64,000 nucleotides of DNA, taken from Otis tarda. Lineage: Eukaryota; Chordata; Aves; Otidiformes; Otididae. The stretch is from the NCBI GenBank assembly GCA_026413225.1, contig CM048552.1:207403553-207467552 (forward strand). The letters run 5' to 3'. A program made the translations under genes and the position numbers. How positions within the stretch are numbered: position 1 is the first letter of the stretch; every line of letters begins with the position of its first letter. Shown here in pieces: positions 1-64,000 of this stretch. The notes beneath the pieces are model-generated. The model was not told the DNA's origin, did no database searches, and worked only from the letters and a program-made list of their open reading frames with translations.

Positions 1-3000
1 TTCAGCCTCATTTTTATGGCCCACATTTCAGATCTGGAGCTCAAACACAGTTTATCACTACTTTTACAGTGATGCTGGATCAGGTCCATAAATTTCCAAA
101 GGCAGATCAGCTGTAAGGCATAGATCCAGATCTGAATTTTCTAGAAGCTTGATAAAATCTGAGCCAGGAGCCTACATAGACATGCCACTATTTTTTTTTT
201 TCCTCAGAGAAAGCAGCAGTGTGGCACTGAGAACTGCTATATGCTCTGTTACATCTATTTGAAAGACTTTTATATACTTTGATCCTAATTTTAGCACACC
301 TGTAACTCAAACTCCTGAATAACTTCTGTCTTCTAACTGCTGTTATGGAATTCATTAAACTCCTCCAAAATCTGACTACAAAGCTACATCTATTTTTCCT
401 TCATTTTATGTTCCCTGCCTTCCTCCTTCCGTATATTAGATATATTTGATGATATACCACGCTACTGTGGTTTTATTCTTTATATTATAATTCCTTTTCT
501 CATTGCGTTTCTGAACCTTGAAAACTATCTGGAAGAGATTAATACCATTGTACAAGTAGACTATGTCTCTGCAGCCTTAAGAATAGAAGTAAATTACAAT
601 TAAATCTATTCAGATTGTATAAATTTCTTATTAGATGGATGGATTGGAGGAGTTCCTGCCATGCTTTTCTCTCAGCAGTTCAACTTTCTGTATAGATTCA
701 AATACTCCATATAAGCATGTTTGCAAGTAAAGGAAGTTTTATGCCAGCATTTAATGTGTTTTGCATTTGTAGTGGTTGTGTTTCATTGTAATTTATGACC
801 AAACAAATTGAATTCTGTAGAAGGTGAAAGGACAGTAATGTTGTTAAGAAAATTATGGAAAGAAATAGATATCTATTTACCTACCTTCTCTGAGGATTTA
901 GTGTCACTGTTACTCTTTTTGCTGATTTTACTGAACAGAAGCCAGACCGCCACCAGTGCGTAGGCACCCAAGGATGCAGATCAACCTCTAGTTAGAATTG
1001 CAAGACCTCTGAACATGTCTTGCTCATGTAGGCTTAAATAAATGTAAACCACCAAAGTCAACTGAGTCCTTGAAAAAAATCTTTTGAAAGGCCTCTCTGC
1101 ATTTTAGGACACTGAATTTGGTCCTTCAGTCATTTTCAAATTTAACACTTTAGTGATAATCGTCACTTAAATTGTAACACTGCCAATATTGGCTTTCAGT
1201 TGCAAAGAGTGAAAGTTAGAACTGGTCAAAAGTATTTGGCAAGTGGATTGCACTGGAAGATGTTTTCTTGTCAAATTTGAAAAATGTTTCATAGCAGCAT
1301 GTTGATTCAACAACACACACACACTTTGAAAGAAAGCATTGAAATGAGTCATTTTTTTTGTTTTCTCATTTCAATAACACTGAAGTGTTTTGTTTCAAGT
1401 TCATAATTTGCTTTTACACTGTTTCAGTGTTGTGCTGTGTTTTTCACCTCAGCATCAAAATTACATTTTCCAGTGTTGCCAAATCTCCTATTTTGCCTCA
1501 GAATTTCCTTTTAAGAACAGATAAAATCCAATCTTGAGTTTTTGTATTCATTTTGAGTGGAAAAGGACATTTGAACTACACGAAATTTCCCACAGAGCAA
1601 AAAATATCTTTGTTTGTCAGTCCAGGAGCCTATAAGAAATTAAATTAGGAAAATAAATAGATAAATAAACTATTACATTTGGGTTTTAGCAGAAAAAACC
1701 TTACCAATAACAGATAACTGAAAGTTACCTTTTTTACATTGCTTTAACAGAAGGCTTTGATGACAGATTTTGGAAAAGTTTCCAAAATAAGTCTCTTTCT
1801 CTGTCTTTAAACAATGATGTTAACTTAATTAAGTGTGAACACTATGCTTTGCCTTGGTTCGCATATACAGCCCTTCCTCCATTTCATGACTCCATTGATT
1901 TCTTCACTGAGAAGACATGCATGTTTCTGGGATGACTGACTTGGTGCCATGCCATCCAGAACATGCAGATCCAGGGAAGGTTACTGATGTGTTCCCAAGG
2001 AGCACAACTGTGAGAGCATGGACCCATGACAGATCTAAGAAGTTCTGCATCATAATCCGCAGCAGCCAGGACCTGCTATGTCTTGGTTACAAAGCGCAGC
2101 CTTTTCCCCTGATTGGAAGTATTAACTAAGGCAAAGGGGGAAAAAAAAACCAAACAAACCAAAACAAACAACCAAAAACATTTGCTGATGGGCTTGAACT
2201 TCAACTACTGCCAGCAGAAAGTGAATGTGGGACTATTTACAGGAAAAACTAGAACTCATTTCTGTCAGCCTATTGTCTCTCAAAACAAAAATTAACACAA
2301 AGAATCAATGAAGTCTTTAATGACATATATATGGAAGCTATACAAAAACTAATTTGTGAATTATTCATGGAGAAACATTATGGGATAATTGGAGACTGTA
2401 GGCTATATTTCTGGTTTTCTCTGTGATATTTTCTAGGTTCTTGTTATAAACAATCTTTTGATAATTGAGAAATTTTAAAATAAAAAAGTGAAACCCTGCT
2501 CATTTCCCTTTATATCAATGTTAAATTCATTGCATAGCAATCAAACTGCTCTGCACATTGAAAAAAAATATTCTCCCATATTCTGTTTCATATTTTGTTC
2601 TCTTGTTTCTCCTTGGAGAAGCGAAATAAGAGGGAGACTTCTTGGAATGTAAAGTATTTTCACTGTTCCCTTTAGCCTTTCTCCATTTGCTAAAATTCAA
2701 AGTATTGTCAGCTTTGCAAAAGTTAGAAAGCAGGAAAAGCATATTGAACCACAGTAATTTTGCACTCTTGCACATCCCTGCTTGATGAGGCTTTGTAATG
2801 TCACCAGCTGGCAAATAGAAAAAATTGTATCCCATCTTCCTTGAGGGTAAAAAGTAGGAAAAAAAAATGAGGAATGACAGGTTTTACATAAAAAATAATT
2901 AATTTTATTGATAAATGTTTTCTGTTTATTTACATGCTAAGTACAGGGTGGGAAATGGTGAAATTTCAGAATGTCCTGCAAGATTTGGTTTGGTTTGGTT

Positions 3001-3059
3001 ATTTTTCAGTATCTGGGGGCAGAGAGCGTTGGGAGGGTTATTTGACTTCTCCCCCTCAG

Positions 3060-3215
3060 CTCAGGTTCTGCCAGTGGTCCCCGGGCCGCGCCCACCAGGT
3101 GGCGCCAGAGGCCCGCGTAGGGCGGGGCTGGGCGGGGCCGGACAGGGGCGGGGCCGGCTTACCGGCACTGGGGCTGCCAGCGCCCCCTCCTGCTCCCCAG
3201 GTCGGTGCTCGTAAC
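3060..3215. promoter_or_regulatory. GC-rich island with GC boxes and CTCF-like motifs
   Basis: About 155 bases of very GC-rich, CpG-containing DNA sit abruptly in AT-rich intron. Three Sp1-type GC boxes (GGGCGGGGC or GGGCGGGGCC) lie at about 3120-3128, 3130-3139 and 3146-3155. To their left, CCACCAGGTGGCGCC at 3092-3106 closely fits the CTCF core consensus on the + strand. To their right, AGCGCCCCCTCCTGC at 3179-3193 is a good CTCF-like core on the - strand, so the two motifs point toward each other across the GC boxes. Likely roles are an intronic CTCF site, an enhancer or a minor promoter. No convincing exon follows. The island could also be a GC-rich repeat remnant; function is inferred from motifs only. 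Confidence 0.5.
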
Positions 3216-5307
3216 TGCATTGACCATCTTTAAATCAGTCTGAGAAATGACCCATCGCCAGCTAGAATCACTTTCTTGGTGAAAGAACGCGTTCCTTTTC
3301 CATCATCTAATTGTGTTTTGGAGGAGTAAGAACAAAAAATAACAAATTTGGACCAGGAGTTTAGTGCCAGGCAGTCTCTGCACAGCTAATCACAAGTTCA
3401 AGGCTGCTTTCAGAGCCAGCCCTACCCAGCTCACATTTATCCTCTGTGTAATATTGCGGGAGTGTCCCAAACTGGGTCACTTCCAGCAGCATGGGCAGAA
3501 AATCGTCAGGTTACGATGCTCTGAGTTTACACCATTAGCAGACTCTTCTTCACCTTTGGTATGGTCACAGTCTTGTAATAAAGCTGGCAACATACAGAGA
3601 AACCCAGACATACACATATTTCAGCAGGAAAAAAGCATGCACCTACTCCAGTGGCAGCAAATTCCTAAGCTGATATTTAATGTACTGAACCATATCACAA
3701 AGGCTCACCTGAATCCTGTATACATAGATTCCTAGATGATGTCAAGAATAAACTTTTACATGCTTCTATTTCCCATGAAATCCAGGTTAGTTTTACTTTA
3801 ATTGAAGAGATAGCACAATATCACCTAAAATCTTCAGCCAATAACAAGACCATTGCATTAACGAGAGGAAAAAAAAGGAAGATAATGGGAAGCAGTCCTC
3901 TTTCTGATGAATATTTAGTCTAAAGAAAGATGGCAAATAAAAAACAGTAGAAAGGAAATATTATTAGATGGAAAATTGAAGGACAGATGGGCTATCTGCT
4001 TTGCCAAAGAAGGGAGAGGATTTGTCTATGTAATATTTTGTAGACAGAAATGGCGATGTGACTTCAAATCAGGAACTGCCTCATGATCTCTCAGCTTGGG
4101 AAATAATAGGATAAGCCCTTATTCACTTACCAAAATTACTTGGAGAAAAAAGAATACGGAATAAACAGAACAGAATTGAGGGATCTGCTCACATGTTCTA
4201 ACCGCTGAGATTTCTTCATTTCTCATAGAAATGTTTGATCATTTATGATTGCAAGTGCTCTCCCACTTTCATTGTTAGGTATGATCTGATTCACCCTGCA
4301 TTCTTCCATTGCTTTGTAGATCTTAATTGCAGGGGGCAGAATATTTTATTTCTTAGGTAATTATCATGACACAGTGTTAATATTTATTGGTTCTAAGGTA
4401 CTGCAGTACAGACTTTCTATAATCATTTGGACATAATCACCAAATCCAGCACAGATTCATTAATTGCTTTATATTATTCCAAACAATGGTTACGGGAAAA
4501 TGAGGTACATCCTGAAAAAATGCGCAGTCCTACCACAGAAAAGGTACTTAAGCCTGTCAAAATTGCAATAAGAATTGACTGGAGACCTACAAAATGCAGC
4601 TTTGTACCTGGCCCACACACATTCTCACCTCTATGCCTCCAACTCCTTCTGTCTGTAGCATCCTGGGAATGATGCCAAGTGTGATTGCAAACTCTGTGGG
4701 ATAAGAAAGATTCACAGTTCGGGGGAGGTTTACTCTAAAATGGCTGTAGCCTGGTCCTCTGGTTTGAGCACCCATTTGTGGCTGTGATGCATTAGATGCT
4801 TCCCTGGGGCACTTTATCTGTTTTCGTGTCTTTTGGGTGGAATTTGTTGTGAAACTGTGACACCAAGTCAAAACCAAAGCACAGTGAGCAGGAACGATTT
4901 GGAAATTGGCTTTGAAAGCCCACACCTGAACTGAATTAAAGCATTCATGTGAACATGTCCTGTTTATCTCTACAAACCAATATTAAATGGCATCATACTG
5001 TTTTTTTCACAGTCCACAGGAAAACAAGACATTTTTATTTCATTTTTGTAATTTTTTTTCTTATATGGGAATGTACAATATGAAGAAAACCAGATCTTTT
5101 ATAGATATGAAGTTTTTTACTCTAATAGACAAGAGTTCTACTATGGATGTTATAAACAAGGATATGGGTTACAGTCTCTGGATATTTGTTCTCTGCCCAG
5201 TAATTCTGTAGTAACTCCTCAACTTATTTTAGATTTTTCAATTGTTCTTGATTAAGAGTTTAATCCATAAACTCAGTTCCACTGAACATTACCGACATCA
5301 TCATCAG

Positions 5308-6072
5308 TAAGGTCCTGCACATGGGTCGGGGCAATCCCAGGCACAAATACAGGCTGGGCGGAGAACGGATTGAGAGCAGCCCTGAGGAGAAGGACTTGGG
5401 AGTGCTGGTGGATGAGAAGCTCAACATGATCCGGCAATGTGCACTTGCAGCCCAGAAAACCAACCGGATCCTGTGCTGCATCACAAGAAGCATGGCCAGC
5501 AGGTCAAGGGAGGTGATTCTCCCCCTCTACTCTGCTCTTTTGAGACCTCACCTGCAGTACTGTGTCCACCTCTGAAGCTCCCAACATAAGAAGGATGTGG
5601 ACTAGTTGGAGGGAGTCCAGAGGCAGGCCATGAAGATGATAAGAGGGCTGGAGCACCTCTCCTGTGAGGACAGGCTGAGAGAGTTGGGGCTGTTCAGCCT
5701 GGAAAAGAGAAGGCTCTGGGGAGACCTTATAGCAGTTTTTCAGTACCTAAAGGGGGCTTATAGGAAAGACTGGGAGAAAATCTTCAGCAGGGCCTGTTGC
5801 GAAAGGATGAGGGGTAATGGTTTTTAAATGGAGGGAGGTATATTCAAACTTGATATAAGGAAAAAATTTTTTACACTGAGGGTGGTAGAACACTGGCACA
5901 GGTTGCCCAGAGAGGTGGTGGATGCCCCATCCCTGGAAACACTCACAGCCAGGTTGGACAGGGCTCTGAGCAACCTGATCTGGTTGGAGATGTCCCTGCT
6001 CCTTGCAGGGGGTTGGACTAGATGACCTTTAAATGTCCCTTCCAACCCAAACCATTCTATGATTCTGTGATT
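5308..6072 (+). mobile_element. CR1 LINE fragment (3' end of ORF2 and 3' UTR)
   Basis: This is a 5'-truncated copy of the avian CR1 retrotransposon in + orientation. It starts within the C-terminal part of the ORF2 reverse transcriptase, at wording that reads [28 protein letters not shown] in the frame beginning near 5321 (split here as [10 protein letters not shown], then [13 protein letters not shown]). It continues through the typical LQYCVHL and [20 protein letters not shown] segments and ends in the CR1 tail ATTCTATGATTCTGTG. Several stops and frame changes make it non-functional. No target-site duplication is evident, as is usual for CR1. It retains a segment of about 190 bases that is missing from the longer copy at 25213-27353. 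Confidence 0.93.
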
Positions 6073-8615
6073 AAATTAATTAATGCCACCTCTCCATCTC
6101 ATGGTGAGCCTGTGTCAGGAAAGGTTCTTTACTGAAGACAGCACTTGTGGATGAATTTAAGAATATGTGTTTGAGTTCCAGCAAGAAAAACAGGCACTAA
6201 CACTCAAGTGAAGAATGTGTTTAAGGCTACCTAAATCATACTTGTTGCAGAGATAGATTTACAATGTTTTTACTTTTTTTTTTTTCTGACTGAGAGACTA
6301 CCTTTTAGCTTCAGTATTCAGCCTTCCCTTAAAACCACTCATAGAATCACAGAGGTAAACAGGGTTACTTATACGCTTCAAGCCTGATGTGCCAAAGTAC
6401 TTTGTGAAATGCGTTGAAAGACACTTTCAGACTTAACTTTTTTTTTAACTACTAGCATTTTTAAGACTGTATTACAGTACATTAAAGTGCAAAAATTTTC
6501 TTTTGTCTCAGTTCTTGAGATGTTCCTCGTAACTACGGAATCTTGAGGTACTGCAAACCAACAGTCAGACTTGGCAGGTTGGATTTGCCCCTATATAGCA
6601 AAGTGAGGCAGTTAACATCTCAGGAAATGTTTTCTCCAGCTGCAGGAAGTATATTAAAATTCTTACAACAGTTAATTCCCTCACAACTCCATTGACAATT
6701 GCCAGCAGCTTCTATGAAGAGCTAAGCATCCTCATTACAAATCATCAGGTGAACTGAATGAGGTTGAATGTTTAAAGAAAGTCAGAGTAATAATTCTATA
6801 AAATTGAAGCACAAAACCCAGTGGAGAGCGTTCCTGTAAGAATTAAGTTATTAGATTTTTAAGCAATCATACAGAATAAAGTAGCTCAAATATTGTTTCA
6901 CAGTAAATACTATTGCTGATGCAAATCTGGTTCATTCTAATGGCTACTATAATTAACTGCATGGTTTGTGAGCTGTTAATTTTGAGGATGAATAATTGGT
7001 TAAACCAAGTTTTGTGTATTGCAATGTAATACACTTGTTCAATTTTCCACTTAATTTCAATTAGTATGGGTTTTACATGTACTCCACTGTTGTAGTTTTT
7101 ATGCCTATTATTTTTAACTAGGAAAAAGCAATACCTTGGTAGAACGGCACAAATGAGCAACACTGTACTATTTCTCTATTTCTAAGGTTTCTTTTTTCTT
7201 TTTTTTTTCCCCATTACAGATATTTCGAGCTCCTATCACTTAACTATTCAAAATGTTAATCACTGCTCCTGAGGCTGACTGGAACTGGGAGTGCCAGCTG
7301 CCGCAGGAAACAAATGGGAAAAAGGGATCTCTCGATCCTTTCATTCACTTACTGACCTCTGCACAATGATTTTCAGTTTGAACTATGTATCTTTGCTACC
7401 CTTCCTCATGTTTTCAGTAGTCCATTATGTTTTAGTGATTTTAGAACTGCTTAGTGATGTTCTTGTTCACCACAGAAAAGGTGGGCTTGTAGATGCACCT
7501 ATCTTACGATGGGATCAATGACCAGCTGGAGGTTCTTACTCATCTCCACAAAAGGTTCCTAGGCATCAGACTGGATGCTTGTCTTCTGGGTGGATATTGT
7601 TAAACTAGATGAGTGCCAGGCTCAGAGTCACATATTAGTCTTCATTTCTTTTAAGACAAAAATCATCTGTACATCAGTCTTTTTGTGGTATAAATGACTT
7701 CTCACATTGTGCTGCCCCAGCAGCTCAGAGGGGCAGGTGTAAGCGCCATCCCTGCTGGTATAAGGTCCATCCCCGCTGCTTGCCAGTGCCTCTATGGGAG
7801 GTAAACTCCCACAGAATGGACACAGAGAGAGGGTTATTTGCATTCCCTTTGCTCCTGGCTGCCCATACACAGAACTTCCTAGCTCCTGGGGATTGCTGCT
7901 TGACTGATGAAAGGAGAGCAAATGTTCTAGTAGAGTTCTTTGTTTGTCCTCTCTCCAGAATCAAATCTTTCCAGGCATCTGGAAACACCACTGATGCAAC
8001 TACTTTATCTCTGATTCTTCTCCCCTCCCCAGTATTAAAGATCTGGTGGCTCAAGTGCAGCTGGCAGCTTTGCTGATGACATATGAGGCAGAAAACCTCC
8101 AGTGTATTCTTCCTTAGCTGGACTGGTGCTGCCAACAGAGTGAATCAGTGTCATTAATAACACTGGGTTATAAAAAAAAAAAAGGCCTTCAGGGTGCTGC
8201 TAAATGAATTTTTATTGTGCATTTCACAGAAGCTTAAATAGGGAATAGAAATCCAGACATTATGTTTTAAAAGCTGAACAAAGTAAGGTTAACTAATTGT
8301 GGCTAAACTGTCATTGCCTAACCCAAATGAGCAAACCCTTCACAGACATTTTAATGCATTCATCTGCACTGCATCATTGTCCTCACTTTGGAAACAGAAA
8401 GAAGCAAGAGACATAAAAATACGAGAGTTATTAGCACAGGAACTTTTGGTACAGTAAAAGAGTTGTGCCTGGGTCAATCTGTTTTTACAGGATTAGTTCC
8501 CATGTCTTTGAAACAAATGTGTTGTCTACAAAATGGCTACAGAATAGACTCCGTGTTAGCGTTTACACTTTAACAAAAGATTTCTGGGCTTTGGAGAGAT
8601 TTCTGCAGGAAGGGA

Positions 8616-8651
8616 GAAGTTCCTGGAATACCCCAGGAACTTCTGGGGTAT
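8616..8651. repeat. Two overlapping, mutually exclusive perfect hairpins
   Basis: GAAGTTCCTGG (8616-8626) pairs perfectly with CCAGGAACTTC (8633-8643) across a 6-base loop. ATACCCCAG (8628-8636) pairs perfectly with CTGGGGTAT (8643-8651), also across a 6-base loop. The two stems share bases 8633-8636 and 8643, so only one can form at a time. The element lies about 330 bases upstream of the exon at 8981, in intron. A function is not known; a chance origin through a small inverted duplication is possible. Confidence 0.7.
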
Positions 8652-8952
8652 ATGTATATTGTAATGTTTATGACGCACGCTTTAAAAAACACATGGAAGA
8701 AAAGTAGTTTAAAAAAAACATTTGTGACATGTGAGGTTACACAGAGAAAGGCATCAGTTGGATAGTAGGATGTTTAAAGGGAACCTTTTCTTTCATTCCT
8801 TTTTTTTTTTTTTTAACATGGTCAGCATGTGTACTGGTAAAAGCATCTGCTATGAGCTGTTTAAGACACTTAAAAAGTCTTTCCCCAGTATTGCTAACCA
8901 ACCCCCCAACAAATGTCTGAAGATCTGATGGTATTTCAGCCCCATGCACTAA

Positions 8953-17064
<8,112 letters not shown>

Positions 17065-17191
17065 GTGATCCGTAAAGGAGAAGTGAGTTGCTGTTGGACC
17101 TGTACTCCTTGTAAAGAGAATGAATACGTATTTGATGAATACACATGCAAAGCCTGCCAGCTTGGTTCCTGGCCCAATGACGACCTCACAG
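17065..17191 (+). CDS. GRM5: GRM5 exon: cysteine-rich domain
   Basis: This 127-base exon reads VIRKGEVSCCWTCTPCKENE, then YVFDEYTCKACQLGSWPNDD and LTG. It supplies cysteines three to eight of the nine-cysteine domain (SCCWTCTPC...YTCKAC); the ninth is the first cysteine of the next exon. QLGSWP identifies GRM5, since GRM1 has DLGWWP. In the mature dimer this rigid domain couples the glutamate-binding heads to the transmembrane bundle. The acceptor is GTCTCAG|GTG and the donor is ACAG|GTAAAT. The exon ends after the first base of a Gly codon, completed by GT of the seven-helix exon. Confidence 0.97.
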
Positions 17192-20100
17192 GTAAATGAG
17201 TTGTGGCTGTGCTTATGTTGTCAACGAAAATGTTCATCCACTGAGCTGAAGAAACAAATGACAGATACAAATAAGAATGGGTCAGACTGAACCCAGGGAT
17301 AAAGCTGAAATTTGAACTGAGGCTGGTGTTTGTCTTCTCGCCTCAATCTGATCCAGGAATTGTTGGTGTGATTCAGCTGCTCTCTAAAGACCTTAGTTAC
17401 TTGATCTAGAAATAATAAAAAATAGCCCTAATTTTGTACTCAACCCTGTCCTAACATGTAACTGGCAATGCAAATCTTGTCCTTCTCTAAGCAGGTAGAG
17501 GAACTAAGTCTTTGTCAGAGAAACTATTAAGGGACGTCAAATATTAGACAGTTATTTTCCTCCCAAGTAGACACAGAAGAGTCATGCAATACTTGCTTTT
17601 TTAATTTTAAAAGTTATGAACTAGTTGTTGTAGTTACTACTGCTAAAAGAGTGAATGCTTCAAACAGAGACTTAGGTTTGCCATAGTCCTTTGTCAACCA
17701 GAGTCAGTTAAAATATAGGGCTCATGTACTCCTTGCTATGGCATAGATCTCTATGCTCTTGCAGAATACCAATTCAGTTACTTTAGAGGCAAATTACTCC
17801 AGCACTTGTAACCAACAACCTCTCCTCTTTATGGCTAATAAACAGATGTCAAGTATTCAAATACTCAGAGCACACAGCACTTCAAAAAGCTATTCAAGGA
17901 TCAGGTTCTGATTGTGCCGGTCTCTGTATAGACAAGGGGAGAAAAGACGGGTCTTTTCCAGAAGAGTTCAGAGACCTGTTTTACATATAATTTCTATGGC
18001 TGAGGGGAGAAATGATTGAGATGAAAGAGAGGGAAGACCAAAGAAAAAACATTTTGCTGGATAAATTCATGTAAGTGGAAGTATGTTGGGCAAGGCTTGG
18101 CCTACAGGTAGGTTCATATTTATAAAGTTAATCCTTTCCTGGCAAGGAATGTTGCTTTGCTGTAATATATGAGGTAGGTTGCCTAATTACTGCCAAAATA
18201 TCATTTAGCCATGAAACTGCTGGGGTATTTTTTTCATAAAATATCAAATGCAAAACTTTCCCTGAGAAAAAAAAAAACCTTCTAACTGAAATAACAGGAA
18301 CAGTAATAAAATGGATTTGTGAGTGCTCCTGTGGCCCCATTCCCCCAGCCCTGCCTCCCTAGGCACTCAGCAATCACCCAGCAAAGCCCTCTCACCTCAT
18401 GGAGAGCTTTCTTGTGACAGGAGAAAAAGGGGAGAAAAAGAGACTCTGTCCCACGTGTCGCCTTCCCCCAGAGTACTGAGGGTGAGGTACAAGCTCAGGT
18501 TCACATGCCAGCTGAGCCATCCAGGAGCCTCCAAAACCCACATTGCAGGGACCAGGTCACTGAGCCAGGCTGGTCAGTTTATGAAGGTCAACTGGTACAA
18601 ATAGTCAGCTCTCCAACCAACAGGGGTCTTGTCTGAGATGTGGCAGATCGTAGCTTACCCAATGTAGATCAGCTGGAAAAGAAGCTGCTACAAGTCCATT
18701 AGGAGGCAACTGTGCTGACTTCGTAAACAAGTCCAAACACCGGTGATGGGAAATTCCCATTAACCTAGTGAAGTTTGGGCAATTAGCCTGTAAGCACCAT
18801 ATATAAAGCAAAGTAGAGGGAACAGCCACCAGGATAGCCTTTAGGCTCTATGCTTTGGTCTGCCCCACCCCCTGCCCCATCCCCAGCAACCCCACAGCCT
18901 TGCCATGCCTCAGGCAAGGCATCAGTGTGGGCTTGTGGGAGGATTTACATGAGCTGCTAAATTTTGCAAACCATTCATCTGGCTTTAGACATCCATTTTA
19001 TGCCTTTATAGGGACCAAAGCCAATATACACACAAAGCAACCTCTCGACATCAACGCCAAGCAATGTTCCTCAGGAGATCTAACCCTTGTTCCTCAGTCA
19101 GGCACAAATTCAGCAGGCACTGTTTGGAAACTGAACCCCTTCTTGGCCTCCATGAGCACAGCGGATACAATATGCACTCCTGGTAACAGGACATCCATCA
19201 CCATAGCTTCGCAGCTGTGTAGTCCCCACCTATCTTACTATTCACATGATGGCTGGATCTTGTCTTATTCAGCTTTGTATCAAAACCACATTTTAAAAAG
19301 ATCTATTCTCAGCTTATTTGTACAATATATTGAGCTGTATTTTTAATGATTGTATTTATAGTCCCAACTTTTGCAGCTTGTAAGAAGCCGCCTCTCAGTC
19401 TTGTTTACAGCATAAGACTTAGCAATACATGTGAATTAAAAGTAAGGAGAGGGAGATGTATTTTGTATTCTGGCAAGGAAATTTCCCTTCAGTTTTATGA
19501 AGCATACACCAATCTCCTTGAAATGTCCCTACATCTGATACTGCAGCAGCCTAATTTTCTTTGCTGCTTGATAAAGCCGTGTCTTAGGTAATATCAGCTC
19601 CACAAGGCTACACATATAAAAAAAAGCTCATTGGAATAAGTCTTCCTTGGATGATCACCTTCAGATGAGAATCCTGTAAATGTATCAGCCACACGCCCGA
19701 GATGGCTTTGAGCGTGGAGCTGCACCTCACTGTTTGCCAGAGATCTGAATTTGGATAAAAACATTTTTTTTGAATCCTTTCTTGGCTCACACAACAAAAC
19801 ATTGCTCCATCTTTCTTATGCTCAATGACTAGCATCAGTTTTGTGCCACAAACTTCACTATATAAAATGTGTGATGGCAGGGATGTTGTTCACAGAAAGG
19901 AACAGAGATTAATGCTTTTTTTTTTTTTCAGCCATCTGTGGAGTATCAGAATTCAGATGCAGGAAAGGAGAAGACAGAAGGGATGCAATATGTGTAGGAA
20001 AACAAAGTTATTCCTGGAAAAGAAAAAGACCTTTGAGATCTTAAATACAGAAAGGTATAGGAAGTCCAAAAGTAGTGGGGAAGACAAGTGGGAGGAAGAG

Positions 20101-23100
20101 TTTCTCTTGATTAAATGAGTTACTGGAAAGTATCTCCTTCTAGAAGCGAAGCTGAGGTGAGAAAGGGTATGTTTAGATGCCCATATTTTATTTCCTCACA
20201 AATTTCAGCCTCATCGCTTGTGCATACATTGTTCCCCAGGGACCAGGCTTCTCCTTGGACAAAAAAAGTAGTCTCTTCCTTTTCTCCAGATGTATCTGTT
20301 ATCCCAACATGCACCTCAAGGAGTTTTCTTCCTCCTGCTTTAATATCAAGATGTGCTTTCCAATCTACTGTAACTCCTCTTCTTTCCCATGTATTGTGTT
20401 AGCAACATCCATATATTACAGCACCACTTCACATGGCCAGTAGTACGGCCAGTGTGTCTGAGCCAGATAGCCAATTAGAGAAGGAAAAACTTGTGAGTTT
20501 GAGTCTATAAATATACATCAACCCCTCCACTACTCCTCAAAGCCCTTCTTTGCATTATATTCACAGTGGAGGGAAGAGAAATAGATGCCAGACATGTTTA
20601 GATACAAATAAAGACAATTTCTTAACACCGAAGACCAAACCGCAATACAATGAATTTTTCAGTATTTTGATGAGAGTTGGCTTCTTGGTTTTTCAAGATA
20701 CTCAAGTAACTTTGATGATGTAGCCTTCTGCACTAAAAAAATGATGCCTTGAAAAGACTAGATAAATTTTATTCAGCATCTCAGAGCTTTTTCAGTGGAT
20801 GTAGGAACATCTTGGTCCAGTTATCCCTAGTATTTGTTAACGGACATTTTTGAGGTGGGAAAGAGGCAATTATTCCCTCTTTATGTGATTCAGGGAAAGC
20901 ATACAACAGTAACAGAAACAAAATTTTGTCTAGTGACCTCAGGGACTGCAAGGGAAAGTAGATTATATTAATTTCAGTGACACTTGGATTATCTTCAGGC
21001 TGACATTTTTCTCTTTCTTTGTGTATGCTAAATATGCTGACTATTCAGTTTTTTTTAATTGAATTCCAATGAAAATAGGAGATGAAATATTTTTACAGCA
21101 CTTGAAGTGTTTCATTTGCCATTCGTGTATAAGACTAAATATCAGAAATGTGTATTCTTACTACAGTTACAAAAATGCTTTCACCAAATAAGGTATAGTA
21201 AACCCAGGATAGTGGCATCATGATCTTCTCTGCCTGTCTGAAAGTGCCAGGTAAGAACTGGAGTATCCAAACAACATTCGTTTGAATGGAAAGAACTGAA
21301 AAAAGGGCATCCCACCTTTCAGTATCACAACAGCCTTTTCAAAAGGCTCTGACAACACTGATCCTGTTCAGCTTATGCCAACCTGTATTCCTCACTGAGA
21401 AGTGAGGACGACCGTCTCCCTTATCCTGAGGACATTGCTCACACTGTCAGTGAGAGCTGTGGAGAACAGACAGTGCTGGGAGCTGCTGCTGCTGCTGTCC
21501 TGGCTCTGGGCACCATCTGGGACAGCCCACTGCCGCGGCTCATGAAAACCACCCGTGGGGCTCAGGGCAGGGGTGATGTTTGACAGCGGATCTTGGTGGG
21601 TCCCCTGCAGGGGCTTGGTCGGCTCTTCCTGCAGCATGCCAATTTGGGCTGTGGAAGAAGCCATGGGGGTCTGAGGCTCAGGTATCTCTTAAAACTGGAT
21701 CCTGCCCCCCTCCAAACAAAAAAAAAAATCATTCATCTCTTGCATGAAATATTTTCAAATGGTAACTGCTTGTCACCATCAAACTGCTTTCTTGTATTGT
21801 TGTGTGCAATAGTTACAGCCATCGGTAATCTCAGCAGTTGTCTGACAGCTGTGACCATGAGGCAGAACACAATTTAGCCTGTGCTGACACTGATTTTGCA
21901 GCTGAAACATTACAAAGATTTTGCTTTTGACTATAATTGGTAAGGTTGTGGTTCAGACCGCCAGTAGAAGGAGGACACAATTTTTATCTGATTGTTTTTA
22001 GCATTATAAATGCACAGCAGCAGAGATCATGTCCAATTTTCACCTTGATTTTCCATGCCCTGCCTTTTCTCTTTCCTTTTATTTCTTATTCCTAAGGAAA
22101 TGTAACCATTTCCATAAGTCAGTTTCACAGCAACCTCTTGGAGACAGAGGATGAAGATGAGTTAAGGGTTCAGGTGGCAATATTACGACCAGGATGTCTG
22201 TCTGTCCTTTTCTCTCCTACCTTGTTGCTATGTGTGTGGACTTTACTCCCCTCAATTGCTTGTTCCAGATAAGACGTGGACTTCTGGTTCCAGTCCATTT
22301 ACACCCCAGGTCTCCAGAATGAGCCACATGTGCTTCAGGCTCAAGTGAGCTGGTTCAAAAATGCTGAGCTCAATGAACTGCTCTTGGAGGCTCCTGGGCT
22401 GGATGAAGGGGAACTTGCCAACAAAGCCAGAAGGATCCACTTGTAATTGTGCCTTACATCATGGAAAGTTTGCTGAACATGACATATTACGAACAAAACA
22501 TTTACAACACACAGAGCCAGCATTTTTTGGTGAAACTTAAATCAAAACATTAGAGCTAACATAAGGATGGACCTGATTGCTGTGATTCATCAGTTGTTCC
22601 AGTCATTCTGCACATTTGTGTAATTAAGGACCCATGTGGTCACAGAGTACCTTTAATGTATTATTCATGGCCTTCCAGTGTACTGCAATGCACAGCTAAA
22701 TTTGAGTTACTACAGACTTAGTCTCCTGAGCTACAAATGCTCCAGCTTTTGCAATTTAAGATGGGACCAATCCCAACTGCTGTCATGCAGAGGTGGCACA
22801 ATAAACACATGCACAGTCCTCAGCTGCATCCATTGACTGTGCAAACCCACCTTCACGGATGGTTTCAGTAAATGTGCCAGCCTGGGAGCTGCAGCAGGTA
22901 AGAAGCCAGCACATAGTCATCTCTGCTACTGTAGGAACTATGGAAAGTCTCACCTGAACAGGACAGAGAACTGGTGATCAGAACAGTTTGCCATAGCTGC
23001 TAGAACCTAGTACTGAAATGTTAAAGATGTCCTCTTGCACTTCAGTTGGTCCATATTCCATGTGGATGTCATGGGGCTGCTTTCTCACCCAGGACATTGG

Positions 23101-26100
23101 AGAGTGTAATCCTCACTTTTACCTTGCCAGTTTGAGTAACAATTTGGAATTTTATTTTTTTTTAAAGTTATTATAAAAGCTACCCTGCCAGTTTCATGTA
23201 GATTTTTATTCTAATTCCTACATTTTTGCATCTCAGCTCTCCATATGTGAAAACTCAAACAACTAGTCAAGATATCCTTCTCTCATATTTTCGGATTATA
23301 AATAGGGAAACATTCAGAAGCATTAATATGAAATATCTAACAGCATGCTGTCAATACACTTTGAAAAATGTATGCCAAATGCTATGTGTAGATTCTTGTT
23401 CAAAACTAAGAAGTGGCTAGGTTATTGTTTAGGTTTCAGCCTTAGTGTTTGGACTTCTGCTGTCCTTGGAAGGGTCTGTGAAAAGTTACTGAGAAAAACA
23501 AGTCTTTTGTTAATGGATTGAACTCACTGCCCAGGATGTGAAACTCCACTGAAAAATATTTAGGACTTACTAAACCAGCAGTAATTTTCTGCCAGTTTTA
23601 GTCTCCATGTCCAGATTCAGTGAGCTTCAGCTCATGATGTTGACTTGAGAGACTTCAGTGAATTCCCTTCGCTTTCCAGAGTGCGTTCTATTTACAAGAC
23701 TTAGTCTGTCATGTTTACCTTTGGAACCAGTTCAATTATATGTTTTATATTGCCTACCATGAAAGGGATTTTCAGTGCTTAGCTAATAGAGTTTTATGAA
23801 TGCTGAAGGCATGGTAAGGTCTCTTAGGTGTCAAGACTACAATAACAGATTAAAACAGTGTCATGATCAAATCCCCAGAAAATATGGACTATAATACAAT
23901 GCTTCATATCTGTGAACTCTTCTCCCAGATGAACTAATTTTAACACAATATGAACGATCAAAAATAAGTGACTTTACTTCTACAGAGAGAGCACAGGGTA
24001 GAAATAGATCTATGGCAGTGGTCAAGCTTTCAAGAGCTTCTCCTCTCCTCATTTATGGCACAATGTTACTCATCTCTAAAGTAGCTAGATGTTTTTCCAA
24101 AATATCAGAATTCCCAAAAGATCCTTATACCTCCTTATCTGCAATTTGTTTTTGATTTTTTATGCTTTTTTTTTCCCATAAACATTTTCCCAGAGTGTCA
24201 AATAGGACTCTGATTTTTTTTTTATATCTGCTTGTCTTGCTGTTCACATGCATATCTAGTACCTTCCTCCCACTGGCTACGTTTCTGGTCAGAAGAAGAG
24301 AGCCAGTTTTATGTCAGTTTTACTGGGGCTACAGTTCCAAAAGCAAGTGCTATTGACCGCAGAGTGAAACAACCCTACAAGTGCTCCACATTGGACTGGC
24401 TCCTAACAGCCTTTCCACAAGCCAAAGATTGCCTCAGCACACTGCAGGGTCCAAAGACAAGGCTGCTGGCTCTGTTCCACCTGGAGCTGCTGAGCCAGCT
24501 AGGAGAGAGGACTTTCCATGTGTTTGGAGGTGTTGATGAAGTGTAAGAAGTGGGCTGTGGGGCAGGATTTTGTCCAAGTGACCATTGAGCATACACATAT
24601 TTAGGGGATAGGAAGGAGTTCTTCTTCTATAAGCATTTTTGAACTTTTGCCTTGGTACAATCCTGGCCATCAACCTATCCTGAACACTCACAGTCCAGTT
24701 TTCCCATACTTCTTTTACTTGATCTAGTTGTCCCTTTCTGCATAGTGCCATTGTCAGAAACCATTAGCTGCAAAGCCATTATATCAAAACCTCACCAATC
24801 ATTGCTTTATGAAGTCTATCCAGTTCTTAAATCTTAATTGAGGAATAAATCACTGCATGGTTCTCCTTGTAAAGTACACCCAGTGATGGGGAAGAAAATG
24901 TGACAGGTTTTCAACTTTTCTCTCAGGTATTTTACTAAAAGAATGTAAAAGGAATAATAAAGCATGGGAGGCATGAAATACCTTGAAACTAATGAGAAAT
25001 GCTGGGTTATGATTCACCTCTGCTGCAACATTCGAAACTGAGCAAAATTCAGAACTTGTATCATTGTCTGCATGTAAAGGCCAACTGTCAGATAAAGACT
25101 TTTTATCTTCAAATTTCCTGTACATGAATAAGTAGTAGTATCAGAAGCTGGTAACAAATTGTTTCCCCAAAACATTAATTAAATATTGGTAAAATGTGAA
25201 ATAGATTTAGATGTCTCCAACAAGGAGGGGTGCCATGCTCGACCTTGTGCTCACCAACAGGGAGGGACTGGTGGGGGATGTGAAACTGAAGGACAGCCTT
25301 GGCTGCAGCAACCATGACACGGTGGACTTCAAGATCCATGGGGCAGCGAGGAAACTACAAGGCAAGCTCTCAGCCCTAGACTTTAGGAGAGCGGACTTCG
25401 GCCTCTTCAGGGACCTGATGGGCAAAGTGCCATGGGAGGCAGCCCTGGAAGGAAGAGGGGCCCAGGAAAGTCGGTCCACATTCAAGGAGCACCTCCCCCA
25501 AGCTCAGCAGAGGTGCATCCCAATGAAGAACAAGTCGGGCAAAAAGGTCAGGAGACCTGCGTGGATGAGCAAGGACCTCCTGGACCAACTGAAAGTGAAG
25601 AGGAAAGCCTATAGAGGGTGGAAGTGGAGACAGGTAGCCTGGGAGGACTACAAAGAGGCTGTGCGAGTGGTCAGGGATCGGGTGAGGAAGGCTAAAGCCC
25701 TGACGGAATTGAATCTGGCCAGGGATATAAAAAGCAACAAGAAAAGCTTCTATAGGTATGTAGTGGACAGAAGAAAGTCCAAGGAGAATGTAGGCCCCCT
25801 CCGGAAGGAAACCGGTGCCCTGGTTACTTGGGACATGGAGAAGGCTGAGGTACTCAATGATTTTTTGCCTCAGCCTTCACCAACAAGAGTTCTTGTCCCA
25901 CCACCCAAGCTGTAGAAGGTGCAAGCAGGGACTGTGAGGATGAAGAACCGCCCATTGTACTCGAAGAGCAGGTTCGGGATCATCTGAGGAACTTAAAGGT
26001 GCACAAGTCCATGGGACCTGACGAGATCCACCCACGGGTCCTGAGGGAACTGGTGGATGAAGTTGCCAAGCCACTGGCTATCATATTTGAGAAGTCATGG

Positions 26101-27974
26101 CGGTCTGGTGAGGTCCCCGATGACTGGAAGAGAGGGAACATAACCCCTATTTTTAAAAAGGGGAACAAGGAGGACCCAGGCAACTACAGGTCGGTCAGCC
26201 TCACCTCTGTGCTTGGCAAGGTCATAGAGCAGATTCTCCTGGAAGCCATGCTAAGGCACATGGAGAGCAAGGAGGTGGTTGGTGACAGCCAACATGGCTT
26301 CACCAAGGGCAGATCGTGCCTGACCAACTTGGTGGCCTTCTATGATGGGGTGACAGCATCGGTGGACAAGGGACAAGAAACGGATATCATCTACCTGGAC
26401 TCGTGCTAAGCTTTTGACACTGTCCCGCATGACATCCTTCTCTCTAAACTAGAGAGGCATCGGTTTGATGGACGGACCACTGGGTGGATAAGGAGTTGGC
26501 TGGATGGCCGCACTCAGAGAGTGGTGGTCAACAGCTCAGTGTCCAAGTGAAGACCGGTCACGAGTGGCGTCCCTCAGGGGTCCGTGTTGGGCCCGGCCCT
26601 GTTCAACATCTTTGTCGGCGACATGGACAGTGGGATAGAGTGCACCCTCAGCAAGTTCGCCGATGACACCAAGCTGTGTGGTGCCGTCGACTCGCTGGAA
26701 GGGAGGGATGTGGTCCAGAGGCACCTTGACAGGCTGGAGAGGTGGGCCCGTGCCAACCTCATGAAGTTCAACCAGGCAAAGTGCAAGGTCGAGTAAGGTC
26801 ATTCTCCCCCTCTACTCTGCCCTGGTGAGACCCCACCTGGAGTACTGTGTCCAGTTCTGAAGCCCCCAACACAAGAAGGACATGGACCAGTTGGAGAAGG
26901 TCCAGAGGAGGGCCACAAAGATGATAAAAGGGCTGGAGCACCTCTCGTATGAGGACAGGCTGAGACAGTTGGGTCTGTTCAGCCTGGGGAAGAGAAGGCT
27001 CCGGGGAGACCTTATAGCGGTCTTCCAGTACCTCAAGGGGGCCTACAAGAAAGATGGGGAGAGGCTGTTCAGTAGGGCCTGTTGCAATAGGACAAGGAGT
27101 AATGGTTTTAAAATAGTGGGGGGTAGATTTAGATTGGAAATTAGGAAAAAATATTTTACAATGAGAGTTATAGAACACTGAAACAGGTTGCCCAGAAAGG
27201 TGGTGGAAGCCCCATCCCTGGAAACGTTCAAGGCCAGGCTGGATGAGGCTCTGAGCAACCTGATCTAGTCGGGGATGTCCCTGCTCCTTGCAGGTGGGTT
27301 GGACTGGTGACCTTTGAAGGTCCCTTCCAACCCTAACCATTCTATGATTCTATATTTATCAACTTCAATTTGATTTCACAAGTTAGATGAGGCTTTACTT
27401 TCTCAGAAGTCTCAAAATGATGAATGACAGATGAAGAAGTGAGCAGACTGTGCCATCCCAGATAACCTATCATCTGTAACTGTAATCCCAGAAAAAAATA
27501 GTTAAAAAAGGCAGCATACCTGAGAAAAAAAAAGCAGTGTCTTTTTTTTGACAGCTAGAATCTGTAAGATTCCTCTCCGTAAAGATTCCTTTAAGTGCAT
27601 ACAGTATGCAGACAACTCTGAAGCATTTTGCACCAAGGTAATGCAACTTGGTTCTGAAATTGGTTCATAAATTACTATATTTTAAATAATTTAAAAGGAA
27701 AATTCCACTGCAAAGAAAAATGATTTATCTTAATGAGCTTGGACATTTTTTTAGTAATCATATTATACACCAGACAAATGGTATTACTGGCATAAGCTGT
27801 CACTGAAAAGTATTTATTGTGCCATTACATTGACATAATCTTAGCCTAGCCTTGCTATAATGGCACCTTCGTGAAAGATAAAGAAGAGAAATGTCAGGAA
27901 AATGTGTAACTATGTCGTTAAAGAATCGCACTCCCACATACTTCAGTTTACCTTATTTTTTCCTTTTTCTGCAG
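17192..27974 (+). other. GRM5: GRM5 intron (10.8 kb)
   Basis: This intron has donor GTAAATG and acceptor TTTTTCTGCAG. It contains the large CR1 copy at 25213-27353, whose 3' end lies only about 620 bases before the next exon. The rest is AT-rich with some C-rich patches (18330-18560, 18850-18910, 21400-21720). The frame at 18855-19346 stays open for 163 codons but shows no domain or conserved motif. No RNA gene was seen. Confidence 0.85.
25213..27353 (+). mobile_element. CR1 LINE, long 5'-truncated copy with reverse-transcriptase remnants
   Basis: This + strand CR1 copy of about 2.1 kb is the largest repeat in the window. It begins in the last part of the ORF2 endonuclease (LDLVLTN, then [10 protein letters not shown]). 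It proceeds through the linker (frame 25211-25915) into reverse transcriptase: [26 protein letters not shown], and [18 protein letters not shown] in the frame from 25999, then the catalytic FADD at 26656-26667. It ends in the CR1 tail CATTCTATGATTCTAT. It is dead: a frame change lies near 25866, a stop replaces the residue before the AFDTV motif near 26407, and roughly 190-200 bases are missing at about 26797, where GCAAGGTCGAG joins GGTCATTCTCC. The missing part corresponds to about 5316-5505 of the copy at 5308. The moderately intact frames suggest intermediate age. Confidence 0.95.
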
Positions 27975-28914
27975 GTTGTGACCTCATCCCAGTCCAGTAC
28001 CTCAGATGGGGTGATCCTGAACCAATTGCAGCAGTTGTTTTTGCATGTCTGGGTCTGCTGGCCACCTTGTTTGTTACAGCTATATTCATAATGTACCGTG
28101 ATACTCCAGTGGTCAAATCATCCAGCCGAGAACTTTGCTACATCATTCTAGCCGGCATCTGCTTGGGTTACTTGTGCACTTTCTGTCTTATCGCAAAACC
28201 TCAACAGATTTACTGTTATCTTCAACGAATTGGCATCGGCCTCTCCCCAGCTATGAGTTATTCTGCTCTAGTAACTAAAACCAACCGCATTGCAAGAATC
28301 CTGGCTGGCAGCAAGAAGAAAATTTGTACAAAGAAACCTAGGTTCATGAGTGCCTGCGCCCAACTGGTTATTGCATTTATCTTGATATGTATACAATTAG
28401 GCATAATTGTTGCCCTCTTTATAATGGAGCCACCAGATATAATGCATGATTACCCAAGCATCCGAGAGGTCTACCTGATTTGTAACACCACCAACTTGGG
28501 TGTTGTAACTCCCCTTGGATATAATGGATTATTAATTTTGAGTTGCACCTTTTACGCATTTAAGACAAGAAATGTCCCAGCTAATTTCAATGAAGCGAAG
28601 TATATTGCCTTTACAATGTATACCACCTGCATCATTTGGCTGGCTTTTGTGCCAATATATTTTGGAAGCAACTACAAGATAATCACCATGTGTTTCTCAG
28701 TGAGTCTGAGTGCTACGGTGGCCCTTGGCTGTATGTTTGTGCCCAAGGTCTATATCATCCTTGCTAAGCCTGAAAGGAACGTACGCAGTGCATTCACCAC
28801 ATCGACTGTGGTCCGCATGCACGTAGGGGATGGAAAGTCATCTTCAGCTGCAAGCCGCTCAAGCAGCCTAGTGAACCTGTGGAAAAGAAGGGGATCATCT
28901 GGTGAAACCCTTAG
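27975..28914 (+). CDS. GRM5: GRM5 exon: seven-transmembrane domain and proximal C-tail
   Basis: This 940-base exon carries the whole heptahelical bundle. Helix 1 includes IAAVVFACLGLLATLFVTAI, helix 2 ELCYIILAGICLGYLCTF, helix 3 CYLQRIGIGLSPAMSYSALV, helix 4 AQLVIAFILICIQLGIIVAL, helix 5 LGYNGLLILSCTFYAF, helix 6 YIAFTMYTTCIIWLAFVPIY and helix 7 CFSVSLSATVALGCMFVPK. Class C hallmarks are present: KTNRIARI after helix 3, NVPANFNEAKYI before helix 6, the helix 6 Trp, and VPKVYII ending helix 7. The cysteines before helix 3 and in VYLICNTT form the conserved loop disulfide. The tail holds RSAFTTS (the known PKC-regulated site controlling calcium oscillations) and ASRSSSLVNLW (the known calmodulin/PKC region). 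The acceptor is TTCTGCAG|GTTGTG. The donor follows GETL plus AG, so the next exon must supply one base; all three candidate downstream exons do. Confidence 0.99.
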
Positions 28915-31900
28915 GTAAAGTTTGCTAATGTGGGAGTTTGGGGAAGCAATTATGATCTTCTGGGAATAACTAATAGTGGAAGGACAGAGGGAAATCTATT
29001 AATTGCCTTTGGCTCTGCACTGGGAGACAAGTAAGTCCTCTCTCCCACATCTGTAACGGTTTTGAGTTTGATTTGGTTAAAAATCAATGCAAAAACAGGA
29101 GACAGAACAATAGGCAAACAATTACAATGGTGGAAGTACTGGCTTTGTCAACTATACACTTAATGTAGGGAGAGGAACAAGATCTTACGAGAAAAAAACA
29201 ACAGAACAAGAAATATAACTGATTGCCTTGTCCCTAATGTACCCATTTACAATCTCTTTTCTTTGAATGAATTGCATAGTGTCTGTATTTTGCCTCTAGA
29301 TACAGCAGTAAGACAACAGGGTTGCTGCTAGTGCTACATAACCAAGGCGGAGTCATAATCAGAAGTGGCATCATGAGCAGCCACTCTCAGGCATCTGAGG
29401 ATTTGTTTCATATGGCTCCTCTGTTATCCTTTTCTCTCCTATTCCCTTGATTTTCCTTTCTTACATTATCTCTTCCTCCCTTCTTTCTCTTTGTCTTCAG
29501 CTATCTTCTCTTCTTTACCTTTCTTGATATCTTTTTCTGTATCAAACTAACTTCATCAAATTCAGATGCTCACAGGCCCCGGTCTTGCTACCCTTCCTGC
29601 ACTGAACAGATACTCCCTTGTGAGATATTTCTTTGTTTCTTCCCAAGGAATTATTTGAATTCAGTGATAATGAAGACAACTTGTATGTTCAGTGTATAAA
29701 AGTTACAGTAAGTGAACAATGAAGAGGAAGAAGAGCTCTGGAGAGCAAATGCTGTCTTGCTTCATAGACAGAGTGTGTAGAAGTACACCCGTCCCAATGG
29801 TTCATTTTTATCTTTTGATCCCTTTCACTTTTGATATGGGTGCTATGGGGATGATTTGGGTTATTTAATTGCTGGCATAAACAAATAATTTCTGCCTACA
29901 TGAAAATGCAGAGAAATGATTTTGTCATTCCTCAGCTATATATGTCCAGCTTGGATGTGACAAGTAGCTAGATTTTGCTCCTCACTGAAAGACATGTGGA
30001 TTTTAGGACTGATAATATGAATATTGACAGACCTGCCATTGTGCACAACTGGAGTTGTCATGGAACAAGAGCAATTTGTACTTCCATTTTTTCTGTGAAC
30101 CACAATTTACAGTCAAGGGAAGATTTTATTAGTAATACTTGAAGGACAGATTATGCCAAAGTGATTATTTGTTTCTGTCAGATTATTACTAATGCTTCTC
30201 TTTCAGTGACTTTGAATTGGTACAGAAATGGCCAGTCTGTTATAAGGTATTTTATACCTACACTCTGTTAATAATGACATCTTCCAGTTAATTTCCAGGT
30301 GCAGAGTAGGATAATATATTAAAATTATAAATTCTTCATCAGCTTAAGTGATGGTTGCCTGATGTCCTTTTCTACAACCCCTGTCTGTATGCCCGAATGA
30401 CCTGAGATGTTCAGGTTAGAAGCCCTATAAAAACTTCTGAGCCAGCTAAAAGACATGTTCTTCATAATATATCCTCAATAGGAGGGCATTTTTCCTCTTT
30501 GAGGTCATTATTATTTTTCCTTGTTCTTGCTGCAGAGCTCATTTGCCATCTCACAACTTTTTTACTGAACAAGATGAAGTTGTAGATGATGGGAAGATCT
30601 TGGACTTGGGAAGGATTTGTTAGTCATCTGTTAAGGCTCAGTTTTGAAAGATATTGCTCTAACATATTTTTTTGTTGTTGTTCTGAAAAGTAAGGACTGT
30701 GCCCTGCTATTACATATCCTAAAAGACAAAGTGTATTTTCTTCTTTTTGAGGACTCTGTTTCCACTTCTTTATATCCCTCAATGTGTAGATAACACCTGC
30801 AGGAAAAAGTTATTAGCAGAACATAACAGATCATCATCGACAGTGACTTCTTTTTCAATGGCACTATCTTGGAAATGTCTTCAATCCTGAAGAGCATTGA
30901 GAGTCCCTGATATGTGCATGTAGGTATGAAAAAGGCAGCACAAAGCTGATATACTGACACATTCGCCTAGATACAAAGAACTACAGCATTTCATTTGAAA
31001 CATGAAGAAAAACTTTTATGTCATCAGTAGTGTTCATAAATGCTTAAAACTGCAACAGACACTCCTGAATGTGTGTGTCTGCATCCTCAGCTGGTTAAAC
31101 TGTGATGGCACCAGTGACTTTAGCAGTGTGCCGTCAGTGTGTGCCTGAAGGATTTGGGAATCCAAGAGCAAAGTGATTCCATCAATGATGGGAAAATGTC
31201 TCTAATCAATGCCTATTTGGTTGCATAAAAGAAAACAAAACAGAGTTCTGAAATTTGTGAGTAAATTTAAAATGCTGCTGAGGACTTCACCTACATCTGA
31301 TATCATCTCCATAAAGAACAGAAAACCACTTTCAGCTTCAATTCTGCTCACTGTAGAGCATGAGCAAACAGAGTCCAACCATTTTACTTAATATTCAAAT
31401 ATTTCTTTAAAAAAAATCTTGTTTCACAAAGTAAAATGTTTCAAGGTCTTATTCATTACAACGCTCAAAAGCTTGTTTGGATAGTTATTCAAGTAAACAC
31501 TGAAGTACTCAGCATCAAAGGAAATATGCAATAGAGCTACGTGGCATTACTTAAATAGCTCAGAGGGGTTTTATTTAAAAGAGAGTGAATCACTTGAATT
31601 TTAAAGAAACATGCTATTTAAGTCACTAGTGCATAGAGGGGCCCCTATCATTAGCATTTTGCTTCCTGACACTAATTTATAGCACAGTGTACTATTGCAT
31701 CAAATCATTGTCAAACAGATAATGCCAATGCTCTATTTGGAGCTTTCACATTAGCTGCAAAATGACAGATAACAAGACTGCTTTTGCCTAAATAAAGCAG
31801 TGCATCTGTTAGACTTCTAAATGACTTTTTGCATGGGGTGTTCTTCAATTAAGAAAACTCAGGCAAGCTGTGGATATGTGTTGGAATGAGCCTTCCCGTA

Positions 31901-34376
31901 CTGAAATATGTAAAGGGAGAGAGTGAAACTATTCATTACCTAGTGAAATGAAAATCATTTCATGATTATTCAGCAGTACTCACCAAAATCTGTTCCACCC
32001 TCATTTAAAAGTAAGGCTACCAAACCAAACGTTATCAGAAGTGACTCCACAAACAATGCTGAACACCACATAGCTGGAGTCAAAGCCACAAAACCTGTGT
32101 AGAGAGGCACCTGGACCTTCTACTTCCAGTTATCTTACCAGGTAATTTCACAGGGACTAGGAAGGCCATAAATAAATTAATCAAGTCTTACCTTAACATC
32201 CCAGGAACTATCGTCACATATGCTACACAGCCCTCTTGAAAGAGTCTAAAATACAGGGCTAATGTAATGTATCCTCTCCTCATTCTCAAATAACTCTGTA
32301 TCCCAGGTAAGATAAGGATTGTATATTCCTGCTACAAGAACTGCTACTATGATATTTCTAGCCAGGACTGCACACCAAAAGGTCTCAGTATGCTACCTTG
32401 GCCTGGGAGACAGAGCAGAATCTCCACAGTTTATTTTACATTTCTAATATCTTAGCCCTGGAATTCACACAGTAATTTAACCACTTTAGGTGTTTAGATC
32501 TTCTGGAAAATGTCTTTAAATGGCCCAAATAATGCATACTCTTTTTTCCAAGTTTAGATATACCGACCCTTTAAGCACACACATCTCCCTCCACCTACCT
32601 GTAAAAAGTAAGTTAGCTTTCCTTTAAGGTAGGTAATTAACTGTTCTGAGCAACCACCAAAGTGTGAAAAACACCCCTAAACACTTTGTCTTTCACACAT
32701 ACGTACTAAGCAGTCTTAAAAATCCTGCCGATATTTTTCTTTCTGCCCTTTGAATTGCTCCCAAGTCTTCACAGTGCAGCTGACGCTGCTCCTCTCTGAT
32801 CCTCCCACTGTTGGTTGTGGAAGTCACAATGGTTTCTGCCCTTAGCTACTTCTTTTTGAGGTCCCCATCCCACCTTCAGGGTTGCTCAGTTGCTTCAGCA
32901 GAAAATTCTGCACCATTCCAGCCTGTAATATGGTGTGGGAAAACCAAAAGGAACCCAGCATCCTTCTATAGATAAGGCTGTGAGGTGGACACAAACAGCA
33001 GAGCTGTTGAGGCAGTGAGGTGGGAACCTCTGAAAGAAGAGTGGGGTCAGAAAACACCACTGTGAACCCCAGGTAAGGCTCTCTCCTTGGACATTAGATA
33101 CATAATTCATATGCTTCCCCATTTATTTGTATCTGCAGTGACAGTGAGAGGCAGAGGAAAGGAACTAGGCAGCTGTAGGTTTTTTTGACTGTCAGTTGTC
33201 CATTCTCCCTCTGATGAAGTAGAAGTCATTCAGGTTTCTTCTACGATATTCTCAAAAGACAGAAGCTGGCAGGTGCCCAGTATAAGCCAAATGTACTCTG
33301 CTGAAACAATACAAGCAGATTATAATCTTCTGAATGTGTTAGGATTGCTGAAAGTAATTATTTATTTCAGCAAAAGGACTGAGCAGTACTTTCAATCGGT
33401 TACCCAGGCAGGTAGATGTGAACACTCAACAGGAAAGAGTCATCACCAGGAAAGTCAGATAATGGTAGATAATTCCTCTATACAGATGTGAACAGCACAA
33501 TACTAGACAACAGAAGAAGGATGCACATTGATTTCTGCACCTTATCACAAATACTCATCCACAGCAACTAACAGATCTCATTGATATTAAGGCTTAATAG
33601 CCTGGTGTGGCAGTGATGCTTTGTTCCACCTGGATTTACTAGAGGATGCAGTATTTCCAAAATAATTAAACATAAACTGTGGCTGTCAAAGCAAATTAAC
33701 TACTCATTTGGGTTTTAGTGTATTACCTTGTCCTCTTAAAAAGTTTCTCTACCACAATGCGATTCCAGAATGGGTCATTGCTCTGTAGACGTCTGCAGAA
33801 GTGACTGATGGCTTTCATTCAGGAGTGGGGATCCCTTGCTCTAGTGAGCCAACACTCACCCTCAGGCGAACCACATAATTTTTACTGTATAAATGACTAT
33901 GAATTTTGGTTTTCCTTACTCAACTTAGACAAAGATGCTCACACATCCATCTAAAAGTCAGGTGCCATTTGGGAGAATTTTTTCTCTCTCTCAAGCACTA
34001 CACTGGTACCATTATAGCAGCTGGAGGGACCAAGCACCTGCCTTGCAGAGTTGTCAGAGAAAGCATTCAGATGTCCAGGCTCACATGCTGTGAAACGCCA
34101 CTCCTCGTCTCCTATGAGAAAAACATGATAAGCAAGGTAGATTTTTCCACTGGACTGGATTCAGCCCTGGACCACCAACGGCTATAATTAGTGTTTACAT
34201 CAGACAGTCCCAAACTGTGCCATAATCAAATATTTTGGAAACAGGTGTCTACCATCACACTGTGTGCTCTGTTTTCTGCAAGGAATAGCTGGTTTTCCCC
34301 CTTACCTCTTCTCTCTCTTTTTCCCTTCTTGTGACTGACTATATCTGGTTTGTTACAATTCAAACAGGAGCTATTT

Positions 34377-34409
34377 TGATCCACGAATAAAAAAAATATG
34401 CGTGGATCA
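34377..34409. repeat. Perfect 9-bp inverted repeat
   Basis: TGATCCACG (34377-34385) is followed after an A-rich 15-base spacer by its exact reverse complement CGTGGATCA (34401-34409). It is intronic and of unknown role, and may be a chance or small replication-derived palindrome. Confidence 0.6.
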
Positions 34410-37209
34410 GCCTAGAAGCTGCCATTCAAGGTTTAAAAATATTGCAGTCTAAATATTATATAATGTATCAGCATGTCATATCTCAGCATCAAAACCTTGA
34501 GATGAGTTTTTTCAGAAGCCTGAATTTAAATTCCTCCAAAAAATCCACCCTTTTTTTTTCCTCAGGAAATTTTTCAAGCATTCCTTCTAATTCTGAACCT
34601 GACTAAAATCCATTTAAAGCAAACTGAACACTTCAGGATTGAACTAACTTGAGCAACCTTAACTGTTCCAAAAAATTCTTCAAGGTCTGACTACTGTTGT
34701 GTTGTATTATTAGGAAAGCCCTGGGAAGACAGGGAGTTTCCAAGACAAATGAGAATCTCCATCAGAATAAACCTCTGACCCTGTTACACACACCCTGCCA
34801 AGAGGCTCCAGGATGCAGTCCATGCAACTCCCATTGCCCAGATATCAAATTTTGCCCAGTTGAAAGCCACATCCTTGAATAAGTGGATAGATTTGAAGCC
34901 ACAGCCATCAAGCTGTTATCAAATATTTTTAGAATATGTGTGTGAATTATCAGCATGAGGATTTCAGATGTAAATGAGAGAGATTCAAATTCCCTATGCC
35001 TCAGGAAGATAAGCTGCCCAAGAGATGAAACAGGGCTGTTATTCAACATGGAGCTTTCAATCCGGTAAAGAAAATGGAGTACCACAAAAACTGGGGGAGT
35101 TCTGTGGAAAGCTGAAGCTGGTTCGCATTCCTCACGTGTATGCCCATTGAGAAAGATACTGATCATGAGCTTCTGCCACAGCATATTCTATTGGGACACA
35201 TTTCTTACAGTACAAGTGTCAATTTTGTCTTCATTTATATGCAGCTTGAACAATTTCTTTGACACATTTGAATGATGATAAAGGAACACTACACTTCTCT
35301 TACAAACTAATTTGTAAAAACTTTTTACTTACTGGACTTTTTCAGGGCATGGGTTATAGGTTCATACCCACAATTTTCACAACCAAAGGGCTGAGATACT
35401 CTTGGTGATCTGCCTGGTCAGAGGGTACACTAAGACTAACACTCCATCAGGCCCATTGCCTGGCAAAATAAGGGAAAACATAACTATCCTAATCCACAGA
35501 ACAACAGTTACAGAGTTAATAAAAATCATGGGTGCTGCAGTTTCTGTAGGTCACTGCACTGGTTCACTCATAGAAATATGAAACTGAATATAGAAGAGGT
35601 TGTAATCTCACAATACTGAGCTCAAGACTGTTTATGTCCTCTCGTACAGAGCTATATCAGCAGCCTGTCAGTTATGCCAGCATGGATTGCTTTCCTACTG
35701 GAGCCCAGTGGAGCCATTCCATCTTGTATAAAATAAACACTGACTTAAAAAGGCAGAGAGTTATTTTCTAACCTGGCGAAGAGAAAAATTGTTTTTAATG
35801 ACAGACAATGGCAGAGGAGAGATTCCAGCCTGCACCTTTTGTACCCCACAAGTACTTAATCCATCAGGCTTTTATTATTAGCTTTACACTAAAAGACCTT
35901 TACAATTCTGGTTTTAATTAGCTGTGCAAAAAAAAAAAAAAAAAAGTAAAAAAGGCACTTTATTTGAAATCCTGAAGTTTTATAGAACAGACAAATAACT
36001 TATTGGTGACTTTTACTAATTTAAATCAACTCCTGTGTGTATGGAGAACTAACCAGGAGATTATTGAAGAATGTGAATCAGGAGAATTAATGCCTAAGAA
36101 GGTACATTATAGAAATGACTTGCAGCATCCTTGAACTGCAGCAGTGAACAGCTTTTAGCCATTGCTCATCTCAGTGCAGGAAATCCCAGTGGAAGCTGAT
36201 AAGTGAAAGTGCTGCGCAAAGCAGGACTAGAGATTACTGTAAGGCAAAATGTATCACTGAGAAATCATCATCTACCCCAAAAAAAAAAGTTAATTTCTAC
36301 AGATGCTATTTAAGGGGACTATCGAATATGAATTGCATGAAAGTGCTTAGATGGCTTTGCACTATGAAACAATAGCAAAATGTGAGGGGTAAGCTTCTTA
36401 CATGACATAATGTCATTAGAGCAGGTAACAATTTACATGAGGTGAAGGTTTGGTTCAAAGGGTATCGCTCTTATTTCGAAAACGAAACCTAGCCATGATG
36501 ATACAACAGCATATTATTTGTTTGCTTCATAGCCTTGCTAAAAGATAATTTCATGCATGCAGGAAAAAAAAATGATTCTTCAAAGGAAGTCATTATCTTT
36601 TTGACTGGTTAGTCTTCACTTATTAATGAAACAGTTCCCAAATTGATCATTCAGAGCTATTTTAATCTAATATGCTACAAAAAATTAGTTTGCAAGATCA
36701 CTGGATGGTTTGAGTTCTTCATTTTTCCCTAAATAAATTAGTCCCAGTGTCTTTTTGGACAAGTTTGATACTATGATTAATTAAATTTCAAATATTGTGA
36801 AATAATTGAAGAAAAATTTACAAAACTCAGTGAAAGGTATTAGGTCTGAAAGATTTTGATGAATTGCTGCTAAAACATTCCATCTGTATAATGAATTTAT
36901 ATTATTGAATGCCCTGATTACAATGATTTTTAATTTGTGTGCAGTGCTAGTGTTGTTTTGAATTTTCCCCTCAACTTAAATTTAATTAAAATACTGATTG
37001 ATTGATAGAAATTTTTTGGCTGCATTAACTGAGCACATGTATTAGAGTTTAATTTTTTTAATTATTTATATTATTAAGACAGTGTCCCCATCATTTTGAA
37101 CCAAATATCATAGATGAACTATGCAAATTAAATGATGTTGTAAACAGTTCCCTGCCTACTCTTACATAAATATGCTCTAGATTGCAAAATGCAGTCTTGC
37201 TAGTGTACT

Positions 37210-37230
37210 AAAAAAAAAAAAAAAAAAAAA
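37210..37230. repeat. A(21) tract
   Basis: This is an uninterrupted run of 21 A in intron. No retroposed sequence could be recognised directly upstream of it, so it is called only as a mononucleotide repeat. A similar run of 18 lies at 35928-35945. Confidence 0.9.
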
Positions 37231-39274
37231 GAAGGAACAGTGAAGATGGGACCCAGCAGCTCGATATTATTTTAGAGAAAGAAAGAGCTGAGAATGAGTT
37301 TTCTGGTTTTTAATAGCAGTGTCTAGCCCTTTTACCCTTTTTTTTTATCTTCAAACCTGTCTCCCAAAATTCTGGTGACAAATAAATGTCAGTATATACT
37401 ATATCAATATTGTCTTTATCAGTCATGCTGAAGAGCACCCAGACAAGCCATGCAACAGATCTTATGTCCATTAGGATGTAGATCCTGTTGCAAACTACCA
37501 TCTGACCTGAGCACAGGTTTTTCTACCAAAGGAACTTGTGGTTCTTTCCAAAGGAAACTTTGACATGAACTGATATTGTAATTAATTTGATAAGCAGAAG
37601 ACTAGGACATCCACCCTCCTTCCAAGGCCAAAACAAGAGATGATCCAGTCTGCCACTATGGAAATACCTGCATGAACTATTAAAAAAAAAAGGTATTTGC
37701 ACATGAACACGGAAAGTTGGTGTGGACTGGTAGAAGAGATGGAATTTCAGCTGGCTTAGAACTGCTTCTGGTTAAAGATTTTTTTTTTTTTTTAATAACT
37801 GTGTCTGAAATGAAAGCCAAGTGTCTGTTTAAAAACATATAAACACAAAGCTCTCTTAGTTTGCTGTAGTTTTGATTATAGTATTAGATATTGCAGTGAT
37901 TATCTCGTTTGCTGCCAGTTGATGACTTATAACACAATTATACATTGTCCAAAAAAACTTAAGTCATTTTACAGTATGCTATCCAATAATGATGTTACAT
38001 AAAATGAAAGGTTAAAAATCTAATAAACAAGCACTGAAGATGTAAAATATTAGAAAACCAAATAGAGTTAATATATTAAATATACAGGATAGCATAACAG
38101 ATCCAAGTAATAAAAAGCATTGGAAAAGAGAAACCTCTTATAAGTCAGCAAAACTGAAAAAAAGCCATGTTAAAACCAAGTTAAGGCATTGTACCCGTCT
38201 GTTTCACAAACCTAGAGAAGTTTCTAACATTTAAAATGCTTCAGAGCAAATGAGGTGTAGCTTCCACTTTCAACATAATGAAGGAAACAATGGATAAAGT
38301 AATGAGACCTTCCTATGGCATCTGTAGTTATTTACACATGAAGAAGAGAGGACAGAAGTTCAGCATGGTGAACAGAATGGGCAGACAAGAAGTCTTGAGT
38401 AAATCAGACCCTACTATATCAAAATCCAACACTACTGTTTGTCCAACATTGCAGAAATACCTTGGAAGAAGGTAAACAAACACATTGGCAATATTTTTCT
38501 AGCAATCTAATCTTCCCTTGAGCCAGTATAATGCTTTTTATATCATCCCATCAAAATTGTCATTTTAATTCACCAGCTGCGGTTACATATGATTGCTTAA
38601 TTAGAATAAGCTGTAAAAAAAAAGGAAAAGATTACGCTGCACTTCCAAAAAAAAATTGTGAGTTTGACTTTAAAGTAATTTTGCTTGCTGAAATTGTGCT
38701 ATTAAGCAAACAATGTTTATATGCTAATTTTTTTTTAAAGGAACAAAAAGTGCCAGGCTTAGTAGTATATAATTTATTTTAGCCATTATATAAATAGGAA
38801 AATGTCACACAATAAGGTGAAACCCCTTTGAAAGTATTCAGTGCAACGTGATGCAACGTCAAGATAGTACGACCAACCTTGCCGAACTGATTTTAAAGAA
38901 CATAATGTTTGTAGCTCAAAGTAGCTCCTACATTAACAACACTAATTATTCTTCAGAGTAAATTCTTTACTGTTTATGCAGAAATCTTCATACACATATT
39001 GTCTAATCTAGTCTAAAGGTCAGCTCTAACTCTGCTGCTATGAAATACAGGTTCTTCATAATTTCTTAACATCAAGACCAAGTAATATTGCAGGTGAAAA
39101 ATACTACTTGTACTTAAGATGTGACAATTAAAATCTAGAGCGAGGACTCAAAAAGTGGATGGCTTTGTAATATCAGTAACTTGTTCAAGTCCCAGGCATA
39201 AGCACATTGAAAAGGCTCTGTAAAAGTAGTGGAAAGTAAAAAGACAATATTTCATCACCATACTGTAAAGCTTT

Positions 39275-39420
39275 CTGAACCTCCTCCTCTCCGAACCTCT
39301 CCGAACCTCTCCTCTCCTCTCCAAACCTTTCCTCTCCGAACCTCTCCTCTCCTCTCCTCTCCAAACCTTTCCTCTCCGAACCTCTCCTCTCCGAACCTCT
39401 CCTCTCCTAACTTCTTCTCC
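39275..39420. repeat. Pyrimidine-rich minisatellite, CTCTC/GAACCTCTC units
   Basis: About 145 bases are built from CCTCTCCTCT and CCGAACCTCT words. A higher-order unit beginning CCAAACCTTTCCTCT occurs at 39321 and again at 39361, giving a 40-base period. The + strand is almost purely C and T apart from AA/GAA doublets, so the array shows strong purine/pyrimidine strand asymmetry. A + strand reading frame crosses it with repeated LSSPN, but this follows from unit length and is not evidence of a gene. Length variation between individuals is likely. Confidence 0.9.
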
Positions 39421-40594
39421 GTTAATTTCAGCTTTCAGGGGTTTAAAAAGTCCTGCTTCAGGTTCATTCTAAAATAGCCAAAATGAGAGGTTTGGGGTTG
39501 AAATAATAGATATTATCTGCTTTGATTATTCTTAACTTGGGGAAAAGCTTGATTCAGAAACAGCTTTAGACACGTAGTACCATTTTCAGTATCTCAGACC
39601 AAAAACTGGAATCTTGTTAATTAGCAAGGCCTTTAGGAATTAGTCACTGCAATGCTGAACTTAAGTCCCCAGTGTATTATTAACCACTGCCCTACAACAC
39701 TGCCCTATTTAGCTCTAGAACCATTCTCCTCCTGAGTTTTCCTGTGGAAATATCACTTTTTCCACCCTTGCAAGGTACAGTTTTCTCAGGCCATTACTCT
39801 CACCTTGAAGTAGAATAAGCGTGTTGATTAGAGCTGCTCGCTTCCTCTGGGTCTTAACAATGCCGAGTACACATTCAGTGCTCCATAGCTAATAACATTT
39901 CTGCATGGGAGTATGAGATTGCATTTGAAATATGAATTGAGGACAGCTCTCCATCTTCTACACAGCAAATTACCTTTGCTTTGCATTTTATTGCAAAAAA
40001 CCACAATATCCTAAGATATCTCTTAATCAGCTAAACTTTTTACCTCACACTGAAAAAGGAGAGAGAAAAAAAATCTTATGTCTAAGAGAAAAAGTCGGTT
40101 TCTAATTGCTGGGATTTTTTTTTTTCCCAGAGGACAGATAATCTAAACCAACTGCTTTTCACCACTGCAAGCACTTGTCTTTTAGATAGTCTTTCTCAAC
40201 TGGTGTAGGGTGGAAATGTTAACAGAATCTGTGTACTACTACCCACATTGTACCCATAGAATATTTTTCAAGGATTTGACTAAGTCTTTGATCAAACTAT
40301 AGAGAAATGTGGGCTATGGCACATCTTCTAGGTCTGGCCCACCAACACCCTCCAGATAAGGGATATACTGCCATATGGACTGGACTGCTGGTCAAGACAT
40401 CCAAGACCCTCTGCATGGAAACCAGGAGAGAGCAGGGGAAGGAGGGGCCATGGGCACACCTGGTTCTCACCCTAACATGAAGTCAGGATGACCAGGATAC
40501 CAGCACCTGGTTCTAAAGTGTAGGCATAGCACAATAAAGTCCGTATCGAAAGAGTATCACTTCTTGCCAGTACAGGGGCCTACATCTTCACTGG

Positions 40595-40614
40595 AAAAAA
40601 AAAAAAAAAAAAAA
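40595..40614. repeat. A(20) tract
   Basis: This is a run of 20 A in the intron, following CACTGG and ending at GGTAGA. It is a simple mononucleotide repeat with no recognised source element next to it. Confidence 0.9.
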
Positions 40615-41188
40615 GGTAGAGATCTACACATTTATAAGTGTTGACCCTGATGAACATTTATAAAACATATTAATATGTATCATTAAGCATTTGTTCTCAA
40701 GACAACTCACCTCTCTGCAAAAAAAAAAAAATGACACAGCCCACAATGCCACACCCAAAACCCCAAAGAAACATTAAAAATTACCCAAAATCATTTAAAT
40801 TAATAGGATTTAGTAGCTGCCTTTCTGCAGAGAAGCAAAGTCTTCTCTCTCTTTTCTAACTAATACATAGTCTTGGAATTGACCTGGAGAAAATAAATCT
40901 GTTCTTGCAAATACTGCTCACACTGCAGTGCTTTATACCTCCTTCATACACCAGCTGAAATACTAAATACATTTTGACATTAGCATTTGTTATGACAACT
41001 ACAAAGAAATGTTTAAGGGCTTTTTCTCTTCTCAGATTAAATCTTTTAAAGTAATCCTTTATTTTAACAACCAGAAAGGGGACATTTTTCTAATGCAAGA
41101 CATTGTGAAGTAAAATCACGTCCTTTATCTGCTCTGAAAGCTGAAAATCCTTTTAACACAGAACCTCTGGTATCCCTTCCCAGAAAGG

Positions 41189-42390
41189 TCACTCAAAGAA
41201 CTTTGCAATTTCCATGCACTGGTTAGATGCACTTTCCACACTAGAAGAGTTGATTCTAGTTTGGTTACTGTTTTCATAATTACATGTATACTTAACACTG
41301 AATGAACGGCAAGAGGTACCATGGTACAAGGCTTTGGGGTATTCTGTGACCACGTACCATTTCTGATGGTGTAATTTGCTCTTGAATGGATAGGAAAAAC
41401 TTGTGAGATTCATATCAGTCTCTCCGAGATCCTTTCCACTGACTTTCATGGTAGTGAAATTTATGCTAATGACTGGGAAATGGGGAATTTGGGGATTTTC
41501 TTTGTCTGAGTCACATGCATAGAATCGTACAATCATAGAATAGTTTGGGTTGGAAGGGACCTTTAAAGGCCATTCAGTCCAACCCCCCTGCAAGGAGCAG
41601 GGACATCTCCAACCAGACCAGGTTGCTCAGAGCCCTGTCCAACCTGACTTTGTTTCCAAGGATGGGGCATCCACCACCTCTCTGGGCAACCTGTTTCAGT
41701 GTCACAGTTCATTCTAACCAGGGGTTCTTCAAGATGGAGTGACTAAGGACAGTTACCTCTTGTTTCCTTCTGTTGACTACTTTTTAGTATTCAACTTACT
41801 GTGAGCATTTAGAGTCTCTAAATTCCTTCTTTTAGTCTTGACTTCTTCTCCTTCTGTCTTGTTGGACACAGAATACCTCTTTTGGTTATCGGATCTAAAT
41901 GTTTCCTTCCTGCTCTTCCTAAACTCTTCTTTCTTTGATGTCTAACACCTTCACCCCAACTTTCCTTTTCTTTCCTGTCAAGTTTCTGCACATTCTTTTC
42001 TCTTTGCTTTTTCTCTCTGGCTACCCTAACTGAATTTGTATGATCCCACTTGACTTTCTTTGTATTTTTCAGTGAATTCATCTACTCTCTAAGCCCCTCA
42101 ACTTTTTCCTCCACTCTAGGAACTGACTTCCATTTAATATCTATGTGTGCTGCGTGAGCTTCATGCCTATCTGGGAGCACTGCACATACCGCACTCTGGA
42201 TTGCCTTAAAACCTCGGTAGCCAGTCCGCAAAGCTCCTGTTGTTCCTCCTCTCAGTAAGGTTATAATTTGTAAATGAAAGGACATCTCTGCACTGAGCAC
42301 ACCTAATTGTAGTGTCTGTGGTTCACTAAGCTTCTTCCTCAGTTTTTTACACAATATACACTGCCTCTCAGGATCTACTACAACTGCATT
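41189..42390 (-). other. Block of unidentified minus-strand reading frames (possible pseudogene)
   Basis: Reading the - strand from right to left, an interrupted reading frame runs from about 42390 to 41818. It includes DPERQCILCKKLRKK, then LRTGYRGFKAIQSAVCAVLP, then a very basic stretch with KNTKKVKWDH, REKKQREKNVQKLDRKEKES and RQKEKKSRLKEG. Nearer 41520-41189 a second open frame of about 115 codons contains four N-glycosylation-type sites (NFT, NLT, NQT, NSS) and KWYVVTEYPKALYHG. A minus-strand CR1 fragment lies between them at 41519-41705. I do not recognise the protein(s). The residue make-up looks more protein-like than most chance frames nearby, so a decayed retrocopy or other fossil is possible; chance is equally so. 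Confidence 0.25.
41519..41705 (-). mobile_element. CR1 LINE 3'-end fragment
   Basis: This is the last roughly 190 bases of a CR1 element in reverse orientation. It opens with the inverted tail (CATAGAATCGTACAATCATA) and continues with GTTTGGGTTGGAAGGGACCT, the complement of the conserved CR1 3' UTR, then the complement of the end of ORF2 (GGGCATCCACCACCTCTCTG). Similarity fades after CAGTGT near 41704. It is complementary to the 3' end of the + strand copies at 5308-6072 and 25213-27353. Confidence 0.93.
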
Positions 42391-43306
42391 AAAAGCTTAG
42401 CCTGACTTTGTGTGTACTCAGGTTATTTCTCTTTTACAGGGTTGTGCTCTTCAGGATACTTTTTGCTATCTAGATCAGGTTAACGGACAAGGAATAAATA
42501 AGTCATTTATTCTGTTATGTTAGCAGTGTTAAAATGTACAGGCTTCCCCACACAAGTGTGTTAAATACTCACAATGCACCTCATAGCATGTAGGAATGGG
42601 ATATTACAAACTCTTTGAGAAGACATCTGCAGGCATTTTGCCCAGATTTTATTAAAGCATTTAAATAGGTATTTCAACATCTAGCACAAGAATTTATACA
42701 ATTAGGGTGAAACTCACCACTGGGAAGAAAACCAGCATAAGACCTCTTCAGTGCTCACATCCCAATTAGGCGCTTCAGAGAGTAGACAATGACCAGGTCT
42801 TATCTTGGCATCCTATCCAGGGATTAATTGGGTCCTCAAGCATTAATCTGTTTATCCAAGTGAATTTTTCATCCAAGTGCAAGGTATGGTATTTAAAACA
42901 TTTATAGTACTGCGCTGGGCTCTAGGATTGGGATTGATTGGACTTGACTTTATGTCTGCATCTCAGTAACTCATCTAGCCACCTTTTATTGCTAATGGAA
43001 AGAGAAAAGCCCATTCACGACATGAACTGTGAGCCCACTCAAATTTTATCCAAACAATCAACTACACTGGTGCTTTCTTTGACAAGCAGAGGAACAGGTC
43101 AAGTGTCACAGAGATGGAGGATCAGAGAAGATTAAATTAGGACTGAGAATGTGGCCACCAGCTGTTTTCTCACTAATCCTTAATTTAAGTGTTGTTTCCC
43201 TCAAACTGTTTAGCCAAACATTTTGGTCTAACTCCAAGAAGTATTAAAGACAGAAGATTAGCGTGTTATCTATTCTGTAGAATTTTTTAGCTCCTCCTAT
43301 ATATAG

Positions 43307-43322
43307 AAAAAAAAAAAAAAAA
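43307..43322. repeat. A(16) tract upstream of the 5b cassette exon
   Basis: This mononucleotide run lies about 205 bases before the cassette exon. It is a simple repeat with no known role. Confidence 0.8.
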
Positions 43323-43436
43323 GAAAATGGTGAGCACCTTTCCTGCATAGCCCTGTTTGCTTAGCACAGGTCCGGGGCTTTGTGCACCCATGGCTGCTTT
43401 GCATTATACCCCACCACCGCCACAGTAGCGTTCATG

Positions 43437-43442
43437 TGCATG
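43437..43442 (+). promoter_or_regulatory. RBFOX-type splicing motif TGCATG upstream of the 5b exon
   Basis: TGCATG lies 85 bases upstream of the mGluR5b cassette exon. RBFOX proteins bind (U)GCAUG; by the general rule for the family, upstream binding favours skipping and downstream binding favours inclusion. The hexamer also occurs by chance about once per 4 kb, so this call rests on position only. Confidence 0.35.
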
Positions 43443-43526
43443 GCCCTTTGCACAGCAGCTGTCACAGAAAGCTGAGCACACAATCACTTCTTTCTGTTTG
43501 CTCCTGTTGTTGTCATGATTTATTAG

Positions 43527-43622
43527 GTACAAAGGCAGGAGACTGGCCCCGCACAAGTCGGAAATAGAGTGTTTCACCCCAAAAGGGAGTATGGGGAATG
43601 GTGGGAGAGCTACAATGACCAG
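43527..43622 (+). CDS. GRM5: GRM5 cassette exon specific to mGluR5b (32 codons)
   Basis: This exactly 96-base alternative exon distinguishes the longer mGluR5b from mGluR5a. With the AG left by the seven-helix exon it reads RYKGRRLAPHKSEIECFTPK, then GSMGNGGRATMT, leaving AG for the next exon. It aligns residue for residue with the mammalian 5b insert as I remember it (RYKDRRLAQHKSEIECFTPK...), with Gly for Asp and Pro for Gln as differences. The acceptor is GATTTATTAG|G and the donor is CCAG|GTAAGC. It has the same phase (2 in, 2 out) on both sides, so inclusion or skipping keeps the frame. In mammals the 5b form rises postnatally. The insert is basic and cytoplasmic and lies before the Homer and PDZ motifs. 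The exon is too short to be found as an open frame by itself. Confidence 0.96.
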
Positions 43623-44717
43623 GTAAGCAAACAGCATGTGGCCTTAGGGCAGTGTGGTATGTCTGTGAGCAAGAGGAGCAGCCCTGGGACAATGCCAGGC
43701 CAGATCCTCTGTCTGTAATTCCTGTGCATCCCATATAGTATGTTTAGAAAAGAAAAAGAAAGAAAGAAAACGTGTAGCCACTGCTGATTTCTATGTTCCA
43801 TCTAACCACCAAAAAAAAACCCTGCACCATGTTCATTCGAGTGATCTGAACCACGTGTCCTGTGCAATGTTGTCATAATATGGTGCTTTGGGAAGGAGAA
43901 ACTTCACACCCGACTCATTAATCCAGTAGAGCAGATGAAAAGATATAGCATTCAAGCTTGGAGGAAGCAGCTCCAGAACTCCCCTGGAATGGTGGCCCCA
44001 CTACATTTTAAGGGTTACATTAGGTGCAATCAAAAGAGCTTTTAAAAAGAGCAGAGAAAATCTGATTGATAAAAACATTTTCAATATGAAAATGTTGGTT
44101 CTTCTCAATCAAAATGCCTTGTGGGAAAGTACTGAGTTTTACAGTGGTTTTAAGGAAAGCTTTCAAACTCATTTTAAGTAGAGTCCAGAACATATTTTTC
44201 ATAACTTTCTCTATTTCATTTAATTTAGATATCTATTTTCAATTTTGCTTTGGCCATTATATATTACATAACATTATACATCAGTGTTAGCATTTTAATG
44301 AATATCAAATAATACATTTTTTTCACTGTTATTGGGATAAACTTTCAATATTGCTAGTTTGATATTTTTGTACTGAAATAGTTCAAATTATTTAATTCTG
44401 TGAAATACTTGGAGATTTCAGCTGCTCATCTCATTTTGAGTCCAGTCAGATTTCCAAATGTTGAACTCTCCCAAATGACAGAAAATCCATTTCTCCAGAC
44501 ATCTCCATTAATAAATGAATAAGTCACATTTCTCACAGATGGTTATAAATCTTTCATGAAGCAATACTCTTAATAAGCATTGTATCATTGTGTTACACTC
44601 TACTACAAGCTAGAAGAATTTTGTTTACCGTTTATTAAAAGATCTACTTATTCCTTATCAACTTCTTTAATGTACTTATAAATGTAGCCTTACAGCACAG
44701 AACAAACAAATTATGGA

Positions 44718-45010
44718 GTCATAGAATCATACAATCACAGAAAGAATCATAGAATAGTTTGAGTTGGAAGAGACCTTAAAGATCATCCAGTTCCAACCCC
44801 CCTGCCCTGGGCAGGGACACCTTCCACCAGACGAGGTCACTCAAAATCCCATCCAACCTGGCCTTGAGCACTACCAGGGATGGGGCATCCACAGCTTCTC
44901 TGGGCAACCTGTGCCAGTGCCTCACCACCCTCATAGTGAAGAATTTCTTCCTTCTGTCTAATCTAAATCTACCCTCTTTCAGTTTAAAGCCATTACTTCT
45001 TGTTCTTTAG
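44718..45010 (-). mobile_element. CR1 LINE 3'-end fragment
   Basis: This reverse-oriented CR1 end of about 290 bases starts with repeated inverted tail units (TCATAGAATCATACAATCAC, then AATCATAGAATAG). It continues through GTTGGAAGAGACCTTAAAGA, CCCCCCTGCCCTGGGCAGGG and GGGCATCCACAGCTTCTCTG to GCCATTACTTCTTGTTC, the complement of the end of ORF2. Its CCTGCCCTGGGCAGGGACAC wording differs from the CCTGCAAGGAGCAGGGACAT of the copy at 41519, so it belongs to another CR1 subfamily. Confidence 0.93.
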
Positions 45011-45484
45011 TTTTCCCAAGTGTTACATCACAGGTGAATTTTACCATTGTAGGAGGGTATTCAGTGAAACACTTGCACAGTGTTATGTCCCCCTTGGGTA
45101 CAATAATATTCATCCATGTATATAAGGGTATCAGCTACAACACCACAGAGCACACACCTGGGGGCCTCCTGCTGTCCAAGTAACATCAGGAACACTCATG
45201 TTGTACAAAATGTATACACGTCTGTTATTTTTTCGTCAGCTGGGATTCTGTTTCTTGTCTGCGTGTTGTCTGAATTTTTTTTTCCCTACATTGCATTGCC
45301 TTTGGTGATGTTTATCCTTCATTTTAAAGCTATCTGGAGTCACTATATAAGAGAATTTTCAAGAGCAGAAAAGTACATGTAAATGTCAAACAACTGTATT
45401 TTGTTGTACAATATTCAGCTCTGTTTTGCCTGGCCATATATACACATTAAAAAAACTTCTTTTTTATATTTTATATCTTCACAG

Positions 45485-45668
45485 TGAAGAATCTGTTTGC
45501 ATTCCAGACTGTAATCGATCTGAGTCAAGTAGAGAGGAGAAAAAGGTTCCTGTTAAAGAGGATGCCCTAACAGTCAAAAAGTCTGGAAACTGTGTCAGTC
45601 TAATAGTTCCACAGCAAGACTGTCAGCTGCAAGACCTACTCAAACAGTTAAGAACACTTGCTGCTTAA
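45485..45668 (+). CDS. GRM5: Candidate alternative last exon of GRM5 (new 61-residue tail)
   Basis: After a pyrimidine-rich stretch and CTTCACAG, an open frame of 61 codons runs to TAA at 45666-45668. The acceptor leaves a T that completes the AG overhang of the seven-helix exon (28914) or of the 5b cassette (43622), giving Ser and then EESVCIPDCNRSESSREEKK, VPVKEDALTVKKSGN and CVSLIVPQQDCQLQDLLKQL, ending RTLAA. The tail is hydrophilic first, then has a hydrophobic CVSLIV segment and a likely amphipathic helix. It lacks the Homer (PPSPF) and PDZ (SSSSL) motifs. It is not the tail of mGluR5a or 5b, and I do not recognise it from other described isoforms. A weak donor (CTCA|GTAAGT, exon end 45844) follows, so it could instead be a poison exon. 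ATTAAA near 46397 is a possible poly(A) signal. A 61-codon open frame alone is not rare by chance; the matching phase, acceptor and protein-like composition together raise it. Confidence 0.42.
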
Positions 45669-48600
45669 CAGAGAGTGCAATTGCATTTGATGGCTGTGTT
45701 TTGTTGTCTCCAGCCACAGTGTCCTGGCCAGTGGTCCTTGTCAAATTTCATGAGCAAAGTAGAGTTGCACTGAACAGCCTAGGAACCTTCCAGAGAGAAC
45801 GTAGATGTTGCAGAAAGGAAAGTAGGTGCCGTTCTCCTGTCTCAGTAAGTACCAGACCAGTGCTAGAAGTCACTGAGATGAAGTGCAGATGGAAAAGACA
45901 GATGCAGGGGTCTGACTATTTATGAATAATGAACAAATCTCATCATCTCACAGGACGAAGAGGTCTCGTGATACTGACCAAATCCCACTTACATCCTTTC
46001 AACCTAAAAAACGCTGTGCAATTTCATACTGGACAGTATTGTTCAGCTCATGTTCTCAAATCCCTTGTGCAATATTATATTTGTTTTCCAGCCCTAGTGT
46101 GGATATTTTTCACATTTTTGCCTAACTATCTCAGTATATTAGTCTTACACATGATTTGGGAATTTTCAAGATGAAAAGTTACATAAAAACAGCAGTAATG
46201 GGTACACTATGTGATGATTTGTAAGGCTATTTCTGATTAAGAGAAGTTACTACATCCTGCATCACCTGTGAGCATCATTCACATGTATCTGATAAAAATC
46301 AATTATAGAATGGTATGTTTTATGAGGCTTTCACAAAGCAGTCATTGTAACTTCTTTTTTTTTAATTTCTTTTATCATATTTGTGTTTCTGATTTGATTA
46401 AATGCAATGAATAAGAAACTACTCAATAATTCACAAGAGTAATTTTTCTGCTGGTAAGTCCTACGTGCACAAATACCTCTGTAACTATGTATCAGGCATG
46501 CCGAACACCTGAAATTCCTCAAATTGTGTATTCTTCACAGAGGACAGAATTCAAATGAACCCTTGACTCTGGAGATACAACAGGATATTTTTTTTCTCTT
46601 TTTTTTGTTTTCTTCTTGTGCACTGCTTGTGCTCATGATTTCAGGGTCGGGTAAGCTGATGATTAATATTTTCCCAGTTTCAATTTCATACCTTTAGCAA
46701 ATTATCAATGAAAAAAAACCCCAACATGCTGACTAAGCAATGCTGAAAGCATCCTAAAGCTTTGTGCACCAGCAAGAAGAACTCACAGTTCAGGACATGG
46801 GGTTGTCCTCTCTCTATCCAGTCAATAGGATGCTCCAGTGTAGCAGAGATCTGCTCAGAGATGCTTGAAGTTACATTTTTTGGATGAGAACTGAAACCTA
46901 GCATAGCTGCCTTAATTAAGAATTGCAATGAGGTCACAGTAATAAAGGAAAGAAGTTACACCTGGTATCAAAATCATTTTTGCATTCTGGGTCACGATAA
47001 TAGGCGTCCTAGAAATGTTTCATTCAGGTACCAGACACTTCATTTTCCATTCTAACCAGGCATGCTGCTGGAATAGCTGCCAGCATTAGTGTTGCTGGTG
47101 GCTGCACTGGGAGCTCACTGGCAAAGTTTTTGTCCATCAACTCTCCTTCACTTTGTAGTTTCTTTCATCCTTACACATTAAAGTAATTCACATACATAAA
47201 CGTCAGCTGTGATGTTCATGAGGAAAGGAGGTATCAACAGAATACAGTTTGTGAAGTAATATAAACAAATGTCCTTGCTGTTGTTAACAGAAAACAACTC
47301 TCTTTGCAAAATAATTGCAAAATATGTTGTTTACTTCTAGAACTCAGGACAGGACAAAATGAATTTTTGTCCTGTATCATTCTTCTTTTGTATTGTGTTG
47401 TTACTTATCTCCACAGAACAAGCAACATGGAAATAATTTAAGCTGAATTACTTGAGTGATATATCACTAGCAGGCTATTTATGTATGACAGAATTGGCTT
47501 TCATCTAGGGAAACAATTATATAGACATGTAGAGGTTTCCTTAAATGCTATTCAAAATGGCAACAACATAAACCATTACAGTGGTAGAACTGACCTAATT
47601 TAGACACCTTAGAGTTCTGCATCCAGTTTTAGCCACTCATCCAGGTTGCCCTACAGTCCCAGGAGAAACTATGACTTTTTGTTGCAAGGCATTTGCAGTC
47701 TCCCAAGGATGAAGAACTTGGGTCAGTACAGGCAAGGTGTATATTGATCTGAGGTCGACTCAAGCAACAAGAGTAGAGAAACAAAATACACATGTGCCCA
47801 TGCTTGCATGCATCACAGGCACACATGCATGTGACCCCTTAAGAAGAGTCAATTTATAATTAAACCTACAGATAGAGCACAAAATCTTCTCAGGAAGAGT
47901 AACGATATCATTGAGTCTTTAACAAGGTTTCAGCAGAGGACTGTAAAAGGACAATAACTTCTTACTATTTATTTTGAATAAAAAGTTTTCTCTTTGGCAG
48001 AAAGTTATATGGACTAAGATAAGTACAGAAGTTTATCCTGTTTACCACTGCCAGCTGCTTTGTGAATAAGACAGAAGAGATTATCCCTTAAAGACAGGAG
48101 AAAATTGTCCTTAACAAACAGGCTTGGTCTAGACAGTGTTGGAGCAATAACTTAACTAGGTCAGTTTCTTAAAAATGCAACACTCTATTTCAGCCATTGA
48201 AACACCTAAGCATAACTTTGCTGCCAAGTTTAGCTCAATAAAATTTAGACTAGTGTTCTGAAATATGAATTTGCATGCAATGACTTACAAATTAAAGATT
48301 TTGAAATTATTCCTTATTATATTTATGTGAGGACAGGTTGCAAACAGGTCATACAGGTCTCCATCAAGTTACTGTCCAGTATCTGTTTTCAGTTGTATTA
48401 TTTCAAATCTGGATTCAGGTATTGACATTGGTATGTGACAGAGAACAAAAATTCCCTTAAATTTTTGTATTAATCTCCATCAATTCCCTTGTATTTCAGT
48501 TTCCACTGGTGAATAATACTGTGAAGCTATGTCTTCTAAGCTTTCTTAGAAAATAATAAATTCCATAATTTTATTTTCCTATTTCATGTCAAGATATTAA

Positions 48601-48968
48601 CAAGAGAGTAAGTGACTTATTTTCAGAATACCTATGCTTTCAGTAACTGTCCCAATACTAGTCCCTAGGCACTCACTATCTGAATTAATTCTAGCAATTT
48701 CAGGTAATTAATGAGAACAGCACACTTGTTAAAACATGAGAGTTTTCAGCTGCTGTGACTGTCCATTCCTCCTCCTGTTTTTCACTACTTCTGCATTTTG
48801 CAGGACCTCACAAAACACAATTGATTTAATAGCATCTGGCTAAAGAAACCACTGGTGGCAGAGCTGTGCACCGTTTCATAGAAAATCATACACAGAGCAA
48901 GAAACGCTGAAACAAAATTTCTGCTACCTCAACCCAAACAAAAAACAAAGTAATCTATTCTAGACAGC

Positions 48969-49092
48969 AAAAAAAAAAAAAAAAAAAAAAAGTGCAAGGG
49001 GGGAGGGGGACATTTTTCTTAACACTTAAGTGGATATTTTATCCAGTGGATATTTTTTATCCATTTAACACTTAAGTGGATATTTTATCCAG
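48969..49092. repeat. A(23) tract followed by a 46-base-period tandem duplication
   Basis: A run of 23 A (48969-48991) and a G-rich patch (GGGGGGAGGGGGA) precede two exact copies of AACACTTAAGTGGATATTTT plus ATCCAG, at 49021-49046 and 49067-49092. The 20-base spacer itself contains a degenerate TGGATATTTTTTATCCA copy, so the segment looks like a short tandem duplication with internal slippage. Intronic, with no known role. Confidence 0.85.
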
Positions 49093-52000
49093 TTAATATC
49101 CCCTATGAATACAAAACAAAGCCCTAAAGACAAAACTTAAGTGACTCTAAAAAGATTAAGTAAGGGAAGAAAATGAGAAACAATAGTAATTGATATTCTG
49201 TCAGCAAGTGGACAACTGTAGATGAAATATTTGAACTATCAGAGACTTCAAAAGGTCTCTCATTTATGCCACTTTCTTTTCTTGTACATATTATACCATG
49301 GTAGGTCTAGCAGGCTGAGAAAATGCCTAGCTATCAAAATCAAAGCAGCTTTAATAAAGAGACTGGAGAAACAATTAGTATGACTGGTTCTGAGGAAATC
49401 TCTCTCATACATTATACTGAACATAATTAACCTACAGTGAAAGAAAAAAAATGTGCTATGCAAAAGGTTTTCGTACCAATGTATAAAAGCAAGTGTTGCT
49501 CCTTTCACAGAGGTGATAAATGATTGCACAACTCAGTCAGTGTTGACTTTGTAGTAAGTAGGTGCAGCATGATAAAGTGGATAATAAATTTCTGAGACAA
49601 CAATCCCAATTATTGCTGGGCAAACTACTAGGATTTTAACTATAGGGTTCATTCCTTACTGATAAATTGCGGTTTGCTTCCTATTCAGTCTTTTTTATAT
49701 TAAGGAATTTGCCGTGACTAATGGTCAAGTCTTTCAGGTTTTTGCACAAAATTTACATCAAACAGATACTGGGTCTCCTTTAGAGCCCTAGGATCTCCAT
49801 GAGAGCCACGTATACAACTTGATTACTCTTGGGCACAGTGCAAAGGCAGTAAATGAGTGTGTCAGCCAAGACTGACCCAAAATCAAACTGGAATTAACGG
49901 GGGCTGGTGACAGCTGCTCCATTGAACATTAACTGTCAGGTGCCCTTGCCCAGGGCCGGACACATCCCCGAATTTCATCTTTTTCCCTTCCTCAGACTCC
50001 TCAGCCTCATATCTCTCCTTAATAATTGTCTCCTGAACTGTGACAAGGGAGGGAGTGGCATGTTCCCTTCACAACCTCTTACAATCTGACCTTCAGTCAG
50101 CTGAAAAAGGCTACGTGCATTCAGTGCTCATGCACACAGTTAAAGCCATAGGGTTTGAACATCTGTATTAAGCCAGTGCCTGGAGTCAGGAGTGATGCTA
50201 AAATACGCCTGAAGTCAGAGGGATGCCTCTTTCTTCAGGCAAGTGTTTCTAATTGCATTGGGTAACCCTTCACGTTAACGGCATTTATTTCACCTCTGTG
50301 GCAAGCAGGTCTGTCACAAATCTCTTTGAGCTCTGAACTCAGCAGGAGTTAAGCCACTCCACCAGGCAGGACATCCAGGACTGGAACTAGGCCCTTTCCT
50401 TCTGCCAGATCAAGGTTAAGAGTGCCAGGTCACCCTGCATCCTGGTCCAGCTCAAACTCAGCAGGAGCTGGGAGGAGGTCTCATGGTCATCATATCAGAA
50501 CTAGAGCCAAGATCTTGCCTACCAAAGGATCCAAATCCTGCTCCTGCTGCGGTCACTGAGCTCCTGCTGAGTTCAGGACTCAGCATGACCAAGGAGCCAG
50601 GGCTCTCAAACAGTTCTCAACACCCACCGAGGACCTGTTCCAGTGGGAGAGGCACACATTCCTCAGAGGCAACAATTTTCCTCCAGAAGACGGTAGTTCC
50701 AGCTTCTGTTCTGCTCAAAAGCACATCCACAGAGGTGCAAAGAGTCAAAGTGATCAGTGCTACAGGTTAGATTTTGCTTTTCCTACTTGCTCTGACTGAG
50801 GTACACTAAAAGGAAGGGATTGTCTGAACAGCAGGTTACAAGCCACCAGCTGTTCTGCCTGGCATTTTGGGGGTAGGTGCGTAACAGTTAACTTCCAAGA
50901 TCCAAGTAACAGCCTGGTGATCACTGCAGCAAAGGGGTAAGCCCTTATATATTCGTGTAGATCATCTCCCAGTCTACCCTCTCTTAAAATACCCAGTGGT
51001 TTACGTTGTGTTTGTTTGCTGGATTCTGTCACGCTGCTTTTGAAGGGGAAAGCTGATGGCATATGTTGTGTTACATGATCCACTGCAATTCCATGTAATG
51101 TAATCGTGGATGTGAACCCACAAGAAGGTTTTGTTTACTCTTAGCATACAACTTTTTTTTTAGATGATTGGAAGAGCTATTCAACCGATAGTACGTGGCA
51201 GGCCTCCACATGAAGGCTGGTATAAAGTCATCTGTGTTTAGTAAACTATGTGTCTTGCAAACTGTTACACTGCAGGCTAACATGTGTGAGTATATCTGTT
51301 TCAGGCTTAAAAAGTAAACAAACAACAAATTTGTGATACTCTGCCAGGGTCTCCAATGTGGTTCTCTCTCTAAAAATCCTAAATAGTTGTAGCAAATGAT
51401 TTTGGAAACCAAAGGGAATTGTTTAAAGTTCTGTGGCATTTTATATATAAATCGTGCTTGTTCATATGTGGAGACTATGTTTTTCCTGTTAACATCATTT
51501 CAGAGTCATTGTCTGTTTCAGCTGAGAAATATTTCTACTGGTCTTTCTTAATCCCAAGGACTATAGGTTAATGCATGTATAACACCAGCACATCAGCCTA
51601 GGAAGATGGAAAAGGAAAGGAGTGGTTTCATACTATGTGTTTATAAGTGCCGCAGCTGTTTTTCCATAGGTAGTAAAAGGAGAAAAATATGCAACTTTGA
51701 CAAAAAGCAGGGTGTGATGAGATCTGAAGAGAAAATACCTTAAGAAGACTCATTTTGCAGGAGAGTGGAGCAAAATGTTTATTGCTGTCTCCAAACTCAG
51801 GTCACCATGAGGACCTGCTTGTATAGCTTGTCCATTATTTCTTTACTACTAGGAATATAGTTTTATTCTCTGAGCTGACCTGCAATTTAAAAAAAAAAAT
51901 ATTTATTTAAGCTAGCGGTGGCTAACTTAGCAAGCACCTTGATGAAGAAGAGGTCACCCATTAGAAGCATCTCTCCACCCACAACCAGTAGAGCCCCTTT

Positions 52001-52622
52001 CGGAGTATTGCTTCAGTACTTCCAAGTACTGGGATATAAATAGATTTTTTTTCCCAGCCATAATAGATTATGCTTCTCCACCTCCCAGCCTACACACCCT
52101 GCCCCATACCAGGATTCCATGGCCATCATCCTACACCAAGCTCCTTGCTATTGCATGCTTCCAGGCCAGCTTACATCCTTGTCCTGTGCAACCCAGACAG
52201 TCCAGCTCTCTCATCTATTCCCTTCAATCATCGCTGGCCCATGCATCCCCCAGTCCCACAGCCTCCCTTCCAGACACCAATCCAACAGAAGGGAAACCTT
52301 CAAACTGCTCCCTCCCCCAAGATGGACACTGCCCATGTCCCGAGGGCAGCAACAGAGGTGTTATCAGTGCTCAGAGTAGGTCACAGCTGGATGCACAAAT
52401 GGTCTGTGAAACGAGCTGGCACACTCCACTTGCTTTCCAGGAACATATAGGTATAAATGACAGATATATTGCAACAAATAGATATAGACATAGATACAGA
52501 TTAAATTAGTCAGCTTTATGACGACTATAAGCTCTGGGATACCACACACCCATGGTATAGGTGCAGTGATCATATTTTTAACTTTGATGCAAGTTACCAT
52601 CTTGTCTCATTTCTGTTTACAG

Positions 52623-53445
52623 CTCTAATGGGAAATCAGTTTCCTGGGCTCAGAATGAGAAAAGCAGCAGAGGAGCACACCTTTGGCAGCGGTTGTCCAT
52701 CCACATCAACAAAAAAGAGAACCCCAATCAAACTGCAGTGATCAAGCCTTTTTCTAAAAGCACAGATAGTAGCCGACATAGTAGCAGTGCTACATTTCCT
52801 GAGGCCAGTGCCAAAACACTCTACGACGTTTCAGAAGCCGAAGAGCAGTACCCAGCTCAGTACCGACCGCAGACTCCCTCGCCTATCAGCACCTTGAGCC
52901 ACAGAACTGCCTCTGTTAGCCGAACAGAAGATGATGCCCCTACCTTCCAGTCCGAGCCTCCTCAGCGAAGTAGCTCCTCTCAAGGCTCCCTCATGGAGCA
53001 GATCAGTAGCGTGGTTACTCGCTTCACAGCTAATATCAGCGAGCTGAACAATATGATGCTTTCAACAGCAACTCCAGGGACAATGGTGGCGACTCCTCTC
53101 TGCTCTTCATACCTGATCCCACGGGAAATCCAGCTTCCTACGACAATGACCACGTTTGCAGAGATCCAACCACTTCCTTCTATTGAAGTCAATGGCGCTT
53201 CACAGTCAGCTAGGAAACCTTCAAATGGCAGTGTCAAAGAAGGCACTTCAGAGACCCCATCAACAAAGCAAGACCTTGAGGAGTTGGTAGCTTTAACTCC
53301 TCCTTCTCCTTTTAGAGACTCCACTGATTCTGGAAGTGCATCTCCCAGCTCTCCGGTTTCCGAATCAGCTCTCTGTATCCCATCCTCCCCAAAATATGAT
53401 ACACTCCTCATCAGAGATTATACTCAAAGTTCTTCTTCGCTGTGA
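52623..53445 (+). CDS. GRM5: GRM5 last coding exon: C-terminal tail with Homer and PDZ motifs
   Basis: The acceptor TTTACAG|C completes a Ser codon. The frame then reads SNGKSVSWAQNEKSSRGAHL, WQRLSIHINKKENPNQTAVI and onward to IRDYTQSSSSL and TGA at 53443-53445. Key parts are SLMEQISSVVTRFTANISEL (conserved in the family), the Homer EVH1-binding PPSPF at 53299-53313, and the class I PDZ-binding end SSSSL that recruits scaffolds. These anchor the receptor in the postsynaptic density and link it to Shank and IP3 receptors. The tail is shorter than the mammalian one: after KPFSKSTDSSRHSSSATF it goes almost directly to KTLYDVSEAEE, without the long Gly/Ala-rich tract that I recall in human mGluR5. 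It is serine-rich throughout and probably disordered. Confidence 0.98.
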
Positions 53446-55265
53446 ATGTAGTTCAAGACAACATTGGATCTCAACGACTACAAGCAAGTAGTGAGGGGAC
53501 AGCCAGGCCTTCAAGATCTCCAGTGTTTACGCAGATAGCGTGAGAGGCATCAGGTCATCTTGTGAGAAACAGAGAAGAAGAGGAATTACTTGATAAGTGG
53601 AAACATCAGATTAATTATGCTGTTTTAAAGACAAAATGACTCTTGGCAGATTATCGTGGCCTTAAAAAAACATGGGCTTTTCAGAAACACTGAATCTATT
53701 TTTGAGGGCTTATAAGGAGTCTGTTAAATCAGTTACATACCAAGTGCTTTGCTTTAGTATTACAACAAACTGTGTGTACAATATACGGGGCAGGGGGGAA
53801 ACTAGATTGTAAACAACTGTACAATGGTTTGTTTGTTTACTCTGATTCCTTACCCAGAAGTGAACCTTGATCTTTTATCAAGAATAGAAGACCAAACATT
53901 GAATGTACATTTTCTAACAGACTCAAATCTGGGACCAACCTGTCAAGCTTTCTTTCTTTTTTTTTTTTCTATGAAGATCTCAAAAAGCAGTAATCTATGT
54001 TCAATAACTACCAAACTTTTTGCTGAAGCATATTGTGTCCGTGATACGTTACACGTGGATAACACTAAGCTGAGGCTTTGCAGTGAGTGACTGCAATATG
54101 GAGGGCTCTACAAGTGACTTCTCAACGTACACATTTGTTTATGAAATTCTCTTCTATCAGTATCACAAAGTCGATTTGTTAACATTGGATTCACCTTCAC
54201 AGCAACAAAACCCAAGAAAGATTTCCTGACTATTTCACCATGTTGCCAACTAATAATGAAGTAGCAAAAAATATTTTCTGGAGTACTGTTTTGTAATTCC
54301 CTTATCAGGGCAAGTTGTTGAGGTGAATATTCTCTTTCTAGCAGCACTAGAAAGCTATACTACAGCTGTGCTCCCTCGTGAAATTAACACATTTTTATGG
54401 ACATTCTTATGCTAACATTAGCAGTTAAAATACTTATTCGGGCTCCCATAGTCTTTGCTTGTAAGGAACGGGTAAACACTCTAAGGATTTTCTCCATACT
54501 TCAAATGACAGAATTCTAGGAGACCAATCTGGATTTTGATGAATACTAACTGTCAGTGGAAAAGTTGTCATAATCATAATTCATACATAGGGAAAAAACC
54601 CTGTATCAAAATCTGCTTAGAGGTGATTTAGCTACTCTTTAATAAGCAACAATTTTAACTTTATTTAGCTGCTGATGTCTTGCAGCTATAAACTGTGACA
54701 AAAAAAAAATACTTTCAAAGCAATACAGAGTAAAGGTTAAAACAGAGAAGACTAAATGAGATATGAACCAAGAGAGTCTTTCTCTGTTTCTCAGCAGCTC
54801 ACAGAAGAAGAAAGGGAATTCCTCATATTTTTTTCCTATATCAAGGTAGTACAGTTTAGTGCACTTCATACTGTCACAGCACTTTTTTAATACAGGCAGG
54901 GAAGAGTTTTAAAGTTTGAATAGAAGCTAAATAATTTTTGATAGGTGTAGTTACATAGATATTGCAAGTCAGGCCCTAAACGCACACTGTATTGGCTCTC
55001 TCCTTCATGACATAGCTGTCCTCAGGTGCCAAACTTTTATGGGTTTGTTTTATTTTATTTAAGGATAGCATGAAGTGGTGAGTGATGTACTTCAATTCAA
55101 AGTTGAGTTGATGTAGCCTTATATAGAAGACAGCCTCATGGAAGGGAGCCTTGAAATAAGGCTGCTATGTTTCATTTTCAAAACCTTTAGATCTTATTTC
55201 TTCAAAGATAACAAATATTTTGTAATCAAAATTCATACTCCCTTTTTGTCCCCCATGTCCAAAAT

Positions 55266-55287
55266 AATAAATATTTGATCAAATAAA
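55266..55287 (+). terminator. Paired candidate poly(A) signals (AATAAA x2)
   Basis: Two AATAAA hexamers occur 16 bases apart, 1.8 kb after the stop codon. No strong GT-rich downstream element is obvious within 40 bases, so use is uncertain. They could give a shorter GRM5 transcript. Confidence 0.3.
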
Positions 55288-56391
55288 CAAACAGAAAAAG
55301 ACAAAAGCACATTCACATACTTTAGCAAAGAGCATCTTCTGTTCCTTTAGAAAGCCAGTTTCACCATTATGTGCTGCACCTCAACTTGCTGCTCAACAAC
55401 ATTAAAAAAAAAAAAAGTGATAGATGACTGAATCCAGGCTAGCACCTCACAGAGATACTCTAGTGACTCTGTACATCCTGCACAAGGTGGTGTTATCCAA
55501 TAGCAGTCTGTGGGCATGCTTATTTTGCCAAGTACAGTTGCTTACTAGCTATGCCTATAGCATGAACCGGCAGGTCACAAAACAGCTCTACTCCAGAAGG
55601 CACGTAGATACACCAAGTCATAACCGTAGGTCCTTTTGCTTGTATGTAGTTCTTGCTTCCTCAGTGACTGATTAGTGCAGACTCAGTTCTGTGCAGCTGT
55701 ACGATTTCCAGATCAGAGCTTGGTTTTGCCCTTCTGGTTCACCGTACCAGCATGTCTCATCACTCCCCAGGTGCCCATGTCTTTAGGAGAAAGCATCTTC
55801 TTTCACAGGTTACAGCCCACACTTAAGGGAAGGGCATGTCCAATCAGTCTGTGAAACAAACATTCTCATTTAGGGAGTCTAGACCACTTAAAAGTTGTTC
55901 ATGGAAGACTTATATGATAATGTCAGTGTAATATTGTTTTCATACATACAGAGTGTACTGAGATAATGTGACTTTCAAAGGGATTCTATTACTATATTTT
56001 CTCTTTTACTTTAAGCTATTGACCAATGTCCTTACTAGAACATTCTCCATCTTGATCTTTACCTAGCCCAGTAGATTCCCATTTCCATAGTCTTTTCTTA
56101 TGTTGGTGAACACTTAATATTAGCGTATTCCTGCTAAAATACGTGGGCTTCACTGCACTATGATATAATCAACAGTGGAAATAAGAATTATACAGACAGA
56201 CATAAAAATCTTTCCTTAAAAATAAAATTAGTAGAAAGGAGTGAGAAATAGAAACTGTCAAACTGTGACTCAGCATAAGTATACCTCTTCTGCTCTGAAT
56301 TGCAGCTCTGCACAATCCTGGCCACAGCTATTGCTCAGAGCTTCTTGACGACTTTCATTTATATTGCCAAGATGATATATATATGTGTATG

Positions 56392-56411
56392 CACGCACAC
56401 ACACACACACA
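56392..56411. repeat. CA dinucleotide microsatellite
   Basis: A CACGCACACACACACACACA run of 20 bases with one G interruption follows an alternating AT/GT stretch (ATATATATATGTGTATG). It lies in the probable 3' UTR and is likely polymorphic. Confidence 0.9.
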
Positions 56412-57168
56412 TACAAAAAACCCTCAGTCTAGCATCTGAATATATGGTACACAACCAAAATTTTAAACACTGTTGCTCACTCTCACTTTGGGAGGAGTCA
56501 CACATCTTTTGCAAGCCACAGCAGAAATTTTAATTGCACAAGGAACCAAGGATGGACTCTGCTGAGCTTGTACGTCCCTGTTGTCAGCCTGTCTTTAATG
56601 AAAGATAAGTCAGCCTTAGTGGCATTTAAAGAAGGCAGAATCCATTTTAATTCTACAGGCTGGAATGGGCCAATGTCACCTTATGTGATGTCTGGATTTC
56701 ATCGCAGGGAGGAAAGGTGGTTTGAGGAAGAATATAACAGTCATGTAATGACTGTAGTAGTAATTCAAAGGAGCCCAGTGGGAGATTTGCAAGACTGAGA
56801 AGTACTTTGCCAGCGGATTTGACACAAGAAAAAAGAAAATTATGAACGACAAACATTATTATTTCATTATGCTGTTTGCATGCTAGTCTCTGTTTAGGAC
56901 ATTAAGATATAAAGGCAGGGGTTTTCAGCCATAAAAGCAAAGTTACAATCATGAACTCTTTCCAGTCTAACTAAAGAATGTGCAAGTACCAACTGAATGG
57001 CTTGAAATTGCCTTCCAATTTAGTGCTGCTGCCAGAAAGGGAATTAAAGGATTTGAAACTATTGTCATTCTTGACCACAGGGACCTCGGAAAACCACTTG
57101 TTTCTTTTGTGCTTGAGGCCAACCCTGAAGAGTCAAGGTGTAACCACATCTGGAATCTGTGCTTTTGA

Positions 57169-57174
57169 AATAAA
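57169..57174 (+). terminator. Candidate distal poly(A) signal AATAAA
   Basis: AATAAA lies 3.7 kb after the stop codon and is followed by GTGAATCACTCTGG and a GTGTT-containing stretch. The distance is compatible with the long 3' UTR expected for GRM5, but nothing in the sequence alone decides between this and the upstream hexamers. Confidence 0.3.
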
Positions 57175-60100
57175 GTGAATCACTCTGGCAGGCCAGTTGG
57201 GAAGACGTGTTAGCAATACTGCAGAACAACTGCATTTTCTAATTGGCTCTGAAGAATAATTGCATGACTTTGGAGATGTGCTTCCTTGTATTTCTATCTG
57301 AACATTTGGTGCCTAGACTCATACAGATACCTTAGACCAGAGATTTTTAGACCATGGTCCACAAAGCACTTGCTGATCTTTCACGGGAGCCTGGCTGATC
57401 ACAAGGTGCTGGCTTCTTCCATTGATTTACAAAAATGAATTAAAAGTTAAATGCTAGTTAAAAATTAACTGTTAAAAGTTTTAAAAGCAAAAAAAAAAAG
57501 TTTGCTTGCTTGATGTTTATTCAGCTGCTGTGTTTGCAAAAGGAAAACATTGTGATCAAAACTGGAAGAATAAGATCTCTAAAGAGTAAATGGGAAGGCC
57601 AATCCATGATTCAGATGCTGGATGATAGCAGGGTTCACTGGTGATGTTTTCTTTAAAGAGACCAAGACAAGATTGAAAGACAGCGTAGCTGTGGATGTAA
57701 ATTCTGTACAGTAAAATGTGCAACTTTGCTTTTCCGTTCAATGCATCATTTATGAAATGTGAGAAAAAAGCATGTCAGCAACAGACAGCATACAGAAAAT
57801 GTTAGGTCCTTAGGGAAATCAGAGCACCATGCTCAGGATCAACAATGTGACCATGACTTGTTTATTATATTGGAGACCAGTGTTAGGGCTAACCCCCAAA
57901 AAAAAGGACTTTGGGACCTAAAGTTAGGATTTCAGCAGAATTTAATGCCTATATTTAAAACTCAATTTTAAAACCACTATTCAACAGCCACCTTACCCAG
58001 TCATCTAGCATTATGTCTGTATATGCTCAGAACTCCCCTCATCTTGAACATCTACAGATTTTTGCACCTAAGTTATGCTAAAACACATGAGGGATCCGGA
58101 AAACAGCAGCTCCTACATTGAATGCCTGTATAGCCCATGAGCGAGTACACAGAGCACCTGGCACACAGGCCAACAGGATCATATGCTCTACAAAATGGAG
58201 TAGAAATCATCCGTTCTTTTAAGGCTGTGTGTCTGGTTATGCAGCTGTTTCTACATCAGTCTTGAGGTCAGAGCAGTCAAGCAAGGTGAGAGACCTAAAT
58301 TCAGACTCAAACATTAATTTAACCACCAGAAGTGATTAAAATCCTCCTGGATGGAAAGTGATTTAATGACTCTGTGTTGGGGCACCCTCTGTTCATCTCA
58401 CTAAGGTAACTTCACATGACAGAAACAAATTCAAGAGTTCCAGAGCAGAAAAGGAACAGTTACTCTGTATGCTGATAGGACATACCTTTTGTATAATTAG
58501 GTATGATATATGACCATTTAATACAAAATACTTTAAAAATCTCAGGACAAGGGACAAGGTGAGTATTTTAACTACAAAGAAGTGGAAACAACATTTTTTT
58601 CTGTGCTATGCGTTAGCTCAAAATACCCCTAAACACTTCCTTGAAAAGTACTTTAGTGACAGGAGAAGAGGACATGCCCTCCCTTACCTCTGTGTCTGCA
58701 ACCATCTTGTCTTCCACTTGGAAAGGAGGAGTCTGAATCTTCTCGGATAGGTGAAAGAATTAAACTCGGGGTTCCCATTTCTCTAAGACTGCAGAAAAAA
58801 AAATTGATTCATTTCATTTTCCTCCAGTCATCTTTTGCAAAAGTGATCAATCTTTGAAATAAAATAAAAAGTATAGCCATGTCCAGAAATGGGTCCCAGA
58901 CAAAAATTGTTTTCTAGACATTGCATTTCCATGCTGGCTTGAGTAGAGTAATCCCAGACATCTCCTTCCCTGTTGCATTTCTTTCCTGTGCACCTAACAC
59001 TTCTCACGAACTGCACAGCAAAGTCAGCCATTTAACAAAGAGTTCTGGCTTCCAAATAATCTTTAAATGGCCAAATAGTATTAAAAAAAAAAAAATAGGT
59101 ATTACACTGCATAACTTTAAGTGCTGAAGTCCTTTACTGGCATTGGTCCTTAATCTGTTGAGGTCAATGGAATAACTCCAGATTAATATCCATGGAAAGG
59201 AAATCAAGGTTTGATGGTGGCCAATCAAATCTAGATCTTGGCTATTTGCTTCAGCAGAGAATGATAATGACAGGATGTTCTTCCCACTTCCTTTTGAATC
59301 AAACAGCAGATATATTTTATTAGGTTCATTCTTGAAGCAACTTCCTAGGCTTGGTGAATAGCACCTTCCCATCATTCATCTTTAGCATTTCTACTCTAGC
59401 AGATTTCCAATGGGAAAATCATACTTTGACCAAATGTATCAATGGATGTGAAAGAACGTGTCCAAAAATAAGAAACAGATCACGGTTTTCTGGCAGTTTC
59501 ATGAATGTCATAAAAGGAATTCAATACTCTCCATGAGCAAGAAAATAACTAATCTGCTGCCCATTTCACTGTGCACTGCATCTATTAAAGACTTCAGTTG
59601 AATTATCTAAATTCCCTTTTTTGCTATGGTTTATTATTATACCCTCTGTTCAAATCTCTGCAATTGCCACTTACAATTGTATACTGTGAAAAGGAAAAAA
59701 AGGCACAGACCAGTGAAGCATAAAGGTAAGTAAAAACTTCATCTAGGTGATGAATTAGTGTATATGGCTGGGTTTGTCTCACCTAATTAATGACAGTACA
59801 AACAAACAATAATCATTAAGTCACTCCAATCTGCCAAATGGGAACAAATATACTATGTATATTACATGTACTAATAGGATTTTATGGCAGCTGCTGGTGG
59901 TATTTGTAATTAGAAATCTATATAGAATATAGATGTTTTAGAGAGACGGTGCCAATTCTAAAGATTTGTGTGGGCTACAAGTGCTTGTAATTATTTTTTT
60001 TTAATTTGCAAATAACTTATGAACTACTGGTTTCAAACATTCTGTGAGTGTTTGTTCTTTTTATGTTGTTGCTGCTTATACTATTAAAAATAGAGAATGT

Positions 60101-63100
60101 AAAGTTATTATTTTGATGTGAACTGAAAATGATTTTTCATAAAATTTAACATTTTTATCAGCTTTGGTTTTGCTTTCTACCTGTACAAATGTAATTTATT
60201 TTAGCATTGAAAAAAATACATTTGCTTGTTTCTCGATTGTCTACATCATGTTATAGTTGGTGTTTATGTAGAGTCAGGTACTTTTTGAACAGTATTAAAA
60301 AAATTCTGTGATATGACTGAAAACTGGATTTTTTTTCTCTGAAATACTTATAGGTATGTTTTCAGTGCATTTTCTGCCAACTAGATGTGCCTAAACACAA
60401 ACTATTCAATTATAATATTTGTCCCTTTATCTCTCTGTTGTTTTAAATGATTAACTTTACATCCACAAATAATAGTCATATACCATTCTAGCATAGTTTG
60501 ATCTTTCTCTTTTGAAATAAAAACAGCCTCATTGATAAGGCATATACAAATTTTCAGGTCGAGATGAAATAGTATAACAACCTAGTCTTAAAACAAGAGA
60601 AAATGAAGCTGTTCAACTGAGAATTCATATATCAAAGCATCATCTTTGTAGCTGTTGTAAGAAACCACATTATTCCTACCACTGCAGGTTCGAATCTAAT
60701 CTTGAATAGCAAATAGAACATCTGAGAAAAATCTTCTATATCCTTTAATAATTTGATTTCTAGTGCTCTGTCATTGTCACCACTAGAAATCAATGCCTTA
60801 CCTCAAGTCTGGCTACATTCCATTTCCAGCCAACAGATTTTATTTTATTTTCCTGGTTAAATGGAAAAAAAAACAAAAAAAACCCAAACCAAAACAAAAC
60901 AAAAAATAACAAACAACCACCCTCAAACTCCAACAACCCACCCTGCCCCCCTAGAAAACAACTTCCCTGTTTAGAAATCTTCCTCATCCCCTTCCAAAAT
61001 CTGGTCCTACTTAGACTGGCATGAATCACATTTGCACAGCCTTCGGTGAAGAGCAGAATGTGAACTGCAGCCCTCAGATAAAAGATGATCATACCCACCG
61101 TTTTCTAGAAACATCTCCAGAGAGACTGCTGATTTGTTTTATTTGCTGTTGAAGAATTAAGGGGAATAATTTCGTAAGACAATGGTAGGTGAAGTGCCAA
61201 CATGCAGCTAAAAATAATGTGAATTTACATTGTGTCTTTGAATCACCTGAAAGTCCACATCCCAAAGTAAATTCTTTGAGTGCAGAATTCCATGGCAGTT
61301 GTTTCAGTGAAATACACTGCTTTAGGTGAAGAATGTTTTAGCAAAAGAAACAGTGGAATTACATTGCACTTTGGAGAGAAGGATTTTGAAAGCAATATGT
61401 AATAGCCTGCTTTATTGCAGAATGTTTTTTTAAAACATTCTCTGGAACACTGGATCCATTTTTTTTGTTTTTGTTTGCAATAATAATTAATTAATTTCAT
61501 GCTCCATCACCACCTCTTAGCTGTGTTTCTTCTGAGCTTCTACTATCATTACAATTTGATGACCCTCAGAAACTATTAAACTAATAAATGCCATCCCAGA
61601 TTTAAGCACAAAATTGTGTTTACATAAAAGGAGGGGTACAATTCCATTTTATGCCTTCAGAAATATCAGGACACCTAGTTGTGAGGCAAGTAAAAGCTCC
61701 ATTTCATGGAAATACAGAGCCTAATTTCTCTGCCTGTCTGGAGTATCATCTTTCTTTCATGTTTGGTTCATAAATGCCATAAGATGCCACAGAAGGCTTA
61801 CTTCCACTGCTGCTATGGTCCTATTAAATAATAATAATAATAATAATAATAATCATCATCATCATCATCATCATAATCATCACCATCATCATCATCACTG
61901 TTTTCAGTGTAAAAGGTTGTTTTTTAAAAAAGTCTGTCCTGATCATATTCACCCTATTTCAGCTGCCTAGGTCATGAAGCAGCAATAGGCAAAAAGTGTC
62001 CTTAAAGGAAGCAGAACATGACAAGAGTAGGTAAGCAAGTTCATGGCTTCTCTAGGCCCTACTTAGCTGAACTAATACATGGACTGGGTGCTCCTTTCCT
62101 TCTCCCATCCTCCTTTTGCTCACAGTAGGGATGAACTCTGGGAACAAGGCTGGAATTTTAAGAACTGCAATCTGCCTTTGTGTCTGTTCAGGGACTGTTT
62201 AATAACTTGTTTTCCTATTGTAAGACCAAACCACAGTGGAGTGCATAAGGCATTTGTTAGGGCAAAAGAATTAGACTGCCTTGCTTTCACATATATGGAG
62301 ACCTTTGTGATATATTTAATTTTTTGGGGGGGAAGTTCAGTTTAAAACCACTATCTTATTTTATTTGTTTGTCTCTTTGTAAGCTAAGTCTTACAATTTA
62401 GTCTTTTTTTGGGGGCTAAAACAAAGCAACCAGGATGCTTGTTCACTATGATTTTGTAAGAGGGATTTAAACTTCCATCCACATAACTTAACACATTTAA
62501 CTCCTTCCCAAAGATCAGTAAATAAAAAGCTTGGTAAGTGTTGCCTGGGCTTTTCAACATACATTGTGGACATATATGTGTTCACACATATCTGAAAAGA
62601 GTGAGACTTCAGATTCGTGCTTGTTTGGTAAGGTAAAAAGTAGGTTGGAGTGCTTGTCACAAGATTTATGCAGTGTGTACCACACCCTGTGGGCTGAAGC
62701 TTGAGAGCAATTCCCAGAACCTGGTTCTCCTGTACTGAGTACCCTCTGCCGAGCCACCACTCAGGGTGTTCCAGAGCTTCAATTATGAATGCACTTAAAC
62801 ATGTATGTAAGGATGTCAGCTGAATCTCAACTTAAGAATCACTTCAGACTCACATTTAACTAACTGTGTAGATACATCACTGATGACTCTGGAGAGGAAG
62901 ATGCAAAGAGGACATGGACTCCTAAGAATCTCAGTCTAAGACTGAGAGGACAAGATTGGCTTCTGAGGACAAAAAAACCACTACAGGGTTTTCACAAACT
63001 AAGGTGTCAATGATAAGCTTAAAAATGAAGTGCCAGGAAGGCAAAATATGAAAAGGAGATGTCCTGCAGCTACATAGAAAGAATAAAAGGAGCATATGGA

Positions 63101-64000
63101 ATACTGAGATAAATTGACTATGACAAATAAGGAAAAGGACTCCAAAACCAAAAATTCAAGACTGTATTAGAAGTGCTTGCTGAGATATTATTAGAAGAGT
63201 AATCATAAGACTATGAATTTAGGGAGCAACTAAAGAGGTCAACTCAACTCTGGAGTCACACTTGAAGGCAGCTCGGTCAGAAGTGCGAAATATCACATTG
63301 CCAAGATTATGGATAGGAGAGCATTAAAGAGCAGTAAAGAAATCCTATAATGAACTTAATAAGGCCACTGGATTTCCATGCCAGTGTCATACTGAAATCC
63401 TGCCACAAGCTATAAACTGTGTGAGATGTCAGCATTTCTTTCCAGATTAACTTGTCCCATTTCCTCTTCTGAGTCTTTTTCTTTGTTATTTTTTGACCAG
63501 AAAGATGTTGGACAGTTAAATAATTGCCATGGGAAAATCTAGCATGAAGTCAGTGCAGCAAAGTTAGAAACACAAAGATTTGCCACATTCTTCTTTGGGA
63601 AGACAAAGCTGGCAAGCACTGCCCACACATGAGTAGCAAATGTCAGAAAGCTTTCAGCCAAACAGCAGGCTTCACCGAGCTCCATCTTAAAGCAATATAG
63701 CAGAGTGCTCTGGCTTGTGCCACTTACAGTTTATCCCAGTTGCCTTCCAAATAGCTGTGGGAGGCTTGGAACGATGACTTCATTAGGTTACAAAATACCA
63801 TGCTTCTTGGTTGCACTGCCGCTCCAACAGCAAGCAGCATCTGTTCAGGCTGGGGAAAAGCACAATGATAGCCCAGATATAACAAGACACTTATGTCTCC
63901 AGTGAATTAAAAACCCCTATGTCATAGTTTAGCCTCGCTCAGGACCAAGCTATGCAGTTTTTCACTCATTCTCCTCACCCTCTGAGAGAATGGAGGAGAG
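57175..64000. other. Non-coding sequence downstream of GRM5
   Basis: This AT-rich stretch may be distal 3' UTR or intergenic DNA. It contains an A-rich AAAC patch near 60867-60915, a perfect 10-base inverted repeat at 61419-61441 (AGAATGTTTT / AAAACATTCT) and the trinucleotide repeat at 61827-61898. Further AATAAA hexamers occur near 58855 and 60518, so the GRM5 transcript might extend into it. Open frames are short and without recognisable domains. No neighbouring gene such as CTSC or RAB38 was seen. Confidence 0.7.
61827..61898. repeat. Compound trinucleotide microsatellite (AAT)n(CAT)n
   Basis: Nine AAT units (61827-61853) change directly into an array of CAT units with a few interruptions (CATAAT, CACCAT) to about 61898. 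Such compound arrays usually arise by a point change in one repeat followed by expansion. Likely length-polymorphic. Confidence 0.95.

Follow-up and report, generated by a model that had tools for sequence, protein, structure and literature searches.

A stretch of 64,000 nucleotides from the genome of Otis tarda, at C1:207403553-207467552 (the window, taken at its full length), contains coding exons of GRM5 from at least position 13636 onward, and in the intron before the normal last exon it also contains an open frame that begins behind a splice acceptor and ends in TAA. A first-pass annotation had read this frame as a possible undescribed alternative last exon, which would give mGluR5 a tail without Homer and PDZ motifs. 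The locus thus raises the question of whether the frame is an exon of GRM5 and, if so, whether it ends the receptor or is inserted into it.

The exons on either side of the frame are all encoded on the plus strand. The seven-helix (7TM) exon (27975-28914) is an open frame of mGluR5 sequence with the donor TAG/GTAAAG, and its last two bases, AG, belong to a codon completed in the next exon. The 5b cassette exon (43527-43622; 96 nt, 32 codons), whose acceptor, donor, and phase were read directly, likewise leaves AG. The normal last exon (52623-53445) encodes the Homer-binding region and the SSSSL end; the Homer-binding family PF10606 is detected at the end of two bird homologs that carry the peptide of the frame, P0023 and P0005.

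The sequence features on which the annotation was built are all present. A T-rich tract precedes CACAG at 45480-45484 on the plus strand, the first base of the frame at 45485 completes AG+T to a serine codon, and 60 more codons follow before TAA at 45666-45668, making up the 61-codon frame. The phase fits both possible upstream exons, which end at 28914 and 43622, and both joins are free of stops and read to ...CQLQDLLKQLRTLAA. Scored with an approximate vertebrate matrix, the acceptor ranks within the top 2.9% of the window's AG sites.

Taken by sequence alone, this combination of acceptor, frame, phase, and stop is within chance. In a comparison made with a simple splice matrix of approximate vertebrate frequencies, the introns separating the 7TM exon from the last exon contain 40 AG sites, the cassette acceptor being one of them, that score at least as high as that acceptor, and at five of the 40, again including the cassette site, at least 61 codons are open in the same phase. 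What raises the frame above the chance level is homology and not the sequence cues alone: on the evidence of homologous bird proteins, it very probably belongs to a real GRM5 exon with the acceptor, phase, and reading frame that had been claimed.

We searched a database of cluster representatives at 90% identity, in which a shorter isoform could be masked by a longer member, in three protein searches spanning lengths of about 33-105, 205-653, and 424-1349 residues. The 60-residue peptide returned two matches from two candidates, P0002 (95% identical) and P0003 (90%), both short contigs in which an unspliced frame comes out of the intron, crosses the acceptor, and reaches the same end as in the window. 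A query joining the 7TM exon to the peptide gave 17 matches from 79 candidates, and two of these contain the peptide: P0004, also an unspliced frame, and P0005, an NCBI model from turkey. The YLH residues encoded before the serine codon are identical in P0002-P0005. By a motif check, the insert is absent from the other 15 matches (P0006-P0020), one of which, P0006, is a read-assembled contig (source lgn) spliced across the tail junction without the cassette (GETLSSNGKSV). Another, the Xenopus laevis model P0010, separates GETLS from SNGKSV at this tail position by a short insert of another sequence, ISFTPGPTHSYCQQPIGI, which may reflect either a cassette of the frog gene or an error in the model.

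The turkey model shows where the exon ends. It exits the frame at QDLLK and continues with H and then SNGKSV of the normal last exon, which therefore places a donor at 45646/45647. P0004 shares with turkey all five positions at which it departs from the window insert and is for this reason probably galliform; it has lost the TAA, and its frame extends for 132 residues.

The main search used a 771-residue query of joined window exons, with the insert as the scored region and E<=1, and returned 158 matches from 162 candidates, of which 120 are listed, every one under a name recognized as a bird. In all 120 listed proteins, the insert adjoins the end of the 5b cassette (RATMTS) and gives way to HSNGKSV, and the C-terminus is SSSSL. 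The inner part of the insert is 53 residues long in 119 of them, and P0120 lacks three residues. The 5b cassette itself has two lengths among these 120 proteins, 32 residues in 76 and 33 in 44; PPHK occurs in all 44 of the longer cassettes and in none of the 76 shorter ones.

Based on the turkey model and the 120 listed bird proteins, which share the same junctions, we consider it highly likely that positions 45485-45646 (plus strand; 162 nt, 54 codons) are an internal, in-frame cassette exon of bird GRM5. Its first base completes AG+T and its last two bases, CA, form CAC with the last exon, so that this multiple of three joins in frame as AG/T and CA/C, in the phase of both neighbors. The protein junction CA/C implies the donor GTTAAG at 45647-45652, and 45647-45668 would then be the start of the next intron, with the TAA inside it. 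The frame as first annotated is thus open to its stop, but the listed homologs, which appear to be gene models, leave it 22 nucleotides earlier, and what had been taken for an alternative last exon is internal in every one of them. The tail without Homer and PDZ motifs finds no counterpart either, as the SSSSL end is retained throughout the 120 and PF10606 is present in the insert-bearing P0023. Neither QLRT nor the proposed QLRTLAA end occurs in any listed protein. The stop fares similarly as a conserved product end, being kept in P0002 and P0003, lost in P0004, and unused in all 120.

The very weak donor is the main oddity of the cassette. By an approximate donor matrix, ACA/GTTAAG scores -6.88, a value that 67.5% of the window's GT sites equal or exceed. 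Such a donor fits an exon that is included only sometimes and gives read-through to the TAA a slight chance. Transcripts entering at 45485 could accordingly end beyond 45666-45668 and encode a short tail, QLRTLAA, without the Homer-binding and PDZ ends. Besides the donor, this alternative would account for the frame and stop kept in P0002 and P0003 and for the residues LRT and AA, which lie past the donor and are identical in the four unspliced frames (the window and P0002-P0004), with no clear drop in conservation at the donor. For the same reason, conservation alone does not place the end of the exon; the spliced models do.

Several observations nevertheless make a terminal exon very improbable. 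None of the 120 listed proteins has the short tail and no spliced form of it occurs among the 17 matches of the 7TM-plus-peptide search, an absence that is not proof, as 90% clustering may hide short members and 106-204 residues fall outside the searched lengths. P0004, whose insert has the five differences of turkey, reads through the lost stop for its 132 residues. Beyond the TAA, the nearest AATAAA is about 1.3 kb away at 46941, with ATTAAA at 46397. A combined version, in which the donor acts as a switch, so that splicing yields the 54-residue insert with Homer anchoring and failure to splice yields, in birds that keep the TAA, the short tail without Homer and PDZ ends, is just as improbable; if true, a single exon would toggle scaffold anchoring of mGluR5.

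The internal cassette exon must also be weighed against the possibility that it is an artifact of annotation, in which case a conserved element that codes for nothing, and whose frame is open by accident, would have been threaded into gene models and copied between genomes. The supporting proteins look like gene models, judged by their names, and models can copy one another; many of the database entries are partial models. The read-assembled matches that contain the insert (P0002-P0004) are all unspliced, no lgn row occurs among the 120 listed matches, and among the matches listed there is thus no spliced read-assembled contig with the insert. The weak donor would suit an artifact as well, and frames this long are not unusual by chance here, as the five open AG sites, the cassette site included, attest.

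Against this stands the way in which the insert varies. The 119 same-length rows comprise 37 distinct versions, with 64 rows equal to the consensus; none of the 119 contains a stop, and a change of length is seen in P0120 only. The two unannotated contigs, P0002 and P0003, are open as well. Moreover, a predictor working without transcripts would hardly pick so weak a donor repeatedly. We therefore regard an artifact as improbable.

The level of conservation can be compared with that of neighboring exons. Mean pairwise identity among the listed birds is 98.0% for the insert (119 rows), a figure that leans high because the list is ranked by insert similarity and holds 120 of the 158 matches, versus 97.1% for the last exon (120 rows); the 5b cassette reaches 99.0% over its 76 rows of length 32, and the 7TM exon 99.6% over 120 rows. 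By mean identity, the insert thus appears about as invariant among the listed birds as the normal last exon. Counted by columns, however, the insert is not the most invariant part: variable columns number 30 of 53 in the insert versus 66 of 274 in the last exon, although the changes in the insert are mostly confined to one to three rows.

The frames that run through the acceptor also permit a comparison of the cassette with the intron before it. Codons differing from the window before the acceptor number 5 of 33 in P0002, 10 of 37 in P0003, 6 of 33 in P0004, and 18 of 60 in P0005, the last count being inflated by a first part that aligns poorly; in the cassette, the corresponding numbers are 2, 5, 5, and 5, each out of 53. 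The intron part has 2, 3, 1, and 5 alignment gaps in P0002-P0005, while the cassette shows no change of length. The contrast is modest for P0004. A very large exon/intron contrast in P0002 and P0003 was reduced in a frame-aware comparison, much of it being due to small frame-shifting indels. Judged from these alignments, the conservation seems to be constraint on the peptide level.

The cassette sequence does not look like a repeat, because the queried 261-base stretch has a single match in its own 1.198-Gb genome and the peptide has no convincing second genomic match. The whole-genome peptide search returned the self match and one other at E 8.69, which contains an internal stop; no convincing second copy was found, including a paralogous exon of GRM1. 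The 60-residue peptide matched no Pfam family and no solved structure, no relative came up when viral_contigs and genome_contigs were scanned, and no Rfam family reaches the gathering score within the window.

Repeats do occur elsewhere in the locus. Frames resembling what we take to be a CR1-type retrotransposon lie just upstream of the 7TM exon (25211-27181); one part, 25861-26406, hits reverse transcriptase PF00078 with a score of 29.1 bits, just short of the curated cut-off of 29.6, and Pfam gives nothing for the frames at 25211 and 26861. Another short fragment, presumably CR1-like, lies on the minus strand at 44776-45006, some 480 bases before the cassette exon, and has no Pfam match. 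A pyrimidine-rich tandem array at 39277-39419 includes 2.2 copies of a 40-base unit with 100% matches.

As an internal cassette, the exon would be included after 5b or, by phase, directly after the 7TM exon, and be followed by the normal last exon. With the exon included, the cytoplasmic tail would grow by 54 residues, S-EESVCIPDCNRSESSREEKKVPVKEDALTVKKSGNCVSLIVPQQDCQLQDLLK-H, and the receptor would retain its seven helices, the Homer-binding region, and the SSSSL end. A Pfam scan of the insert-bearing P0023 finds PF01094, PF07562, PF00003, and PF10606. Because P0023 has the ligand-binding, cysteine-rich, 7TM, and Homer-binding domains, the product should still couple to Gq and bind Homer, as is expected of a receptor with these domains. 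A passage of PMC9265771 states that the long forms bind Homer through their C-terminal domain. The insert may act as a longer spacer between the membrane-proximal tail and the Homer site, and it would bring acidic and basic clusters as well as phosphorylatable Ser/Thr residues. A structure prediction made with P0133 and 16 other sequences gave a mean pLDDT of 31.3 and was not used.

From the agreement of annotated models, we infer that the cassette is spliced in living cells. It may be included optionally and under regulation; alternative inclusion is suggested by the isoform numbers (X1, X2, X3, 1-T1, 3-T3) found in several of the database names. The insert is also already known as public annotation, for instance in entries called 'metabotropic glutamate receptor 5 isoform X1', and so is not undescribed in the sense first proposed, although we found no study of it in the open-licence literature. 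The bird models of this type from Prinia subflava (P0023), Strigops habroptila (P0041), and Rissa tridactyla (P0053) have the same insert position, junctions, and last exon as the window and show no structural difference from it in the features compared. The insert of P0041 is identical to that of the window, the sole identical one among the 120 listed.

Among described tail variants, the closest in kind is mGluR5b, given as a 32-residue insertion in the consulted parts of PMC9265771 and PMC8778124. Like the 5b cassette, the bird exon is in frame, has the same phase, lies between the 7TM and last exons, and leaves the Homer and PDZ ends intact; it differs in its sequence, its 54 residues, its position downstream of 5b, and its weaker donor. 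Human mGluR5d is also a C-terminal variant of mGluR5, but its C-terminus is shorter by 267 residues according to a passage of PMC3907147, whereas the bird insert lengthens the receptor; we therefore rejected an identification of the insert with mGluR5d. Short tails of the mGluR1b type, the comparison drawn in the first-pass annotation, likewise reflect variation of the tail by splicing, with only 68 C-terminal residues in mGluR1b as given in part of PMC8778124. An assignment to this kind was also rejected, as the bird insert retains the normal last exon and SSSSL and does not shorten the tail.

The bird gene models thus correct a tempting misreading of this intron, from a Homer-free bird mGluR5 to an insert that keeps the scaffold ends. 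If the cassette is used as these models predict, the insert is a concrete candidate for a difference between bird mGluR5 and the mammalian receptor used in pharmacology.
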